This document shows, piece after piece, positions 1-64,000 of a stretch of DNA of 64,000 bases (the first letter of the stretch is position 1; every line of letters starts with the position of its first letter). This DNA comes from Rhodococcus pseudokoreensis (GTDB taxonomy: Bacteria > Actinomycetota > Actinomycetes > Mycobacteriales > Mycobacteriaceae). Where the stretch lies: contig NZ_CP070619.1 in the NCBI RefSeq assembly GCF_017068395.1, forward strand, positions 4,650,001-4,714,000. The letters are read 5' to 3'. Below the pieces are notes generated by a model, which was given only the letters and a program-made list of their open reading frames with translations, was not told the DNA's origin and ran no database searches. A program made the translations under genes and the position numbers.

Positions 1-810
1 GTTGGCGACGAACGCGATGTCGGAGTCGATCTGGGCGACGTTCTCGAGCGAGATCTCGGACATGTCGTTCTTCGCGTCCCACGGCTGCCCGGTGATGATG
101 TAGCCGGCGGCGGTCAGCACCGAACCCGAGAACGTGCCGGGACCGTGGAGGCGCAGTCCGTCGTCCATCACACGGATGACGTGTGCGGTGCGGCCGCGGG
201 TGGTCTCGCTGAGCGCGGCGGCGCGGGCGTGGAATTCCGACAGTTTCTGCTCGGCGGCCTGCGTTTCGCCCATGGCCTCGGCGAACAGCCGCAGCGTCCC
301 CTGCCAGTCGACGGCGGGCGACACGGAGAAGACGGTGGGCGCGATTGCCGACAGTGCGTTGTACAGGTCGCCGTGCCGCTGCTTGCTGCTGAGGATGAGG
401 TCGGGTTGCAGCGCGGCGATGGCCTCGAGGTTCGGTTCGGCGATCGACCCGACGACGGTGGTGCTGTCCAGTCCGCCGCCGAGGTAGGCGGGCAGCGCGT
501 CGGCGGAACCGGCCTGAGCCGCGCCGACCGGGGTCTTTCCGAGGGTGACGACGGTGTCGATGGGCAGGCTGTCGAGGGCGACGATGCGGCTGGGCCGGTT
601 GCTCACCGTCGTCGTCCCCATGGCGTGGGTGACCGTCCGCTGCCCGCCGCTGTCGCCGGCCGACGCCGCCTCGGGTCCCGCGCACGCAGCGGTGAACGTG
701 GCCAGCGCTGCTGCGCCCAGCCCGGCGCCGAACTGTCGTCGCGTGAGGGCGTCGACGATCTCCTGCCATTGGACGTCGGTGACATTCGGGGAGCACGTGG
801 TTGAACGCAT
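1..810 (-). CDS. Iron-siderophore ABC transporter substrate-binding lipoprotein (3' end outside window)
   Basis: Reading the minus strand from ATG at 810 gives 270 codons with no stop up to the window edge, so the C-terminus is missing. Near residue 24 is a twin-arginine motif (TRRQFGAGLG) followed by a hydrophobic stretch and a lipobox (FTAAC), so this looks like a Tat-exported lipoprotein. The mature part has the FecB/FhuD-type periplasmic-binding fold signature: RPSRIVALDSLPIDTVVTLG, then NLEAIAALQPDLILSS. The family delivers ferric siderophores or haem to an ABC importer at the membrane; the ligand cannot be told from sequence. An IdeR-like box lies about 30 bp upstream of the start, which supports iron-repressed expression and a siderophore role. 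Confidence 0.88.
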   Translation of the reverse strand, partial: MRSTTCSPNVTDVQWQEIVDALTRRQFGAGLGAAALATFTAACAGPEAASAGDSGGQRTVTHAMGTTTVSNRPSRIVALDSLPIDTVVTLGKTPVGAAQAGSADALPAYLGGGLDSTTVVGSIAEPNLEAIAALQPDLILSSKQRHGDLYNALSAIAPTVFSVSPAVDWQGTLRLFAEAMGETQAAEQKLSEFHARAAALSETTRGRTAHVIRVMDDGLRLHGPGTFSGSVLTAAGYIITGQPWDAKNDMSEISLENVAQIDSDIAFVAN

Positions 811-840
811 CCTGGACCTCGATCTCGAAGGGGGAAGAAG

Positions 841-859
841 ATAGGTGAACCTAACCTTA
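841..859. promoter_or_regulatory. IdeR/DtxR-type iron box
   Basis: The minus-strand reading TAAGGTTAGGTTCACCTAT matches the actinobacterial iron-box consensus TTAGGTTAGGCTAACCTAA at 15 of 19 positions by eye. It sits between two divergent genes, about 30 bp upstream of the siderophore-binding lipoprotein start and about 13 bp upstream of the preferred start of the rightward gene. Both genes are therefore probably repressed by Fe(II)-loaded IdeR. Confidence 0.75.
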
Positions 860-871
860 TACAGTTCGGGT

Positions 872-1795
872 GTGAGTGTGCTGACGACGACGCCGCCCGA
901 GGGGTGGACGCCACCGGCCTGCGCGGCGCTCTCCCAGTCACTGCAGGAGCCGTTGTGCGGCACCGCACCCCGGGTGCGCGGATGGCTGCTGATCGAGCAA
1001 CCCGGACCGTGGGGACGCGACCGACTGCGGCAGAGCCGTCTCGACCCGGTCCTCGGTGACGCGCTCGCCGCCCGGTGCGCCGACGCCGGAGTGCGTCCGG
1101 TGCTGATCCGCACCCGGCAGCGCCGTGACCTCGCGGCCGGACGGCACGTCTATCTCACCCGGCCGGGCCGCGATGACGGCTGGGCCGAGCGACTGCTGGT
1201 GCGCGAGGACCGGGAACTGCTCGACCTGGACCTCACCGTCGACGCGCCACCCGGGCTCGGTGAGCGTCTCGACGCCACCGAATCACTGTTCCTGGTCTGC
1301 ACCCACGGCAAGAAGGACGCCTGCTGCGCGTCGTTCGGACGCCCCGTGGTCACCGGCCTCGGCCATCGCGGTGGCCGGGTCTGGGAGTCGACGCACGTTG
1401 GCGGCGACCGGTTCGCCGCGACCATGGTGTGCCTGCCGTCCGGCATCTATTACGGGAGGGTCACGGCGGAGGCGGCGGAACGCATTGTCGCCGAGCACGA
1501 TCGCGGACGGGTCGTGCTCGAGCACTACCGCGGCCGGTGCACCGACGACCCGGTGCTGCAGTTCGCCGAGCACACTGTCCGGACGGAGCGGGCGCTGCCC
1601 GGACTCGACGACGTGATCCCGCTGTCGGCGGTCCCACGGCCGGACGGTGACACGGACGTCCTGGTCAGGCACGCCGGCGGCATCGACCGGGTACATGTCC
1701 GCACGACCCGCGCCGAACCCCGGCTGACCGCCTGCAGCGCCGGTGTCGTGGACAGCCCGGACCGGTTCGAGAAGGCTCCGCCCGTGCGCGCTTGA
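872..1795 (+). CDS. Sucrase/ferredoxin-like family protein
   Basis: The 307-residue protein belongs to the sucrase/ferredoxin-like family (thioredoxin-fold [2Fe-2S] proteins related to yeast Apd1). It shows the family core CTHGKKDACCASFGRP followed by WESTHVGGDRFAATMVCLPSG, containing the Cys and His residues expected to hold the cluster. An earlier GTG at 845 is in frame but would put the start inside the iron box, so GTG 872 is preferred; no strong ribosome site is visible before either. It is divergent from a siderophore-binding lipoprotein and shares its iron box, so a role in electron transfer to ferric siderophores is plausible, but that is inference; the biochemical function of bacterial members is poorly known. 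Confidence 0.75.
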   Translation: MSVLTTTPPEGWTPPACAALSQSLQEPLCGTAPRVRGWLLIEQPGPWGRDRLRQSRLDPVLGDALAARCADAGVRPVLIRTRQRRDLAAGRHVYLTRPGRDDGWAERLLVREDRELLDLDLTVDAPPGLGERLDATESLFLVCTHGKKDACCASFGRPVVTGLGHRGGRVWESTHVGGDRFAATMVCLPSGIYYGRVTAEAAERIVAEHDRGRVVLEHYRGRCTDDPVLQFAEHTVRTERALPGLDDVIPLSAVPRPDGDTDVLVRHAGGIDRVHVRTTRAEPRLTACSAGVVDSPDRFEKAPPVRA

Positions 1796-1906
1796 CGAGT
1801 CCAGAGACTCCTTTCCCACGCACGGGGCGCGAAGCGCCCTGTGTTCACACGGCATTCACGACCCCGTTTCATTAGGGCGTTCATCCCCAGCTGTGGAGAA
1901 ACCTGT

Positions 1907-1935
1907 ACATGAATCCGACCAACATGATTCGGACC
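1907..1935. repeat. Imperfect tandem 14-bp repeat upstream of sugar ABC operon
   Basis: ACATGAATCCGACC (1907-1920) is followed after one base by ACATGATTCGGACC (1922-1935), 12 of 14 identical. It lies about 110 bp upstream of the ATPase gene and may be a regulator-binding or promoter element of the sugar importer operon. No regulator gene is adjacent. Confidence 0.35.
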
Positions 1936-2041
1936 GAGGGGAATTCGTACCGGACCACCCACAGGTGAGTGAGAAAGTGTGTCAACAGGTACATTTTCAC
2001 GCACCTGAGCGCGGCGCCGGGTAGAAGGGACTTCGACGTTC

Positions 2042-3115
2042 ATGGCCACAGTGACCTATGACGGTGCCACCTGCCTGTTCCCCGGCTCGGACAAGCCGGC
2101 CGTCGACACGCTCGACCTGAAGATCGAGGACGGCGAGTTCCTGGTCCTCGTCGGACCGTCCGGCTGCGGCAAGTCGACGTCGCTGCGGATGCTGGCCGGG
2201 CTCGAGGACGTCCACAGCGGGCGGATCCTCATCGGTGACCGCGACGTCACCACGCAGGAACCCAAGGAACGCGACATCGCGATGGTGTTCCAGAACTATG
2301 CGCTGTACCCGCACATGTCGGTGGCCGAGAACATGGGTTTCGCGCTGAAGCTCGCCGGCGCCGCGAAGGACGACATCCGCACGCGCGTCGAGGAGACCGC
2401 GAAGCTCCTCGACCTCGAGCCGTACCTGGACCGCAAGCCGAAGGCGCTGTCCGGCGGTCAGCGGCAGCGCGTCGCGATGGGACGCGCCATCGTCCGGCAG
2501 CCGCAGGTGTTCCTGATGGACGAGCCGCTGTCCAACCTCGACGCCAAGCTCCGTGTGCAGACGCGGACCCAGATCGCGCAGCTGCAGCGGCGCCTCGAGA
2601 CGACGATGGTCTACGTGACTCACGACCAGGTCGAGGCCATGACCATGGGCGACCGGGTGGCCGTGCTGAAGGACGGGGTGCTGCAGCAGTGCGCGTCGCC
2701 GCGCGACCTCTACAACCGGCCCGCGAACGTGTTCGTCGCCGGTTTCATGGGTTCGCCGTCGATGAACCTCTTCACGCTGCCGATCACCCCCGACGGGGTG
2801 TTGCTCGGCGACGCGACCATCCCGCTGCCCCGGCAGCTGCGTTCCGACTCCGACGAGCGTCAGGTGGTCGTCGGGATCCGCCCGGAACACCTGGAACTGT
2901 CGACCACCGGCATCCCGATGGAGGTGGCGGTGGTGGAGGAACTCGGATCCGACGCCTACATCTACGGCCGCAGCACCGTCAACGGTGAGACGCAGCAGTT
3001 GGTGGCCCGCGCCGACTGGCGGAACCCGCCCCGCAAGGGTGACCTGGTGAAACTGCACGTCGACCCGTCGCAGGTGCACCTGTTCTCGGCATCCGAGGGG
3101 TACCGGCTCAGCTGA
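2042..3115 (+). CDS. Sugar ABC transporter ATP-binding protein (MsmK/UgpC/SugC type)
   Basis: A 357-residue ATPase of the CUT1 carbohydrate importers. Walker A GPSGCGKST (about residues 39-47), Q-loop region, signature LSGGQRQRVA, Walker B VFLMDEPLSNLDAKLR and the switch His in VTHDQVEAM are all intact. The C-terminal third (from about residue 240) is the regulatory TOBE/MalK-type domain, with the motif VVGIRPEHLEL. AGAAGGGA upstream of ATG 2042 is the ribosome site. It is the first gene of a four-gene run with a lipoprotein and two permeases, so this operon encodes its own dedicated ATPase. The binding protein resembles LpqY, which points to trehalose or maltose, but the substrate is inferred. 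Confidence 0.93.
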   Translation: MATVTYDGATCLFPGSDKPAVDTLDLKIEDGEFLVLVGPSGCGKSTSLRMLAGLEDVHSGRILIGDRDVTTQEPKERDIAMVFQNYALYPHMSVAENMGFALKLAGAAKDDIRTRVEETAKLLDLEPYLDRKPKALSGGQRQRVAMGRAIVRQPQVFLMDEPLSNLDAKLRVQTRTQIAQLQRRLETTMVYVTHDQVEAMTMGDRVAVLKDGVLQQCASPRDLYNRPANVFVAGFMGSPSMNLFTLPITPDGVLLGDATIPLPRQLRSDSDERQVVVGIRPEHLELSTTGIPMEVAVVEELGSDAYIYGRSTVNGETQQLVARADWRNPPRKGDLVKLHVDPSQVHLFSASEGYRLS

Positions 3116-3265
3116 TCGCAGGCGCCTCCTGACCGATTCAGGTCGGGGGTAATGCCGGACTTCGACGGTGTTCCATGCCACAGTATGTTCCGACGCCGCA
3201 GCGGTGCCGCGAAATCTCGTCGCACCGTGGCGGGGTTCATCCACCTTTACCCACGGGGAGACTCC

Positions 3266-4540
3266 ATGGTTCAGATTTCGAGAGCGGTCCGGCGCGCCGC
3301 GGTGTTTGCCACCGCCGCGTCGCTGGTCACGCTCACCGCTTGCTCGAGTGACAGCGGCAGCGATTCCACGTCGGAGAACCTCGACGGCCGCGGACCCATC
3401 ACGTACGTCGAGGGCAAGGACACCACCGAGACCGGTGTCGTCCGCCAGATCATCGACGCGTGGAACGCCGAGCACCCGGACGAGCAGGTGACGTTCAAGG
3501 AGCAGTCGAACGACGCCGATCAGGCGCACGACGACCTGGTCCAGCACCTGCAGGCCAAGCAGTCCGACTACGACGTCGTCGCACTCGACGTCCCCTGGAC
3601 CGCGGAGTTCGCGGCCAAGGGCTGGCTGCAGCCGCTGACCGGTGAGTTCGCGGTGGACAACACCGGAATCCTCCCCGCCACGGTCGACAGCGCCACCTAC
3701 AACGGCACCCAGTACGCGGCGCCGAAGAACACCAACGGCGGCCTGCTGTACTACCGCAGCGACCTGCTGCCCGCCGCACCGAAGACGTGGGCCGAACTGT
3801 CCGCCGCATGTGAGGTCGCGAAGACCAACAACATCGACTGCTACGCCGGTCAGTTCGCGCCGTACGAGGGCCTGACGGTGAATGCCGCCGAGGTCATCAA
3901 CGCCTACGGCGGCTCGTTCGTCGGCGAAGACGGCAAGACCCCCACGGTCGACAGCCCCGAGGCCCGCGCCGGCCTGCAGGTTCTGGTCGACAACTTCAAG
4001 AACGGTGACATCCCGGCCCAGGACACCACGTTCAAGGAGCCCGAGAGCCAGAAGGCGTTCGAGGACGGCAAGGCGCTGTTCCTGCGCAACTGGCCGTACG
4101 TGTACGGCACCGCCGACAAGGATTCGTCCGCGGTGAAGGGCAAGTACGCGGTCGCCCCGCTGCCCGGCAAGGACGGCATCGGCGCCTCGACGCTCGGCGG
4201 CTACAACGCGGCCATCAGCGCGTACTCCGAGAACAAGGCGACGGCCCGCGACTTCCTCACCTTCCTGCAGGGTGAGCAGGCGCAGCGGATCATCGCCATG
4301 GGCTCGCTGCCGCCGGTCCGCGCCGCACTGTACGACGACCCGGAGATCATCGCGGCCTTCCCGTTCATGCCGACGCTGAAGGTGTCGATCGAGAACGCCG
4401 TCCCCCGCCCGGTCACGCCGTTCTACCCGGCGGTGTCGAAGGCCGTGCAGGACAACGCCTACGCTGCCATCAAGGGTGAGAAGTCGGTGGATCAGGCGAT
4501 CACGGACATGCAGTCCGGTATCCAGTCCGCAGGTTCGTAG
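3266..4540 (+). CDS. Sugar ABC transporter substrate-binding lipoprotein (LpqY-like)
   Basis: The 424-residue protein starts at ATG 3266, five bases after GGGGAG; a longer in-frame start at 3152 would precede the signal sequence and is rejected. The first 26 residues form a lipoprotein signal peptide with lipobox LTAC. The mature protein is an extracellular solute-binding protein family 1 member; VALDVPWTAEFAAKGW and LPPVRAALYDDPEI resemble the corresponding stretches of mycobacterial LpqY (trehalose) as I remember that sequence. It captures sugar outside the membrane for the adjacent permeases. Specificity for trehalose versus maltose or another disaccharide cannot be decided from the sequence. 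Confidence 0.88.
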   Translation: MVQISRAVRRAAVFATAASLVTLTACSSDSGSDSTSENLDGRGPITYVEGKDTTETGVVRQIIDAWNAEHPDEQVTFKEQSNDADQAHDDLVQHLQAKQSDYDVVALDVPWTAEFAAKGWLQPLTGEFAVDNTGILPATVDSATYNGTQYAAPKNTNGGLLYYRSDLLPAAPKTWAELSAACEVAKTNNIDCYAGQFAPYEGLTVNAAEVINAYGGSFVGEDGKTPTVDSPEARAGLQVLVDNFKNGDIPAQDTTFKEPESQKAFEDGKALFLRNWPYVYGTADKDSSAVKGKYAVAPLPGKDGIGASTLGGYNAAISAYSENKATARDFLTFLQGEQAQRIIAMGSLPPVRAALYDDPEIIAAFPFMPTLKVSIENAVPRPVTPFYPAVSKAVQDNAYAAIKGEKSVDQAITDMQSGIQSAGS

Positions 4541-4555
4541 AACACAGGAGTGAAC

Positions 4556-5605
4556 ATGGCCGTTCCGACTGGGACCACCAGTGGAGCGCCGGCCCGTCCC
4601 GCGGCCGGGGGTTCCGACCCCGGCCGCGGTTCGCGTGAGAAGAGCGAGAACACGCGAAGCTCCGGGCTGAGCGGTCGTCGCGCGTGGATGTTGGTCGTAC
4701 CGACCCTGGTCGTGCTGGCCGTCGTCATCGGCTACCCGGTGGTCCGGGCAGTGGTGATGTCGTTCCAGAAGGACGCGGGACTCGATCCGACGACCGGCAT
4801 GTTCGTCGAGGGCGGCTGGGCCGGATTCACCAACTACACGCACTGGATTCTGCAGCAGTGCACGTCCCCGGGCGGGGTGGTGGTCGCGTGCCCGCCCGGC
4901 ACGCTCGGCTCCCAGTTCTGGTCGGCCGTCGGGAACACCGCGTTCTTCACGGTCGTCACGGTGACTCTCGAGGTCGCGATCGGCCTGTGGATGGCGATCA
5001 TCATGGGCAAGACGTTCAAGGGCCGCGCCCTGCTGCGCGCCGCGGTCCTGATCCCGTGGGCCATCCCGACCGCGGTCACCGCCAAACTCTGGTACTTCAT
5101 CTTCGCCTACGACGGCATCGCCAACCGCCTCCTCGGCACCGAGATCCTGTGGACGTCGGACGCCTGGCCTGCCCGGTTCGCGGTGATCATCTCGGACGTC
5201 TGGAAGACCACCCCGTTCATGGCCCTGCTGATCCTCGCCGGCCTGCAGATGATCCCGCAGGACGTGTACGAGGCGGCGCGCGTCGACGGCGCCTCCGCCT
5301 GGCAGCGGTTCCGGCAGATCACGCTCCCGCTGGTGAAGCCGGCGCTGATGGTCGCGATCCTGTTCCGCACCATGGACGCCCTCCGCATGTACGACCTGCC
5401 CGCCATCCTGACCGGCGGCAACCCGGCCACCACGACGGTGTCGATCCTCGTCGTCGACCAGGTGCGGCAAGGGTTCAACAGCGCGTCCGCACTCTCGACC
5501 ATCACGTTCCTCCTGATCTTCGCGGTGGCATTCGTGCTCGTGAAATTCCTCGGCGCCAACGCCGTCGAAACGCAGGAAGCCCAGCGAAAGGGGCCGAAGC
5601 CGTGA
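4556..5605 (+). CDS. Sugar ABC transporter permease (MalF/SugA type)
   Basis: The 349-residue permease begins at ATG 4556, five bases after AGGAG; the GTG at 4550 overlaps that ribosome site. A basic cytoplasmic N-terminus of about 40 residues precedes the first membrane segment (MLVVPTLVVLAVVIGYPVV), and about six transmembrane segments follow. The ATPase-docking EAA loop is EAARVDGASAWQRFRQITLP. It pairs with the next gene to form the translocation pore. Its stop codon overlaps the next start by 4 bp, so the two permeases are translationally coupled. Confidence 0.92.
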   Translation: MAVPTGTTSGAPARPAAGGSDPGRGSREKSENTRSSGLSGRRAWMLVVPTLVVLAVVIGYPVVRAVVMSFQKDAGLDPTTGMFVEGGWAGFTNYTHWILQQCTSPGGVVVACPPGTLGSQFWSAVGNTAFFTVVTVTLEVAIGLWMAIIMGKTFKGRALLRAAVLIPWAIPTAVTAKLWYFIFAYDGIANRLLGTEILWTSDAWPARFAVIISDVWKTTPFMALLILAGLQMIPQDVYEAARVDGASAWQRFRQITLPLVKPALMVAILFRTMDALRMYDLPAILTGGNPATTTVSILVVDQVRQGFNSASALSTITFLLIFAVAFVLVKFLGANAVETQEAQRKGPKP

Positions 5606-6495
5606 CCCACCGCGCCCCGGAGCTCGAACTCCCGAGCAAACCCCCCGCCCGGAACCGTCCGACACGGCTCGCGTTCAAGAACTCCCGCATCTACATCGGT
5701 GTCGCGATCATCCTCGTCTGGGGGCTCGCGCCGTTCTACTGGATGATGGTGACGGCGTTCCGCGACCCGGACTACACGTTCGACACCACCCCGTGGCCCA
5801 CACACGTCACGCTCGAGAACTTCCAGAACGCACTGTCGACGAGCAGCGGCAACAACTTCACCCGCGCCGTCGTCAACAGCATGATCATCGGCGGAATCAC
5901 CACCGTCATCGCCCTCGCCGTCGGCATCTTCACCGCCTACGCGCTGGCCCGCATCGAGTTCCGGTTCAAGTACGTGGTGGTCGGCATCGTGCTCGGGGCG
6001 TCGATGTTCCCCGTCGTCGCCCTGGTCACCCCGCTGTTCCAGCTGTTCACGAACATCGGCTGGATCGGCACGTACCAGGCGATGATCATCCCGAACATCT
6101 CGTTCGTCCTGCCGCTCACCATCTACACGCTGACGTCGTTCTTCAAGGAACTTCCCTGGGAACTCGAGGAGGCGGCCCGCATCGACGGCGCCAGCCGCGG
6201 TCAGGCGTTCCGGCTGGTGATGCTGCCGCTCGCGGCGCCGGCCCTGTTCACCACGGCCATCCTCGCGTTCATCGCGACCGTCAACGAGTACCTGCTGGCC
6301 AGCCAGCTCTCCAGTGACGCCACCGAACCCGTCACGGTCGCGATCGCCCGGTTCTCCGGCAACGACCCGCACGTCGTGCCGTACGCAGCGATCATGGCGG
6401 CGGGCACGATCGTCACCATTCCGCTGGTGATCATGGTGCTGCTGTTCCAGCGTCGCATCGTGTCTGGCCTGACGGCCGGCGGCGTGAAGAGTTGA
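5602..6495 (+). CDS. Sugar ABC transporter permease (MalG/SugB type)
   Basis: GTG 5602 overlaps the stop of the preceding permease (GTGA). The 297-residue protein has about six transmembrane segments and the MalG-type EAA loop EEAARIDGASRGQAFRLVML. A much longer in-frame ORF reading begins at 4684, inside the upstream gene, but that part is a shadow. It is the last gene of the ABC importer proper; a small membrane-protein gene begins 22 bp downstream. Confidence 0.92.
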   Translation: MTHRAPELELPSKPPARNRPTRLAFKNSRIYIGVAIILVWGLAPFYWMMVTAFRDPDYTFDTTPWPTHVTLENFQNALSTSSGNNFTRAVVNSMIIGGITTVIALAVGIFTAYALARIEFRFKYVVVGIVLGASMFPVVALVTPLFQLFTNIGWIGTYQAMIIPNISFVLPLTIYTLTSFFKELPWELEEAARIDGASRGQAFRLVMLPLAAPALFTTAILAFIATVNEYLLASQLSSDATEPVTVAIARFSGNDPHVVPYAAIMAAGTIVTIPLVIMVLLFQRRIVSGLTAGGVKS

Positions 6496-6517
6496 CGGTC
6501 GAGCGGAGCGAGGGAAT

Positions 6518-6724
6518 GTGACGGAGCGCGGGATGCATCCGGTGGCGAAGCAGCAGCGGCTCGAGGTTCTGATCGGGATCCTCGGGTTCTTCACGGTGAT
6601 GGCGTTCGTCGCCGCGGTCGTCGAGGTGTTCCGCGGCGACCCCGGTGTCACTCCCGCGCTGGTGTTGGCCGGGTGCCTGGTGCTGTCGGGGCTGGCGATC
6701 ACCGCCCGGAAGCGGGTGCGCTGA
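6518..6724 (+). CDS. Small two-helix membrane protein of unknown function
   Basis: A 68-residue protein starting at GTG 6518 after GAGGGA. It has two hydrophobic segments (VLIGILGFFTVMAFVAAVVEVF and ALVLAGCLVLSGLAI, the first shown here at about residues 16-37) and a basic tail KRVR. It lies 22 bp after the sugar permease in the same direction and is probably co-transcribed. No family recognised; a role with the transporter is only positional. Confidence 0.6.
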   Translation: MTERGMHPVAKQQRLEVLIGILGFFTVMAFVAAVVEVFRGDPGVTPALVLAGCLVLSGLAITARKRVR

Positions 6725-6856
6725 AACAGTCCGGTCGGTACGGATAGTTGCTGGGCGATAGCGCGCCGCACGCCACGTCCAGGGTCGTTCACATAACATA
6801 CGTACGGGTGGGTGCGACGATCCTCCGTGACCGGATAACTGACCGGGAGTGTGTAA

Positions 6857-9079
6857 GTGAGTTCTGGCAACGACGCGACGGACAATCGTGCCTCCGATCC
6901 GGGAGACACACCGCCCGCAGACGACGGTTCGGCCGAGACGACCACCCCACCACCGGACGGGAAGAAGAAGCGCACCCGGTGGCGCACGGTCCGCCGGGTG
7001 AGCCTGGTCGTGATCGCGTTGCTGCTGGTCATCCCGCTCGTCGTCTTCCTCGTCAGTTACATTCGCGCCGAGGTCCCGCGGCCGTCGGACATGAAGACCA
7101 ACCAGGTGGCGACCGTCTTCGCCGCCGACGGCACCACCGAGCTGACCAAGGTGATCCCGCCGGAGGGCAACCGCACCGAGATCGCGCTCGACGCCATCCC
7201 CCAGCACGTCCGCGACGCCGTCCTGTCGGCGGAGGACCGCAACTTCTACTCCAACCCCGGGTTCTCGGTCACCGGTTTCATGCGCGCCGCCCGCGACAAC
7301 GTCCTCGGCAAGGAAAGCGCGGGCGGCGGGTCGACGATCACGCAGCAGTACGTCAAGAACGTGCTGGTCGGCGCGGATCGCAACGTGTACCGGAAGATGC
7401 GGGAACTCGTGATCTCCACCAAGATGGCCCGCGAGTGGTCCAAGGACGAGATTCTCGCCGCCTACCTGAACACCATCTACTTCGGTCGCGGCGCGTACGG
7501 CATCGAGGCGGCGTCGCGCGCGTACTTCGACAAGCCGGTCGGCGACCTCACCGTCGCCGAGGGCGCGGTGCTCGCCTCTGTGATTCAGAGCCCGTCCTAC
7601 CTCGACCCCGAAGCGAACCTCGACCAGTTGCAGGCGCGGTGGAACTACGTCCTCGACGGCATGGTCTCGATGGGTGTGCTGAGCCAGCAGGACCGCAGTG
7701 CCGCGGAGTTCCCGGTCACGGCGCCGTCCAACCGGCCCACCGACGCCAACTCCGCGCCCGGCCCCGACGGCCTGATCCGCAACCAGGTGCTGCGCGAGTT
7801 GTCGGATGCGGGGATCTCCGAGCAGACCCTCAACACCGAGGGCCTGCAGATCACCACGACGATCGATCCGAGGGCGCAGCAGTCCGCGATCGACGCCGTC
7901 CACGACAACCTCGAGGGTGAGGATCCGGCGCTGCGGACCGCGGTCGTGTCCATCGACCCGCACACCGGCGGGGTGCGCGCGTACTACGGAGGCGAGGACG
8001 GCGCCGGCTTCGACTACGCGCAGGCGCCGCTGCAGACGGGGTCGTCGTTCAAGGTCTTCGGACTGGCCGCCGCACTGGATCAGGGCATCCCGCTCTCGGC
8101 CCGGTTCAGCAGTGCCCCGCTGACCGTCGGCAGTGTGCAGATCGGCAACGTCGAGGGTGAGTCCTGCGGAACGTGCACCATCGCGGAGGCGACGAAGCGG
8201 TCGCTGAACACGAGTTTCTACCGGTTGATGATGTCGATGGACAACGGCCCGCAGGCCATCGCCGACGCCGCCCACAAGGCGGGGATCCCGGATTTCATCC
8301 CCGGGGTGCAGGGCAAGACGCTCAGCGAGAACGGCGGCGAACCGGAGGGCGGCATCGTCCTCGGCCAGTACCTGACGCGGCCGATCGACATGGCGTCGGC
8401 GTATGCGACGCTCGCCGCGTCCGGGGTCTATCACCAGCCGTACTTCGTGCAGCGCGTCGTGACCGCCGACGGTGTCGTACTCCTCGACCGGGCACCCAGC
8501 CCCGGTGAGCAGCGACTCGACCCGGCCGTCGCCGACAACATCAGCCAGGCCCTGATGCCGATCGCCTCCTACTCGCGGGGGCACGCGCTGGCGGGGGGGC
8601 GCCCGTCGGCGGCGAAGACCGGTACCGCGCAGCTCGGTGACACCGGTGAGAACAAGGACGCCTGGATGGTCGGCTATACACCGTCGCTGTCGACGGCGGT
8701 GTGGATCGGTAAGGCCGACGCCACCGCCATCAACAACACCTGGGGCGGGCTGATCTACGGTTCGGGTCTGCCGTCCGACATCTGGAAGGACACGATGGAC
8801 GGCGCGCTCGACGACACCGACTGGGAAGACTTCCCGTGGCCCGACCCGATCGGCGGGCAGGCCGGTGTGCCGACGTGGAGCGGTCAAACCGGGGGCGACG
8901 GAACGACTCCCGGCACCAGCGGGGTCGTCCCACCACCCGGCGCGCCCACACCCGCACCCGTCGAGGTTCCGCCCCCGGCGGCCGTCCCGGTGCCGCCCGT
9001 CCCGCCGGTGCCCGCACCCGTCCCGGCGCCGACCCAGATCGAAATCCTGCCGGGCGTCATCATCCCGCTGCCGGGTTAG
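6857..9079 (+). CDS. Class A penicillin-binding protein (transglycosylase/transpeptidase), PonA1 paralogue
   Basis: A 740-residue bifunctional peptidoglycan synthase. The cytoplasmic N-terminus (about 45 residues, acidic/proline-rich then basic) leads to one membrane anchor at residues 48-69. The GT51 glycosyltransferase has its catalytic Glu in AEDRNF (E126) and GGSTITQQ at 157-164. The transpeptidase has SSFK (S396-K399), SLN (S449-N451) and KTG (from K587). A proline-rich tail closes the protein. GTG 6857 follows GGGAG by 7 bp. It closely resembles the PonA1 homologue at 15399 throughout, so it is a second copy, shorter at the N-terminus. Its stop overlaps the convergent gene's stop by 4 bp. 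Confidence 0.93.
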   Translation: MSSGNDATDNRASDPGDTPPADDGSAETTTPPPDGKKKRTRWRTVRRVSLVVIALLLVIPLVVFLVSYIRAEVPRPSDMKTNQVATVFAADGTTELTKVIPPEGNRTEIALDAIPQHVRDAVLSAEDRNFYSNPGFSVTGFMRAARDNVLGKESAGGGSTITQQYVKNVLVGADRNVYRKMRELVISTKMAREWSKDEILAAYLNTIYFGRGAYGIEAASRAYFDKPVGDLTVAEGAVLASVIQSPSYLDPEANLDQLQARWNYVLDGMVSMGVLSQQDRSAAEFPVTAPSNRPTDANSAPGPDGLIRNQVLRELSDAGISEQTLNTEGLQITTTIDPRAQQSAIDAVHDNLEGEDPALRTAVVSIDPHTGGVRAYYGGEDGAGFDYAQAPLQTGSSFKVFGLAAALDQGIPLSARFSSAPLTVGSVQIGNVEGESCGTCTIAEATKRSLNTSFYRLMMSMDNGPQAIADAAHKAGIPDFIPGVQGKTLSENGGEPEGGIVLGQYLTRPIDMASAYATLAASGVYHQPYFVQRVVTADGVVLLDRAPSPGEQRLDPAVADNISQALMPIASYSRGHALAGGRPSAAKTGTAQLGDTGENKDAWMVGYTPSLSTAVWIGKADATAINNTWGGLIYGSGLPSDIWKDTMDGALDDTDWEDFPWPDPIGGQAGVPTWSGQTGGDGTTPGTSGVVPPPGAPTPAPVEVPPPAAVPVPPVPPVPAPVPAPTQIEILPGVIIPLPG

Positions 9080-10326
9080 CCGAGGTTCTGGAACCCGCCG
9101 CGCGGCGGAGTCCGGTGCGGCAGCACCACAACTCGCAGAGCGGCGCGCAGGCTCTCCTTCGTCTTCGCCCACGCCCGCGACTCGTCCTCGCACATGTCGG
9201 CCTCTTCTGCGTCCTCCTCGCGGGCGAGTTCGGCGTTGTGACGCCACTCGATCTCCTGCTCGGAGCAGAGGCGGAGGAATTCGAGGATGGTGTCGCGATC
9301 GCGTCCGCAGATTTCCGCGACGTCGTCGGGGTCGAGGCCGCTCTCGGAGTCGAGGTGGATCAGGGTCACGAGGGCGGCGGGGAACTCGTCCGCGCATTCG
9401 TGGTCGGCGGACGAGGACGTGGCCTCGGGTGTGGAATTGAGTTTGCCGCCAAGCCTTTCGGCGAACGCGTCGTCGATGGTGTCGACGAATTGCTCGAACA
9501 TCCGGAACACCGACACCAGATGATCGGCGACGAACGGTGATCCGTCGACACGCATGACGGCGACCACGTTGTCGACGATGAGCAGGAATTTGATGTCGGG
9601 CCACTGCCGGTTGAGGTCGGCGAGCGCCTCCGCCGTGCGCGTGCGATCGCTGATCGTGTGGACCACCCGGGCGAACACCTCCACGCGGGCGTCCTCCTCG
9701 ATGACCCGCACATATGTGGGGAGGTCGCCGACCCACACGAGGATGTCGCCGTCCGCGTCCTTGCCCGGTTCCTGCTCGAGCATGGCCTCGACCGCGGCGT
9801 CGACACCGTCGCGCAACCCGGTGCCGTCGCGCAGCTGGGCGGGGACGTCGGCGGTACCGAACTCGGCGGTCTCGTCCCGGCCGCCGGTGATCGCCTTCAG
9901 GAACGAGGGGTGCAGAAGGTCCCAGATCTCCCGGAACACGGTCACCGTCATCGACGCCAGCAGGTGGGCGTCCTCCCGGTCGGCGTCGAGGTAGTACGAC
10001 GCGGAACCGTTGCCCTCGCCGACGTGCTCACACAGGTCGGGGCGGTTCCAGCCGAGCTCGATCAGCCGCTCGTGCTCGTCCGCGGTGAGCGCCCGCGCCG
10101 GGTGCAGGAAGCGGTTGGACGGCACCTCGCACCGCACCTTGTCGCCGGCCCAGGCGAAGAACCGCACACACGCGGCGGTCTCGACGAGACCCTCGTCGAC
10201 GCTGTCGTACTGCGACTGCAGCACCAGTTCGTCGTCGTCCTCCATCGCGTGCACGTAGCCGGTCAGACGGTCCTGGAGCTCGGTCCAGGCGTCGTCGATC
10301 TCGCGATCGAAAGTGTTGTCGGACAT
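9076..10326 (-). CDS. YbjN/TY-Chap-like domain protein of unknown function
   Basis: A 416-residue acidic, soluble protein starting at ATG 10326, preceded by GAGGGAGG. There is no signal peptide or membrane segment. Residues about 185-285 (ILVWVGDLPTYVRV through FLLIVDNVVAVMRVDG) look like the T3SS-chaperone/YbjN-type alpha-beta fold that is widespread in Actinobacteria as TY-Chap domains; the N-terminal 150 residues may be a related domain with Trp/Tyr-rich patches. The C-terminal 130 residues are rich in Asp/Glu. It is the next gene downstream of ino1 on the same strand but is separated from it by a strong hairpin. Function unknown. Confidence 0.7.
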   Translation of the reverse strand: MSDNTFDREIDDAWTELQDRLTGYVHAMEDDDELVLQSQYDSVDEGLVETAACVRFFAWAGDKVRCEVPSNRFLHPARALTADEHERLIELGWNRPDLCEHVGEGNGSASYYLDADREDAHLLASMTVTVFREIWDLLHPSFLKAITGGRDETAEFGTADVPAQLRDGTGLRDGVDAAVEAMLEQEPGKDADGDILVWVGDLPTYVRVIEEDARVEVFARVVHTISDRTRTAEALADLNRQWPDIKFLLIVDNVVAVMRVDGSPFVADHLVSVFRMFEQFVDTIDDAFAERLGGKLNSTPEATSSSADHECADEFPAALVTLIHLDSESGLDPDDVAEICGRDRDTILEFLRLCSEQEIEWRHNAELAREEDAEEADMCEDESRAWAKTKESLRAALRVVVLPHRTPPRGGFQNLG

Positions 10327-10393
10327 CACGCCTCCCTCGATGAATCCTGGGTGTCACCGTAGAGGGAGGGTCTGACAAGAAGTCGAACACAAA

Positions 10394-10442
10394 GGCGAAT
10401 GCACCTTTCGTCGCCGTGAAGACGACGAAAGGTGCATTCGCC
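10394..10442 (-). terminator. Perfect 20-bp hairpin downstream of ino1
   Basis: GGCGAATGCACCTTTCGTCG at 10394-10413 is repeated as its exact reverse complement at 10423-10442, with a 9-base loop. It lies 42 bp past the ino1 stop and upstream of the YbjN-like gene, both leftward. There is no T-run after the stem, as is common for actinobacterial terminators. Confidence 0.75.
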
Positions 10443-10483
10443 CGGGAGCTGAGCGACCTATGTGCTCAGTACTGCTGTGTGGA

Positions 10484-11569
10484 TTACTCCGCGCCGATGA
10501 TGAACGCCTCGAGCTCGGTGCGAGCCTTGTCGTCCGCCATCTGGACCGGCGGGGACTTCATCAGGTACGCGGACGCCGGGTAGACGGGTCCGCCGATGCC
10601 GCGGTCCTTGGCGATCTTGGCTGCGCGGACGGCGTCGATGATGATGCCTGCCGAGTTCGGGGAGTCCCAGACCTCGAGCTTGTACTCCAGGTTCAGCGGA
10701 ACGTCACCGAACGCGCGGCCCTCGAGGCGGACGTACGCCCACTTGCGGTCGTCGAGCCAGCCGACGTGATCCGACGGGCCGATGTGCACGTTGCCCGGAC
10801 CGAGGTCGCGGGTCAGGTTCGACGTCACGGCCTGCGTCTTGGAGATCTTCTTCGACTCCAGACGGTCACGCTCGAGCATGTTCTTGAAGTCCATGTTGCC
10901 GCCGACGTTCAGCTGCATGGTGCGGTCGAGCTGCACGCCGCGGTCCTCGAACAGCTTCGCCATCACGCGGTGGGTGATGGTGGCGCCGACCTGCGACTTG
11001 ATGTCGTCACCGACGATCGGGACGCCGGCGTCCTTGAACTTCGCGGCCCACTCGGGGTCGGAGGCGATGAACACAGGCAGGGCGTTGACGAACGCGACAT
11101 TCGCGTCGATGGCGCACTGGGCGTAGAACTTGTCGGCGTCCTCGGAACCTACGGGCAGGTACGAGACCAGCACGTCGACCTTCGCGTCCTTCAGAGCCTT
11201 GACGACGTCGACGGGCTCGGCCTCGGAGATCTCGATGGTCTCGGCGTAGTACTTGCCGATGCCGTCGAGGGTGGGGCCGCGCAGCACCGGGACGTCGGCC
11301 GGCGGGACGTCGGCGATCTTGATGGTGTTGTTCTCGCTGGCGAAGATGGCCTCGGACAGGTCGAATCCGACCTTCTTGGCGTCGACGTCGAACGCGGCGA
11401 CGAACTGCACGTCGCGCACGTGGTACTTGCCGAACTTGACGTGCATGAGGCCGGGAACGGTCGCCGTCTCGTCGGCGTCCTTGTAGTACTGCACGCCCTG
11501 AACCAAGGACGAGGCACAGTTCCCCACGCCCACAATGGCTACGCGCACCGCGGTGCTGTTCTCACCCAT
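10484..11569 (-). CDS. ino1: Inositol-1-phosphate (myo-inositol-3-phosphate) synthase
   Basis: The 361-residue enzyme converts glucose 6-phosphate to inositol phosphate with internal NAD+ recycling, feeding phosphatidylinositol, PIMs and mycothiol. The Rossmann motif [16 protein letters not shown] is at residues 10-25. Family-typical stretches follow, such as [35 protein letters not shown] and [13 protein letters not shown]. Length and position match Rv0046c of M. tuberculosis. Its start overlaps the end of the upstream PadR gene by 8 bp, so the two are co-transcribed and ino1 is probably under PadR-type control. A perfect hairpin ends the unit. Confidence 0.96.
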
Positions 11570-12119
11570 GGTCGGGTTCTCCTTCTTTCTTAGGTGTTGC
11601 TGTCGATTGCTCGGCGGCGATCAGCTCGTTGAGCCAGCGCACTTCGCGCTCACTGGATTCGAGGCCGAGCTGGTGGAGCTGCTTGGTGTAGCGATCCAGC
11701 GTGCCGCTCGCTCTGCCGATCGCGTCTCGAAGCCCCTCCCGGCGCTCCTCGACCTGGCGTCGCCTGCCTTCGAGGATCCGCATCCGCGCCTCGGCGGGGG
11801 TGCGGCTGAAGAAGGCGAGATGAACGCCGAATCCATCGTCGGTGTAGTTCTGCGGACCCGTGTCGGCGACCAGTTCCTTGAACCGCTCCTTGCCGATCGG
11901 CGTGAGCTGGTAGACGCGGCGGGCGCGACGCTTGACGGTCCCCGGAGGACCTGCGTCCTCGGCGATCAATCCGTCGGCCTGCATGCGTCGGAGCGTCGGG
12001 TAGAGGGAACCGTAGGAGAAGGCGCGGAATGCACCCAGGAGTCCCGTCAACCGCTTGCGTAGCTCGTATCCGTGCATGGGTGACTCGTGGAGCAGCCCGA
12101 GAATTGCCAATTCGAGCAT
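11562..12119 (-). CDS. PadR-family transcriptional regulator (Rv0047c homologue)
   Basis: The 185-residue protein begins at ATG 12119, six bases after AGGGGG; the upstream in-frame GTG 12125 lies too close to that ribosome site. The N-terminal winged helix is typical of Pad[21 protein letters not shown], then [19 protein letters not shown]. The C-terminal half is the Vir/PadR C-terminal helical dimerisation domain with coiled-coil character. It overlaps ino1 by 8 bp. An AT-rich inverted repeat about 50 bp upstream is a likely autoregulatory operator. The effector is unknown. Confidence 0.92.
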
Positions 12120-12166
12120 GTCCACCCCCTGAGTCGCCCGACCTAACCGTGTGATGCGATTCAAAA

Positions 12167-12187
12167 CTATATCGCACCGATATATAG
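12167..12187. promoter_or_regulatory. Candidate PadR operator
   Basis: CTATATCG and CGATATATAG flank a CAC spacer, giving an AT-rich inverted repeat in an otherwise GC-rich leader 48-68 bp upstream of the padR start. TATATCG-type palindromes are plausible PadR-family targets; assignment is by position. Confidence 0.55.
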
Positions 12188-12299
12188 GACGATACGCCCG
12201 CTCGATACATGGGACAAGCCGTCACAGGTTGTTGACACTGGTCCGGGCGCGTGGAAGCGCCGACGATGCCTCAGGGTTGCGGGACAGCCGCCCGGACGC

Positions 12300-13091
12300 T
12301 CAGTCCTCGAACGGGTAGATGTCGAACGGCTCGCCGTCGAATCCGACGACCATGTGCCCGCTGTCGCCGTCGGCGTTCTTCACGTGGATGGAGATGGTCG
12401 GCGGTCCGTCGTCCGAGCCGGGTTCGTAGCCGAAGGACACGATCTCCACCGCACCGTCGGGGACACGCAGCGTTTCGGGTGCCCCGGCGAGCAGTCCGGC
12501 GATCGCGACCTGGTCGACGGTGCCGAGGTCGAAGGACCTCTCGTCGGCGGCGCGGCTGGTGGAACTGCCCCAGTCGTCGAACTCGCCGTCGTAGAGGTAG
12601 GAATCGGACTGCCTCGCGTTTCCGGAGGCCGGCCGGTCGACGACGGCGTGTTCCGGGTAGAGGCCGAGGTCGTCGGCGACGGTGTCGCCGTACTCGGCGC
12701 GGTACTCGTCGAGGAAGAAGTGCAGGCCGGCACCGGTGGTCAGGTTCGGCACCGATTTCGACGGGCCGAGGTCGCTGTTCGCGACAGCTCCGGCGATGCC
12801 GCCGACGGCGGCCGCGGCGACGACGAGGATCGCGGCGTACACCCAGCGCCGGGGCGATCGGCGGCGGCGCGGCGACACGACGGGACTGGCCGCGAGCCTA
12901 CTGGGGATCTGGAGGTCCCCGATCAGGCGTTCGAGTTCGTCGAACGTCTTCGCCCGCATCGCCGTGGAGGTGCGGGAGGCGTGTTCCGAGGCGGACAGCT
13001 GGCCGTCGGCGAGGGCGGCGTCGAGCAGCCCGCACGCGTCGGCGCGGTCGGAGTCGCGGGCGCGGATACCGGCGAGGGTGGTCCTGGGCAT
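12300..13091 (-). CDS. DUF1707 membrane-anchored protein, copy 1
   Basis: A 263-residue protein starting at ATG 13091, seven bases after the stop of the upstream paralogue; an alternative GTG at 13121 overlaps that gene. Residues about 7-58 form the SHOCT-like DUF1707 domain (IRARDSDRADACGLLDAALA, then GQLSASEHASR). A basic stretch and one membrane segment (YAAILVVAAAAVGGIAGAVA) follow, then an extracytoplasmic domain of about 170 residues ending in an acidic tail. This is the last of three tandem paralogues. DUF1707 proteins are abundant in Actinobacteria; the function is unknown. Confidence 0.85.
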   Translation of the reverse strand: MPRTTLAGIRARDSDRADACGLLDAALADGQLSASEHASRTSTAMRAKTFDELERLIGDLQIPSRLAASPVVSPRRRRSPRRWVYAAILVVAAAAVGGIAGAVANSDLGPSKSVPNLTTGAGLHFFLDEYRAEYGDTVADDLGLYPEHAVVDRPASGNARQSDSYLYDGEFDDWGSSTSRAADERSFDLGTVDQVAIAGLLAGAPETLRVPDGAVEIVSFGYEPGSDDGPPTISIHVKNADGDSGHMVVGFDGEPFDIYPFED

Positions 13092-13098
13092 TTGCGTC

Positions 13099-13923
13099 CT
13101 ATCGACCGAAAGGGCGGACACTCAGAGGTTCACCGGACGGGGTGAGCTCCATGTATCCGCTCTCGCTGAACTCGTTGGTCACGTAGATCGACACGGTGGG
13201 GCCGGCGCTGTCGGTCTGGAACGAGATGTGACTGACTTTTCCGTCGGGAACGTTCAGGCTCACCGGGGCGCCCGCGACCGTTCGGCCGATCCTGTCGAGG
13301 TTCAGCGTCGACAGGTCGAACACGGGGGTGTCGACCTTCCGGGTGGTCGGGGTGCCGGACGGCGTGAACCCGCCGCGGTAGCCGTAGCTCACCATCCGGT
13401 TCGGTTCGAGTGGGAGCGCGCGTTCGAGGCTGGCGTGGCCGCCCTCGTAGAGGGTGAGGTCGTCGACGATCAGGTCGCCGAACTTGGCGCGGTAGCGGTC
13501 GAGGAACACCTTCATGCCCTCGGGGGACACGGGGTTCGGGGTCGCGACGACCAGTGGTTCGACGGCATCGAAATCGATCTGCTGCGCGACGGGCGTCACG
13601 GTGGCCTCCGCGTCGTCGCCGGCGGCGAGGGTGAAGGCGCCGACCGCCGCCACCACCGCGACCGCGGCGACGGCGAGCGGGAACCAGGGCCTGGCGGTGT
13701 CGCGCGGGGGCCGTGCGTCCGGCGGTGCGTCGGCGGGCCGCTGCAGGTCACCGACCAGAACGTCCAGGTCGGCGAGGGTGCGGGCCTCCGAGGCGAGGTC
13801 GGACATCGCACGGTGCTCGGACTTGTTGATCTGGCCGTCGCCGAACGCGGCATCGAGCAGTGCGGACGTATTGGCTCGATCGACGTCTCGCGCCCGCGTG
13901 TTCGCGGGGTATCGGCTGGCCAC
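13099..13923 (-). CDS. DUF1707 membrane-anchored protein, copy 2
   Basis: A 274-residue protein with the same layout as its two neighbours. The N-terminal DUF1707 domain contains TRARDVDRANTSALLDAAFG and GQINKSEHRAM. The membrane helix is at about residues 85-107 (FPLAVAAVAVVAAVGAFTLA), and the outer domain contains FLDRYRAKFGDLIVDDLTLY. The start is GTG 13923 (VASRYP...), matching the start context of copy 3. It is separated by 13 bp from copy 3 and 7 bp from copy 1, so all three are one operon. Confidence 0.85.
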   Translation of the reverse strand: MASRYPANTRARDVDRANTSALLDAAFGDGQINKSEHRAMSDLASEARTLADLDVLVGDLQRPADAPPDARPPRDTARPWFPLAVAAVAVVAAVGAFTLAAGDDAEATVTPVAQQIDFDAVEPLVVATPNPVSPEGMKVFLDRYRAKFGDLIVDDLTLYEGGHASLERALPLEPNRMVSYGYRGGFTPSGTPTTRKVDTPVFDLSTLNLDRIGRTVAGAPVSLNVPDGKVSHISFQTDSAGPTVSIYVTNEFSESGYMELTPSGEPLSVRPFGR

Positions 13924-13936
13924 CCGAGGATCTTAG

Positions 13937-14791
13937 CTAGTTCGCGGGGTTGACCTGCCACACGTCGCCGCCGAGGGTCGCCCGCAGGTAGCCGCCGCCG
14001 GTCCGGGCCTTGTCGTAGACGTACATGTTGATGGCGGGTCCCTTGCCGCCGTCGGCGAGGAGGACGTGCCCGATGCTGCCGTCCGGGACGCCGACCAGCC
14101 GGGGTGCGTCGGCGATGAGCGCGACGAGTTTGGGGACGTCGACCTGGGCGAGGTCGACCTCGCCGGTTCCGGGGAGGCGCTGCGTGCGGGTGTCCGACGT
14201 CTTGAATCCGCCGCGGAAGTCGTACCGGTCGACCTTGTCGGGGGCGTCCGGCGCTGTTCGCGACAGGATCGCGTACTGGTCGTACAACCCCAGTTCGTGG
14301 ACGGTGAGGTCGCCGAACTTCTGCCGGTACTGCTCGAAGAGGGCGTAGATCCCGTCCTGGGTGAGGGGCTGCGCCGCGCCGACGATGATCGGCTCGACCG
14401 CGGGCACCACGACCTCCGGCTGGGCCGGCGGCTTCTCGACCTGCGCCGGGACCGGTGTGACGACGGGGTCCGGGCCGTCCTGCTCGGTGAGCGTGAGACC
14501 GATCGCGCCGACCGCGATCACCGCCCCGCACGCGACCACGATCCGCAGCGCCAGGCGGGGTGATCCCGGAGTCCGGACGGGTGCCTGTTCCGTGACCGCC
14601 GAGGGCAGCTGCAGGTCGCTGATCAGCAGGTTCAGCTCGGCCAGGGTCTTCGCTGACATGGCCTGGGCGGACCGGTCGTGGTACTCGCCGGCGCCGAGCT
14701 GGCCGTCGGCGTACGCGGCGTCGAGTTGGCTGCATGCGTTGACCCGGTCGAGGTCACGTGCGCGAGTCTGCGAGGACGGTCCTGAGGCCAC
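13937..14791 (-). CDS. DUF1707 membrane-anchored protein, copy 3
   Basis: A 284-residue protein. GTG 14791 (VASGPSS...) is chosen because copy 2 starts the same way; a TTG at 14812 is the only upstream alternative. The DUF1707 domain (TRARDLDRVNACSQLDAAYA) is followed by a membrane helix (LALRIVVACGAVIAVGAIGL), a Pro-rich linker and an outer domain with LFEQYRQKFGDLTVHELGLY. The FLDxYRxxFGD-type motif shared by all three outer domains shows they arose by duplication. This gene heads the leftward operon and diverges from the DUF5318 gene at 14880. Confidence 0.85.
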   Translation of the reverse strand: MASGPSSQTRARDLDRVNACSQLDAAYADGQLGAGEYHDRSAQAMSAKTLAELNLLISDLQLPSAVTEQAPVRTPGSPRLALRIVVACGAVIAVGAIGLTLTEQDGPDPVVTPVPAQVEKPPAQPEVVVPAVEPIIVGAAQPLTQDGIYALFEQYRQKFGDLTVHELGLYDQYAILSRTAPDAPDKVDRYDFRGGFKTSDTRTQRLPGTGEVDLAQVDVPKLVALIADAPRLVGVPDGSIGHVLLADGGKGPAINMYVYDKARTGGGYLRATLGGDVWQVNPAN

Positions 14792-14879
14792 ACCGGCATC
14801 GTAGTGCGGCAACCGTGTTTGACCAGCGTCACTCGACCGACCCCTTCTCTCCGAACGCGACGCACGTACTCTGGTCTCC

Positions 14880-15311
14880 GTGCGGATACAGCGGCAGGTG
14901 GTGGACTATGCGCTTCAGCGCCGGTCTCTCCTGGCCGAGGTCTACTCGGGCAGGACGGGTGTCAAGGAGGTCTGTGACGCCAGCCCCTACCTGCTTCGTG
15001 CCGCAAAGTTCCACGGCAAGGGCAGTGACGTGGTGTGCCCGATCTGCCGTAAGGAGCAGTTGACTCTCGTTTCCTGGGTCTTCGGCGACAAGTTGGGCCC
15101 GGTGTCGGGTTCGGCTCGTACGGCCGAGGAGTTGGTGCGTCTTGCGTCCACTCAGGAGGAGTTCTCGGTTCACGTGGTCGAGGTGTGCCGGACATGCAGC
15201 TGGAACCATTTGGTTCAGTCCTATGTTCTCGGTACCGTGCCCGCACCGAAACGGCCCAGGCGGTCGTCGCCACGGCCTCGGCCTCCGAGCCGTCGCACCG
15301 CGAGCGAGTAG
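14880..15311 (+). CDS. DUF5318 zinc-ribbon-like protein (Rv0049 homologue)
   Basis: A 143-residue protein starting at GTG 14880. Two CxxC knuckles, CPIC (about residues 53-56) and CRTC (about 104-107), suggest a zinc ribbon. Core motifs are QRRSLLAEVYSGRTGVKEVC and ASPYLLRAAKFHG. It lies directly upstream of ponA1, the same arrangement as Rv0049-Rv0050 in M. tuberculosis, so a link to cell envelope growth is suggested by conserved context only. The basic C-terminal tail (KRPRRSSPRPRPPSRR) is low-complexity. Confidence 0.85.
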   Translation: MRIQRQVVDYALQRRSLLAEVYSGRTGVKEVCDASPYLLRAAKFHGKGSDVVCPICRKEQLTLVSWVFGDKLGPVSGSARTAEELVRLASTQEEFSVHVVEVCRTCSWNHLVQSYVLGTVPAPKRPRRSSPRPRPPSRRTASE

Positions 15312-15398
15312 ACACGCCCGAACACGGACGCGGGCCGAAGAATGCCCACAGACGTAACGCAGGACTGAAGCCGGTCCACAACCACTGGAGATTTGTAC

Positions 15399-17957
15399 GT
15401 GAGTTCCCCCCGCAGCAACGCCCCGGGTGATCGACCGAACGGACCGAGACGACCGAGTGGCCCCCCGCCACAGGGGCGCCCCGGAGGTCCACCACCCCGC
15501 GGCGGACAGCCTGCGGGTGGTCCCCCGCCGCGAAGGATGCCGCCTCCGCCCCCGCAGGGTGGTGGCCGTCCCCCCGGCCCGCCGCCGCGTCGTCCCGGTC
15601 CGCCGCCGCAGGGTGGTGGCCGGCCGCCCGGTCCCCCGCCGCGCCGTCCCGGTCCCCCGCCCGGACGTCCCGCGGGTGCGCCCCCGGTGGCGCGCAACCA
15701 GTCGGGCCCCGGTGGGCGCCCGCCGGGACCGCCGCCGTCGAACGGTCGCAAGACCGGTGGCGGCCGCGGTGGCGAACCGCCGAAGGGTGGAAAGAAGACG
15801 GCTGTGAAGAAGTCGCGGTGGAAGATCGTGCGCCGGACGGCGTACGCGTGTGTCGCGCTGGGTCTGATCATTCCGATCCTGCTGTTCATGGCGGCCTACG
15901 TCGTCCAGGACGTTCCGCGTCCCGGCGACCTCAAGACCAACCAGGTGGCCACGATCTACGCGTCCGACGGCACGTCGGTGCTGAGCAAGGTGGTGCCGCC
16001 GGAGGGCAACCGCACGGAGGTGACGCTCGACCAGATCCCGAAGCACACCCGTGACGCGGTGCTCGCGGCCGAGGACCGGGACTTCTACTCGAACCCCGGC
16101 TTCTCCATCGGTGGTTTCGCGCGTGCCGCCCGCGACAACGTCCTGGGCAAGGACAGCGCCGGTGGTGGCTCGACCATCACGCAGCAGTACGTGAAGAAGA
16201 CGATGGTCGGTTCCGAGCGTTCGCTGACGCGAAAGATGAAGGAACTCGTCATCTCGTCGAAGATGGCCCGTGAGTGGTCCAAGGACGACATCCTCGCGGC
16301 GTACCTGAACACCATCTACTTCGGGCGTGGTGCGTACGGCATCGCGGCCGCGTCGAAGGCGTACTTCAACAAGCCCGTCGACCAGTTGACGGTCGAGGAG
16401 AGCGCGGTGCTGGCGTCGTCGATCCAGCTGCCGTCGCTGCTCGACCCGGAGACCAACCCGGAGGGTGCGCAGGCGCGCTGGAACTACGTGCTCGACGGCA
16501 TGGTGTCGGCGGGAACGCTGCAGCAGTCGGCCCGGTCGGTGATGCAGTACCCGCCGTACGTGCCGATCGCTCAGGTCGACAACGGCAACCAGGATTCCGG
16601 ACCGGAGGGCCTGATCAAGAACCAGGTTCTGCGGGAGCTGGGTGAGGCCGGGATCAGCGAGCAGCTGCTCAACACCGAGGGCCTCGAGATCACCACCACC
16701 ATCGACCCGGTCGCCCAGGCGGCGGCCGTGGATTCGGCCCGCTCCAACATGGAGGGTGAGCCGGAGAACCTGCGCACCGGTGTCGTGTCGGTCGACCCGA
16801 AGACCGGCGCCGTGCGCGCGTACTACGGCGGCGAGGACGGCGGCGGCTACGACTTCGCGAACGCCGGCCTGCAGACCGGTTCGTCGTTCAAGGTGTTCGG
16901 TCTCGCCGCGGCCCTCGACCAGGGCATCCCGCTGTCGCAGATGTACGACAGCTCGGAGCTGACCGTCAACGGCATCACCATCAGCAACGTCGAGGGCGAG
17001 GGCTGCGGCACCTGCACCATCGCCGAGGCGCTGAAGCGGTCGCTGAACACCAGCTTCTACCGTCAGGAACTCGCACTCGACGGCGGACCGCAGGCGATCG
17101 CCGACATGGCCCACAAGGCGGGCATCCCGGAGGAGATCCCCGGTGTCGGACCGTCGCTGACCGAGCCCGACGGCAGTGGTCCCAACAACGGCATCGTCCT
17201 CGGCCAGTACCAGTCGCGGGTCCTCGACATGGCGTCGTCGTACGCCACGCTGGCCGCGTCGGGCACGTACCACGCCCCGCACTTCGTGCAGAAGGTCGTG
17301 AGCGCGGACGGCACGGTGCTGCTCGACCGCGGCGGCGACACCGGTGAGGACCGCATCGACAAGGACGTCGCCGACAACGTGACGTCGGCGATGGAGCCGA
17401 TCGCCGGGTACTCGCGTGGCCACAACCTGGCAGGCGGTCGCCCGTCGGCCGCGAAGACCGGTACCGCGCAGCTCGGCGACACCGGGAAGAACAAGGACGC
17501 CTGGATGGTCGGGTACACCCCGTCGCTGTCCACGGCGGTGTGGGTCGGCACCACCGACGGTCAGGCGCTGGAGAACAGCGGCGGCGCCATGATCTACGGC
17601 TCCGGTCTGCCGTCCGACATCTGGAAGGACACGATGGACGGCGCCCTCGACGGCACCGACGTCGAGAAGTTCCCGAAGCCGGGTTCCATCGGCGGTCAGT
17701 CGGGTGTCCCGGCCTATTCGGCGCCCGCACCGACCAAGACGTCGGCGCCGCCGTCGAGCACGTTCCAGTTGCCGACGGAGCTCGTGCCGCCGGTGGTCGT
17801 GACGCCGTCGCCGGTGGAGATCCTGCCCGGCATCACCATCCCGATTCCGGGACTGGCACCGCGGCAGACCACTCCGGCCCCGGCCGTGCCGGCGGAACCG
17901 GAGACGACGACACCGCCGAACGCCGGCAACGGCCAGCAGCAGGTTCCGACCCGTTAA
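15399..17957 (+). CDS. ponA1: Class A penicillin-binding protein PonA1 (bifunctional peptidoglycan synthase)
   Basis: An 852-residue protein. GTG 15399, eight bases after CTGGAG, is preferred over TTG 15393. The cytoplasmic N-terminus is about 140 residues of Gly/Pro/Arg-rich repeats (PPRRPGPPPQGGGRPPG occurs twice), then one membrane anchor at about residues 146-168. The GT51 domain has catalytic E225 in AEDRDF and GGSTITQQ. The transpeptidase domain has SSFK (S495), SLN and KTG (K686). A Pro-rich periplasmic tail ends the protein. Synteny (DUF5318 before, GT87 after) identifies it as the PonA1 orthologue; the gene at 6857 is its paralogue. PonA1 extends the cell wall at the poles in mycobacteria. 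Confidence 0.94.
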   Translation: MSSPRSNAPGDRPNGPRRPSGPPPQGRPGGPPPRGGQPAGGPPPRRMPPPPPQGGGRPPGPPPRRPGPPPQGGGRPPGPPPRRPGPPPGRPAGAPPVARNQSGPGGRPPGPPPSNGRKTGGGRGGEPPKGGKKTAVKKSRWKIVRRTAYACVALGLIIPILLFMAAYVVQDVPRPGDLKTNQVATIYASDGTSVLSKVVPPEGNRTEVTLDQIPKHTRDAVLAAEDRDFYSNPGFSIGGFARAARDNVLGKDSAGGGSTITQQYVKKTMVGSERSLTRKMKELVISSKMAREWSKDDILAAYLNTIYFGRGAYGIAAASKAYFNKPVDQLTVEESAVLASSIQLPSLLDPETNPEGAQARWNYVLDGMVSAGTLQQSARSVMQYPPYVPIAQVDNGNQDSGPEGLIKNQVLRELGEAGISEQLLNTEGLEITTTIDPVAQAAAVDSARSNMEGEPENLRTGVVSVDPKTGAVRAYYGGEDGGGYDFANAGLQTGSSFKVFGLAAALDQGIPLSQMYDSSELTVNGITISNVEGEGCGTCTIAEALKRSLNTSFYRQELALDGGPQAIADMAHKAGIPEEIPGVGPSLTEPDGSGPNNGIVLGQYQSRVLDMASSYATLAASGTYHAPHFVQKVVSADGTVLLDRGGDTGEDRIDKDVADNVTSAMEPIAGYSRGHNLAGGRPSAAKTGTAQLGDTGKNKDAWMVGYTPSLSTAVWVGTTDGQALENSGGAMIYGSGLPSDIWKDTMDGALDGTDVEKFPKPGSIGGQSGVPAYSAPAPTKTSAPPSSTFQLPTELVPPVVVTPSPVEILPGITIPIPGLAPRQTTPAPAVPAEPETTTPPNAGNGQQQVPTR

Positions 17958-17979
17958 CGGCGACCGGTAGCCTCGCGGA

Positions 17980-19593
17980 GTGGCCGACAACCGTGACGCG
18001 CACGCCGTCCGAGACGCGGGCGAGACGGAATTCGTCTCGCCCGCGCCGCTGGCGAAGGATCGGCGTTCCGCGGACTGGCGGGACCTTCCGGGGCGCACCG
18101 ACCCGCTGACCGCCGATCTGTCCGGCGTGATCGGTGGTCCGGTCGGACGGCACGCGGTCGTCGGGCGCAGCCGGTTCTTCACGCCGATGCGCGCCATCCT
18201 GTTGCTGGCGATCGTGTTTCTCGCGCTCGGCTGGTTCGCGAAGGCGCCGTGCATCCAGCAGGCTCCCGTCGGCGAGAACGGCGCGCTGGGGCTCGACTGG
18301 AGCGGCAGCAGGCAGTACGTCGCGATGTGCTACTCGGACACGGTGCCCCTGTACGGGGCGGAGCGGTTGAACGAGGGCGCGTTCCCCTACAAGAAGTGGT
18401 GGGAAGAGACCGAGGGCAACGGCCAGATCCAGCGCCGCTACATGGAATACCCGGTGATCTCCGGGCTCTACCAGTACGGTGCGATGACGATCGCGAAGTC
18501 GTGGGATGCGGTGCACTGGTTGCCCGGCGCCCTGCAGGTCGCGATCTATTTCAACGTCGTCGCACTCGGTCTGGCACTGGCCTGGCTGGTCACCGTCTGG
18601 GCGAGTGCGCTGCTCGCCGGACGCCGGATCTGGGACGCCGCCCTGATCGCCGCGTCCCCCCTCGTGATCGTGCACGCGTTCACGAATTTCGATCCGCTCG
18701 CAACGGCTTTCGCCGCGGGCGGGCTGCTGGCGTGGTCCCGGAAACGGCCGGTGCTCGCCGGGATCCTGCTCGGTCTCGGCGGCGCCGCCAAGCTGTATCC
18801 GCTGCTCCTGCTCGGCCCCCTGCTGGTGCTGTGCCTGCGCACGGGCCGGGTGCGGGACTGGTCGGTGACGGCACTGACCGGGGTCGGCGCGTGGGTCGCG
18901 GTGAATCTGCCGATCGCCGTCCTGTTCCCGCGCGGCTGGGCCGAGTTCTTCCGGCTCAATTCCGAACGCGGCGCCGACCCCGACTCCGTCTACAACGTCA
19001 TCTCCTCGTTCACGGGCTGGACCGGATTCGACGGCATCCTGGCGGCCGGTGAGGCGCCCACCGTGCTCAATGCGATGTCGTTCCTGCTGTTCGCGCTCGT
19101 GTGCGTCGGGATCGGGTACGTCGCGCTGACGGCGCCGAGGCGGCCGCGGCTCACCCAACTGTGCTTCCTGCTGGTCGCGGGTTTCCTCCTCACCAACAAG
19201 GTGTGGAGCCCGCAGTATTCGCTGTGGCTCGTGCCGCTGGCCGTGCTCGCGTTCCCGCACCGGCGGATCCTGCTGGCCTGGATGACGATCGACGCACTCG
19301 TGTGGGTGCCGCGCATGTTCTACTACCTCGGCGTGTCCAACAAGGGGCTCCCCGAGCAGTGGTTCACCGCCGCGGTGGTGGTCCGCGACATCGCGGTCGT
19401 GGTCATCTGCGCGCTGATCCTCCGCCAGATCTACCGGCCCGACGAGGACCTCGTGCGGTACGGCTTCATCGACGATCCGTCGGGCGGCGTGCTCGACCAG
19501 GCGCCCGACGCGCAGTCGCGGTGGCTGCCTGCCTGGCTACGCCCGCGGCCACCCGTAGAAGCGGCTCCCGCTCACGGTGTTTCGCCGGGCTAG
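17980..19593 (+). CDS. GT87-family integral membrane glycosyltransferase (Rv0051 homologue)
   Basis: A 537-residue polytopic membrane protein in the polyprenol-phosphate-dependent mannosyltransferase family GT87 (formerly DUF2029). The first helix at about residues 70-90 is followed by the soluble loop bearing YSDTVPLYGAERLNEGAFPY, and IQRRYMEYPVISGLYQYGAM is also family-typical. Further motifs are LGGAAKLYPLLLLGPLLVL and LLTNKVWSPQYSLWLVPLAV. It follows ponA1 by 22 bp. The GTG start at 17980 has no clear ribosome site, so the exact start is uncertain. It probably adds mannose or another sugar to envelope glycolipids from outside; the acceptor is unknown. Confidence 0.87.
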   Translation: MADNRDAHAVRDAGETEFVSPAPLAKDRRSADWRDLPGRTDPLTADLSGVIGGPVGRHAVVGRSRFFTPMRAILLLAIVFLALGWFAKAPCIQQAPVGENGALGLDWSGSRQYVAMCYSDTVPLYGAERLNEGAFPYKKWWEETEGNGQIQRRYMEYPVISGLYQYGAMTIAKSWDAVHWLPGALQVAIYFNVVALGLALAWLVTVWASALLAGRRIWDAALIAASPLVIVHAFTNFDPLATAFAAGGLLAWSRKRPVLAGILLGLGGAAKLYPLLLLGPLLVLCLRTGRVRDWSVTALTGVGAWVAVNLPIAVLFPRGWAEFFRLNSERGADPDSVYNVISSFTGWTGFDGILAAGEAPTVLNAMSFLLFALVCVGIGYVALTAPRRPRLTQLCFLLVAGFLLTNKVWSPQYSLWLVPLAVLAFPHRRILLAWMTIDALVWVPRMFYYLGVSNKGLPEQWFTAAVVVRDIAVVVICALILRQIYRPDEDLVRYGFIDDPSGGVLDQAPDAQSRWLPAWLRPRPPVEAAPAHGVSPG

Positions 19594-19877
19594 GCCTTCG
19601 ACAGCACCAGCGCCGCCCCGACCGCGAACACGGCGATCGAGACACCGAGGGCGATCGCGCGGATCGACCACTGGCGGGCGTCGGCGGCGGCGCGCACCGA
19701 CAGGTCGTACTCGCCGCGCTCCCACAGTCGGTGGACGCTGAGCGCACGCAGAAGCGCGACGACGCCGAACGGCACGAACGCGATAATCGCAAGAATGGCG
19801 AGCGGCAGACTGCTGGCCGGCGGCGGTGCCAGCGGCCCGCGGTAGTCCGCCCCGGTGTCCTGCTGCTGCGACGTCAT
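19590..19877 (-). CDS. CD225/dispanin-family small membrane protein
   Basis: A 95-residue protein starting at ATG 19877 with GGGAGG ahead of it. It has two membrane segments joined by the dispanin core: PFGVVALLRALSVHRLWERG, then SVRAAADARQWSIRAIALGV. The WSI motif before the second helix is characteristic. Dispanins include eukaryotic IFITM proteins; bacterial functions are unknown. The gene is convergent with the GT87 gene, with a 4-bp overlap of the 3' ends. Confidence 0.85.
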   Translation of the reverse strand: MTSQQQDTGADYRGPLAPPPASSLPLAILAIIAFVPFGVVALLRALSVHRLWERGEYDLSVRAAADARQWSIRAIALGVSIAVFAVGAALVLSKA

Positions 19878-19988
19878 GCGTTGCCTCCCCGTGGTGGTGC
19901 CCACGACCGTGGGCGACGACGTGGAGTATAGACCGTCGAGATCCCCGACTGTGCAGTGCCTTTCGCGTGGGCTGCGGCTACGGTCCGG

Positions 19989-22283
19989 CTACCGGCCGGT
20001 CTCCACGGCGGGCGGATGCGCCCGGGCCGCGACCCATGCCGCCACCTGGGTGCGGGAGCTGACGGCCAGCTTGTCGAAGATGTGCTCGACGTGCCCGTCG
20101 ACGGTGCGCCGCGAGATCACCAGCCCTTCGGCTATCTGCCGATTACTGAGACCCTGCGCGAGCAGTTCGGCGATCTCCTGTTCCCGTTTCGTCAGCGGTG
20201 ACGCCTCGGCGACGGGCGCCGCCACGTCCTCGGTCCGGGTGCTGAGCGCGAGATCGACCGCCTGCTCGATGGTGAGCCGGACCGCGGGCGTTGCGAGTTG
20301 GGCGAACTCGCCGGGTCCCACCATGCGGGCGGCGTCCCGCTCGGACGACTGTGAGTCGTCGGTGATCTGGGGGCCGAACGCCGCGACGGACGTGCCGAGC
20401 CGGTGCCACACCCTCTTCGCGGCGCCGCACAGGGTCGCCGCCGCGTTCGCGTCGCCGCTCGACGTCGCCACCCACGACAGCACCTCGATCGACAGGGCCG
20501 TGCAGATCTTGTCCTTGAAGTCGCGCTGGATCCGCAGCGCCTGCTGGGCGGCGTCGACGGCGTCGTCGGTCCGGCCCAGGTGGAAGTACGCGACGCTCGA
20601 AACCCAGAGGGCGTAGGCTTTGTTCCACTTCTCGCCGTGCCGGTCGGCCACCGCGATCACGTCGCGGCACGTCTCCAGTGCGTCGTCGAGGCGGCCGTCG
20701 TAGGTCTGCGCCATGCCCAGTTCGAACGACGCCGTCAGCGCCGAGGCGGTGTCGCCGACGGCGCGGTGGACGGCGATCGCGTCCCGGAACAGCAGGATCG
20801 CGTCGGCGGGGCGGCCGGAGAACACCGCGTGGATCCCCGCCCAGTGATCGGCGTGCGCCCGCAGTCGCTCGTCGCCGAGTGCCGTCGCGATCGCCGTGCA
20901 TTCGTCGAGGTGTTCCCGCGCGGCGTCGCGGTCGCCCTGGATCAGCGCGGTCCACGCCGTCACCCACAGCACGTCGCCCCGCTCCCGCGTCGGTTCGGTG
21001 AGCCGCTGCAGGATCCGCTCGAGCCGGATCCGGCCGTCGGACAGGTTGCCGCCGGCGATCCAGTGGTACCGCAGGGCGACGGCCAGTTCGGCGGCCGCGG
21101 CCCGCTGCGAGTCGTCGTGCAGGGCCCAGTCCAGGGCGGCGACGAGGTTGGGGTGGTCGATCCGCAGTCCCGCGAGTGTCTCGGATTGTCCTGGCCCGCA
21201 CCAGTCGAGCGACGACCGGCGGGCGCGCTCCGAATAGTGCTCGAGATGCCGCCGGTACAGCTCGTCGCGTTCCCCGCCGCGGTCGAGAAGCTCGTGCCCG
21301 TATTCGCGGACCGTCATCAGCTGCGAATAGCGGAGCCTCTCGGTCGAACGGTCCACGGTGACAAGGCATTTTCCGACGAGCCGGTCGAGGACGTCGATGA
21401 CCGGCGAGTCGGACAGCTCACCGAACCCGGTGATCGCTTCCGCGGCTTCGAGATCGAAGCTGCCGGGGAACACGGCGAGCCGGGACCACAGTCGCCGCTC
21501 GGTGTCGGAGCACAGTTCGTAACTCCAGTCGATGAGGGCGCGCAGCGTCTGCTGGCGGGGCATCGCGGCACGGTCGCCGCCGGTGAGGAGCGCGAACCGC
21601 TGGTCGAGGCGTTCGACGAGTTGCGACGCGGACAGCGACCGCAGCCTGGCGGCGGCGAGTTCGATGGCGAGCGGAATCCCGTCGAGCTGATTGCACAGCT
21701 GGGCGACGGCGGGGGCGTTCGCGTCGGTGAGGCGGAAGTCGGCGACGACGCCCTGCGCGCGCTCGACGAGCAGCGACACCGATTCGAACGGGGCGATGTC
21801 CGCGGCGCGGCAGTTCTCGACGTCACCCGGGGTGCTCAGCGGCGGAAGGATGTACGTGAATTCACCGGCGATCCCGAGCGGTTCGCGACTGGTGGTGAGC
21901 ACCCGGACCTCCGGCGCGGCGGCGAGAACGGCGCCCACGAATTCACCGGCGGAGGACAGGAGATGCTCGCAGTTGTCGACGACGATCAGCAGGTGCCGCG
22001 ACTGCAGGTGGTCGATCACCTTGTCCATCACCGCGCGGCTGGACTGATCGGTGACGCCGAGGGCGGCCGCGGCGGCGGAGGGCAGCGCGCCGGGGTCGCG
22101 GACGGGTGCGAGGTCGATCCACCGGACGGAGTCGCGGAAGGCGCGCGCTGAGCGGACCGCGAGTTCCTCGGCCAGCCGCGTCTTGCCCACGCCGCCCGCG
22201 CCGAGCAGCGACACCAGCCGGGACTGCTGGAGACGGGCACGGGCTTCCTCGATCTCGCGGCGCCGGCCGATGAAGCTGGTCAT
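19989..22283 (-). CDS. Large LuxR-family transcriptional regulator with NB-ARC-type ATPase
   Basis: About 764 residues from ATG 22283; the start is uncertain because related proteins begin a few residues before the ELTxFIGRRxEI motif seen here as ELTRSMTSFIGRRREI. Order: STAND/AAA-type ATPase with Walker A LLGAGGVGKTRL and Walker B-like LLIVVDNCEHLL; winged-helix and TPR-like helical repeats in the middle; C-terminal LuxR HTH with LTKREQEIAELLAQGLSNRQ and ISRRTVDGHVEHIFDKL. Such proteins act as ligand-gated switches. It diverges from a Baeyer-Villiger monooxygenase/esterase pair and is its probable activator. Confidence 0.88.
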   Translation of the reverse strand: MTSFIGRRREIEEARARLQQSRLVSLLGAGGVGKTRLAEELAVRSARAFRDSVRWIDLAPVRDPGALPSAAAAALGVTDQSSRAVMDKVIDHLQSRHLLIVVDNCEHLLSSAGEFVGAVLAAAPEVRVLTTSREPLGIAGEFTYILPPLSTPGDVENCRAADIAPFESVSLLVERAQGVVADFRLTDANAPAVAQLCNQLDGIPLAIELAAARLRSLSASQLVERLDQRFALLTGGDRAAMPRQQTLRALIDWSYELCSDTERRLWSRLAVFPGSFDLEAAEAITGFGELSDSPVIDVLDRLVGKCLVTVDRSTERLRYSQLMTVREYGHELLDRGGERDELYRRHLEHYSERARRSSLDWCGPGQSETLAGLRIDHPNLVAALDWALHDDSQRAAAAELAVALRYHWIAGGNLSDGRIRLERILQRLTEPTRERGDVLWVTAWTALIQGDRDAAREHLDECTAIATALGDERLRAHADHWAGIHAVFSGRPADAILLFRDAIAVHRAVGDTASALTASFELGMAQTYDGRLDDALETCRDVIAVADRHGEKWNKAYALWVSSVAYFHLGRTDDAVDAAQQALRIQRDFKDKICTALSIEVLSWVATSSGDANAAATLCGAAKRVWHRLGTSVAAFGPQITDDSQSSERDAARMVGPGEFAQLATPAVRLTIEQAVDLALSTRTEDVAAPVAEASPLTKREQEIAELLAQGLSNRQIAEGLVISRRTVDGHVEHIFDKLAVSSRTQVAAWVAARAHPPAVETGR

Positions 22284-22402
22284 CGACCTGGTGAGTTCTC
22301 TCGAGCGAGTCAGTGGATGTCTCCCGTGTCCGGTCGGCCAGGTGTGGCACGAACCTACTCCCACCTGCTGTGACGGACAACACAGGTAATCAAGGGGGTG
22401 TT

Positions 22403-22421
22403 TCACCCCGTGTGGGGGTGA
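22403..22421. promoter_or_regulatory. Palindrome in the LuxR/BVMO divergent promoter
   Basis: TCACCCC and GGGGTGA flank a five-base spacer, 80-100 bp upstream of the monooxygenase start. A second inverted repeat (CCTGCTGTG...ACACAGG) lies at about 22366-22388. Either could be the operator of the divergent LuxR-type regulator; no transcription start is mapped. Confidence 0.4.
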
Positions 22422-22501
22422 TGTGACGCGGGTCATCGTTGTCGGCATACCCCGGCCGCTCGAACTCAGCCGGAAGCCACCGTTCGCGAGGAGCCCAACA
22501 C

Positions 22502-24175
22502 ATGTCAAACACCAATTCTTCCGCCGACGTCGATGTCGTCGTCGTGGGCGCCGGGTTCGCCGGCCTCTACGCGCTTCGCAAGTTGCGCGACACGATGAAG
22601 CTGTCGACTCGGGTGTTCGAGGCCGGCTCGGACGTGGGCGGTACCTGGTTCTGGAATCGGTACCCGGGAGCCCGCTGCGACATCGAGAGCGTCCACTACT
22701 CGTACTCGTTCGACGAGGATCTGCAGCAGGACTGGCAGTGGAGTGAGAAGTTCGCCGGGCAGCCGGAGATCCTCCGCTACCTCGAACACGTCGCCGACCG
22801 CTTCGACCTGCGGAAGGATATCACGTTCGGCACCCGGGTGATCGGCGTGCACTGGAGCGACGAGGATTCGGTGTGGACGGTCCGCACCGACGACGGCGCC
22901 GTCGTGCGCAGCCGGTACTTCATCTCGGGTGCGGGCAACCTGTCGGTGCCGAAGACGCCGGAGTTCGGCGGCATCGAGAACTTCCGTGGGGAGGTGCTGC
23001 TCACCGGCAACTGGCCGCGCGAGGGCGCCGACTTCACCGGAAAGCGGGTCGCCGTGATCGGGACCGGGGCCAGCGCGATCCAGGCGATCCCGTTCATCGC
23101 CGAGGACGCGGCCGAACTGGTCGTCTTCCAGCGCACCCCCAACTTCGCGACCCCCCTCGGCAACGGTCCGATCGACCCGGACGAGGTCGCGGACATCAAG
23201 GGCAACTACGCGGACGTGCGGAACGCGGCCCGCAACCACTTCCTCGGCGTCCCGTTCGATCAGGTGCAGCCGTCCGCGCTCGCCGTCGACGCCGACGAGC
23301 GGCGCCGCACGTTCGACGAACGCTGGAACGCCGGCGGGTTCCGGTTGTTCATCGACTCCTATCAGGACATCCTGTTCGACAAGGCGGCCAACGACACGAT
23401 CGCCGACTACATCCGGGGGCGGATCCACGAGCGGGTCCAGGACCCGGCGAAGGCGGCGACACTCGCCCCGACCGGCTACGCGTACGGCACCAAGCGGCCA
23501 CCGCTCGAGACCAACTACTACGAGGCGTTCAACCGCGACTCGGTGAGCGTCGTCGACGTGAAGACCACGCCGATCGACGAGATCACCCCGACCGGAGTCC
23601 GGGTCGGCGACCGCGTCTACGAGGTCGACACCATCGTGCTCGCAACCGGATTCGACGCCATGACCGGACCGCTGATGGCGATGGACATCCGCGGTCGGGG
23701 TGGCCTGCCGCTGGCCGAGAAGTGGGAGCACGGACCAAGGACGTACCTCGGCATCATGGTCAACGAGTTCCCGAACCTGTTCGTCATCACCGGGCCGCAG
23801 TCGCCGTCGGTGCTCTACAACATGCCCCTCGCCATCGAGGATCACGTCGACTTCGCCACCGATGCGATCGACTACCTGGACCGCCGCGGCCTCGACGTCA
23901 TCGAGCCCACCGCGCAGGCCGAAACCGATTGGGGCGCAATGACCAACGACATCGCGAACCAGACCCTGCTGCCGGAGACGAACTCCTGGTACATGGGCGC
24001 AAACATCCCCGGCAAGCCCCGCGCCTGCATGGTCTACCTCGGCGGCGCCCCCACCTACCGGGCCACCTGCGAGGACGTCGTCGCAGGCGGCTACTCCGGC
24101 TTCGCGCTCACCCGGGCGGAGGCCCGCGTCGCCTCCCCCGCCGGGCGTGTCCGCCGGGCTTCCACAGTGTCCTGA
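22502..24175 (+). CDS. Baeyer-Villiger-type flavin monooxygenase with altered fingerprint
   Basis: A 557-residue class B flavoprotein. The FAD-binding Rossmann motif is GAGFAG (16-21), then GGTWFWNRYPGARCD, the second BVMO fingerprint, and the NADPH-binding motif VIGTGASAIQ. The main fingerprint FxGxxxHxxxW reads FRGEVLLTGNW here, so the His is replaced by Leu167 (CTC at 23000-23002). Family members oxidise ketones to esters or lactones using NADPH and O2; the missing His may alter or abolish this. An HSL-type esterase follows 27 bp downstream, which would hydrolyse the ester product, supporting a ketone catabolism unit. Confidence 0.88.
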   Translation: MSNTNSSADVDVVVVGAGFAGLYALRKLRDTMKLSTRVFEAGSDVGGTWFWNRYPGARCDIESVHYSYSFDEDLQQDWQWSEKFAGQPEILRYLEHVADRFDLRKDITFGTRVIGVHWSDEDSVWTVRTDDGAVVRSRYFISGAGNLSVPKTPEFGGIENFRGEVLLTGNWPREGADFTGKRVAVIGTGASAIQAIPFIAEDAAELVVFQRTPNFATPLGNGPIDPDEVADIKGNYADVRNAARNHFLGVPFDQVQPSALAVDADERRRTFDERWNAGGFRLFIDSYQDILFDKAANDTIADYIRGRIHERVQDPAKAATLAPTGYAYGTKRPPLETNYYEAFNRDSVSVVDVKTTPIDEITPTGVRVGDRVYEVDTIVLATGFDAMTGPLMAMDIRGRGGLPLAEKWEHGPRTYLGIMVNEFPNLFVITGPQSPSVLYNMPLAIEDHVDFATDAIDYLDRRGLDVIEPTAQAETDWGAMTNDIANQTLLPETNSWYMGANIPGKPRACMVYLGGAPTYRATCEDVVAGGYSGFALTRAEARVASPAGRVRRASTVS

Positions 24176-24202
24176 CCCCGAACCCCCACAGAGGAGACCG
24201 AC

Positions 24203-25147
24203 ATGGCACTCGATTCACACGCAGCCGAACTGATCGCCGGACTACAGGCGCAGGGGCTGAAGGCTTTCGAGCACAGCACCGTCGACGAGGTGCGGGCGGT
24301 GGTGGCGACGTTCACCGGACTGCAGGCGCCGCCCGAACCCGTCGCCCGCGTGGCGGACGCGCACTACGAGAGCGGCGGAACGCAGATCGCGCTGCGGGTC
24401 TACATCCCCGAGGGGCAGGCGCCGCACCCGGTGGTCCTGTACTTCCACGGCGGCGGTTTCGTGGCCGGCGACCTCGACGTCGTCGACGAACCCGCACGCG
24501 CGGTCGCGAACGGCGCGGGCGCGATCGTCGTCGCCGCGACGTACCGCCGGGCCCCCGAACACCGGTTCCCGGCCGCCGCCGAAGACGCATCGGCCGCACT
24601 GCAATGGGTGGCCGCCAACGTCGGGAACTACGGCGGGGACCCCGGCAACGTCGTCGTCATGGGTGACAGCGCCGGCGGCAACCTGGCCGCGGTCACCGCG
24701 CTGCGGGCCCGCGACGAGGACGGGCCTCGGCTGCGGGGGCAGGTGCTGATCTATCCGGTGATCGATCCGAACGCTGAGTTCCCCTCCCGGCGGGAGTTCG
24801 CTCAGGGATACGTGATCGGCGCCGGCGATCTCGACTGGTTCTGGAGCAACTACCTGCGCTCCCCCGACGACGCGACCCATCCGTATGCCGTCCCGAGCCG
24901 CGCCGCGAGCCTCGAAGGGCTTCCGCCCGCGCTCGTGCTCACCACCGAGAACGAGGTGGCCCGCGACGAGGCCGAGGCGTACGCCGGGGCGCTGCGGCAG
25001 GCGGGCGTCGACACGGAGGCGATCCGCTTCGACGGACTCCTCCACGGCGCGTTCTGGATGTCCGGTGCCATTCCGCGCAGCAGCGAAATACGCTCGGCCG
25101 TTGTCGAGTTCGTGAAGCGGGTGACGGCCACCGCGCCCGTCCTGTGA
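24203..25147 (+). CDS. Alpha/beta hydrolase, hormone-sensitive-lipase (HSL) family esterase
   Basis: A 314-residue cytoplasmic esterase. The oxyanion motif HGGG (YFHGGGFVAGDLD), the nucleophile elbow GDSAGG (S156), the acid residue in the ENEVARDEAEAY region and the catalytic His in LLHGAFW are all present. It starts at ATG 24203 after GAGGAG. Located 27 bp after the monooxygenase gene in the same direction, it probably cleaves the ester or lactone made by that enzyme, the common BVMO-esterase pairing. Confidence 0.9.
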   Translation: MALDSHAAELIAGLQAQGLKAFEHSTVDEVRAVVATFTGLQAPPEPVARVADAHYESGGTQIALRVYIPEGQAPHPVVLYFHGGGFVAGDLDVVDEPARAVANGAGAIVVAATYRRAPEHRFPAAAEDASAALQWVAANVGNYGGDPGNVVVMGDSAGGNLAAVTALRARDEDGPRLRGQVLIYPVIDPNAEFPSRREFAQGYVIGAGDLDWFWSNYLRSPDDATHPYAVPSRAASLEGLPPALVLTTENEVARDEAEAYAGALRQAGVDTEAIRFDGLLHGAFWMSGAIPRSSEIRSAVVEFVKRVTATAPVL

Positions 25148-25162
25148 CGTAACCCGGCCGCG

Positions 25163-25747
25163 TCAGCCCTCGACTCGCGCCTCGAGTCGGGGGCAGATGC
25201 GCGGCCATTCCTCGTCGACCATCGAGAACAGGGCGGTGTTGCGCCACGATCCGTCGCGGCGGCGCCGGTGCTTGCGCAGGATGCCCTCGAACTCGGCCCC
25301 CAGCTTGGCGATGGCGCCGCGGGAGTGGGCGTTGCGTTCGTCGGTGTGCCATTCGACGCGGACCGCGCCGAGGTCCTCGAATGCCCGGCGCAGGAGCAGC
25401 AGTTTCGAGTCCGGATTGATCAGCGTTCCTTGCGCGGAACGCGACAACCAGGTGTGCCCGATCGCGAGACTGCGGTTCTTCGGGTCGATCAGATACAGCG
25501 ACGTCGAACCGACGATCCGCTCGGTGTGAACGTCGATCTGCGCGTACGCCAACCGGGTCGGATCCTCGTCGGCGCCGCGGACGAACGCCGCCGTGTCGTC
25601 CCGGTCGGCGATCGCGACGGACGTCCAGTGGAAGATGCGGGGGTCGTCGACCGCGTCCAGCAGTCCGTCGACGTGCTTCTCGCCCAGCGGTTCGAGGCGT
25701 ACGTGCCGTCCGGTGAGAGTCGGATGCGCGAACCAGGATTCGCTCAT
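25163..25747 (-). CDS. GNAT N-acetyltransferase (RimJ/RimL-like)
   Basis: A 194-residue protein. The start ATG 25747 overlaps the stop of the upstream GT87 gene (ATGA), showing translational coupling. It has the N-terminal strand LTGRHVRLEPLGEKHVDGLL and the core IVGSTSLYLIDPKNRSLAIG. The later motif RVEWHTDERNAHSRGAIAKL is typical of RimJ/RimL-type acetyltransferases that modify protein N-termini or small molecules. The acceptor is unknown. Confidence 0.87.
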   Translation of the reverse strand: MSESWFAHPTLTGRHVRLEPLGEKHVDGLLDAVDDPRIFHWTSVAIADRDDTAAFVRGADEDPTRLAYAQIDVHTERIVGSTSLYLIDPKNRSLAIGHTWLSRSAQGTLINPDSKLLLLRRAFEDLGAVRVEWHTDERNAHSRGAIAKLGAEFEGILRKHRRRRDGSWRNTALFSMVDEEWPRICPRLEARVEG

Positions 25748-27105
25748 CGCGCCGGCTCGGGAGATTTCAGCATCGGCCGCCTGCCGGACCCCGGACCGGT
25801 GCGCCCGCGGACGGGCGGATGCCGGAGAGTCGCGCGCAGGAACACGAAGAACAGCACCACCAGCAGTCCCGCACGGCCCCACACGCCGAACTTCACCAGT
25901 ACCTCGAACGTCGACGCGTCCGTCTGGGCGGCCAGGGCGCCGAAGTACTTGAAGACGCCGATCCCCATCGACAGGTCGGCCACGAGGTACGCGGCGACGA
26001 GCCCCCACGGGACGCGCAGCAGCACGAAGAACGGGATCAGCCACAGCGTGTACTGCGGCGAATGCACCTTGTGCAGCAGCAGGAATCCGCACAACATGGC
26101 GGCGCTGACGGCGATCCACGGGTACACGCCGTCGCGGTGGAACCGCGACCAGCCGAGCCGCAGGGCGATCGCGAACGCGACGCACACGAGGAGCGGCGAC
26201 AGCAGGCTGACCGTCTGGTCGTACGCGGGCAGCGGGACGTCGTCGGCGACCGGTCCGAACAGCGGGCGCAGCCCCCAGTACCAGATGGAGTTGGTGGTGA
26301 GGTCGGCGTGGCGGTTCTCCTGGAACGTGAACGACGCCCGCCATCCGCGGTAGGAAATGAGGGCGAACGGCAGGTTCACCGCCACCACGGTGGTGATCGC
26401 GGCGACCGCGACCAGCACCGCGCCGCGCACGTCGTAGCGTCGCTCCGCGGTGCCGCCCCGGGTGAGGACGTACGCGATCAGCGGCAGCACGAACGCACCC
26501 GGATACAGCTTCAGGCAGAACCCGACGGCGAGGAGCACCGCCGCGAGTACCGCACGCGTGCGGAGCGGGATGCGTTCGAGTGTCATGACGAAGATCGCGG
26601 CCACCGACGTCGCGACGACCGGCAGTTCCCAGTTGTGGAAGGCGTACAGCACCAGCGGCGGGGTCGCCGACCACAGCAGCGCCCACCAGCCCGCCAGGCG
26701 CCCCAGCATCCAGGCTGTGAGCAGGCCGAACGGGGCGAGGATCAGCGCCGAGTGCAGCAGGAAGTCGGCGTCGGTGTGCGAACCGATGCCGCCGAGCCAC
26801 ATCAGGACACCGCTCAGCACCGGGTACTCGACGGTGCCGCCGGTGAGGACGCCGTCGGCGTTGATGCCGCCGCTGACGTACGGGAAGACGTGCAGGTTGA
26901 CGTCGCGGCCGAGCCACAGGAATTGGATGTCGGAATAGCAGACCTGCGTGTCCTTGATGCGGTCGAAGATCAGGCTCCGGCCGACGCCGTCGAACGGCGC
27001 CCCGGCGCACCGCGCCTTCTGCAGGTAGCCGGCGAGCATGGCGAGGCCCGCCAACCCGACGACGACCGCCGTGATCGGCGACCGCTGCCGAGCTCCGATA
27101 TGCAT
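25744..27105 (-). CDS. GT87-family integral membrane glycosyltransferase, second copy
   Basis: A 453-residue polytopic protein paralogous to the GT87 gene at 17980. Shared landmarks are CYSDIQFLWLGRDVNLHVFP after the first helix and GGTVEYPVLSGVLMWLGGIG. Further on come FCLKLYPGAFVLPLI and LLLHKVHSPQYTLWLIPFFV. About ten membrane segments are visible. It is 4-bp overlapped with the GNAT gene. Probable polyprenyl-phosphate-sugar-dependent transferase for an envelope glycan; the acceptor is unknown. Confidence 0.85.
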   Translation of the reverse strand: MHIGARQRSPITAVVVGLAGLAMLAGYLQKARCAGAPFDGVGRSLIFDRIKDTQVCYSDIQFLWLGRDVNLHVFPYVSGGINADGVLTGGTVEYPVLSGVLMWLGGIGSHTDADFLLHSALILAPFGLLTAWMLGRLAGWWALLWSATPPLVLYAFHNWELPVVATSVAAIFVMTLERIPLRTRAVLAAVLLAVGFCLKLYPGAFVLPLIAYVLTRGGTAERRYDVRGAVLVAVAAITTVVAVNLPFALISYRGWRASFTFQENRHADLTTNSIWYWGLRPLFGPVADDVPLPAYDQTVSLLSPLLVCVAFAIALRLGWSRFHRDGVYPWIAVSAAMLCGFLLLHKVHSPQYTLWLIPFFVLLRVPWGLVAAYLVADLSMGIGVFKYFGALAAQTDASTFEVLVKFGVWGRAGLLVVLFFVFLRATLRHPPVRGRTGPGSGRRPMLKSPEPAR

Positions 27106-27133
27106 GAATCCACACTAGGGCGCTCCGCGCCCC

Positions 27134-27173
27134 GTGCGCCTTTCCGGTAGCCGGAACTACCGAAAAGGCGCAC
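27134..27173 (-). terminator. Hairpin downstream of the DUF2945 gene
   Basis: GTGCGCCTTTCCGGTAG (27134-27150) pairs with CTACCGAAAAGGCGCAC (27157-27173), 16 of 17 matches and a 6-base loop. It follows the leftward gene ending at 27181 and separates it from the GT87-GNAT pair. Confidence 0.65.
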
Positions 27174-27180
27174 AGTGCGG

Positions 27181-27402
27181 TCAGTCGCTCGTGCGTCGCA
27201 GGGCGTCGGGTTTGTGGACGGCGTCCTTCCCGCTCTTGTCGCTGACGACGCGGTACTGCGGGTCGTCCTCGGAGGCCCGCACCGTGCGGCCCGCCGCCTC
27301 GGTGTCCTCGGTGATCTTCTCCTCCACCTCGCCGGACGTCGTGGTGCCGTGTGTCTTCCACTCCACCTTGTCGCCGCGGTGGAACTTCTCGTCATCTGCC
27401 AT
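27181..27402 (-). CDS. DUF2945/HVA1-like small protein
   Basis: A 73-residue charged soluble protein from ATG 27402. The N-terminal motif FHRGDKVEWKTHGTTTSGEV is the signature of DUF2945 (hypervirulence-associated protein, Tudor-like fold). Typical tail motifs are TVRASEDDPQYRVVSDKSGK and AVHKPDALRR. Longer in-frame reading to 27537 adds a non-homologous extension. Divergent from rpsF. The function is unknown. Confidence 0.82.
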   Translation of the reverse strand: MADDEKFHRGDKVEWKTHGTTTSGEVEEKITEDTEAAGRTVRASEDDPQYRVVSDKSGKDAVHKPDALRRTSD

Positions 27403-27563
27403 CGTGTCGGCGTACCCATCCGTACCCCCGATCACACCGGCAGGGCTGATTTCGCTGGTCAGGGGCTCGTCGTGTACCCTGCAAAGGTTGCTGACGCAAC
27501 GACCCTCCTGCCACGGACAGTCCGTGGCCGTTTTCACTAGTCCATAGGAGGTGATGAGGTCTT

Positions 27564-27851
27564 ATGCGTCATTACGAATTGATGGTCATCCTTGACCCCA
27601 GCCTGGACGAGCGCACTGTTGCTCCTTCGCTGGATACGTTCCTCAATGTTGTTCGCCAGGACGGCGGCAAGATCGACAAGGTCGATGTCTGGGGTAAGCG
27701 TCGTCTCGCCTACGAGATCCTGAAGCACAGCGAAGGCATCTACGCGGTGATCGACATCAGCGCTACGCCCGCCACCGTCGCGGAGCTCGATCGTCAGCTC
27801 GGTCTGAACGAGTCGGTGCTGCGTACGAAGGTTCTGCGCCACAACAAGTGA
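27564..27851 (+). CDS. rpsF: 30S ribosomal protein S6
   Basis: The 95-residue protein matches bacterial S6 end to end: [39 protein letters not shown] and ETxVLRxKVLRHN-like end [15 protein letters not shown] strong AGGAGGTGA lies upstream. It binds 16S rRNA together with S18, whose gene is two genes downstream. First gene of rpsF-ssb-rpsR-rplI. Confidence 0.97.
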
Positions 27852-27916
27852 TTTCTGTCGGTCACCAGCCCTAGGCTCGTGCCCAACCGAACTCCACATT
27901 CTGCAGGAGGAACCAT

Positions 27917-28438
27917 ATGGCAGGCGACACCGTCATCACCGTCATCGGAAACTTGACGGCTGATCCGGAGCTTCGATTCACCCCCGCGGGTGCCGCGGTC
28001 GCGAACTTCACTGTTGCGTCCACGCCCCGCACCTTCGACCGTCAGACCAATGAATGGAAAGACGGCGAAGCACTGTTTCTGCGTTGCAACATCTGGCGCG
28101 AAGCAGCCGAGAACGTCGCGGAGAGCTTGACCCGTGGCTCGCGAGTGATCGTGAGCGGCCGGCTCAAGCAGCGCTCCTACGAAACTCGTGAAGGTGAAAA
28201 GCGCACTGTCGTCGAGCTCGAGGTCGACGAGATCGGCCCCTCGCTGAGGTACGCCACGGCCAAGGTCAACAAGGCCAACCGTGGTGGCGGCGGCGGTGGA
28301 GGCTTCGGTTCCTCCGGCGGATCGGGCGGCGGACGTCCGCAATCCAATACCGGCGGAGATGATCCGTGGGGCAGCGCGCCGCAGGCGTCCGGCTCCTTCG
28401 GAGGCTCTGGTGGTGGGAGCGACGAACCCCCGTTCTGA
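27917..28438 (+). CDS. ssb: Single-stranded DNA-binding protein
   Basis: The 173-residue protein has the OB fold at residues 1-110 ([60 protein letters not shown]). A Gly/Ser-rich linker follows, and the tip DEPPF recruits replication and repair partners. An AGGAGG ribosome site precedes ATG 27917. Located between rpsF and rpsR as in most Actinobacteria. It coats single-stranded DNA at forks and works with the DnaB encoded 1.3 kb downstream. Confidence 0.97.
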
Positions 28439-28476
28439 TCCGTACCTGATCGGAACATCCAGAAAAGAGCAAACAA

Positions 28477-28719
28477 ATGCCGAAGCCGCCCTTGCGCGAC
28501 AAGGTAATGAAGAAGAAGATCTGCATCTTCTGCAAAGAGAAGAACACGCAGATCAACTACAAGGACACGACGCTGCTGCGTAAGTACGTCAGCGACCGCG
28601 GCAAGATCCGTGCGCGCCGTGTCACCGGCAACTGCGTCCAGCACCAGCGCGACGTTGCCATTGCCGTCAAGAACTCACGTGAGGTGGCGTTGCTGCCTTA
28701 CGCCACCGTGGCTCGCTAA
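28477..28719 (+). CDS. rpsR: 30S ribosomal protein S18
   Basis: An 80-residue S18 with the core [20 protein letters not shown] and [20 protein letters not shown]. It has a CIFC pair near residues 17-20 and a third Cys in GNC, so it keeps the zinc-binding-type (C+) cysteines at least in part; zinc-starvation paralogues normally lack them. The partner of S6. Confidence 0.96.
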
Positions 28720-28736
28720 GGAAAGGGAGGAAAGAC

Positions 28737-29192
28737 ATGAAGCTCATCCTCACCGCTGACGTGGACAACCTCGGTGCGCCTGGCGACACCGTCGAGGTCA
28801 AGGACGGCTACGGCCGCAACTACCTGCTGCCCCGCGGCCTGGCCATCGTCGCCACCCGTGGCGCCGAGAAGCAGGTCGAAGGCATCCGTCGTGCGCAGGA
28901 AGCCCGCGCCGTGCGCGGTCTCGACCACGCCAAGGAGCTCAAGGCCGCCATCGAGGGCATCGAGAACATCTCGCTGACGGTCAAGACCGCCGGCGACTCG
29001 GGCAAGCTCTTCGGTTCGGTTACCGCCGCCGACGTCGCCGCTGCCATCAAGGCTGCCGGTGGACCCGTCGTCGACAAGCGCAGCCTGGAGCTGCCGAAGG
29101 CTCACATCAAGGCGACCGGCAAGCACGCCGTCGTCGTGAACCTGCACCCCGACGTGGTTGCGAAGTTCCACCTGAACGTCGTCGGCGCCTAG
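28737..29192 (+). CDS. rplI: 50S ribosomal protein L9
   Basis: The 151-residue protein has the classical N-terminal signature [20 protein letters not shown] then LLPRGLA, a long central helix, and a C-terminal domain ending in [27 protein letters not shown] precedes ATG 28737. Last gene of the operon, followed by a strong hairpin. Confidence 0.97.
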
Positions 29193-29209
29193 TCGACTCG
29201 TTCACACAC

Positions 29210-29243
29210 AGGCCCCCCGGACGCCTCGGCGTGCGGGGGGCCT
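29210..29243 (+). terminator. Terminator of rpsF-ssb-rpsR-rplI
   Basis: AGGCCCCCCGGACGCC (29210-29225) pairs with GGCGTGCGGGGGGCCT (29228-29243), 15 of 16 positions, with a two-base TC spacer. It begins 18 bp after the rplI stop. Confidence 0.85.
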
Positions 29244-29442
29244 GCGCTTGTCGATTCCGGCTCTCAGTCGCCCGCTCGGGCCCGATTTCGCGGGTGTGAG
29301 GCGTGCAGAGGGGCGGCTTCCAGGTGTGTCTGGAAGTTAGCCGTCCGCGCCGAAGATCTGTGAGGTGAATCATATTGCCACGCAGGGGCGATCAACTCAA
29401 CACGCCCGAGTCGTCAACGCGAAAGACACGCCGAACGGGTTT

Positions 29443-29571
29443 TCATCCACAGTTGTGAGAAACCAAAAAACGGCTCTGAACTGGGTATTTGGGATTGTGA
29501 TATGTACTTATCCTCAGGTTATCCCCATGGGGTTAACACACGTACCCAGCGGTTTACACAATTTGTCCCCA
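29443..29571. promoter_or_regulatory. Cluster of DnaA-box-like 9-mers upstream of dnaB
   Basis: Within 130 bp of unusually AT-rich DNA are four 9-mers each one mismatch from the DnaA box TTRTCCACA: TCATCCACA (29443-29451), TTATCCTCA (29508-29516), TTATCCCCA (29519-29527) and TTGTCCCCA (29563-29571), all in the same orientation. They lie 200-320 bp upstream of the dnaB start, in a 574-bp gap with no gene. They may make dnaB expression DnaA-responsive or titrate DnaA. The central copies flank a CCCCATGGGG palindrome. Confidence 0.5.
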
Positions 29572-29766
29572 GTTGTGTACACAGGCTGGTTTGAACACCG
29601 GGTAGCTAATCCCTAACGTCGTCCCGGCGTGTCTCGCAATCACGACGCCGGCTGCCACGAAGAGCCTGCGAAAGTTGTCGGTGGGGGCGAGTACAAAGAG
29701 TTCGTAGCACCAACACCGGGAAGCTTTTCCCGGGGCGGCGCAACAGTGATGGGGAAGGTCGGTCGA

Positions 29767-31914
29767 GTGGCTGTAGTAGACGATCGGGGCCATTCCGAAT
29801 ACCCGGGTCCGCCCGACGCGGAGCCCGGTGAAGAGTTCGGCCGGCAGCCCCCTCAGGACATGGCGGCGGAGCAGTCGGTGCTCGGCGGCATGCTCCTCAG
29901 CAAGGACGCCATCGCAGACGTGCTCGAGGTGCTCCGTCCCGGTGACTTCTACCGTCCCGCGCATCAGTCGGTGTACGACGTGATCCTGGACCTCTACAGC
30001 CGTGGTGAGCCGGCTGACCCGGTGACGGTGTCCGCGGAACTCGATCGTCGCGGCGAACTCCGCCGCATCGGCGGCGCGCCGTACCTGGTGACGCTCACCC
30101 AGACGGTGCCCACCGCCGCCAACGCCGGCTACTACGCCGAAATCGTGGCGGAGAAAGCCATTCTGCGTCGCCTCGTCGACGCAGGCACCCGCATCGTCCA
30201 ATACGGCTACACCGGAGCCGACGGCCAGGACGTCGCCGAGGTCGTCGACCGCGCGCAGGCCGAGATCTTCGAGGTCACCGAACGCCGCACCACCGAGGAC
30301 TTCGTGCCCCTCGAAGAACTCCTGCAGCCCACGATGGACGAGATCGACTCCATCGCCAGCCGCGGCGGCATCTCCCTCGGCGTACCCACCGGCTTCGTCG
30401 AACTCGACGAAATCACCAACGGCCTCCACCCCGGCCAGATGATCATCGTCGCGGCGCGACCCGGTGTGGGCAAGGCGCTCGCCCTCGACACTCCCCTGGC
30501 CACCCCGACCGGCTGGACCACCATGGGCGACGTCCAGGTCGGCGACCACCTCATCGACGCCGACGGCAAACCCACCCGCGTCGTCGCCGCCACCGACGTC
30601 ATGGTCGGCCGGCCCTGCTACGAGGTGGAATTCTCCGACGGCACCGTCCTCGTCGCCGACGAGCAGCATCAGTGGTTGACTGCCGTCGACGGCCGGGGCG
30701 CCGTGCGCACCACGGCTCAGATCGCCGGATCGACCGACCTCGGGCACGAGGTCGCGCACACCCGCGCACTGCAGCTGCCGACGTCGACCGTGCACGTCGA
30801 CCCCTACGCTCTGGGGGCCTCGCTCACCGCCGGGGGCAAGCGAATCCCGGCGGAGCTGCTGCGTGGCTCGGAATCGGAGCGTCGCGAGTTGCTGGCCGGC
30901 CTGCTCGACGCGGCAGGGTCGGTCGCCGACGACGGCTCGGTGTGGTTCCAGGCCGGGAATCACCCGTTGTCGCAGGATCTCGCCGAACTCGTCGTCAGTC
31001 TCGGATACGACTGCCGTAGTGCCGACGGTGGTGTCACGTTCTGCGCCGACGACGAGGTGTTCCAGCTTCATCGGAAGGCCATCCAGCACAAAGAGCTTCG
31101 GGGCGAGGTGAGTGGCTCGCGCCGCATCGTCGCGGTACGTCCGATCGACAGTGTCCCGGTGCGGTGCGTCGAGGTCGACAACGCCGACCATCTATACCTG
31201 GCGGGTCGTTCGATGGTGCCCACCCACAACTCCACGCTCGGCATGGACTTCCTGCGTTCGTGCTCCGTGAAGCACGGCATGGCCAGCGTCATGTTCTCCC
31301 TCGAGATGAGCAAGACCGAGATCGTCATGCGTCTGCTGTCGGCAGAGGCGAAGATCAAGCTCGGCGACATGCGCTCCGGCAAGATGACCGACGACGACTG
31401 GACGAAACTCGCTCGCCGTATGAGTGAGATCAGTGAGGCGCCGCTGTTCATCGACGACTCCCCCAACCTGACCATGATGGAGATCCGCGCCAAAGCGCGG
31501 CGGCTCAAGCAGAAGCACGACATCAAACTGATCGTGATCGACTACCTCCAGCTGATGAGCTCCGGTAAGAAGGTCGAATCACGTCAGCAGGAAGTCTCCG
31601 AATTCTCACGTAGCCTCAAGCTCTTGGCGAAGGAACTCGAAGTTCCCGTGGTTGCGATCTGCCAGCTGAACCGTGGTCCCGAACAGCGGCAAGATAAGCG
31701 CCCGCAAGTCGCTGACCTGCGCGAAAGCGGCAGTCTCGAGCAGGATGCCGACATGGTGATCCTGCTTTACCGCCCCGATGCGACCGAACGCGACGACCCC
31801 CGCGGCGGCGAGGCCGACCTCATTCTCGGCAAGCATCGTAACGGTCCGACCGCGACGATCACCGTGGCGCACCAGCTCCACCTGTCCAAGTTCGTGGACA
31901 TGGCGAGAGGTTAG
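29767..31914 (+). CDS. dnaB: Replicative DNA helicase DnaB, interrupted by an intein
   Basis: 715 residues including a 252-residue intein (residues 237-488). GTG 29767 is chosen because VAVVDD matches the usual mycobacterial N-terminus and GGGGAAGG lies 8 bp ahead; in-frame starts back to 29629 add an unrelated leader. N-extein: N-terminal domain (DMAAEQSVLGGMLLSKDAIA) and linker up to the P-loop RPGVGK. C-extein: STLGMDFLRSC onward, with VIDYLQLM (Walker B), CQLNRGPEQRQDKRPQVADL and SLEQDADMVILLYR. The intein splits the Walker A between Lys and Ser, so the helicase is inactive until splicing yields the 463-residue product. DnaB unwinds DNA at the fork and recruits primase. Confidence 0.96.
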   Translation: MAVVDDRGHSEYPGPPDAEPGEEFGRQPPQDMAAEQSVLGGMLLSKDAIADVLEVLRPGDFYRPAHQSVYDVILDLYSRGEPADPVTVSAELDRRGELRRIGGAPYLVTLTQTVPTAANAGYYAEIVAEKAILRRLVDAGTRIVQYGYTGADGQDVAEVVDRAQAEIFEVTERRTTEDFVPLEELLQPTMDEIDSIASRGGISLGVPTGFVELDEITNGLHPGQMIIVAARPGVGKALALDTPLATPTGWTTMGDVQVGDHLIDADGKPTRVVAATDVMVGRPCYEVEFSDGTVLVADEQHQWLTAVDGRGAVRTTAQIAGSTDLGHEVAHTRALQLPTSTVHVDPYALGASLTAGGKRIPAELLRGSESERRELLAGLLDAAGSVADDGSVWFQAGNHPLSQDLAELVVSLGYDCRSADGGVTFCADDEVFQLHRKAIQHKELRGEVSGSRRIVAVRPIDSVPVRCVEVDNADHLYLAGRSMVPTHNSTLGMDFLRSCSVKHGMASVMFSLEMSKTEIVMRLLSAEAKIKLGDMRSGKMTDDDWTKLARRMSEISEAPLFIDDSPNLTMMEIRAKARRLKQKHDIKLIVIDYLQLMSSGKKVESRQQEVSEFSRSLKLLAKELEVPVVAICQLNRGPEQRQDKRPQVADLRESGSLEQDADMVILLYRPDATERDDPRGGEADLILGKHRNGPTATITVAHQLHLSKFVDMARG
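30475..31230 (+). mobile_element. DnaB intein, class 3-like, with degenerate homing endonuclease
   Basis: The intein starts with Ala (ALALDTPLATPTGW), not Cys or Ser, and ends VPTHN before the +1 Ser of the P-loop. Trp67 (block B, DEQHQW), Cys231 (block F, VPVRCVEV) and Thr250 (block G) form the WCT triad described for class 3 inteins, which use the block F Cys as first nucleophile; Asn252 is the cyclising residue. The middle retains remnants of LAGLIDADG motifs: ALGASLTAGG and LLAGLLDAAG. The acidic catalytic residues expected in both are gone, and the linker between them is very short. It should splice but not home by itself. Confidence 0.88.
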
Positions 31915-32147
31915 GCAACCAGCAGCCCACCACCTGCGAGATGGCCGGCTTCTCGTCCCAACGGACGTTTCGGTGACCGGCTTGTCGGCCCGAAGAGGCG
32001 CTTCCATATGATGAGTGCGTCGGACGCGCCGGTGTCCGCGAGTCGCGAAACGGGTCCGGTGATCCAGGTCACCGCTGGTCGAACGGTTACGCCCGCCGGC
32101 ATCCGACCAAGGACACACCACATAAGCCGGGAAGGCAGACAAGCGCA

Positions 32148-33608
32148 GTGAGCACAGTGGAACTGGCCCAGTGGAACTCCGAGGAAGCTCTCGCGGAGGC
32201 GATGATCCCGATCATCGGCGGCCTGCACCGCCGACACTCGGTGACCATTCTGCTTCACAGCCGCTCCCTGGTGAACAAGTCGGTCATCAGTATCCTGCGA
32301 ACCCACCGTTTCGCCCGGCAGATCAGCGGCGACGAGCTGTCGGTCGAGGAGACGTTCCCCTTCCTCGAAGCGCTCACTCACCTCGACCTTCGGCCCTCGA
32401 AGATCGACCTCGGACTGCTGGTGATGGCCTACCGCGCCAATGGTGACGGAGCATCGGTCCCAGAGTTCGTTGCACGGAGCCTCGCCGACCTGGTCGGCGG
32501 CGCTCAGACGAGCCCCGCGCAGCCGCAGGACGTGGTCCTGTACGGATTCGGGCGTATCGGTCGCCTCGTCGCTCGACTGCTCATCGAGAAGGCCGGCTCG
32601 GGTAATGGGCTGAACCTGCGTGCCGTGGTGGTCCGCAAGGGTGGCAGCGACGATCTGACCAAGCGCGCATCGTTGCTGCGCCGTGACTCCGTCCACGGGC
32701 AGTTCAACGGCACGATCAAGGTCGACACCGACAACAACACGCTGATCGCCAACGGCAACGTCATCAAGTTTATTTACAGCAACGACCCGGAGAGCCTCGA
32801 CTACACCGAGTACGGCATCGACAACGCCATCCTGATCGACAACACCGGAATCTGGCGCGACCGCGACGGACTGTCGAAGCACCTCCGCCCCGGCGTCGCG
32901 AAGGTGGTGCTCACCGCGCCCGGCAAGGGCGACGTCCCGAACATCGTGCACGGCGTCAATCACCGCGACCTCGACCCGAACGAGCAGATCGTGTCGTGCG
33001 CGTCCTGCACTACCAATGCAATCGTCCCGCCGCTGAAGACCATGGACGACGAATTCGGTGTGTCGCGAGGCCACGTCGAGACCGTGCACTCGTTCACCAA
33101 CGACCAGAACCTACTGGACAACTACCACAAGGCCGACCGTCGTGGTCGTTCGGCGCCGTTCAACCTCGTGCTCACCGAGACCGGTGCCGCGTCGGCGGTC
33201 GCCAAGGCGCTCCCCGAGCTGAAGGCCAAGATCACCGGCAACTCGATCCGCGTTCCCACTCCGGACGTGTCCGTCGCCATCCTCCACCTTCAGCTGAATC
33301 GTGAGACCACCAGGGAGGAGGTGCTCGAGCACCTCAGCCAGGAGTCGCTCACCGGAGCGCTGAGCCGGAACCTCGACTACACCGCTGCAACCGATGCCGT
33401 GTCCAGTGACTTCATCGGTTCGCGCGCCGCGTGCATCGTCGACGCGAACGCGACGATCGTCGACGGCGACACCGCCATCCTCTATGTCTGGTATGACAAC
33501 GAGTTCGGATACTCGTGCCAGGTGGTGCGCACTGTCCAGTACCTGTCCGGTGTGGAGTACCCCATCTACCCCGCGGTCGACGCCGCTGATGCGATGCCCG
33601 TGGGCTGA
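32148..33608 (+). CDS. gapB: Glyceraldehyde-3-phosphate dehydrogenase with N-terminal extension (GapB type)
   Basis: A 486-residue enzyme. Residues 1-125 are an extra domain (SEEALAEAMIPIIGGLHRRH) found in the long corynebacterial GapB-type enzymes. Then comes the GAPDH proper: NAD(P)-binding VVLYGFGRIGRLVARLL, active site CASCTTNAIVPPLK with nucleophile C287 and a C-terminal WYDNEFGYSCQVV. GTG 32148 follows GGGAAGG. By analogy with Corynebacterium GapB it may serve gluconeogenesis; cofactor preference is not determined here. A perfect hairpin follows the stop. No other glycolysis gene is adjacent. Confidence 0.93.
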   Translation: MSTVELAQWNSEEALAEAMIPIIGGLHRRHSVTILLHSRSLVNKSVISILRTHRFARQISGDELSVEETFPFLEALTHLDLRPSKIDLGLLVMAYRANGDGASVPEFVARSLADLVGGAQTSPAQPQDVVLYGFGRIGRLVARLLIEKAGSGNGLNLRAVVVRKGGSDDLTKRASLLRRDSVHGQFNGTIKVDTDNNTLIANGNVIKFIYSNDPESLDYTEYGIDNAILIDNTGIWRDRDGLSKHLRPGVAKVVLTAPGKGDVPNIVHGVNHRDLDPNEQIVSCASCTTNAIVPPLKTMDDEFGVSRGHVETVHSFTNDQNLLDNYHKADRRGRSAPFNLVLTETGAASAVAKALPELKAKITGNSIRVPTPDVSVAILHLQLNRETTREEVLEHLSQESLTGALSRNLDYTAATDAVSSDFIGSRAACIVDANATIVDGDTAILYVWYDNEFGYSCQVVRTVQYLSGVEYPIYPAVDAADAMPVG

Positions 33609-33629
33609 CCGGCGACACCGTAGGTTCGC

Positions 33630-33666
33630 GACGCCCGGGAGAGCAGTGGCTGCTCTCCCGGGCGTC
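33630..33666 (+). terminator. Terminator after gapB
   Basis: GACGCCCGGGAGAGCAG (33630-33646) and CTGCTCTCCCGGGCGTC (33650-33666) are perfect reverse complements with a TGG loop, 22 bp past the gapB stop. Confidence 0.9.
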
Positions 33667-34229
33667 TTCGTGTATGCGGTGGACGTCGCCGCTGAAAGCT
33701 CATAGCGGAAGCCGTAGTTCGAGCGGCGGCGCCATCCCTCTTGGGGTGGCGCCGCCGTTGTGATTGTGGCTGCGTATCCCGGCCCTGTTGTCGTCGGACG
33801 CATCGCTATTACCCTCCTAGGCTTCGAAACCCGTCATCGGTGGCCCGTAGCGCCGGCACTCGAACCCGCTCCCTCGCGTATCTACGCTCAGTGGAGCGTG
33901 AGCGCTTCGGTGGGTGGCCGACCTCGCGGGGTGACTTGGAGGGTGTCGTCGGTTCTGCACTCGGAAATTCCTACCTTGGCGGCGATGCAGATCTTCTCAT
34001 CATCATTCGGGTCGATGATTCACGAAATATGTTGTAGCCGTCAGAAATTAATCGCACAACGATGTCGACCATGAACGTCCATCGCTGCACCCGCTCGCTG
34101 TTTCGGGCAACTGTGGGGATCTCTCGTTGTGATCGGTAAATCCCTGCTCCATATTCTCCAAAACATGTTGCACCGCAGCAATTTTAGATACACTCCTTCA
34201 AATGGGGAACCAAAACAGGGGGAGTGGTC
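33667..34229. other. Non-coding stretch with second hairpin, start of accessory region
   Basis: A second hairpin, CGGCGGCGCCATCCC (33724-33738) with GGGGTGGCGCCGCCG (33743-33757), 14 of 15 paired, is followed by TTGTGATTG and could back up the gapB terminator. A small inverted repeat ACGCTC-AGTG-GAGCGT lies near 33888. Base composition drifts to lower GC from about 33960. Short ORFs here run through the hairpins and look fortuitous. Nothing else is recognised before the intein-like gene. Confidence 0.5.
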
Positions 34230-35597
34230 ATGAGTGGGGAAACGGGATCGACTATCGACGGCGCACCGGAAGTCAATCCGGAGAGATCGAGTTCTTCGAG
34301 GTTTGCTTCAGGCATACCTTCGTCTGCGCGTGTGTTGCGCGCCGACACCGGAGCGCCCGTCGGATTGAGCGAGATCGCGTGTTCGACTGAACCGCAATGC
34401 GTGTGGTCGTTAGGTGAGGATCTGCGAATGGTCGCCAGTCCTCTGGGAAAGGTTATCCCTGTCGGAATGGCCGACGTTCTCCGAGTGCATCTCGCGTCGG
34501 GTCGTCAGATCGAACTGTCGCGCGATCAGGAGTTCAGAGCGGTGACAGGCTGGATTCCGCTGAGAGAGCTGGAGATCGGTCAACGACTGGCTATACCGCG
34601 ATACATTCCCGAGCCAATTCATGGGACGCGACTTGCCGATGCTGAAATCATTTTGCTGGCGCACATGATCGGGGACGGATCTTGCGTTAAGCGCCAGCCG
34701 ATTCGCTACGCGTCGATCGATGAAGAGAATCTCGCCGCTGTAGCAACGGCGGCCACCCACTTCGGTGTCACCGCGATTCGTGACGAGTACGCTGCTGCGC
34801 GCTGTATCACACTCCGATTGCGAGCGCCCTACAGGCTCGGGCATGGCAAGCGCAATCCTATTGCGGCCTGGCTCGATGAACTTGGACTGTTCGGGTTGCG
34901 CAGCTATGAGAAGTTTGTTCCCAAAGCGGTATTCGATGTTGGGAACGATCAAGTTGCGCTCTTCCTGAGGCATTTGTGGGCCACGGATGGCTCGGTTCGG
35001 TGGGACGAGAAGGGGAATCAGGGTCGCGTGTATTACGCGTCGACGAGCCGGCGCTTGGTCGACGATGTCGCGATACTGCTGCTACGGCTCGGCGTTCACG
35101 GACGGATCAAACGGGTGCGTAAGGCGGGCTATCGTGATTGCTGGTTCTTGACGATTGACGGCGTCCAGAACCAGACACAGTTTCTCTCCGTGGCGGGTGT
35201 GCATGGCGCCAGGGGCGAATCTGCGCGAAGGGTACTGGGGGAGCTTTTGTCGTTGGCTCCCAACACGAACGTAGACACCATTCCGAAGGAGATCTGGGTT
35301 AGCGTACGTCAGATCCTTGCGTCGCAAGGCGTCACCTATCGTGAATTCGCGGCAGCAATGAACACCAAATTCTGCGGATCGACTCTGTGGAAGCATGGCG
35401 TGAGCCGTTCGCGACTCGCCAAGGTCGCAGAGTTTCTCGACGACGACAGCCTCAGGGTCCTCGCCACAAGCGACGTGTTCTGGGACAGAGTCGTGGACAT
35501 CGTGAGCGGGGGTGCGCAGGAGGTATTCACCTGCCCCGTGCTTGGCGCAGACAACCTCGTCGTAGACGGCGTTGTCGTGCGGCAGGCTCGGCAATAG
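34230..35597 (+). CDS. Free-standing intein-like Hint/LAGLIDADG homing endonuclease
   Basis: A 455-residue protein from ATG 34230, five bases after GGGGGAG. It is laid out like a full DnaB/DnaE-class intein without host: N-terminal Hint half (ARVLRADTGAPVGLSEI, WSLGEDLRMVASPLGKVIPV, LRELEIGQRLAIPRYIPEP), then a two-motif LAGLIDADG endonuclease with both acidic residues kept (LLAHMIGDG and FLRHLWATDG), then a C-terminal Hint strand (EVFTCPVLGADNLVVDGVVV) ending VRQARQ. Splicing residues are missing: no Cys/Ser1 in the block A position, SRDQEF where TxNHPF is usual, and RQ instead of HN. It should cut DNA but not splice. Composition is more AT-rich than neighbours. The target site is unknown. 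Confidence 0.82.
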   Translation: MSGETGSTIDGAPEVNPERSSSSRFASGIPSSARVLRADTGAPVGLSEIACSTEPQCVWSLGEDLRMVASPLGKVIPVGMADVLRVHLASGRQIELSRDQEFRAVTGWIPLRELEIGQRLAIPRYIPEPIHGTRLADAEIILLAHMIGDGSCVKRQPIRYASIDEENLAAVATAATHFGVTAIRDEYAAARCITLRLRAPYRLGHGKRNPIAAWLDELGLFGLRSYEKFVPKAVFDVGNDQVALFLRHLWATDGSVRWDEKGNQGRVYYASTSRRLVDDVAILLLRLGVHGRIKRVRKAGYRDCWFLTIDGVQNQTQFLSVAGVHGARGESARRVLGELLSLAPNTNVDTIPKEIWVSVRQILASQGVTYREFAAAMNTKFCGSTLWKHGVSRSRLAKVAEFLDDDSLRVLATSDVFWDRVVDIVSGGAQEVFTCPVLGADNLVVDGVVVRQARQ

Positions 35598-35621
35598 GCC
35601 CACTCGACGGTCGACCGTGGC

Positions 35622-35654
35622 GAGCACCCGGGCTCTTCAGTTGCACGGGTGCTC
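35622..35654 (+). terminator. Possible terminator of the intein-like gene
   Basis: GAGCACCCG (35622-35630) pairs with CGGGTGCTC (35646-35654) across a 15-base loop, 24 bp after the stop. The stem is short, so this is tentative. Confidence 0.4.
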
Positions 35655-36126
35655 TCCCCGGCGCCTCACAAGGTGGCGCGTCGGGTCGGTCGGCGATCGA
35701 CACGATGGTTTGCGCCGCGCCTTCGAGGTTGCCGGGGGTCCAATCGTAGAGCCCAGGTAGTTGGTCGTTGGCCGGCGCGTATGCGTCGATGGTGCGCGAC
35801 GGCTGCACCGCGGATTCACCGAGCCCGGTGTGGAAGACCCCCGGCTCGACGATGGCCACCTGGAGACCGAGGTGAGCCACATCCCGCGACAGTGCCTCGC
35901 TCAGTCCCTCGACCGCGAACTTGGACGCGAACGCAGGCGTCGAGCCGCGGCACGCCGACGAGACCGCCGCCAGAGGAGAAGTTGATGATGTGTCCGCTGC
36001 GGCGCTGCCGCATTCCCGGCAGAACCGCCTTTGCCACCGCGACGAGGCCGACGACGTTGGTTTCGAGCTGGGCTCGGACCTGATCGAGTGAAAGTTCTTC
36101 GAGGGTGCCTTGGACGACATTACCGT
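35640..36126 (-). pseudogene. Decayed short-chain dehydrogenase/reductase (SDR)
   Basis: Two frames on the minus strand together read as the middle and end of a classical SDR. The first frame gives GTLEELSLDQVRAQLETNVV, AVLPGMRQRRSGHIINFSS and GLVGVPRL; the second continues FASKFAVEGLSEALSRDVAH and VAIVEPGVFHTGLGESAVQP. The switch lies near 35928-35940, exactly at the catalytic YxxxK, where the Tyr is lost. The N-terminal Rossmann motif (GxxxGxG) and the NNAG region upstream of 36126 are absent. It is therefore a truncated and frameshifted relic; if the frameshift were a sequencing error, the missing N-terminus would still make it non-functional. Confidence 0.82.
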
Positions 36127-36258
36127 CCCTTCGTAGCATCAACCGTGCCGAGGGCAGAGCGGGTTCACCCGCGGTCGCCGGCGAACACTGCACAATTTTG
36201 CTGACCGCTGTCCGCACCAACCAGGTGCTCTCGAGAGGGGGTACCGCCAGCCCTTGGC

Positions 36259-36516
36259 TCAGGGGTGGTTCCGGACCTGTCGGGCGTCGGGAGTCGATCG
36301 ACCGAAGAGGAAGTAGGCGAGGGGGACGGCGCCAGCCGAGTTGACGAGTGCCACCGCTGTCGCCCAACCCGACTTCGATCCCCTGATCTGGTTTGCCGGA
36401 CGGTGCTTGATGTCAGCAAGTGCCGCGATCTTCAGAACGCCCTCGAAGGCAGCGCCGGCGATGATCAGCCGCCGGCTGCGGTTGCTGAGTTCGCTCCATC
36501 GTCGTCTGGTGACCAT
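36259..36516 (-). CDS. Small PLDc_N-like membrane protein
   Basis: An 85-residue protein. ATG 36516 is preferred to the TTG at 36522. The sequence RRRWSELSNRSRRLIIAGAA leads into the first helix, a loop with RPANQIRGSKSGWA follows, and the second helix ends VPLAYFLFGR. This is the pattern of the short actinobacterial proteins related to the phospholipase D N-terminal (PLDc_N) domain. The function is unknown. It diverges from the ParA gene at 36618. Confidence 0.75.
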   Translation of the reverse strand: MVTRRRWSELSNRSRRLIIAGAAFEGVLKIAALADIKHRPANQIRGSKSGWATAVALVNSAGAVPLAYFLFGRSTPDARQVRNHP

Positions 36517-36576
36517 GAACAAGCGTAGCTCTGGGGAATAGATCGGCGGCTCGTCCGCGTGTCGCGGCGAAGTTAA

Positions 36577-36599
36577 GTATCTTGAGATACCTCAGTATG
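36577..36599. promoter_or_regulatory. Alternating half-site array upstream of parA-like gene
   Basis: GTATC (36577), GATAC (36586) and GTATG (36595) recur every 9 bp in alternating orientation, separated by TTGA and CTCA. Such short regularly spaced half-sites are typical of operators or centromeres bound by small plasmid partition proteins. It ends 18 bp before the parA start and covers its promoter. Confidence 0.5.
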
Positions 36600-36617
36600 T
36601 TTAACCGAAGGGACACC

Positions 36618-37376
36618 ATGACCCGCACCATCGCAGTGGTCAACCATAAGGGCGGCTCGACCAAGACCACGAGCACGGTCAACCTCGCCCAGGCCCTCGT
36701 CGAAGCCGGTTACACCGTCCGCGTCGTCGACCTTGACCCACAATGCAACGCCACCACCTGGCTCGGCGCCACGCCCGAAGCTGTCGACAACGATGTCCTG
36801 TCGGTACTCATGCTGGTGGCGAGTATCGAGGAAGCGACCACCATCACCGCGTCCGGGATCCACCTCGTTCCTGCCACCAAGGAACTCGATTCCGTCGGCC
36901 CCTACTTCCTCAAGAAGCCCGGTGCGCACGGCATCCTGCGCAAAGCCCTCACCAACGCCCCCGACGTCGACTTCAACCTGATCGACTGCCCCGGAGACTT
37001 CGACCACCTGACCATCAGCGCACTCGTCGCCTGCACCGAAGTGCTCGCCGCTGTCATGACGGGCGCCATGGAACTCGAAGCGCTCATGCGGATCGAGAAC
37101 TACATCACCCAGCAGGTCGAGTTGCTCAACCCCACCGCGCGGCTCAATCACATCTTGTGCGGCCGCGTCGAACTCGGCCAGGTCATCGACCAGCAGGTTC
37201 TCGCCGCGCTCCGCGAGACCTACCCCGACCAGACGATGCGCACCATCATTCCGAAGTCCGTCCGTGTCAGCGAAAGCTACAGTGCCGAAGAACCCGTCGT
37301 CAGGTGGGCACCGTCCTCCTCCGCATCACGCGCTTACCGCGACGCCGCCCAAGAGCTCGTCGAAAGGATGCCCTGA
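36618..37376 (+). CDS. ParA-family partition ATPase (plasmid type)
   Basis: A 252-residue Walker-type ATPase. The deviant Walker A is HKGGSTKTTSTVNLA (signature Lys in KGGSTKTT, residues 11-18), followed by VRVVDLDPQCNATTWLG and the Walker B LIDCPGDFDHLTISAL. GAAGGGA precedes ATG 36618. It is short and lacks the N-terminal DNA-binding domain, so it resembles the small type Ib plasmid ParA proteins. A DNA-binding partner gene overlaps its stop (TGATG). Chromosomal ParA is a different gene normally near oriC, so this is probably plasmid-derived and points to an integrated or decayed replicon. Confidence 0.88.
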   Translation: MTRTIAVVNHKGGSTKTTSTVNLAQALVEAGYTVRVVDLDPQCNATTWLGATPEAVDNDVLSVLMLVASIEEATTITASGIHLVPATKELDSVGPYFLKKPGAHGILRKALTNAPDVDFNLIDCPGDFDHLTISALVACTEVLAAVMTGAMELEALMRIENYITQQVELLNPTARLNHILCGRVELGQVIDQQVLAALRETYPDQTMRTIIPKSVRVSESYSAEEPVVRWAPSSSASRAYRDAAQELVERMP

Positions 37377-37858
37377 TGACCGCGACACGTAAGCCCGGAC
37401 TTGCGAGCAACCCCCTCGAACGTCGCCAACAGGCCCGCGCAGGCGCACACCCCGACGGGACGCACTCGAGAACACGTCGGAAGGACCTCCTGGTGGGTGT
37501 GACACGTGAGCCCGGACTCGCGAGCAACCCCCTCGAACGCCGTAAGCGGCGGCTGCCGAACCTCGTCGAACAGTGCGTGGACGTCGCGCAAGTAGCTCTC
37601 GGCGAGGAAAAGATGACCACGAAACGGGTTTCCGCAGGCAAGAAGCAGGTATCCGTCTCCATCGAGCCGGCCAGGGTCGAGCACGGCAAGGACGCCGTCG
37701 CCGCCATCGGCCACATCGCCGGTGCCCCCAGCAGTTGGTCCGACCTCGTCGACGAAGCCGTCGCCCACTACCTCGCAGTTCTCGAACGCAGGTACAACAA
37801 TTGCGAACCCTTCCCTCCGCGCAACGCTGACGTCGTCCGGAGCCCACGCGTCAACTAG
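37376..37858 (+). CDS. ParB-like/centromere-binding partner of ParA
   Basis: A 160-residue basic protein whose ATG shares one base with the stop of parA. The N-terminal part contains an internal duplication, RKPGLASNPLERR and REPGLASNPLERRK, about 42 residues apart. The C-terminal part (KKQVSVSIEPARVEHGKDAV, SSWSDLVDEAVAHYLAVLER) looks like a small ribbon-helix-helix-type DNA-binding module as in plasmid accessory partition proteins. The assignment rests on context and this pattern; no exact family recognised. It probably binds the half-site array upstream of parA. Confidence 0.65.
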   Translation: MTATRKPGLASNPLERRQQARAGAHPDGTHSRTRRKDLLVGVTREPGLASNPLERRKRRLPNLVEQCVDVAQVALGEEKMTTKRVSAGKKQVSVSIEPARVEHGKDAVAAIGHIAGAPSSWSDLVDEAVAHYLAVLERRYNNCEPFPPRNADVVRSPRVN

Positions 37859-37971
37859 GCCGCCCGGGGCAGTCGTATTGGCTACAGGCAGCAGCAGAAG
37901 GAGAGGTTGCTGTTCGTGCGCGGGGCGTCGAACTCGATGTCAACCGCACATACAGCAGCCACGTGGGCAGG

Positions 37972-38298
37972 TCACAGCTGCGCCAGCATGGGGAAGAGGG
38001 CAATCGCGGAGACGGTAATCCCGGCGGCGCCGGCAACGACGCCCAACAGGGCCCGCAACGATGCTGCCTCGTCGTCTGCGTCCGCGGACCGTGACGTTGC
38101 GATGGCGCCGCAGACCACTGCGGCTAATCCCAGAATGAAGCCGAGTGCTACCACCCAGAACGTCGCAACGGACAGTGCCCCCAAGGCGATCGACACGGCA
38201 GGCAACCGCGAGCCGTGCGGTTTCCCTGTCTCGCTGGTGTCGATGGAGGCAGACATGCAGTTGTCGGCACGGGGGCTGTGGGGGACGGCGGCGGTCAT
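37972..38298 (-). CDS. DUF4190-like small membrane protein
   Basis: A 108-residue protein from ATG 38298 with a strong AGGAGG five bases ahead. About 35 hydrophilic residues precede two membrane helices (ALSVATFWVVALGFILGLAA, then LLGVVAGAAGITVSAIALFP) joined by a short polar loop, the DUF4190 pattern. A CIRCE element lies about 175-200 bp upstream, with no other gene between, so it may be heat-inducible through HrcA. The function is unknown. Confidence 0.75.
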   Translation of the reverse strand: MTAAVPHSPRADNCMSASIDTSETGKPHGSRLPAVSIALGALSVATFWVVALGFILGLAAVVCGAIATSRSADADDEAASLRALLGVVAGAAGITVSAIALFPMLAQL

Positions 38299-38471
38299 GA
38301 TCCTCCTTCGTACGGTTGGCGCGTCGGTTCGGCGGGCCACATAGCGGCTGAACAGGGTCCGAAGTGTGCTTGGGACGTGTCCGCGCACGAGCGGTGTGTC
38401 GAGGTCGCCTCGGTAGTTGGTGGCCACGATTACGTCGGGGCCTAGCTTGTGACGTAGGCCCCACTAAGAAA

Positions 38472-38498
38472 TTAGCACTCATGCCGTGCGAGTGCTAG
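38472..38498. promoter_or_regulatory. CIRCE element (HrcA operator)
   Basis: TTAGCACTC, nine bases, GAGTGCTAG: 17 of 18 arm positions of the CIRCE consensus TTAGCACTC-N9-GAGTGCTAA. No groES, groEL, dnaK or hrcA gene is in the window. The nearest gene that could be driven from here is the leftward DUF4190-like gene. Confidence 0.88.
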
Positions 38499-38555
38499 GT
38501 CTTTTTCCTAAGTAACTTCCCTGTCGCCGCTGATTTGCGAGGGTGACCGCGGCCC

Positions 38556-39362
38556 TCACCGCGGGGAATGTGATCGAGGTGAGCGGGCGATCGCGGTGGC
38601 GGCGATGGCTACCGCGGCGGCGACGGCCGCTGCGATGGCGGCCGGCCGCGAATCGAGACCGTCGCCCGAGGTTCGCGCCACGACTATCCAGGCAAGGCCC
38701 CACACAATTGCGGCGGTGACGGTGAACCTTCCGTGACCGGCGACGGCGAGAAGGCCTGCGACCACGGCGACCAGTGCGAGGACGAGCACGGCCCAGGTGT
38801 CGGGTCCGAGTCCGAACGGATCGATGTCGGCGGCAGCCAGTGTCGCGGCGATGTTGGCGACGACGGCGACACACACCCAGCCGAGGTAGATGTACGCGCT
38901 GCCGTCGACAACGACCGCCTCGACACGGCCTGAGGGCCCCTCCGTGGTCAGGACCCCGAAGACCACCACGAGCACGGCGAGCAGCGCGATGATGACCAGG
39001 ACGCTGAGCCAGAGCTGTTCGAACTGAACGCAGGTTATCCAGACCGCGTTCAGGACCATAGCGGCGGCATACCACCACCCGACCTGCCGTTGTCGGACAT
39101 CGGCGCGGTGAGCGGGCAGCGCCTGCCAGATCGCATATGCAAGGAACCCCGCATAGATCAGTGTCCAGATCGAGAAGGCGGGCCCGCCGGGGGCTACGGC
39201 CGTGGCGTCCGCGGCGAGGGCACCATCGGCGACTTGGGCGATCGGGGTTCCCACCAGGGCGCCCGAGCCGATGAAGGAGCCCACGACGGCCACCGCTGCG
39301 GAGACGATCACGAGGAGCACCCGGACGCCGTCGTGACGGGTCGGTTCGATCGGACTGTTCAT
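38556..39362 (-). CDS. TspO/MBR-like (tryptophan-rich sensory) membrane protein
   Basis: A 268-residue protein from ATG 39362, preceded by GGGAGAG. It has about seven to eight hydrophobic segments. GGPAFSIWTLIYAGFLAYAI and the later W-rich helix GWWYAAAMVLNAVWITCVQF resemble the actinobacterial long TspO/MBR relatives that are annotated as tryptophan-rich sensory proteins. The C-terminus is extra membrane segments and a basic tail. Classical TspO binds porphyrins and cholesterol; a ligand for this longer version is unknown. Confidence 0.7.
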   Translation of the reverse strand: MNSPIEPTRHDGVRVLLVIVSAAVAVVGSFIGSGALVGTPIAQVADGALAADATAVAPGGPAFSIWTLIYAGFLAYAIWQALPAHRADVRQRQVGWWYAAAMVLNAVWITCVQFEQLWLSVLVIIALLAVLVVVFGVLTTEGPSGRVEAVVVDGSAYIYLGWVCVAVVANIAATLAAADIDPFGLGPDTWAVLVLALVAVVAGLLAVAGHGRFTVTAAIVWGLAWIVVARTSGDGLDSRPAAIAAAVAAAVAIAATAIARSPRSHSPR

Positions 39363-39656
39363 GGCCACCGCTCTCCCGTAGAGGGTCCGTTGTCGACGAT
39401 ATGTCTTGGCGTCGTGAACGCCACCGTGTCGGGCCCGAGCACCCGACGAGAAATGCTGCGCGGCTGGGATTCGCGGCTGCCGCGGTGCCGGATGGGTGGC
39501 GCGGCGTTTCGTGGACCGGAGCGTTGGGCATTCGGATGCCGGACCGCGACGTCCGCGATTGCCCACCGGATTCGGCTGTTGCCATTGTGGGTAAGCCGGG
39601 AATCTACCGATTCGAGATCTCCCTGCCCAGCGTGACTGCGACCCAGGAACCGAACG

Positions 39657-39977
39657 ATGACCACACAGACTTCGCACCGACACATCACCACTGATCACGA
39701 CGAGATTCGTCGTTGGGCGCGAGCGCACCACGGCGCACCGGCGCGGATGGCGAACACGGCCGCTGCCGGTAGCGCAGGTGCTCTGCGGATCGACGTCCCC
39801 GGTCACGGCACCGCTGGGCTCGAGCACATTTCCTGGCATGAATGGTTCACCGCGTTCGACGGGCAAAGTCTGGCCCTGTGTTACCCGGGCCCGCATATTC
39901 ACGGCGGACCCAGTGCATGGTTCGAACTCGTGCATCGGGATGTCGGGGACGGGGATTCTGTGCACTCTCTGCCCTAG
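39657..39977 (+). CDS. Small conserved hypothetical protein (HDEIRRWA family)
   Basis: A 106-residue soluble protein from ATG 39657. The pattern TDHDEIRRWARAHHGAPARM, a central ALRIDVPGHG and ISWHEWFTAFDGQSLALCY is shared by a widespread family of about 100-residue bacterial proteins of unknown function (usual form TxHDxIRxWAExRGGxP, ILRIDFPG, ISWDEFFxxFD). It stands alone, divergent from the TspO-like gene. Confidence 0.7.
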   Translation: MTTQTSHRHITTDHDEIRRWARAHHGAPARMANTAAAGSAGALRIDVPGHGTAGLEHISWHEWFTAFDGQSLALCYPGPHIHGGPSAWFELVHRDVGDGDSVHSLP

Positions 39978-40629
39978 CCAGGACGAACGCCCGGGCGGGT
40001 CGTCTGGCGGGAGTTCATCCATACACGAGCAGGTAGACGCGATATTTGGGCGACCATGGCTATTGCGGACGCCCTCGGTGGGCGAGTAGATTCAGACGTG
40101 CGGATCGAGTTGGTCATCGGCAACGATGAGAGGCTCGAGAAACAGAGATCCGGCCGAGAATGCGACAACATTCCCGGCCGAACCCCTGTCTGGGCCCTGT
40201 CCCCGGGCGACCTCTCGGATTGAGATATCCGGTCGAGGGTTGTCTGGATTGTCGACCTGGCTCGTAGGACGGTGCCTACTCCCGTCGCCGGACCCGCTGG
40301 TGAGCGGTCAGAAGGATGATCGAACCAGGTGCGCAGGCTCACGTCGAGTTCGTACTCGGAAAGGCCGCGACGAGCTGTTAGGCGAACGTGCGGAGCCGGC
40401 CCTTACGAGCACTGTGCTTCCGGACACGCAAGCACGTGACCTTTCGGGGCTTCCGCACGCCGTGACCACCAACCTGAAGACTCACTGAGGTCCACCCTCG
40501 GGTGGGGCGGGTACGTCCACTCCAGGGTGCCCGAACGGGCCCCTGGGGTTGGTTCACGTCTGGCTCCGGGGTTGGCAGAGTTGTACCTGTCACCGACGCA
40601 CTTCCCCCACATCCCCAGGAGAAACGCCA
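39978..40629. other. Gap without a convincing gene
   Basis: Short ORFs on both strands here lack ribosome sites and recognisable motifs. The only structure seen is an imperfect hairpin, CCAGGGTGCCC/GGGCCCCTGG with a GAAC loop, at about 40525-40548, some 80 bp upstream of the secreted-protein gene; it may be an operator or attenuator. Confidence 0.4.
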
Positions 40630-40923
40630 ATGATCAACGCCCGCCGAACCTTCGCCGCTATCGCCTTCACCGCCTTCTCGGTCCTCGGTGCGGTCGGGGC
40701 GGCATCCGTCGCTCAGGCCGAGCCGATCGGCCCGAACGGTCCCACCGGTGGTCCGTGCCCGATCGTGAACACGGACTCCCAGGGCAACGAGACGGTGACA
40801 TACGGCAAGCCCGGTGACCGCAACGGCGCCCTGGTGTGCGGCGCAGACGGTGAATGGACGGTCGGCAAGACCAAGGGCAACGTCGGGCAGATCCAGACTC
40901 AGCCCGGACTCTCCCGCGGATAG
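40630..40923 (+). CDS. Small secreted protein of unknown function
   Basis: A 97-residue protein from ATG 40630, ten bases after AGGAG. Residues 1-30 are a Sec signal peptide (FAAIAFTAFSVLGAVGAASV, then AQA cleavage). The mature 67 residues contain two cysteines (CPIV and LVCG), likely one disulfide, with Gly/Pro/Asn-rich sequence. A hairpin follows the stop. No family recognised. Confidence 0.72.
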   Translation: MINARRTFAAIAFTAFSVLGAVGAASVAQAEPIGPNGPTGGPCPIVNTDSQGNETVTYGKPGDRNGALVCGADGEWTVGKTKGNVGQIQTQPGLSRG

Positions 40924-40947
40924 CAGTTTCCCCAGTCTCCACTGGCG

Positions 40948-40979
40948 AGTGCCCCGCATCGATACCGATGTGGGGCACT
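40948..40979 (+). terminator. Terminator of the secreted-protein gene
   Basis: AGTGCCCCGCATCG (40948-40961) pairs with CGATGTGGGGCACT (40966-40979), 13 of 14, loop ATAC, 25 bp past the stop. Confidence 0.7.
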
Positions 40980-41011
40980 TCCGCGTATTGCTTGCGAGGC
41001 GCGGTTGGTCG

Positions 41012-41572
41012 TCAGTGGTGCTCGCCGGCCGGGTTTGTTTCGACGCCTGGTGGCGGGGTTTCGGCGCGCGTGAGTTCGGCTACGCGGTCGGCCAGTTCGC
41101 CGGTCAGTGTCGTGTCGGGTTCGGTGTGCGCGGCGTCCGCGAGTTGGTCCAGAATCTCGGCGGTCGCCGGGTCGGTCGTGTCGGCGGTTGCCGCATGCCC
41201 GCGTGGATGCGACGGTCCCAATTCTTTGAGATGCTCTGCGAGCGAATCGGTGTCGAGTTGCTGGGACGCCTTCGCGTTCAGCTCGGTGTTCTCCACCGTC
41301 GCGGCCCGACGAGTGGTCGCGACGGCAGCAGGAGCGACATCTGAAGTGCGAGCATCGACAACGCCGGGTGCAGCGTGATCGGGACGATTCCGGTGACCCA
41401 GAACGGCGCCCGCGACACCATCGAGCAGGGCGAGGCCGCCCCGATACAGCCGTCTGGCCGGTGCCGCGGGTGCCAGGTGAGAGATCACTTGGTCGTCGAT
41501 CAGGCGAAGGGGGTAGCGCACGACGGTGTACTGCACTCGCAGCACGGCGAGGGTGAGTGCTGTGATGTTCAT
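41012..41572 (-). CDS. Phasin-like/uncharacterised amphipathic actinobacterial protein
   Basis: A 186-residue protein from ATG 41572 with GAGGAGG ahead. The N-terminal 60 residues (LRVQYTVVRYPLRLIDDQVI, then APARRLYRGGLALLDGVAGA) form amphipathic helices seen in a family often misannotated as IF-2-like and sometimes considered phasin-like. The rest is a low-complexity Ala/Thr/Asp-rich tail. Function unknown; association with lipid or polymer granules is only a guess. Confidence 0.6.
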   Translation of the reverse strand: MNITALTLAVLRVQYTVVRYPLRLIDDQVISHLAPAAPARRLYRGGLALLDGVAGAVLGHRNRPDHAAPGVVDARTSDVAPAAVATTRRAATVENTELNAKASQQLDTDSLAEHLKELGPSHPRGHAATADTTDPATAEILDQLADAAHTEPDTTLTGELADRVAELTRAETPPPGVETNPAGEHH

Positions 41573-41820
41573 GAAGCCTCCTCGGTCGGTGAGACTGAGT
41601 CGGGCGCTGCCCCGACAGCGGTCGGCGTCGCCCGCCGTCCGGGTACCCGTAACAGCGTTCGACTACCCGCGGCGCATTTCCCATGCGAATTGCCGACCGC
41701 GGTCGCCGCGCGGCTGCGAGCGACGATCCGGTACGGCACCGTCCACCGGGCTTGCTACCTCAGAGTTGGGGGAGGGCTGCGGTGAGGAAGACGAGACCGG
41801 CTCACCGGCCGTAGTCGGGC

Positions 41821-42672
41821 TTACGCGTGGGTTGCGAGATCCGGCCCGTCGACGAAGATGTCGACTGTCAGTGGTTGCTCACCGCCGTATTTCGCGAAGT
41901 CGGACACACCGGCCTCTGTGAGGACCTCGACGTCGAGGAGGGTTCTACCGTTGTCGGTGCCGGCGGGGCGGCTGAGGAGTTCGGTTGCCGCGTCGGCCAT
42001 GATCTCGGGTGACCGCGAGTGGTGCAGGCTTTCCCGGCCGCCGAGGAGGTTGCCGACTGCTGCGGTGGCGATCGTGGTCTGCGGCCACAGGCAGTTGCTG
42101 GAGAGGTTCGTGTTCCGGTACTCGGCTGCGATGCCCAACGCTGCCAATGTCATTCCGTACTTGGCCAGCATGTAACCCGGGTGCGCGCCCAGCCACTGCT
42201 GTGACAGATTCAGTGGAGGCGACAACGTCATCACGTGCGGATTGGCGGACTTCTGAAGGTAGGGGAGGCAGGCGCGAGTCAGGGCGAAGGTGCCGCGGAC
42301 GTTGACTTGCTGCATCAGATCGAATCGTTTGAGTGTGAGGGCCTCGGTCGGCGACAGATCGAGCACGCTCGCATTGTTGATCACGATGTCGATGCCGCCG
42401 AAGCGGTCGACCGCGAGATCGACGGCCCGCGCGATGTCGTCGTCGTTGCGGACGTCTCCGACCACGGGAAGGGCGTGTCCGCCGAGTTCGGTCAACTCGC
42501 GGACCGCGGTGTGGATGGTTCCCGGTAGCCGGGGGTCGGGAGTGTCGGTCTTGGCCAGCAGGACGATGTTTCCACCGCGGCGTGCGATTGCGCGCGCAAT
42601 CGCAAGACCGATGCCGCGACTTCCGCCGGACATGACGGTGGTTCTTCCTCGGAAATTGTTGGGGTCGTTCAA
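41821..42672 (-). CDS. SDR-family oxidoreductase (HSDL2-like)
   Basis: A 283-residue dehydrogenase from TTG 42672 (GAAGGAA upstream). NAD(P)-binding motif TVMSGGSRGIGLAIARAI, then DIVINNASVLDLS, then an active site with LSPPLNLSQQWLGAHPGYML and AKYG, i.e. Tyr-x3-Lys in YMLAK. The C-terminal part is longer than in minimal SDRs and resembles hydroxysteroid dehydrogenase-like 2. Divergent from the PucR regulator at 42925, which may control it. Confidence 0.88.
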   Translation of the reverse strand: MNDPNNFRGRTTVMSGGSRGIGLAIARAIARRGGNIVLLAKTDTPDPRLPGTIHTAVRELTELGGHALPVVGDVRNDDDIARAVDLAVDRFGGIDIVINNASVLDLSPTEALTLKRFDLMQQVNVRGTFALTRACLPYLQKSANPHVMTLSPPLNLSQQWLGAHPGYMLAKYGMTLAALGIAAEYRNTNLSSNCLWPQTTIATAAVGNLLGGRESLHHSRSPEIMADAATELLSRPAGTDNGRTLLDVEVLTEAGVSDFAKYGGEQPLTVDIFVDGPDLATHA

Positions 42673-42778
42673 GGTTGATTCCTTCGTCGGTGGCGGCCGG
42701 GGGAGTGACCGAACGACTCCACGATAGGGAACTCACGAGACCGTGACGACGTCCTCGAGGAATCAAGAATGCTCATTA

Positions 42779-42799
42779 ATTTGTCCGGTGAGAACAAAT
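42779..42799. promoter_or_regulatory. Inverted repeat in the SDR/pucR divergent promoter
   Basis: ATTTGT (42779-42784) and ACAAAT (42794-42799) flank nine bases in an AT-rich pocket between the divergent genes, a candidate operator for the PucR-family protein. Confidence 0.4.
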
Positions 42800-42924
42800 A
42801 GTTCCACAAGGGGGTGTCCAGGAAATTCACGCGCAAGTTCGCAAATTTCCAGGTAGAGCACGCCTGAGGTGATGGTTGAGGAGTTTCGTCGTCCATCGGC
42901 GCCGAAGACCGATATTGTCTTCGC

Positions 42925-44187
42925 ATGGCATCAGACGAGGAACGAGCCGCATTGCTTGTTGCCGGAATCGCGCGTTCGCTCAACGAGCGGCTGGTGTCGC
43001 TGACGGCTGACATCACCAGCGTGCTCTACGCGGAGATCCCGGATCTGCGGGCGGATCGCCAGTTGTTCGACCTGCTGGGGGCGAGTGTGGAGGGCAACCT
43101 CGACACCATCTTCCACACTCTGCAGCACAACATCGCTCCCGAGGATTTGGACGCGCCCGCCGCGGCCATGGAGTACGCGAGAAGACTTGCCCAGCATGGC
43201 GTTCCCGTCAATGCGCTGGTTCGCGCATATCGCCTGGGACAAACCAATTTGCTCGGACTGGTTTTCGACGAATTGCGTGCTGCTTCGGTGCAGCCGGAAC
43301 TCAGTGTGTCAGTGCTCGAACGCATCATCACGGTCATGTCTGTCTACATCGACAGGGTGTCACAGCAGGTGGTGGCCGTGTACGAGCGCGAAAGGGAACG
43401 GTGGCTCGCGCATCGGAGCAGTGTCCGGGCCGTGCGTGTTCAGGAGATCCTGGCGGGCAACGCACTTCCCGACGCCGGTGCCGCCCTGGGTTATGTGCTG
43501 CAGCAGAGTCACCTGGCCGCGATCTTCTGGAGCTCCGACTCCGACTCGGGCGAGATGCTGGCCCGAATCGAATCGGCGGCACACGATTTCGCCAACTACG
43601 TGGGCGGAGTGACCGACCCGCTGTTCGTGGCCGCAGACCGAGTGACCGGCTGGGTGTGGATTCCACTCGGTTCACGATCCCATCCCGAGCGGGCGCAGGG
43701 GGAGATGTGCGACTTCCTCGGGCGGCGGCATCCCGGGCTGGTCGTGGCTCTCGGCGCTGCGGCCGCAGGAATCGACGGGTTCCGGCAGTCCCACGGTCAA
43801 GCGCAACGTGCGCGAGCGGTGGCCATCGCGGCGGGGCAGAACGCGCCGGCGGTGACCGCATACGACGAACCCGGGGTATCGACGGTTGCCCTGTTGGTCG
43901 AGGACCTGGTGGCCACTCGCGCCTGGGTTCGCGGTGTTCTGCGCGGGCTCGCTGCCGACAACGAGAATTCGGCCCGGTTGCGCGAGACCGTGCGGGTCTA
44001 TCTCGCCCACAACCTGAGCAACGTCGCCGCCGGAAAAGAGCTTGATCTGCACCACAACTCGGTGAAGTACCGCGTGAAACGGGCAGCCGAAGTACGGGGC
44101 AAGGACTTCACCGGAGATCGACTGGCCGTGGAACTCGCACTGCTCGTGTGCCAATGGCTGGGACCTGCGGTCCTGACCGCGGATTAG
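42925..44187 (+). CDS. PucR/CdaR-type helix-turn-helix transcriptional regulator
   Basis: A 420-residue regulator. The N-terminal RsbR-like helical sensor-type region (ARRLAQHGVPVNALVRAYRL) is followed by a GGDEF-related CdaR middle domain (about 190-310) and a C-terminal PucR HTH_30: ETVRVYLAHNLSNVAAGKEL, then LHHNSVKYRVKRAAEVRG. It diverges from the SDR gene and is its likely regulator. Confidence 0.9.
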   Translation: MASDEERAALLVAGIARSLNERLVSLTADITSVLYAEIPDLRADRQLFDLLGASVEGNLDTIFHTLQHNIAPEDLDAPAAAMEYARRLAQHGVPVNALVRAYRLGQTNLLGLVFDELRAASVQPELSVSVLERIITVMSVYIDRVSQQVVAVYERERERWLAHRSSVRAVRVQEILAGNALPDAGAALGYVLQQSHLAAIFWSSDSDSGEMLARIESAAHDFANYVGGVTDPLFVAADRVTGWVWIPLGSRSHPERAQGEMCDFLGRRHPGLVVALGAAAAGIDGFRQSHGQAQRARAVAIAAGQNAPAVTAYDEPGVSTVALLVEDLVATRAWVRGVLRGLAADNENSARLRETVRVYLAHNLSNVAAGKELDLHHNSVKYRVKRAAEVRGKDFTGDRLAVELALLVCQWLGPAVLTAD

Positions 44188-44295
44188 GTCATCGGCACCG
44201 AGCCGACGCGGAGTCTTGACACAGCCGCAGTCACGGCGTTTGACTGGTCGGAAGCTCGTGGTATCTCGCCGGATCGTGTTCTGGGAGGTTGACGT

Positions 44296-45189
44296 ATGCG
44301 CGGCACAGGTTTGGCGGTACATCGACGCGGAGCAACCCCCCACCGCAGGATGTTCTCGGTACTGGCACTGGTGGGCGTGTGCCTTCTCTCCCTGGCAACG
44401 GCCCGGACAGCAGACGGTCAACCCGCTGTCGGCACCGGGTTCGCGATCCCCTTCTCCGGGGACCCCGGCTACGAGAACCTGGCGCCGACGCAGATGACGA
44501 GTCCGGATCAGCTCAACGCGCCGCTCGGTCAGCAGGTGGCGGACGAGATCGCCTATCAGATCGGGCTCGACCGGGCTGACGCTTTGTCCGAGCAGCAGTA
44601 TCGCGACCTCATCACCGGCGGTGGAGTCGGCGGCAGCAGCGACGCCGCCGAGGTGATCGATGCGTGCGCCCGGATCCTCACCAATACGAACGGCCGTCCC
44701 CTCTATTCCGACGTCGATGGCCGCAACACACCGTCGGTTCTGGCCAGCTACGGGCTGTACGTGAACCCCAGCGGACTGCTGGAGAGTCCGGCCAACGCGG
44801 ACGCGCCGACGCGGCAGGTGAACTCGCTGATCGCTCCCGGCGGCTTTGTGGGCACCTGGTTGAGGAACAACGGTGCAACACACACCCTGATAGCGCTGTA
44901 CGAGTCGGCGTACACGATACAAGCGGCCTTTGGCTTCGCGTCGCAACAGATGTCGGGTGCGGCGCAATTGGTGACCAACACCAAGGGCGGTGTGAGCGCG
45001 GAGGTCGGCATGTCGATGGCGCCGCCGCTCTGGATTGTGAACTTCGCACTGCTCTACGTACTGCAGCCTTCCCTCGCGGCCGCGATGCCCGCGTTCTGGG
45101 CTCCCATTCCTCCGGCGGTTGCCGACGCCGTGCGGTCGAGCCCCACCGGCCAGGTTCCGTTCGGCGACTATGCGTCCTACTTCCAGTGA
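44296..45189 (+). CDS. Secreted protein of unknown function
   Basis: A 297-residue protein from ATG 44296, eight bases after GGGAGG. Basic N-terminus then signal helix (FSVLALVGVCLLSLATA) and probable cleavage near ADGQ. The mature protein is Gly/Ala/Asn-rich with few charges and a hydrophobic stretch near residue 255 (PLWIVNFALLYVLQPSLAAA). The same architecture as mycolata exported proteins of unknown function; no catalytic motif found. Its 3' end overlaps the convergent isochorismatase gene by 13 bp. Confidence 0.75.
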   Translation: MRGTGLAVHRRGATPHRRMFSVLALVGVCLLSLATARTADGQPAVGTGFAIPFSGDPGYENLAPTQMTSPDQLNAPLGQQVADEIAYQIGLDRADALSEQQYRDLITGGGVGGSSDAAEVIDACARILTNTNGRPLYSDVDGRNTPSVLASYGLYVNPSGLLESPANADAPTRQVNSLIAPGGFVGTWLRNNGATHTLIALYESAYTIQAAFGFASQQMSGAAQLVTNTKGGVSAEVGMSMAPPLWIVNFALLYVLQPSLAAAMPAFWAPIPPAVADAVRSSPTGQVPFGDYASYFQ

Positions 45190-45809
45190 GCACTCCCTTG
45201 GAGTGCGGAGGTGACGAGGTTGCCCTTCGGGAGAGCTGTGTCGGATTCGACGGCCGCGACCCACTGTGAGGTTGTGGCGACCGCGGCGAAGTTCGATTGC
45301 AACAGGACCATCAGTGTGGTGTGCAGCGACTCCGCCGACACCTGACCGGCCTCGTTCGCGAGGTTGATCGCGCCGGTGGCGTCGGACAGGATCTCAGCGG
45401 AAAATCCCAGGCCCTCGGCCTCGACAGCGGTGGCCAGATCGCAATTGTTGGTCATGAACCCCACGATCGAGATGGTGTCGATAGTGTTCGCACGCAACCA
45501 CTCCGCGACGTCAGTGCCGGCGAAGACGCTTCCGTACTGTTTGTGCACCCGCTTCCACGACGGGTCGATCGCGGTGTCGAGGTCGGGATGCAGCGACCAC
45601 CCCGCCGACCCCTCCACGAAGACCGGAGCGCCGTCGGGCATCCGATGCTGGACGACGACAACCGGGATGTCGGCCGCGGCGGCCACCTTGATCGCGTTCA
45701 GGATGTTGGCCAGTGATTCCTCACGCGGCGGGTACTGGATCTGCAGCGGTCCGTCGAAGTACTCCTGCTGGACGTCGACGACGACGAGGGCACGGCGTGG
45801 TGCAGTCAT
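45177..45809 (-). CDS. Isochorismatase-family cysteine hydrolase
   Basis: A 210-residue hydrolase. The catalytic triad pattern of the family is present: Asp in VVVDVQQEYF, Lys in the WKRVHKQYGSVF region, and Cys in VGFMTNNCDLATAVEAEG, with the usual cis-peptide context before the Cys. Substrates in the family include isochorismate, nicotinamide and N-carbamoyl compounds; this one is undetermined. Divergent from a GlxA-type AraC regulator. Confidence 0.88.
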   Translation of the reverse strand: MTAPRRALVVVDVQQEYFDGPLQIQYPPREESLANILNAIKVAAAADIPVVVVQHRMPDGAPVFVEGSAGWSLHPDLDTAIDPSWKRVHKQYGSVFAGTDVAEWLRANTIDTISIVGFMTNNCDLATAVEAEGLGFSAEILSDATGAINLANEAGQVSAESLHTTLMVLLQSNFAAVATTSQWVAAVESDTALPKGNLVTSALQGSAHWK

Positions 45810-45947
45810 AGTTCACTCCCGGGGATCGAAATCGTGCGGGCCCTTCGCCGGGCCGCGCTGTCACCCATTCTTCGGTGAGGGGGTGGCGGTTTCGAGTGGC
45901 ATGGATGCATACTTTCGATGACTTTGTGCCAACCGTGGGGAGATCCG

Positions 45948-46904
45948 ATGCGGATTGCCGTCTATGCGTTCGACGACATCACCATGTTCCACCTCGCGGC
46001 GCCACTGATGGTGTTCGGCGAATTGGGGCGCCTCGGGCTGGCCACAGACTGGGAGACCAGGCTGTGGTCCGATCGCCCCGGGTCGATCCGAACGGCCGAG
46101 GGGTACCCGATCGGTGAGGTGACGGGCCCGGAGACGGTCGAGTGGGCCGACATCGTCGTGATCCCGTCGTGGCCGCTTCCCGTGGTGCCGAGCAGCGAGG
46201 CGTTCGGTTCGCGCCTGCGCCGCGCCCACGCGCGGGGTGCCGTCGTCGCGGGACTGTGTCTCGGCGCCTTCGCGGTCGTCGACAGCGGTCTGCTCGACGG
46301 TCGCCCGGCCGTCACGCACTGGGAGATGATGCCGGCTCTGGCCGAACGCCATCCGGGCACGCAGATGGACACCTCGGTGCTCTACATCGACCACGGCGAC
46401 GTGCTCACCTCCGCCGGGACCGCGTCGTCGATGGACGCCTGCCTGCACCTGGTGCGCACACATCTCGGGTCCGCGATCGCGACCCGGGTGGCGCGAAGTC
46501 TCGTCGTCGCCCCGCACCGGGAGGGCGGGCAAGCCCAGTACATCGAGCGCCCGCTGGCACAGGCGCCGACGGACACGGCGATTGCCGACGTGCAGCAGTG
46601 GGCGTTGGCCCATCTCCACGAAAACCTGTCCATCGATCGCCTGGCGGGTGAGGCGAAGATGAGTCGGCGCAGCTTCATTCGGCAGTTCACGCGAACCACC
46701 GGGACGACGCCGGCGCGGTGGGTCGCGGAGCAGCGACTCGGTGAAGGGCGCGTCCTCCTCGAGACCACCGACTGGGGTATCGACGACATCGCCTCCGCGT
46801 GCGGCTTCGCCAGCACGGTCACGTTCCGGCAGAACTTCGTCGCCGCCTTCGCGACCTCGCCCACCGCGTACCGGCGACAGTTCGCGGATCTTCCGAACGG
46901 CTGA
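45948..46904 (+). CDS. GlxA-type AraC-family transcriptional regulator (DJ-1/PfpI domain)
   Basis: A 318-residue protein. ATG 45948, six bases after GTGGGGAGA, is preferred to ATG 45918. The N-terminal DJ-1/PfpI domain (IAVYAFDDITMFHLAAPLMV; nucleophile-elbow region VVAGLCLGAFAVVDSGLLDG) is followed by an AraC HTH pair: LSIDRLAGEAKMSRRSFIRQ and DIASACGFASTVTFRQNF. It likely regulates the divergent isochorismatase gene. Confidence 0.92.
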   Translation: MRIAVYAFDDITMFHLAAPLMVFGELGRLGLATDWETRLWSDRPGSIRTAEGYPIGEVTGPETVEWADIVVIPSWPLPVVPSSEAFGSRLRRAHARGAVVAGLCLGAFAVVDSGLLDGRPAVTHWEMMPALAERHPGTQMDTSVLYIDHGDVLTSAGTASSMDACLHLVRTHLGSAIATRVARSLVVAPHREGGQAQYIERPLAQAPTDTAIADVQQWALAHLHENLSIDRLAGEAKMSRRSFIRQFTRTTGTTPARWVAEQRLGEGRVLLETTDWGIDDIASACGFASTVTFRQNFVAAFATSPTAYRRQFADLPNG

Positions 46905-46993
46905 GGTCGGCGCAGGTCCGATGTAGACCCCGCACCTGGTCGCACCCCAACACCCTGCCGAAGGGGCGGTGCTCACCCCCTACGATTCTCCGG

Positions 46994-47656
46994 GTGACCG
47001 ATTACGACGATCTCGACATGTTCGGTGGCCTCGATGCCGCCACCCTGCCGTCCCGCCAGCAGTTGATTCTGGCGACGATCCGGGACTGGGTGGCCGCACA
47101 CGGATGCTCGCCGAGCACCCGGCAGATCGGGGACGCGGTCGGCCTGCGGTCGACGTCGTCGGTGTCCAAGCACCTGAAGAGCCTCGAGGAAAAGGGCTTC
47201 CTCCGGAGGGGTTCGTCCATGGCTCGGCAATTGGACGTGCGCCCGTTCCTCACAGAGACGAAGCACGGACGCTCGGCCGACAACAATGTGACGGTGCCGG
47301 TGGTCGGCGACATCGCAGCCGGCGCACCGATCCTCGCGGAGGAGCACGCCGACGAGATGCTCACGCTCCCTCGTGAACTCGTCGGCTCCGGCACCGTGTT
47401 CGGGCTGCGGGTGCGCGGCGAGTCGATGATCGACGCCGCGATCTGCGACGGCGACGTCGTCGTCGTGCGCCGCCAGGACGAGGCCCATTCCGGTGAGATC
47501 GTCGCCGCGATGATCGACGGCGAGGCCACGGTGAAGGTGCTCCGGCGCCGCGACGGTCACATCTTCCTCGAACCCCGTAACCCTGCCTACACCGTCATCG
47601 ACGGCGACGCCGCAGTCGTCCTCGGCAAGGTGGTCTCCGTGATGCGCCGGATCTGA
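46994..47656 (+). CDS. LexA-like repressor (solitary copy)
   Basis: A 220-residue protein from GTG 46994. Winged HTH (QQLILATIRDWVAAHGCSPS, TRQIGDAVGLRSTSSVSKHL), Ala109-Gly110 autocleavage bond in DIAAGAPI, Ser144 in RGESMID and Lys181 in ATVKVLR of the S24 peptidase dyad. All residues for RecA-stimulated self-cleavage are present. It is not beside nrdR, the usual partner of the main actinobacterial lexA, so it may be a second LexA or the main one relocated. No clear SOS box was seen in its own leader. Confidence 0.88.
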   Translation: MTDYDDLDMFGGLDAATLPSRQQLILATIRDWVAAHGCSPSTRQIGDAVGLRSTSSVSKHLKSLEEKGFLRRGSSMARQLDVRPFLTETKHGRSADNNVTVPVVGDIAAGAPILAEEHADEMLTLPRELVGSGTVFGLRVRGESMIDAAICDGDVVVVRRQDEAHSGEIVAAMIDGEATVKVLRRRDGHIFLEPRNPAYTVIDGDAAVVLGKVVSVMRRI

Positions 47657-47742
47657 CACCCTGCCATTCGAAACCTGTTCCGCGAACACGTCGGCCGCGG
47701 CATACAGCCGAGCGAACCGAACATGTCACGTCTCGGCAGCCG

Positions 47743-49509
47743 TCAGAGTGCCCGCTTGAATCCGACGTGGCTGCTGTCGTATCCGAGTCGCGCATAGAAC
47801 GCCTGCGCCCGCTCGCGGGCGCGGTCGGTGGTGACCTGCACGAGTGTCGCGCCGCGATGCCGGCCGTGGTCGTGCGCCCACTCGAGCATTGCGGTTCCGA
47901 CGCCATGGGAGCGTTCGGAGGCCGCCACCCGCACCCCCTCGATCTGCAGGCGAGCGGTGCCGCCGCGGGACAACCCGGGGATGATGGTGAGTTGCATGGT
48001 GCCGATGATCCGGTCGTCCTCGGCGCGGACCACCGCCAGGTAGTGTGCGGAATCCCGGGCGATCGCGTCGTACGCCTCCTCGTACCGTGCCATCTCGGCC
48101 CCCTCGCGGGTGCGGCCGATCTCGTCGTCGGACAGCAGGGCGACCAGTGCCGGCACATCGGCGCGGCCGGCGCGCTGCACCCGATAGACGCGGTCGTCGA
48201 GTCGGAGCCGTCCACCGACCGATTCACGTGCCCGCGACTGCAAGTGGGCGACGAGTGTGTCCAGCCAGGTACCGACATGCTGCCGGGCCTCGGGGGTGTC
48301 GGGGTAGCGACAGCGCAGGTGCAACCCGGCCTCGTCGAGGATGAACCAGAGCATCACGCCGTCGGTCCGGATCGTCGCGCCGACGTACTGCGCCTCCAGC
48401 CCGGTGGCGTCGACGCGGACCGGCAACCGGCGCAGGTCCAGCCACGAGATCGCGAACATCCCGGGGGCCTCGGGCATCCCGCCCCACGGGCGAAGTACGT
48501 CCTCCAGCGGCCAGGACCCCATCCGTACGGCCTCCTTGACCGCCTCTGCGCTGGCCCGGGGGTCGGGGTCGGTCGATTCCAGCACCGAGTTGGTGATGAA
48601 CCACCCGACGGAGTCGTTCCAGGTGGCGTCGTACCGGCTGTGCACCGGGAACACCGCCCGCAGCGGGGTGCCGGCCAACTCGCGCGTCACGTCGGTCATC
48701 GCGGCCACCACGAGTGCCAGAGTCGAGACGCCGTCGTCGCGGGCCTGCGCCGAGAACGCGGCGCTATCGTCGACGTCGAGCACGTCGCGCACCTCCACCC
48801 GCTCGTGCTGCAGCGTCGCCGCGCCCAGCGACAGCGGGAACCGTGGCATCACGTCACCGCTGGCCGCCAGCACCTCCGCCCAGCGGTGGTGCACCTCGGC
48901 GGGTGCCGACGGGCGGTCCCGCAGGGCGCGGGTGTGCTCGGCGAAGGCGGGCGCGGGCGGCAACGACGGCGCCCGGCCGTCCTGCACCGCCGCCAACGCG
49001 GTGAGCAGGTCGCGTGCGATCACCAACATCGACCACATGTCGACGTGTGAGTGGTCGGCGGCGACCACCACGGTCGGTCCCGCCGCGGTCTCGAGCACGC
49101 ACAGCCGATGCGACGGACGACTGTACGGCGGGCAGGCGTGGTCGAGCACGTCACGGAGCGCATCGTTGACGGCCTGTCCGGGGGCGATCGGGTGCTCGAC
49201 CCAGTCACCGGGGAAGATTTCGACCTCGTGCAGCCGCGGCTCGCCGTCCTCGCCGGGCGAGAAGATCGACCGCAGCGTGCCGTGCCGCGCGATGACCGCC
49301 AGCCAGGCGGCCGCGAGCGCGTCGGACGGTACCGGCGCGGAGAGTGTGAAGGACAACGCCATCCAGGACCCGGCTCGGTCGCCGGCACCGACGTGGCGTC
49401 GCTGGTCGAAGGACACGGGCAGCGGCCGGCCCGGCCGGCCCACGGTCACGTCGTAGCCCAGCAGCCGACCGAACGGCAGGCGCAGGTGCGCGACGTTGGT
49501 CAGCCGCAT
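47743..49509 (-). CDS. Condensation/PapA-like acyltransferase domain fused to a GNAT acetyltransferase
   Basis: A 588-residue two-domain protein. Residues about 1-440 resemble an NRPS condensation or PapA-type acyltransferase: VVVAADHSHVDMWSMLVIAR carries an HxxxD with the following Gly replaced by Met, and VGWFITNSVLES matches the later condensation motif. Residues about 445-588 form a GNAT domain: RVYRVQRAGRADVPALVALL, then the acetyl-CoA loop RSHGVGTAMLEWAHDHG and AQAFYARLGYDSSHVGF. This fusion is uncommon. No NRPS or PKS gene is nearby, so it may act on a free or soluble acyl-CoA substrate. Function unknown. Confidence 0.8.
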   Translation of the reverse strand: MRLTNVAHLRLPFGRLLGYDVTVGRPGRPLPVSFDQRRHVGAGDRAGSWMALSFTLSAPVPSDALAAAWLAVIARHGTLRSIFSPGEDGEPRLHEVEIFPGDWVEHPIAPGQAVNDALRDVLDHACPPYSRPSHRLCVLETAAGPTVVVAADHSHVDMWSMLVIARDLLTALAAVQDGRAPSLPPAPAFAEHTRALRDRPSAPAEVHHRWAEVLAASGDVMPRFPLSLGAATLQHERVEVRDVLDVDDSAAFSAQARDDGVSTLALVVAAMTDVTRELAGTPLRAVFPVHSRYDATWNDSVGWFITNSVLESTDPDPRASAEAVKEAVRMGSWPLEDVLRPWGGMPEAPGMFAISWLDLRRLPVRVDATGLEAQYVGATIRTDGVMLWFILDEAGLHLRCRYPDTPEARQHVGTWLDTLVAHLQSRARESVGGRLRLDDRVYRVQRAGRADVPALVALLSDDEIGRTREGAEMARYEEAYDAIARDSAHYLAVVRAEDDRIIGTMQLTIIPGLSRGGTARLQIEGVRVAASERSHGVGTAMLEWAHDHGRHRGATLVQVTTDRARERAQAFYARLGYDSSHVGFKRAL

Positions 49510-49610
49510 GGCGGTATCCTATGCGCTTCCCCAGCGACCGCGCGGCCGATCTCGCCCGCCGGGCCGCGAGTACCACGGCATGAGTGGGAATTGCGCCCTA
49601 TACTCCCGCC

Positions 49611-49880
49611 ATGTTGATCATCGGGATGATCCTGTTCGGAGTGCTCGTCGGTGCCGCCGCCCAACTCATCCTGGGTAGGTCCAGGTCCGGAATCGATTGG
49701 ACGCTGGCATTCGTCGCAGGCATCGGCGGCTCGTTCGCGGGCGGACTGCTCATCAGCCTCCTCGCGGGGGACGGCCTCAACTTGCGTCCCAGCGGCATCA
49801 TCGGCTCCCTCGCCGGGGCGATCATCGTGACGGCCGTCTGGTTGTGGTGGAAGGCGCGGGCCGCGGCAGGGGCCGACTGA
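49611..49880 (+). CDS. GlsB/YeaQ/YmgE-family small membrane protein
   Basis: An 89-residue protein from ATG 49611. Three short hydrophobic segments with Gly-rich turns (MLIIGMILFGVLVGAAAQLI, AFVAGIGGSFAGGLLISLL, IIGSLAGAIIVTAVWLWWKA) fit the transglycosylase-associated protein family. No Shine-Dalgarno is obvious. Function unknown, often stress-related. Confidence 0.82.
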   Translation: MLIIGMILFGVLVGAAAQLILGRSRSGIDWTLAFVAGIGGSFAGGLLISLLAGDGLNLRPSGIIGSLAGAIIVTAVWLWWKARAAAGAD

Positions 49881-49930
49881 CAACCACGGCGTTCGCCGCT
49901 GCCCGCGACGCGGCCGAACCGGCCGGTGGG

Positions 49931-50899
49931 ATGATGGTGCGCGTGCCAATGCCCTCACCGCTGCCCGTCAAGGACGGGGTCGGACCGACGCGGCTGCGTG
50001 TCCCGGCGTCCGGGCCGTGGGCGACGATCGCCGAGTACGTCGTCGCGCGGTTCGACCATCTGGACGCGGGCGACCTGCACCGGCGATTCGACGCCGGAGG
50101 GATCGTGGGCACCGACGGTCGTCCGATCGGTCGCGGCACGGCGCTGGGCTCGCACCGGTTCGTCTGGTACTACCGCGATCTGCCGGTGGAGGACCCGGTG
50201 CCGTTTCACCTGGAGATCCTGCACGTCGACGACGACCTCGTCGTGATCGACAAGCCGCACTTCCTCCCGACCACTCCGGGCGGGCGATACCTGCGCGAGT
50301 CCGCGCTCGTCCGGTTGCGGACTCGCCTCGACAATCCGGACCTGACGCCGATCCATCGACTCGACCGCGCGACCGCCGGCCTGGTGATGTTCTCGGCCCG
50401 TTCCGCGACGCGCGGCGCATACCAGTCGCTGTTCGAGAAACGGCGGGTAGTGAAGGTCTACGAGGCGGTGTCGATGCAACCGCCAGGGTGGGACCCGGAT
50501 GCGCCGGTGCTTGCCGAGCGTGCCGTTCCCGTCGTCTACCGCAACCACATCGCGTCGCGGCGCGGCGAGTTCCGGGTCGTCGTCGACGACTCCCGCGAAC
50601 CCAACGCCGAGACGGTGGTCGAGGTGTGTGGCGGCGGTGTGAGCTCCTCCGGACGTGCTGTGCTGCACACGATCCTGCGTCCGCACACCGGACGAATGCA
50701 CCAGTTGCGGGTGCATCTGGCGGCGCTCGGCGCCGGGATTCTGGGCGATCGTCTGTACCCCGACCTGCTGCCCGAGGCGCCGGACGATCATTCCCTCCCG
50801 CTCCAATTGCTCGCGCGGGAACTCGAATTCACCGATCCGCTGTCGGGGATGCCGCGGCGGTTCGTCACCCGCCGGACGTTGAGCGAGGCGCCCGCGTAA
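49931..50899 (+). CDS. RluA-family RNA pseudouridine synthase
   Basis: About 322 residues; several start codons (ATG 49931, ATG 49934, GTG 49943, ATG 49949) are possible. Core motif PIHRLDRATAGLVMF carries the catalytic Asp in HRLDR; other motifs are VIDKPHFLPTTPGG and RPHTGRMHQLRVHLAALG. It isomerises uridine in rRNA or tRNA; the target site is not predictable. Its 3' end overlaps that of the convergent esterase gene by 35 bp. Confidence 0.9.
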   Translation: MMVRVPMPSPLPVKDGVGPTRLRVPASGPWATIAEYVVARFDHLDAGDLHRRFDAGGIVGTDGRPIGRGTALGSHRFVWYYRDLPVEDPVPFHLEILHVDDDLVVIDKPHFLPTTPGGRYLRESALVRLRTRLDNPDLTPIHRLDRATAGLVMFSARSATRGAYQSLFEKRRVVKVYEAVSMQPPGWDPDAPVLAERAVPVVYRNHIASRRGEFRVVVDDSREPNAETVVEVCGGGVSSSGRAVLHTILRPHTGRMHQLRVHLAALGAGILGDRLYPDLLPEAPDDHSLPLQLLARELEFTDPLSGMPRRFVTRRTLSEAPA

Positions 50900-51857
50900 G
50901 GGCGACCTCGCGCAGGTGCAGGCACACCTCGTCGATCGCCTGCTTCGCCTGCGTGAACGCACCGATCTCGGTGACGAAGCCGTGGAAGACGCCGGCATAC
51001 CGGGTCAGCGAGACGGGGACGCCGTCGCGCCGCAGCCGTGCCGCATATGCCTCGGCGTCGTCCCGGATCGGGTCGACCTCCGCGGTCAGAATCAGCGCAG
51101 GCGGAAGACCGCGTAGCGATTCGGCGCGCATGGGTGCCGCGAGGTGGTCGTCCGCCCGGTGTCCCGGGCCGACGTAGTGGTCCCAGCACCAGCGCGCGTC
51201 CGCGGTGCTCAGTAGCGGCGCATCGGCGAATTCCGACCACGACGGCGTCGTGAATGTCCCGTCGACGGCAGGGTAGGCGAGTACCTGAGTCACGGGGAGG
51301 GGGCTGCGCTCGTCGCGTCGGTGCAGGCAGAGGGAGGCGGCGAGATTGCCCCCGGCGGAGTCGCCACCGATCGCGATCCGTCCCGGATCGATACCGAGCT
51401 CCGGTGCCGTCCGGGTCAGCCACGCGTAGGCGTCGAGGCAGTCTTCCAGTGCTGCCGGGTAGGGGTTCTCGGGAGCCAGCCGGTAGTCCAGGGACACGAC
51501 CGTCCATCCGGATCCGGCGGCGATCGCGCGGCACAGCTCGTCGGCTCCGTCCAGGGTTCCCAGGACGAAACCGCCGCCGTGCAGATAGACGAGGGCAGGC
51601 CTGTCGCCGTCCGGAGCGGCACTGTCTGCGCGGTACAGGCGAGCCCGGATCGCACCTGCGCGGGTCGGAACGCTCAATTGTTCGACGTGGTCGAGCGGCG
51701 TGATCGGCTCGGCAGGTGGAGTCGTGTTCAGGAGCGCCCGGGCCTGCTCCGGTCCCAGCTCCCGGATCGGTTTGGGCAGGGCGTGAGCGATCATCCGGGC
51801 CGCGGCCTGTGCATCGCCGTCGAGCAGATTCCACCAGGTGGGGGCGTCGTCGTTCAT
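50865..51857 (-). CDS. Alpha/beta hydrolase, HSL-family esterase, second copy
   Basis: About 330 residues from ATG 51857 (earlier in-frame starts 51878 and 51887 exist). HGGG in YLHGGGFVLGTLDGADEL, nucleophile in GGDSAGGNLA, acid in AEVDPIRDDAEAYAARL and His in FHGFVTE are present. It is paralogous to the esterase at 24203. Divergent from the SCP2/glutamine-synthetase-like operon with a 156-bp shared promoter region. Confidence 0.88.
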   Translation of the reverse strand: MNDDAPTWWNLLDGDAQAAARMIAHALPKPIRELGPEQARALLNTTPPAEPITPLDHVEQLSVPTRAGAIRARLYRADSAAPDGDRPALVYLHGGGFVLGTLDGADELCRAIAAGSGWTVVSLDYRLAPENPYPAALEDCLDAYAWLTRTAPELGIDPGRIAIGGDSAGGNLAASLCLHRRDERSPLPVTQVLAYPAVDGTFTTPSWSEFADAPLLSTADARWCWDHYVGPGHRADDHLAAPMRAESLRGLPPALILTAEVDPIRDDAEAYAARLRRDGVPVSLTRYAGVFHGFVTEIGAFTQAKQAIDEVCLHLREVALTRAPRSTSGG

Positions 51858-51928
51858 CTCGGAAACCTCGCAAGTCATTGACAACAAGTGATCTGTGCCT
51901 CACTATCATAGTCACGTGACCAAGACGC

Positions 51929-51944
51929 TTGACCACAATGGTCG
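51929..51944. promoter_or_regulatory. Inverted repeat in the esterase/SCP2 operon divergent promoter
   Basis: TTGACCACAATGGTCG contains GACCA-CAA-TGGTC. About 20 bp upstream is TCATAGTCACGTG, nearly the same as TCATAGTCATGTG upstream of the acyl-CoA ligase gene at 58997-59009. A shared regulator of the catabolic genes is suggested. Confidence 0.4.
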
Positions 51945-52013
51945 CATTCCACAGGGATCCGCTGCTGACGGTGTACCGCGCACATGATCTCGTCGAATCG
52001 AAAGGACTGAAGG

Positions 52014-52679
52014 ATGACCGAAACGACGATCGGCCACGCGACATGCGAGGCCGACGCGGTCGACGGGGTCGACATTCGGATCGAGGACGATGCGAGTCCG
52101 ATCGTCCGGCTGATCGGCCGCACGATCGCCGACTCCGTCCGCGCGCACCGTGCGGATGCCGTCGTGGCGGGGGTGGAAGGCATTGTCGCGGTCCGCTCCC
52201 ACGACACCCCGCAGGCTGCGACGATCAGCATCTCGAACGGTGTCGTCGCGGTGTCGAGCGGTGTGTTCATCTCGCCCGATGTCACCCTGACCGTCGACCT
52301 GAACGCGCGGCTGGCCCCGGTCGGCGAGCCCGCAGGCGAGGGCGACCTCGCCGCAACGTCGCTGGCACTGCTGTCGCCGCCGCTGCCGGACTGGCAGGTC
52401 GCCGCGGAGACGTTCTGGGCCGCGGCCCGGTCGGTACCGGGGATCCCGGACGTGCTCGTCGCGGTCGCGGACGGCCCCGACGGATTGGACCAACTGGTCG
52501 TCGGCGAGGGCGAGACGCACTACGTGATCGCCGGCCCCCCGGAACTGCTGGCCGGCATCTTCTCGGGCGCCGACGATCTGATCGCCGCCCTGTCCACCGG
52601 TCTGATCGGCGTGCGCGGCACGCTCTCTCAGCTGTCGGTGCTCGTCGCCGCATCCTGGAAGGTTCGATACGATGTCTGA
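52014..52679 (+). CDS. SCP2-like sterol-carrier-fold protein
   Basis: A 221-residue protein from ATG 52014 after AGGATGACC context. The C-terminal half (ISNGVVAVSSGVFISPDVTL; LVVGEGETHYVIAGPPELLA) shows the strand pattern of the sterol carrier protein 2 fold found in many actinobacterial proteins. The family binds hydrophobic ligands. It overlaps the next gene by 8 bp, so it is coupled to the glutamine-synthetase-like ligase; it may present the substrate. Assignment is moderate. Confidence 0.6.
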   Translation: MTETTIGHATCEADAVDGVDIRIEDDASPIVRLIGRTIADSVRAHRADAVVAGVEGIVAVRSHDTPQAATISISNGVVAVSSGVFISPDVTLTVDLNARLAPVGEPAGEGDLAATSLALLSPPLPDWQVAAETFWAAARSVPGIPDVLVAVADGPDGLDQLVVGEGETHYVIAGPPELLAGIFSGADDLIAALSTGLIGVRGTLSQLSVLVAASWKVRYDV

Positions 52680-54027
52680 AATCACCGCCACCGCAACGGA
52701 TCGTGATGCCGCCGTCCACACGGTCCGGCTCGAGGCCACCAATCACGATGGCTCGTTCCTCGGAAAGAACGTGGCGCCCAAGAAGTTCGCCGCGAGCGCG
52801 GAGTCGGGGTTCGCGTTCGCCGATCTCCTGTTCGGCCTCGACCTGGGCAATGATCCGACCTTCGGTTTCGCCTACCCCGACTGGCGTGGGCACCTGGCCG
52901 ACGTCCAGTTCCGGCCCGACATGTCGACGCTGATGCAGTGGGAGCCCGGCCTGCAGTCCGTGATCGGTGACTACTGGCAGACGGACGGCACCCCGGTCGG
53001 GACGTGTCCTCGCAACCTGGCCCGAAAGCTGGTCGACCGACTGGCAACGCGTGGTTTCACGGCCACCGTGGCGGTCGAGATCGAGGCGACCCTGTTCCAG
53101 GAGTCCATTCACGAGGCCCGCGCCAAGGGATACCGCGACCTGACCCCGCTCGGCGGTTCCGCCGGAACCGCGTACCACCTCGCGAAATCGAAGGACTGGG
53201 TCGACTACATGTCGGCGGTCGCCCGTCGCCTCGAAGAGATCGGCATCGAGTGGGAGGCGTGGAGCGACGAGGACGCGGCAGGGCAGGTCGAACTCAATCT
53301 GGTTCCCGGTGACCCGATCTCGGTGTGCGATGCCTGGGCTCGCGCCCGGCAGGTGATGCGCGAGGTGGCCTTCGAACTCGGTCACACCGTGACCTTCATG
53401 GCCAAGCCGACAGCCGGATACGGTCAGGCCTCGCACGTCAACCTGTCCCTGCAGCGCGACGGGGTCAACGCGTTCTACGCGGAGGACGGGCCCTCACCGA
53501 CGATGCGGCACGCGATCGGCGGACTCCTCGCGACCATTCAGGGCGCGACGTCGATCGTGCTGCCGCAGATCACCTCGTACCGCCGCCTGGTCGACCTGAG
53601 CGGCCCGCCGACGACGGTCACGTGGGGCATCAGCAACAAGACCACCGCGGTGCGTGCGGTGTGCGGGCACCCGGCGTACTCCCGCCTCGAGTACCGGGTT
53701 CCCGGGGCCGACGCGAATCTGTACCTCGCGGTCGCGGCCATTCTCGCCGGGGTGATCGCAGGCCTCGACGGCGCGATCGAGCCGCCCGAGCCGGTCAGCG
53801 ACATGGCGTGGTGTGCGCCCGATCTCGAGCGGTTGCCGAACACCATCACCAAGGCGGCCGCCGCTCTCGAGGCGGATCCGATTCTGCGCGAACAACTCGG
53901 GGACGAGTTCGTCGACTACTGGGTGGGCACCCGCCGGTGGGAGTGGATGCAGTTCCACACCGCGGGTGGCGATCCGTGCGCCGAGCTGTCCGAATGGGAG
54001 TCGACGCGATACTTCGAGTTCCCGTGA
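52672..54027 (+). CDS. Glutamine synthetase-like (gamma-glutamylamide) ligase
   Basis: A 451-residue enzyme of the glutamine synthetase family, shaped like PuuA, IpuC and TdnQ rather than nitrogen-assimilation GlnA. Matches: LADVQFRPDMSTLMQWEPG, the metal-ligand VAVEIEATLF, EDAAGQVELNLVPGDPIS, MAKPTAGYGQASHVNLSL, TTVTWGISNKTTAVRAV and SRLEYRVPGADANLYLAVAA. Coupling to a peptidase C26 amidotransferase immediately downstream (4-bp overlap) fits gamma-glutamylation of an amine followed by removal of the glutamyl group. The amine is unknown. Confidence 0.88.
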   Translation: MSEITATATDRDAAVHTVRLEATNHDGSFLGKNVAPKKFAASAESGFAFADLLFGLDLGNDPTFGFAYPDWRGHLADVQFRPDMSTLMQWEPGLQSVIGDYWQTDGTPVGTCPRNLARKLVDRLATRGFTATVAVEIEATLFQESIHEARAKGYRDLTPLGGSAGTAYHLAKSKDWVDYMSAVARRLEEIGIEWEAWSDEDAAGQVELNLVPGDPISVCDAWARARQVMREVAFELGHTVTFMAKPTAGYGQASHVNLSLQRDGVNAFYAEDGPSPTMRHAIGGLLATIQGATSIVLPQITSYRRLVDLSGPPTTVTWGISNKTTAVRAVCGHPAYSRLEYRVPGADANLYLAVAAILAGVIAGLDGAIEPPEPVSDMAWCAPDLERLPNTITKAAAALEADPILREQLGDEFVDYWVGTRRWEWMQFHTAGGDPCAELSEWESTRYFEFP

Positions 54028-54797
54028 GCGCGGAGAACGCGACGCCCGGCACCATCCGGCCGATGATCGGCATCACCGGCCGGCGGTTCCGGCTGGGGCT
54101 GGTCGATGGACTCGACAAGCGTTACGGACACCTGTTCGCCGACGCCTTCATGTCCGACTTCTCGGACCGGATCGCCAGGGCCGGTGGGATTCCGGTCAAC
54201 CTGCCGTACGATGCCGACCCGGAGGCACTCTGCCACTGGCTGGCGGGCGTGGTCATCACCGGAGGCCAGGATGTTCATCCCGCGTACTGGGGTGGCGATC
54301 CGTCGGTGGTCCGGGACGTGGATCCGCGGGATGATCCGATGGTCCACGACCCCGACCGGGACGAGTACGAGATCGCGCTCGTGCGTGCCGCACTCGCCCG
54401 GCAGATTCCGGTGCTCGGGGTGTGCCGCGGCCTGCAGGTCCTCAACATCGCTCTGGGCGGCACGCTGATCGCGGACCTTCCGCCCGGTTCCGTCGAGCAC
54501 CTGTCGGTGTCGCCCCCGCTCACCGACGGCGCCGACGACCACAAGGTGACGTTCGAGCCCGGCTCGATCGCGGAACGGCTGTTCGGCGCCGGTGCGGTGA
54601 CCAATTCGTGGCACCACCAGGCGGTCGACCGCTGCGGTACCGGCCTGGTGGTCACGGGGCGCGCGGCCGACGGCGTCGTCGAAGCGGTCGAGTTGCCGGG
54701 GGCCGCGGTGCTCGGTGTCCAGTGGCATCCCGAGTGGATGGAACGCGACGATCCGGCACTGAGCTGGATCGTCGCCGAAGGAAACCAGCGGATCTAA
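54024..54797 (+). CDS. Class I glutamine amidotransferase/gamma-glutamyl hydrolase (peptidase C26, PuuD-like)
   Basis: A 257-residue protein from GTG 54024. The nucleophile Cys is in VLGVCRGLQVLNIALGG, His/Glu of the triad in VLGVQWHPEWM. GVVITGGQDVHPAYWGG is the C26 landmark. It hydrolyses a gamma-glutamyl amide or donates an amide group. It is the last gene of the three-gene operon, ended by a hairpin. Confidence 0.9.
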   Translation: MSAENATPGTIRPMIGITGRRFRLGLVDGLDKRYGHLFADAFMSDFSDRIARAGGIPVNLPYDADPEALCHWLAGVVITGGQDVHPAYWGGDPSVVRDVDPRDDPMVHDPDRDEYEIALVRAALARQIPVLGVCRGLQVLNIALGGTLIADLPPGSVEHLSVSPPLTDGADDHKVTFEPGSIAERLFGAGAVTNSWHHQAVDRCGTGLVVTGRAADGVVEAVELPGAAVLGVQWHPEWMERDDPALSWIVAEGNQRI

Positions 54798-54807
54798 CCC
54801 CGGAAAG

Positions 54808-54842
54808 ACTGTCGGCCGTCACCGAAAGTGGCGGCCGACAGT
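54808..54842. terminator. Hairpin between amidotransferase and convergent tetR
   Basis: ACTGTCGGCCGTCAC (54808-54822) pairs with GTGGCGGCCGACAGT (54828-54842), 14 of 15, loop CGAAA. It can serve both convergent genes. Confidence 0.75.
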
Positions 54843-54864
54843 TGTCTTTCGTGTCAGCCCGGCA

Positions 54865-55545
54865 TCAGTCCACGCTCACCCAGGACGCGAGCGAGCGCAG
54901 GGTTACCGCGGGAGGGACCGTCGAAACTCGGCGCGCCGGCACGGAAGCAGCGCCGAGGTTGGCGGCCATCCATGCGTCGAGTATTCCGAGGACGAGCTCG
55001 ATCTGCAGCTCAGCCGTTGTGCGGTCGGTGAATACCAGCCAGTTGAGCGCGAATCCGTCGGACAACGTGGACACCAGGTAGGTCAGTTCGTCGATCGTTT
55101 CCGGGCCGACCGACTGGCCCGCAGCGGTCGCGGCGGCGTCGAGGATCGCTCGCATGGTCGCGAGTGCCTCGTTGTACACCATCTCGGCCTGCCGGCTCTC
55201 CTGACGCTGGCCCCAGCTGATCAGCTCGACGATCGCCGCGCCGAAGTCCGGACTCGCCAGGTACCACTCCATCCCGCCACGCAGCAGGGCACGCGCCGTG
55301 GACGCCACGTTGCCGTGGACGTCGTTGCGTGTCAACACCTCTCGATACTGTGCGGTGACGTGCTCGAAGACAGCTGCGAACAGCACCTCCTTGGAGGAGA
55401 AGCAGTAGTGCAGCGTGGCCAGTGGAGCGTTCGCCTCTTCCGCGATCCGGCGAGTGGTGGCGCCGTCCACTCCGTGGGCGGCAATCACGCGCACGGCTGC
55501 TGCCACCAGTTCGGCGCGACGTTCGGCGGCGGGAATGCGAGCCAT
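54865..55545 (-). CDS. TetR-family repressor, copy 1
   Basis: A 226-residue repressor. N-terminal HTH RVIAAHGVDGATTRRIAEEA, then PLATLHYCFSSKEVLFAAVF; C-terminal TetR ligand domain with GFALNWLVFTDRTTAELQIE. It is very similar along its whole length to the TetR at 58189. Divergent from the PhyH gene; inverted repeats at 55568-55583 and 55688-55703 lie in the shared promoter. Confidence 0.93.
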   Translation of the reverse strand: MARIPAAERRAELVAAAVRVIAAHGVDGATTRRIAEEANAPLATLHYCFSSKEVLFAAVFEHVTAQYREVLTRNDVHGNVASTARALLRGGMEWYLASPDFGAAIVELISWGQRQESRQAEMVYNEALATMRAILDAAATAAGQSVGPETIDELTYLVSTLSDGFALNWLVFTDRTTAELQIELVLGILDAWMAANLGAASVPARRVSTVPPAVTLRSLASWVSVD

Positions 55546-55567
55546 GCGATCTCCTGTCGAGACAGAA

Positions 55568-55583
55568 CTGATCAGATGATCAT
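55568..55583. promoter_or_regulatory. TetR operator candidate A
   Basis: CTGATCAGATGATCAT is an interrupted TGATCA palindrome 23 bp upstream of the first tetR start. Read on the other strand it is ATGATCATCTGATCAG, the best example of the motif seen at four places around the two tetR genes. Confidence 0.55.
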
Positions 55584-55687
55584 GTCGAGTCTCACGTTAG
55601 CAGTCAGATGAGTGGGGAACGGCCCTATCGCCGAGAAAAGCCGTCCCCAACTGCAGGTAAACCTCCGAAATCTCTGAGTCAAACATC

Positions 55688-55703
55688 TTGATCATATGAC
55701 TGA
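55688..55703. promoter_or_regulatory. TetR operator candidate B
   Basis: TTGATCATATGACTGA, about 90-100 bp upstream of the PhyH start, shares the TTGATCAT half with candidates A, C and D. Confidence 0.45.
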
Positions 55704-55790
55704 CTTGGCTTACGGTATGAGCCGGATCACATCGCCGACTCCGGCGCCCCTCCAATGCGACCAGCCCAATTTCGAAGGAACAGACCCCTC

Positions 55791-56690
55791 ATGACGACGA
55801 ACGAACTCACACGTCTGACTCCCGACGTCACCACAGAAGCCGCGGTCGAGGTGATCATGCGAGACGGCGGCGTGATCATCGAAGGGCTCTTCGACGAAGC
55901 CACCATCGAGGGACTCGAGACCGACTTGGGCCCCGTGCTCGACCGGGTCGACACCGGCCACGACGAGCTGTTCGCCGGCAACAGAACCAAGCGCGCAAGC
56001 GGCTTGTTCGCGCGGACCGAGCACATGGCGACGGTCGCGCTGAACCCGTTGTACCGAGGCGTCGCCGAGCGCATTCTCAACAAGCCGATCAACGTCTTCT
56101 TCGGTGAAGAGTCGATGCCGAACCCGGCAGGCATGCACGTAGGCGCGACGATGGCCATCAAGATCGGCCCGGGGCAGGGTTCGCAGCCGCTTCATCGTGA
56201 CGACTCGGTCTGGTTGTGGCGGCACCCCACGTATCAGCGCGAAGCGCGGGTGCAGATCATGGTGGCGGTCAGCGACTTCACCGCCGAGAACGGCGGCACC
56301 CTCGTGATCCCGGGCTCGCACCTGTGGGACGACGAGCGCGCACCGCGCCTCGAGGAGGCGATCCCGACGGAGATGAAGGCCGGGTCGGCGCTGATCTGGA
56401 TCGGCTCCACCTATCACGGTGGTGGCCAGAACACCACGTCGGACGAGTACCGCTTCGGCCTGTCGATGGGCTACGACCTCGCATTCCTGCGCCCGGAGGA
56501 GAACCCCTTCCTCACCTACACCCTCGATCAGATTCGGTCGTTCCCGGAGGAGATCCAGCGAGCACTCGACTTTTCCTCGGAACACTACGTCGGCTGGGTC
56601 GAGGTCGGGGGCCAGATGTCCGACCCCATGGACCTGCTCGGTTGTGACGAGTACACCGCTATCGGCGCCGCGCTCCCCGCCCGCGTCTGA
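55791..56690 (+). CDS. Phytanoyl-CoA dioxygenase (PhyH) family Fe(II)/2-oxoglutarate oxygenase
   Basis: A 299-residue non-haem iron oxygenase from ATG 55791. The metal triad is H135-R-D137 (PLHRDDSVWLW) and distal H209 (STYHGGGQNTTSDEYRFGLS), with a downstream Arg for 2-oxoglutarate. ENGGTLVIPGSHLWDDERAP is the family landmark. Family members hydroxylate acyl-CoAs or secondary metabolites. It is 17 bp before an MFS transporter gene and between two related TetR genes, so substrate import and hydroxylation are probably induced together. Confidence 0.88.
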   Translation: MTTNELTRLTPDVTTEAAVEVIMRDGGVIIEGLFDEATIEGLETDLGPVLDRVDTGHDELFAGNRTKRASGLFARTEHMATVALNPLYRGVAERILNKPINVFFGEESMPNPAGMHVGATMAIKIGPGQGSQPLHRDDSVWLWRHPTYQREARVQIMVAVSDFTAENGGTLVIPGSHLWDDERAPRLEEAIPTEMKAGSALIWIGSTYHGGGQNTTSDEYRFGLSMGYDLAFLRPEENPFLTYTLDQIRSFPEEIQRALDFSSEHYVGWVEVGGQMSDPMDLLGCDEYTAIGAALPARV

Positions 56691-56707
56691 ACGAATCGGA
56701 GAAACTG

Positions 56708-58177
56708 ATGACAGAGATCCACCAGCAAGCCGGACTCGCCGGTGAGGCGCCTGCTCGCCGTGCGCCGAACAAGGGAGTGCTGATCGGAGTCGGCACGCTG
56801 CTGATCGTCCTGACCAACGCCGTCATCTTCATCCTGCCGCCGCTGCTGCCGATCATCCAGGCGCAGTACGGCCTTGCCACAGTGGCCGAGACGACGTGGC
56901 TGTACACAGCGCTGACTCTCGGCGGGGGAGCGGGTTTCATCCTGCTGCCGCGCCTCGCGGATCTGTACGGCGACCGAAACGCCTCCGTGGCGGCGTCCGC
57001 ATTCCTCGCGGTCGGCGCGCTCATACCGGCTGTCGGCGACTCCTATCCGACCCTCCTCGTCGGCTGCATTCTCATGGGCTTCGGTGGTGCGGCGCAGTTG
57101 CTTCCGCTCGGTTTCCTGCGTCGCAACCTCGGCGAGGACGGCATCACGGTGGGTGTCGCGGTTCTCGTCGTCGCCACCGGTGTCGGCATCGTCGTGGGCA
57201 TGATCGGCGGCGGCTTCATCGTCGAGAGCCTGTCGCTGCGAAGCTTCTTCGTCATCCTGACCGCAGTGTGCGCGGCCACGACCATTGCGTGCCATGTCAC
57301 GATCCCGCATGCCCCGCCCGCCGAGCGTAACGGCCGCATCGCTGTTCTCGGCACGGTGTGGATGATCGCGTGGGTCGCGGCGATCCTGCTGACTTTGACG
57401 CAAGGACTCGTGTGGGGCGTCGCGGCACTTGTTCCGTTGGTGGCCGGCATCATCGGTGGCATCGCATGGGTGCGCGTCGAGCGCCGGTCGACCGCGGCGG
57501 TATTCGACGTCGCAATGATGAAGACGCCTCTGGTCACCGCGTCGTGCTTGTGCATCGCCTTGTTCGCAGCGGTGAACTCGGCCTTTCTGCTGCTGCTCAG
57601 CACGTACGCCCAGATCACTCCCGCGGATCTTCGTCCGGAAGACTCCTACGGCCTCGGGCTCAGCGCGCTGCAGACGGGCTGGCTCATGGCACCCTTCGCG
57701 GCGGCGTTCCTGATCCGCGGAACCGTGCTCGACCGCGCCTTGCTCAACGGCCGTGGTGTCCCCGTCTTCGTCATCGGAGCGCTCACCAGCGCATCGGGGC
57801 TGGTCTGGCTCGCCCTGGCGCACGACCAGCAGTGGCAGCACCTCGTGGGCGCTGCCGTCATGGGTCTCGGGACCAGAATCGGCTATGCAGCCGGCTTCAC
57901 GATGGTGCAGATGGCGGTGCCCGAAGAGAAGGCCGGGATGGCGGCCGGTGTCGCCGGCACGTTCATGGCCGTGGGTTTCGCCTTCGGCACGGCACTCGTC
58001 AGCGGCGACCTCAGCGCCTCCCTGGTTCCGGTGGTCGGCACCGGCCTCGAGGTCGCGGCAAAGGGCCTCTACGGCACCGGCTACTGGCTGTCGGGAGTCC
58101 TCGCCCTGCTCATCGTGGTGACCGTGCTGATCTCACGCGCTCGGTCCGGTCGACGCGTCGAAAGTGCCGTGTCCTGA
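56708..58177 (+). CDS. MFS transporter
   Basis: A 489-residue permease with about fourteen hydrophobic segments. The cytoplasmic loop with PRLADLYGDRNASVAASAFL is the MFS loop 2-3 signature. Many Gly/Ala-rich helices follow (for example VLVVATGVGIVVGMIGGGFI). It may be an importer or an efflux pump of the drug:H+ DHA2 type; its pairing with a catabolic oxygenase favours substrate uptake, but this is inference. Confidence 0.88.
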   Translation: MTEIHQQAGLAGEAPARRAPNKGVLIGVGTLLIVLTNAVIFILPPLLPIIQAQYGLATVAETTWLYTALTLGGGAGFILLPRLADLYGDRNASVAASAFLAVGALIPAVGDSYPTLLVGCILMGFGGAAQLLPLGFLRRNLGEDGITVGVAVLVVATGVGIVVGMIGGGFIVESLSLRSFFVILTAVCAATTIACHVTIPHAPPAERNGRIAVLGTVWMIAWVAAILLTLTQGLVWGVAALVPLVAGIIGGIAWVRVERRSTAAVFDVAMMKTPLVTASCLCIALFAAVNSAFLLLLSTYAQITPADLRPEDSYGLGLSALQTGWLMAPFAAAFLIRGTVLDRALLNGRGVPVFVIGALTSASGLVWLALAHDQQWQHLVGAAVMGLGTRIGYAAGFTMVQMAVPEEKAGMAAGVAGTFMAVGFAFGTALVSGDLSASLVPVVGTGLEVAAKGLYGTGYWLSGVLALLIVVTVLISRARSGRRVESAVS

Positions 58178-58188
58178 AACAGGGTGCG

Positions 58189-58869
58189 TCAGTCCACGCT
58201 CACCCAGGACACCAGTGAACGCAGGGCCTCTTCGGGTGACGCCTTCGCGGCCGGAGCCACCGGCCTGGGCACGTCGCCGAGGTTGGCGGCCATCCACGCG
58301 TCGAGCACTCCGAGGACGAGTTCGATCTGCGACTCGGCGGCTGCACGGTCGGTGAACACCAGCCAGTTGAGCGCGAAACCGTCGGACAACGTGGACACGA
58401 TGTAGGTCAGTTCGTCGATCGTTTTCGGGTCGACCGACTGGCCTGCATCGGTCGCGGCGGCCTCGAGGATCGCCCGCATGGTCGCGAATGCCTCGTTGTA
58501 CACCATCTCGGCCTGCTTGCCCTCCTGACGCTGGGCCCAGCTGATCAGCTCGACGATCGCCGCGCCGAAGTCCGGATTCGCCAGGTACCACTCCATCACG
58601 CCGCGCAACAGGGCGCGCGCGGTGGTCTCGACGTCGCTTTGGACGTCGTTGCGCGCCAACACCTCTCGATACTGTGCAGTGACGTGTTCGAACACCGCCG
58701 CGAACAGCACCTCTTTCGTGGCAAAGCAGTAGTGCAGCGTGGCCAGCGGAGCGTTCGCGTCCTGCGCGATGCGGCGTGTGGTCGCGCCGTCCACCCCGTG
58801 GGCGGCGATCATGCGCACGGCCGCGGCCACCAGTTCGGTGCGACGTTCTGCGGCGGGAATGCGGGCCAT
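58189..58869 (-). CDS. TetR-family repressor, copy 2
   Basis: A 226-residue repressor from ATG 58869. RMIAAHGVDGATTRRIAQDA and PLATLHYCFATKEVLFAAVF in the HTH and GFALNWLVFTDRAAAESQIE in the ligand domain match copy 1 at 54865 nearly residue for residue; the C-terminal 20 residues diverge. It faces the MFS gene and diverges from the acyl-CoA ligase. Likely a duplication with shared or overlapping operators. Confidence 0.93.
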   Translation of the reverse strand: MARIPAAERRTELVAAAVRMIAAHGVDGATTRRIAQDANAPLATLHYCFATKEVLFAAVFEHVTAQYREVLARNDVQSDVETTARALLRGVMEWYLANPDFGAAIVELISWAQRQEGKQAEMVYNEAFATMRAILEAAATDAGQSVDPKTIDELTYIVSTLSDGFALNWLVFTDRAAAESQIELVLGVLDAWMAANLGDVPRPVAPAAKASPEEALRSLVSWVSVD

Positions 58870-58892
58870 GCGTTTCTCCTGTCGAATCGAAC

Positions 58893-58908
58893 CTGAACGG
58901 ATGATCAA
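58893..58908. promoter_or_regulatory. TetR operator candidate C
   Basis: CTGAACGGATGATCAA, on the other strand TTGATCATCCGTTCAG, 24 bp upstream of the second tetR start, in the same relative position as candidate A before the first tetR. Confidence 0.5.
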
Positions 58909-59010
58909 GTCAGTTCTGCACGCTACCAGCAGAAAGGGCAAACGGGCCGTCGCATCGTCGAGAACAGGCCCTTCGGATCCACGGTTCGCACCCTTTCATA
59001 GTCATGTGCC

Positions 59011-59026
59011 TTGATCAATTGACCAT
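59011..59026. promoter_or_regulatory. TetR operator candidate D
   Basis: TTGATCAATTGACCAT, about 150-165 bp upstream of the acyl-CoA ligase start, in a 308-bp intergenic stretch that otherwise shows no gene. Confidence 0.45.
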
Positions 59027-59177
59027 GTTCTTCTAGTCTATGACTGAGCCCACAGTCCGGCGCCATCGGCGATCGGAGGGCACGAGCCACGAGCTCACCG
59101 CGAATGCGCCGTCACGACCTGAGATCGCGAGCCGCACCCGCTTCAACGCCGCACTGCACCCGACATAGAGGATGACC

Positions 59178-60815
59178 ATGACCGGAGTCCAATCGGTTCA
59201 CCAGGAACGCGCGATCGCGCTCGATCGCATGGCTGTGGACCCGCCGATCGACACCCTCATCGGCCTGCTGGCGGTCCAGGCCCTCCGGTATCCCGACCGC
59301 GAGTTCCTCCGCTTCGCGGAAGGGTCGTGGACGTTCGGCGAGATCGACGACTGGACGTCACGCCTGGCGCAGCGACTCGTCTCCGAGGACGGGGTCCGCG
59401 AAGGCGACCGGGTCGCGATCATGCTGCCCAACGTGGTGCAGTGGCCGATCGCCTGGCTCGCGATCCTCAAGGCCGGCGGCGTCGCGGTGCCGATCAATTC
59501 GTCGTATCAGCGCGCAGACCTCGAATTCGTGCTGCGGGATTCCGGCGCCCGGGTGATGGTCACCGACACCGGTCACACCCCGCTCGTCGACGAGGTGCGC
59601 GCCACGAACGGCGATCTGGGCGAAATCCGGATCGTCGAGGCCGCCTCGTGCGACGAACTCGGACAGTATCCGGCGGACAGGCCGGGGGTCGCCATCTCCG
59701 GTGCGACGCTCGCGAACCTCCAATACACGTCGGGAACAACCGGATTCCCGAAGGCGTGCATGCTGACCCACGACTACTGGGTTCGGCTGGGGTGGGTCTG
59801 CGCGAGCGCGGCGGGCCTCGGGGCCGACGACGTGGCACTCACCTCGCAGCCGTTCTCGTACATGGACCCGCAGTGGAACACCTCGCTGTGCCTCACGATC
59901 GGCGCGCCGCTGGTGGTCCTGCCCCGGTTCTCCGCCTCGGGTTTCATGGCGGACGTCCGCAGGCACCGGGCCACATTCTGCTACGTGCTCGGCTCGATGC
60001 CCACGCTGCTGTTCAAGCAGGCGCCGAGCCCGCAGGACCGGGACAACGACCTGCGCCTCGTGCTGTGCTCGGCAATCCCCGTCGCGCTGCACGCAGGGCT
60101 CGAACAGCGTTGGGGTGCGCCGTGGCGGGAGATCTTCGGGATGACCGAAAGCGGCGTCGACCTGGTCAGCCTCCCCGAGCGCGCGGCCGACGTCGGCAGC
60201 GGGCGGCTGGGGCAGCCGGTTCCGACGAAGCAGGTCCGGGTGGTCGATCCGCAGGGCGCAGAGGTTGCCGAGGGAGAATCCGGCGAGCTGATCACGTCGG
60301 GCAGCCCGATGATGCTGGGCTACTGGAACCGGCCCGAAGACACCGCGCAGGTCCTGCGCGACGGCTGGCTCCACACCGGCGATGTCGCGGTCCGCGAGGC
60401 GGACAGCTACCGCCTGGTGGGCCGGATCAAGGACATGGTTCGCCGCGGCGGCGAGAACATCGCGAGCGCCGAGGTCGAACGCGTCCTCGAGCGCGACGAC
60501 ACCGTCGTCGCGGCAGCGGTGGTCGGCGTCCCGGACGAGCTGTTCGGCGAGGAGGTCAAGGCCTTCGTGCAGCTGGCCCCTGGCGTCGAGGAATGCCGCC
60601 CGGCCGCAGAGCGAATCGTCGACGGCGCGCGAACCCAGTTGGCGCGCTTCAAGGTTCCGCGTTACGTCGAGTTCGTCGCCGATTTCCCGCGCACCCCGTC
60701 CGAGCGTGTGTCGAAGCCGGCGCTGAAGGCGCGCGCCGCCGAACATCCGGGCATCACCCACGACCTGCAGCCGCTGCGCACCGCCGGCAGCGGCAACGAC
60801 AGGAGCCACACATGA
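59178..60815 (+). CDS. Acyl-CoA ligase (AMP-binding, class I adenylate-forming)
   Basis: About 545 residues from ATG 59178 (ATG 59172 lies directly on the AGAGG ribosome site). P-loop LQYTSGTTGFPKACMLTH, GMTESGVDLVSLP, HTGDVAVREADSYRLVGRIK and KDMVRRGGENIASAEVERVL are intact. It activates a carboxylic acid to its CoA thioester; the acid is unknown. Its stop overlaps the next gene by 4 bp. First gene of a four-gene catabolic run. Confidence 0.9.
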   Translation: MTGVQSVHQERAIALDRMAVDPPIDTLIGLLAVQALRYPDREFLRFAEGSWTFGEIDDWTSRLAQRLVSEDGVREGDRVAIMLPNVVQWPIAWLAILKAGGVAVPINSSYQRADLEFVLRDSGARVMVTDTGHTPLVDEVRATNGDLGEIRIVEAASCDELGQYPADRPGVAISGATLANLQYTSGTTGFPKACMLTHDYWVRLGWVCASAAGLGADDVALTSQPFSYMDPQWNTSLCLTIGAPLVVLPRFSASGFMADVRRHRATFCYVLGSMPTLLFKQAPSPQDRDNDLRLVLCSAIPVALHAGLEQRWGAPWREIFGMTESGVDLVSLPERAADVGSGRLGQPVPTKQVRVVDPQGAEVAEGESGELITSGSPMMLGYWNRPEDTAQVLRDGWLHTGDVAVREADSYRLVGRIKDMVRRGGENIASAEVERVLERDDTVVAAAVVGVPDELFGEEVKAFVQLAPGVEECRPAAERIVDGARTQLARFKVPRYVEFVADFPRTPSERVSKPALKARAAEHPGITHDLQPLRTAGSGNDRSHT

Positions 60816-61591
60816 CCGAGAACTACCTGGACGTGCACATCGACCGCGACGTCGCCGTGCTCACGCTGAACCGCCCCGCGAAGCTGAACGTGATGGACGT
60901 GGCCACGCGGGTGAGGCTCGCGCAGACGATCCGCCGGTTCGGGACGGGGGACGTCGTCCGCGGAATCGTGCTCACGGGTGCGGGGCGGGCTTTCTCCGCC
61001 GGTGAGGACCTGCAGTCAGTGCCGACCAGTTACGACGAGATTCACGAGGCCTTCGCGACGTTCCACGACATCACCCGGGCGATTCTGGAGACGGAGGTCC
61101 CCGTGATCGCGGCGGTGAACGGGATCGCGGTCGGCGGCGCCTCGGAGATCACGCTGTGCTGCGACTCGCGGATCGGCACCCCCGCCGCCGAGTACTTCCA
61201 GCCGGAGAACCACCGCGGGATCATCATCTCGAACGCCTCGAGCCTCCTCATGGGCCGCCTGGTCCGGAACCACGCGATGCGAATCATTCTCGGCTCCAAC
61301 CGGATCGGCGCGGACGAGGCCCTGCGGATCGGGCTGCTCGACGAGATCGTGGCCCCGCAGACGCTGGTGGACCGTGCGGTCGAGGTGATCCGGCAGTGGA
61401 ACTCCGATCCCCGTACCACTGCACTGCACCTGGGCCTGCTGCGGCCGCGGCCCGAAGACGTCGAGGCCGCGTTCGCCCGCGAGGACGACGCCGCCCGCCA
61501 GTCGTGGGAGTCGGGTGCCTTCACCGAGGGCATCGAGGGCTTCTGGGCATCGAAGAACGCGGCGCCGACGGCGCCCCTGACGAGCAATTGA
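60812..61591 (+). CDS. Enoyl-CoA hydratase/isomerase family protein
   Basis: A 259-residue crotonase. LTLNRPAKLNVMD, the oxyanion-hole pieces GRAFSAGEDLQS and GIAVGGASEI, and the second-Glu region FQPENHRGIIIS are visible. It likely hydrates or cleaves the CoA ester made by the upstream ligase. ATG 60812 overlaps the ligase stop (ATGA). Confidence 0.9.
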   Translation: MTENYLDVHIDRDVAVLTLNRPAKLNVMDVATRVRLAQTIRRFGTGDVVRGIVLTGAGRAFSAGEDLQSVPTSYDEIHEAFATFHDITRAILETEVPVIAAVNGIAVGGASEITLCCDSRIGTPAAEYFQPENHRGIIISNASSLLMGRLVRNHAMRIILGSNRIGADEALRIGLLDEIVAPQTLVDRAVEVIRQWNSDPRTTALHLGLLRPRPEDVEAAFAREDDAARQSWESGAFTEGIEGFWASKNAAPTAPLTSN

Positions 61592-61602
61592 GATCGGAGA
61601 CA

Positions 61603-62700
61603 ATGGTGATCACCACCGAAGCAGCACTTCTCACCGCGGTGAACGAGCCGCTGGAATTCACCGAGATCCAGGTCGACGACCCGGAGCCCAACGAGGTCCG
61701 CGTCGCGGTCTCCAACGTGGGCCTGTGTCACAGCGACCTGCACTACATGACCGGTACTGTGCACGCCGACCTGCCGGTGGTGGTCGGGCACGAGGTGGCG
61801 GGCATCGTCGAGTCGGTCGGCTCCGCGGTCACCTCGTTCAGTCCCGGCGACCGTGTCGTCGGCGCCCTCACGCCCTCGTGCGGGTTGTGCCGCAACTGCC
61901 AGGCCGGGCACTCGACGCAGTGCCAGCGCGCCTCGCAGATCCGGCAGCGGCCCCGCCCCGCGTTCCAGCTGCCGGGAGGCCGGGTCGTGGAGCGGCTCGG
62001 CGACATCGGCGCGTTCTCCCGCCACACCCTGATGCGGGAGAACTCGCTGGTGAAGGTGCCCGACGAGGTGGGGCTGCACGTCGGGTGCCTCCTCTCGTGC
62101 TGCATCATCACCGGCGTCGGTGCCGTCTTCCGCGGCGCACAGGTTCGCCCCGGCGCCACCGTGGCGGTGATCGGCTGCGGCGGTGTCGGGTCGGCCATCA
62201 TCCAGGGCGCGCGGCTCGCCGGTGCCTCGGCGATCGTCGCCGTGGATCTCGACGACGCCCGGCTCGCGGCCGCGCGCACGTACGGTGCCACGCACGTCGT
62301 GAACGGCGCTGCCGACGTCCCCACCGAGATCCAGAGAATGCTCGGAGACGGGGTGGACTACTCGTTCGAGGCCGTCGGCTCCGCGCGTACCGCGGCCACC
62401 GCGCTGTCGGTCCTGCGTGCCAGGGGTACCGCCTGCCTGGTGGGCATCGCACCGGACGGCACCGACCTCACCGTTCCCGCGTCGGACTTCTTCTTCGGCG
62501 AGAAGCGCCTCATCGGCTCGTACATGGGCTCGGGCCAGGCACACGAGGACATCACCCAGTTCGCGCGTCTGTACCTGCAGGGCAGCCTGCTGCTCGACGA
62601 GATGGTCAGCGACGTGATCCCGTTCCGCGAGATCGACAAGGGCTTCGAGGCGATGAAGTCGGGCGAGGTGACCCGCATCGTCGCCGACCTCACCGTGTGA
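61603..62700 (+). CDS. Zinc-dependent alcohol dehydrogenase (MDR)
   Basis: A 365-residue medium-chain dehydrogenase. Catalytic zinc ligands in NVGLCHSDLHY and VVGHEVAG; structural zinc site CGLCRNCQAGHSTQC (Cys-x2-Cys-x2-Cys-x7-Cys); NAD motif VIGCGGVGSAII. It oxidises an alcohol to an aldehyde, the substrate of the aldehyde dehydrogenase that follows 44 bp downstream. Confidence 0.92.
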   Translation: MVITTEAALLTAVNEPLEFTEIQVDDPEPNEVRVAVSNVGLCHSDLHYMTGTVHADLPVVVGHEVAGIVESVGSAVTSFSPGDRVVGALTPSCGLCRNCQAGHSTQCQRASQIRQRPRPAFQLPGGRVVERLGDIGAFSRHTLMRENSLVKVPDEVGLHVGCLLSCCIITGVGAVFRGAQVRPGATVAVIGCGGVGSAIIQGARLAGASAIVAVDLDDARLAAARTYGATHVVNGAADVPTEIQRMLGDGVDYSFEAVGSARTAATALSVLRARGTACLVGIAPDGTDLTVPASDFFFGEKRLIGSYMGSGQAHEDITQFARLYLQGSLLLDEMVSDVIPFREIDKGFEAMKSGEVTRIVADLTV

Positions 62701-62744
62701 TCACACCGATCCCATCCACACCGACGCACCGAAGGAAGACGCGG

Positions 62745-64000
62745 ATGTCGAACCCTGAACTGCCCCAGCCGATCAACTACATCGCCGACGAGTGGTCCGA
62801 GTGCCGGACGATCCCGGACGCGTGGAATCTCGACCCCAACACGGGCCAACCGGTCCACCGCGCCGTCACCACCGGCCCGGACGACGTGGAGCGCGCACTG
62901 CGGCACGCCGAGCGGTCGTACGGCTTCGAACGCTGGGACGACGCGGCGAGCGAGGAACGCGCGGCGGTCATCGAGCGTGCGGCCGACATCGTCGAGGCCC
63001 GGATCGAGGACATCGCCCGGACCGATGCCCTCACCAGCGGCGTCCCGATCGCGAAGGCCCGGATGGTCGCGCAGTTCCTTCCGCACCGGATCCGCTCGTC
63101 GGCCGCGGATCTGCGCGCCGTCCCGCGTCGCACGGCGCTGGAGGCCGGTGGCCGCGACGTGCGGCTGTACAAGGTCCCGTGGGGCCCCGCCGCGATCCTC
63201 ACCCCGTGGAACGGCCCGAGTTTCATCCCCGCCGCGAAGATGGTGAGTGCGCTCGCCGCCGGTTGCCCCGTCATCCTCAAACCGTCCGAGCATGCGCCGA
63301 GCAGCGCCCAGATCATCGTCGAATGCTTCGTCAAGGCCGGGCTTCCCGACGGTGCGCTGCAGCTCGTCCACGGCGCGGGCGACGTGGGCGCGGCGATCAC
63401 CGGCGATCACCGCGTGAAGATCGTCTCGTTCACGGGCGGCCCGAACGCCGGCCGCGCGATCGCCCGCGCGGCCGCGGAGGACTTCAAGGTGCTCCAGCTC
63501 GAGCTCGGCGGCAACAACCCGGCCCTCGTGCTGGACGACGCCGACATCGACGTGGCAGCCGACGGAATCCTCGACGGGATGACCAAGCTCAACGGTCAGT
63601 GGTGTGAAGGCCCCGGAAAGGTGCTGGCGCACAGGAGTCTCGTCGCGCCGCTCCTGGAGGCGCTGCTCGATCGCATCTCCCGCATCGACATCGGGCACTC
63701 ACTCGACGAGAAGACGCAGCTGGGCCCGATCTCGAACGCCTCGCATTTCGCCACGCTGCAGAGCCGGATCGAAGGGCTGCGGGGCCACGGCGGGACGATC
63801 CATCAGCCGGCAGCGCTTCCCGCACTCGACGGGTTCTTCCTTTCCCCCACCGTCGCTTCGGGAGTCGACGCGTCGGTCGCGACCGCCGAACTGTTCGGGC
63901 CGCTCGTCAGCCTGCACGCCGTGGAGTCCGACGAGGACGCCGTGCGCGTCGCCAACGCGAACCCGTCGGGTCTCGACGCGTACGTGTTCGGTGGCGACCT
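62745..64000 (+). CDS. NAD(P)-dependent aldehyde dehydrogenase (3' end outside window)
   Basis: 418 codons are visible before the window ends. ATG 62745 follows GAAGGAAG. ILTPWNGPSFIPAAKMVSAL, ILKPSEHAPSS, the general-base E253 in LQLELGGNNPALV, and the nucleophile C287 in GQWCEGPGK mark a complete ALDH core. In place of the common GQxC motif context it has GQWCEGPGK, which is within family variation. It would oxidise the aldehyde from the upstream dehydrogenase to an acid. Confidence 0.92.
   Translation, partial: MSNPELPQPINYIADEWSECRTIPDAWNLDPNTGQPVHRAVTTGPDDVERALRHAERSYGFERWDDAASEERAAVIERAADIVEARIEDIARTDALTSGVPIAKARMVAQFLPHRIRSSAADLRAVPRRTALEAGGRDVRLYKVPWGPAAILTPWNGPSFIPAAKMVSALAAGCPVILKPSEHAPSSAQIIVECFVKAGLPDGALQLVHGAGDVGAAITGDHRVKIVSFTGGPNAGRAIARAAAEDFKVLQLELGGNNPALVLDDADIDVAADGILDGMTKLNGQWCEGPGKVLAHRSLVAPLLEALLDRISRIDIGHSLDEKTQLGPISNASHFATLQSRIEGLRGHGGTIHQPAALPALDGFFLSPTVASGVDASVATAELFGPLVSLHAVESDEDAVRVANANPSGLDAYVFGGD

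Follow-up and report, generated by a model that had tools for sequence, protein, structure and literature searches.

The stretch of Rhodococcus pseudokoreensis DNA analysed here, 64,000 nucleotides in length and hereafter termed the window, contains a free-standing gene for a LAGLIDADG endonuclease of apparent intein ancestry, preceded on the same strand by a dnaB gene and a gene resembling those for GAPDH (Table 1). The endonuclease gene has its own start and, as originally predicted, a sequence ahead of it that reads as a good ribosome-binding site; an alternative GTG start at 34224 would extend the product to 457 aa.

Table 1. Features of the locus, in window coordinates
Feature	Position	Strand	Remarks
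dnaB, presumed former host gene and target	29629..31914	+	P-loop site with mini-intein; RESG|SLEQ site empty
Empty insertion site DLRESG|SLEQDAD	31714..31752	+	Junction 31731|31732
GAPDH-like gene	32148..33608	+	Between dnaB and the endonuclease gene
Stretch with counterparts in genome G006 (the gene, preceded by part of its upstream region)	33704..35597 (approximate)	+	
Ribosome-binding-like AGGGGGAG	34217..34224	+	5 bases 5' of the ATG; judged from sequence
Intein-derived LAGLIDADG endonuclease gene, free-standing	34230..35597	+	455 aa from ATG
Possible N-extein trace	34305..34313	+	Ala-Ser-Gly rather than Glu-Ser-Gly, immediately ahead of where the intein formerly began
N-terminal Hint region, degenerate (no block B TxxH)	34326..34613	+	
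Catalytic Asp codon 1 (LLAHMIGDG)	34674..34676	+	
Catalytic Asp codon 2 (FLRHLWATDG)	34986..34988	+	
C-terminal Hint region, degenerate (no terminal His-Asn)	35445..35585	+	

The predicted protein is homologous in sequence to Hint-LAGLIDADG inteins and has their full domain order (N-terminal Hint, LAGLIDADG endonuclease, C-terminal Hint). In NCBIfam it scores best against the DnaB model NF005852, with 482.9 bits for residues 29-453, short of the cut-off of 780; in the PDB, every one of the six sequence matches with E <= 0.1 is an intein, five being from DnaB. Pfam detects a single family in the protein, LAGLIDADG_3 (E 1.5e-23), and no C-terminal zinc finger, and no Rfam match was found at 31800-36600. 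In an alignment with 74 intact dnaB inteins, Cys1/T/N/H/His/Asn are replaced by G/S/D/Q/R/Q, such that Cys/Ser1, the block B TxxH and the terminal His-Asn are all absent, while the two motifs typical of LAGLIDADG homing endonucleases keep both catalytic Asp residues, in IGDG and ATDG. The original prediction of an independent protein with an intein's architecture, intact endonuclease motifs and no splicing residues is therefore borne out. No extein is fused to the protein, as the frame opens only 12 codons ahead of the first start codon, and the gene is not in-frame within an extein gene. The possible N-extein trace is a short match, identified by eye.

A number of trivial origins were considered and rejected. 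The gene is not the in-frame remainder of a disrupted extein gene, as it carries no fused extein and the upstream dnaB is intact; nor is it an assembly artefact, as an 86% identical protein is found in genome G006. A plasmid or phage origin was likewise discarded: phage matches share 23-31% identity with the window protein (best 15 of 20), four of five plasmid matches share 21-27%, and the fifth, at 61%, is an intein within an 885-residue DnaB on a Nocardia farcinica replicon; no free copy on a phage or plasmid record was found among the matches listed.

The absence of a host protein, as originally proposed, thus holds with respect to fusion but not to the neighbourhood, as the intact dnaB 2.3 kb upstream is the gene that hosts the intein in relatives, with that intein's site here empty. 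The dnaB start in Table 1 is the start codon of the open reading frame list, and the true start probably lies downstream of it. The empty site is silently recoded, its flanking Ser codons being AGC and AGT, and differs at 12 of 42 bases from the consensus of Rhodococcus dnaBs not linked to a free gene. The P-loop site of the same dnaB is filled by a 252-residue mini-intein (30475-31230) with Ala as its first residue, in which Pfam found no endonuclease family, and which seems, by eye, to show the Trp/Cys/Thr pattern typical of class 3 inteins. The GAPDH-like gene has a long N-terminal extension; it likewise lies 3' of dnaB in G001 and G019, and was not found within the stretches fetched from G006 and G020. 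At the 3' end of the locus, an open reading frame on the reverse strand (35527-36120) aligns with just a portion of the short-chain dehydrogenase family and is possibly truncated, and a ParA-like ATPase (PF13614) is encoded at 36582-37858, with repeats resembling KPGLASNPLERR after it.

The closest embedded relatives of the window protein are large dnaB inteins at DLRESG|SLEQD, with approximately 50-65% identity. Among the best 120 of 1352 homologues some possess DnaB domains and others lack them, several of the latter, from Rhodococcus and Nocardia, being titled only 'LAGLIDADG family homing endonuclease'. By whole-genome search, the protein family is present (E <= 1e-60) in 48 of the 401 genomes covered from the taxonomic family, and in 55 of 198 from a Mycobacterium-like genus; most of the matches sit within extended frames, as inteins inside dnaB would. 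Twenty-two distinct free-gene loci, including that of the window, were assembled from Rhodococcus, Nocardia and Mycobacterium on the basis of endonuclease similarity rather than neighbourhood, with duplicates counted once (L100 = L137; L130 = L149) and G481, whose match is partial and abuts the edge of a contig, left out.

In 21 of these 22 loci dnaB is present on the same fetched stretch, the exception being Nocardia concava (L106), whose free gene is carried by an 11-kb contig. Measured from the dnaB stop codon, the closer end of the frame lies within 353 bp in 18 of the 21, and at 2.3 kb (window), 4.0 kb (G331) and 4.7 kb (G241) in the remainder; in G232 and G055 the start codon follows the stop by just 6 bases. 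The two genes share a strand in 19 cases and are convergent in two. One of the convergent endonucleases (L149, in G027) lies directly beside a dnaB whose RESG|S site holds a divergent intein of 38-40% identity; the RESG|SLEQ site is unoccupied in the other 20 linked dnaBs. Rather than an isolated orphan, as had been thought, the window gene is one of a recurrent class of free genes adjoining dnaB in three genera. The version first put forward, in which a free nuclease derived from an intein has an unrelated target or insertion site of its own, might be suggested by the gene's position in the window after the GAPDH gene and not directly after dnaB; the counterpart of the same stretch in G006, which begins 9 bp past the dnaB stop, and the general proximity of dnaB make this highly improbable.

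A quick-method tree built from the endonuclease part of 70 rows requires five changes of the free label, at least three of these on starred branches, although the count may be four, as P0093, one of the 'free' rows, keeps block B and may be a fragment of a dnaB intein. The free proteins form one Nocardia-Rhodococcus group and separate Mycobacterium groups, all with members adjoining dnaB. Such a tree does not by itself separate gain from loss; since return to a spliced insertion seems unlikely, the free state is best read as the outcome of repeated escape, on at least three occasions, from an embedded intein. Traces of exteins accompany some of the genes. In L214, 49 residues belonging to a second C-extein (82% identity) lie just 3' of a broken endonuclease. 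Short C-extein matches of 13 and 16 residues (E about 1e-3) are found 3' of the gene in L142 and L144, which are not certain to be relics as chance short matches reach E 2e-4 (L200); no C-extein copy was found 3' of the endonuclease gene in the window. In L137, 18 bp resembling the end of the N-extein, in ordinary codons, lie 5' of the free gene, while the locus's own dnaB site is recoded; this DNA stub is clearer than the trace in the window, and was seen in L137 alone. Separately, in L146 (G248) dnaB is intact, with a right half-site that looks recoded, and 7.4 kb 3' of it lie a C-terminal intein half and a second C-extein.

The residues of 44 free rows, with broken copies left out and with two pairs (L111/P0102 and L138/P0109) that do not differ over the region compared, were contrasted with those of the 74 intact dnaB inteins. 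Each catalytic Asp is retained in all 44 free rows, whereas Cys1 persists in 3 of the 35 with a residue there, the block B His in 5 of 44 and the terminal Asn in 4 of 44; by contrast, Cys1, the block B Thr and His and the last His-Asn are present in 74/74 inteins, one of which has lost a catalytic Asp. One 460-residue protein without an extein, P0029, still has every splicing residue checked. Ratios of dN/dS were calculated by the Nei-Gojobori method for eight free pairs and six intein pairs; saturation affects several dS values and some sequences enter two pairs, making individual ratios approximate. Across the free pairs, the endonuclease part gives 0.06-0.12, with the N-terminal Hint (0.11-0.54) above it in all seven computable pairs, two of them by <= 0.03, and the C-terminal Hint (0.08-0.50) above it in five of six. 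The corresponding values for the intein pairs are 0-0.09 for N-Hint, 0.03-0.07 for C-Hint and 0.04-0.17 for the endonuclease, while the window gene and its G006 counterpart give 0.24, 0.22 and 0.10, respectively. On these ratios, constraint in the free genes is displaced from Hint to endonuclease, and the nuclease is under purifying selection.

Purifying selection would also be expected had the nuclease been kept for another job, such as cutting invading DNA or binding DNA without cutting it, with proximity to dnaB merely reflecting its birthplace. The gaps of 2.3-4.7 kb in three strains fit such an explanation, and there is a precedent in WhiA, described in the WHO element literature (PMC7282813) as a LAGLIDADG-derived, non-cutting regulator. 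Nevertheless, both catalytic Asp residues are invariably retained in the 44 free rows, every separate free group has members adjoining dnaB, and the silent divergence centred on the insertion point, detailed below, would not be anticipated; such a role is considered unlikely.

Insertion sites were compared between 20 linked dnaBs (excluding L106, with its dnaB-less contig, and G027, with its occupied site), 94 unlinked dnaBs and 67 occupied by inteins. The unlinked set comprises 24 Rhodococcus dnaBs, drawn from 28 genomes of which the others are two carriers, G027 and G009 (no match); 34 from Nocardia, 33 among the matches listed plus G248; and 36 from Mycobacterium, a hand-picked, non-random set with many members close to L136. 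L088, labelled as an Acidobacteria MAG, was placed with Mycobacterium by its intein-bearing dnaB. At least 9 of 42 bases depart from the genus consensus in 18/20 linked and 26/94 unlinked dnaBs (Fisher 2.7e-7, ignoring kinship and with the cut-off set after the data were seen), a comparison favouring the unlinked dnaBs because the consensus derives from them; the excess has p <= 0.0035 at all cut-offs from 6 to 13. When 14 codons are slid along the gene, the excess in linked dnaBs peaks at the insertion point (5.0 bases), with a second peak of 3.9 at +29; most placements show some excess, amounting to 0.0-3.0 for those whose first codon is -20 or further upstream. Linked dnaBs of Nocardia show greater divergence along the whole gene.

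The type of codon is also altered. AGY Ser codons occur at position -2 in 7/20 linked and 10/94 unlinked dnaBs (p 0.012), and at position 0 in 13/20 and 18/87 (p 0.0002); no such enrichment was found in 15 other conserved Ser columns (lowest p 0.25), in 13 of which the codon family is near-invariant. Linked dnaBs have a lower GC3 around the site, measured against the 5' part, than unlinked ones: p is 0.0002 in Nocardia and 0.003 in Mycobacterium, and the lowering at the two linked Rhodococcus sites is non-significant (p 0.24, n=2). Among Rhodococcus dnaBs, mismatches number 12 and 10 in the two carriers, 9 in G020, which has no gene but in which the upstream stretch is left, 4 in G001, with a gene remnant, and 0 in G019 and G024, with no gene. 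Two linked dnaBs, L138 and L144, have just 7 and 8. In the closest pair, the window and G001, 6 of the 10 codons from -9 to 0 differ against 25/213 elsewhere, with a p value of 0.0006 for that post hoc stretch and 0.06 for any stretch. Tests that take account of kinship are weak: nearest-neighbour comparisons allowing for overall divergence give p values of 0.04 in Rhodococcus (n=2), 0.09 in Nocardia and 0.16 in Mycobacterium, and eight independent tree pairs on supported branches favour recoding with the gene by about 4:1 (median p 0.375). A second naive-like site in the window genome was looked for and rejected, the 68-base naive site of G019 matching at full length only dnaB (79%) among the matches listed.

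The 26 of 94 unlinked dnaBs that are equally recoded, for example L216, L217, L224 and L239, are read as survivors of lost elements, although no clear relic of gene or C-extein was found near them within the stretches fetched. Intein-occupied Mycobacterium sites are divergent too, chiefly in the right half, and do not differ detectably from linked ones in codon surprisal (p 0.68) or GC3 (p 0.21); across all occupied sites, AGY is found at codon 0 in 29/67 and at -2 in none. As a separate observation, seven of the 36 unlinked Mycobacterium dnaBs (L232, L233, L235-L238 and L240) have Ala for Ser at +1 of the insertion site, a change that should also block intein splicing. Recoded sites without the gene, this substitution and the four broken copies among the 22 free genes (G055, G405, G493 and G130) could together be accommodated if hosts had recoded dnaB against intein homing and the free gene were the decaying remnant of an expelled intein. 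This, however, is rated a decidedly slim prospect: most fetched copies are open, the endonuclease is constrained as Hint decays, and the free gene is patchily distributed, its presence switching 17 times across the best tree for 114 dnaBs, 20 of them carriers, which suggests turnover over simple decay.

The window gene is instead probably a homing endonuclease gene that left a dnaB intein and spreads by cutting naive dnaB genes. The ancestor would have been a large intein at DLRESG|SLEQD, whose nuclease moved downstream of dnaB as an independent gene, shedding its splicing residues, and may still recognise the intein-free site. A nuclease with that specificity can persist beside dnaB only if that dnaB is uncut; the linked copy would be spared by its silent site differences or, in G027, by another intein filling the site. 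On encounter, a dnaB with the ordinary site would be cut and the break repaired from element-bearing DNA, such that the linked recoded copy would replace the 3' part of the gene and the endonuclease gene would be copied in together with the resistant end. The unoccupied and often recoded state of the linked dnaBs and the recurrence of the arrangement in three genera argue for such a dnaB-tied homing element over an orphan or domesticated nuclease; of the two roles first suggested, self-propagation thus stands as a possibility and domestication is disfavoured.

The nearest known relatives are the actinobacterial inteins at the RESG|S site of dnaB, which is also the site of the Ssp DnaB intein. 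With these (P0007, for instance, at 62% identity) the window gene shares full-length homology, domain order and endonuclease motifs, and from them it differs in lying outside dnaB, in the loss of splicing residues and in the relaxation of Hint. In pairing a nuclease directed against an essential gene with a linked, recoded and uncut copy, the proposed arrangement resembles Cleave and Rescue drives, which are engineered and use Cas9; if the interpretation is correct, the pairing here is a natural drive, in which the recoded copy is dnaB itself. The seg endonucleases of phage T4 belong to the GIY-YIG family and are not intein-derived. As described in the literature on intronless homing (PMC2988022), these free-standing enzymes similarly lie outside introns and inteins and achieve excess inheritance, but are phage genes. 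HO of Saccharomyces is also a stand-alone nuclease of intein origin; according to PMC7282813, it is a domesticated, zinc finger-bearing enzyme that cuts MAT, whereas nothing indicates a host role for the window gene.

The closest parallel is with the WHO elements of the yeasts Torulaspora and Lachancea, which act on FBA1, and for which cleavage and allele-specific resistance have been demonstrated (Coughlan et al. 2020, PMC7282813). Both are intein-derived endonucleases without exteins, encoded by independent genes 3' of the target (a presumed one in this case) in either orientation; in both, broken copies occur. The linked allele of WHO elements is divergent and of established resistance, and that of the free genes appears divergent too, strongly so when kinship is ignored and weakly when it is taken into account; the extra 3' fragments of the target gene beside the WHO element in some strains have a clear counterpart in L214, and short ones in L142 and L144. 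The window gene differs in being bacterial, in having no detected zinc finger, in the lack of multi-gene clusters among the loci fetched, in being most closely related to inteins of the adjoining gene itself rather than of another gene, in a free state that, on our reading of the tree, arose more than once, and in its cleavage being only predicted. It may thus work like a WHO element by analogy, without being a WHO member, given its bacterial host, the lack of a detected zinc finger and its separate origin from a dnaB intein. No prior report of free dnaB-intein endonucleases in bacteria was found in the literature searched, which excluded most subscription journals. If correct, this interpretation may account for the Nocardia and Rhodococcus proteins labelled only by endonuclease family; the extein stub, old extein copies and free protein with splicing residues would represent intermediates in the exit of a nuclease from its intein, and homing elements of the WHO and HO type would extend to bacteria.
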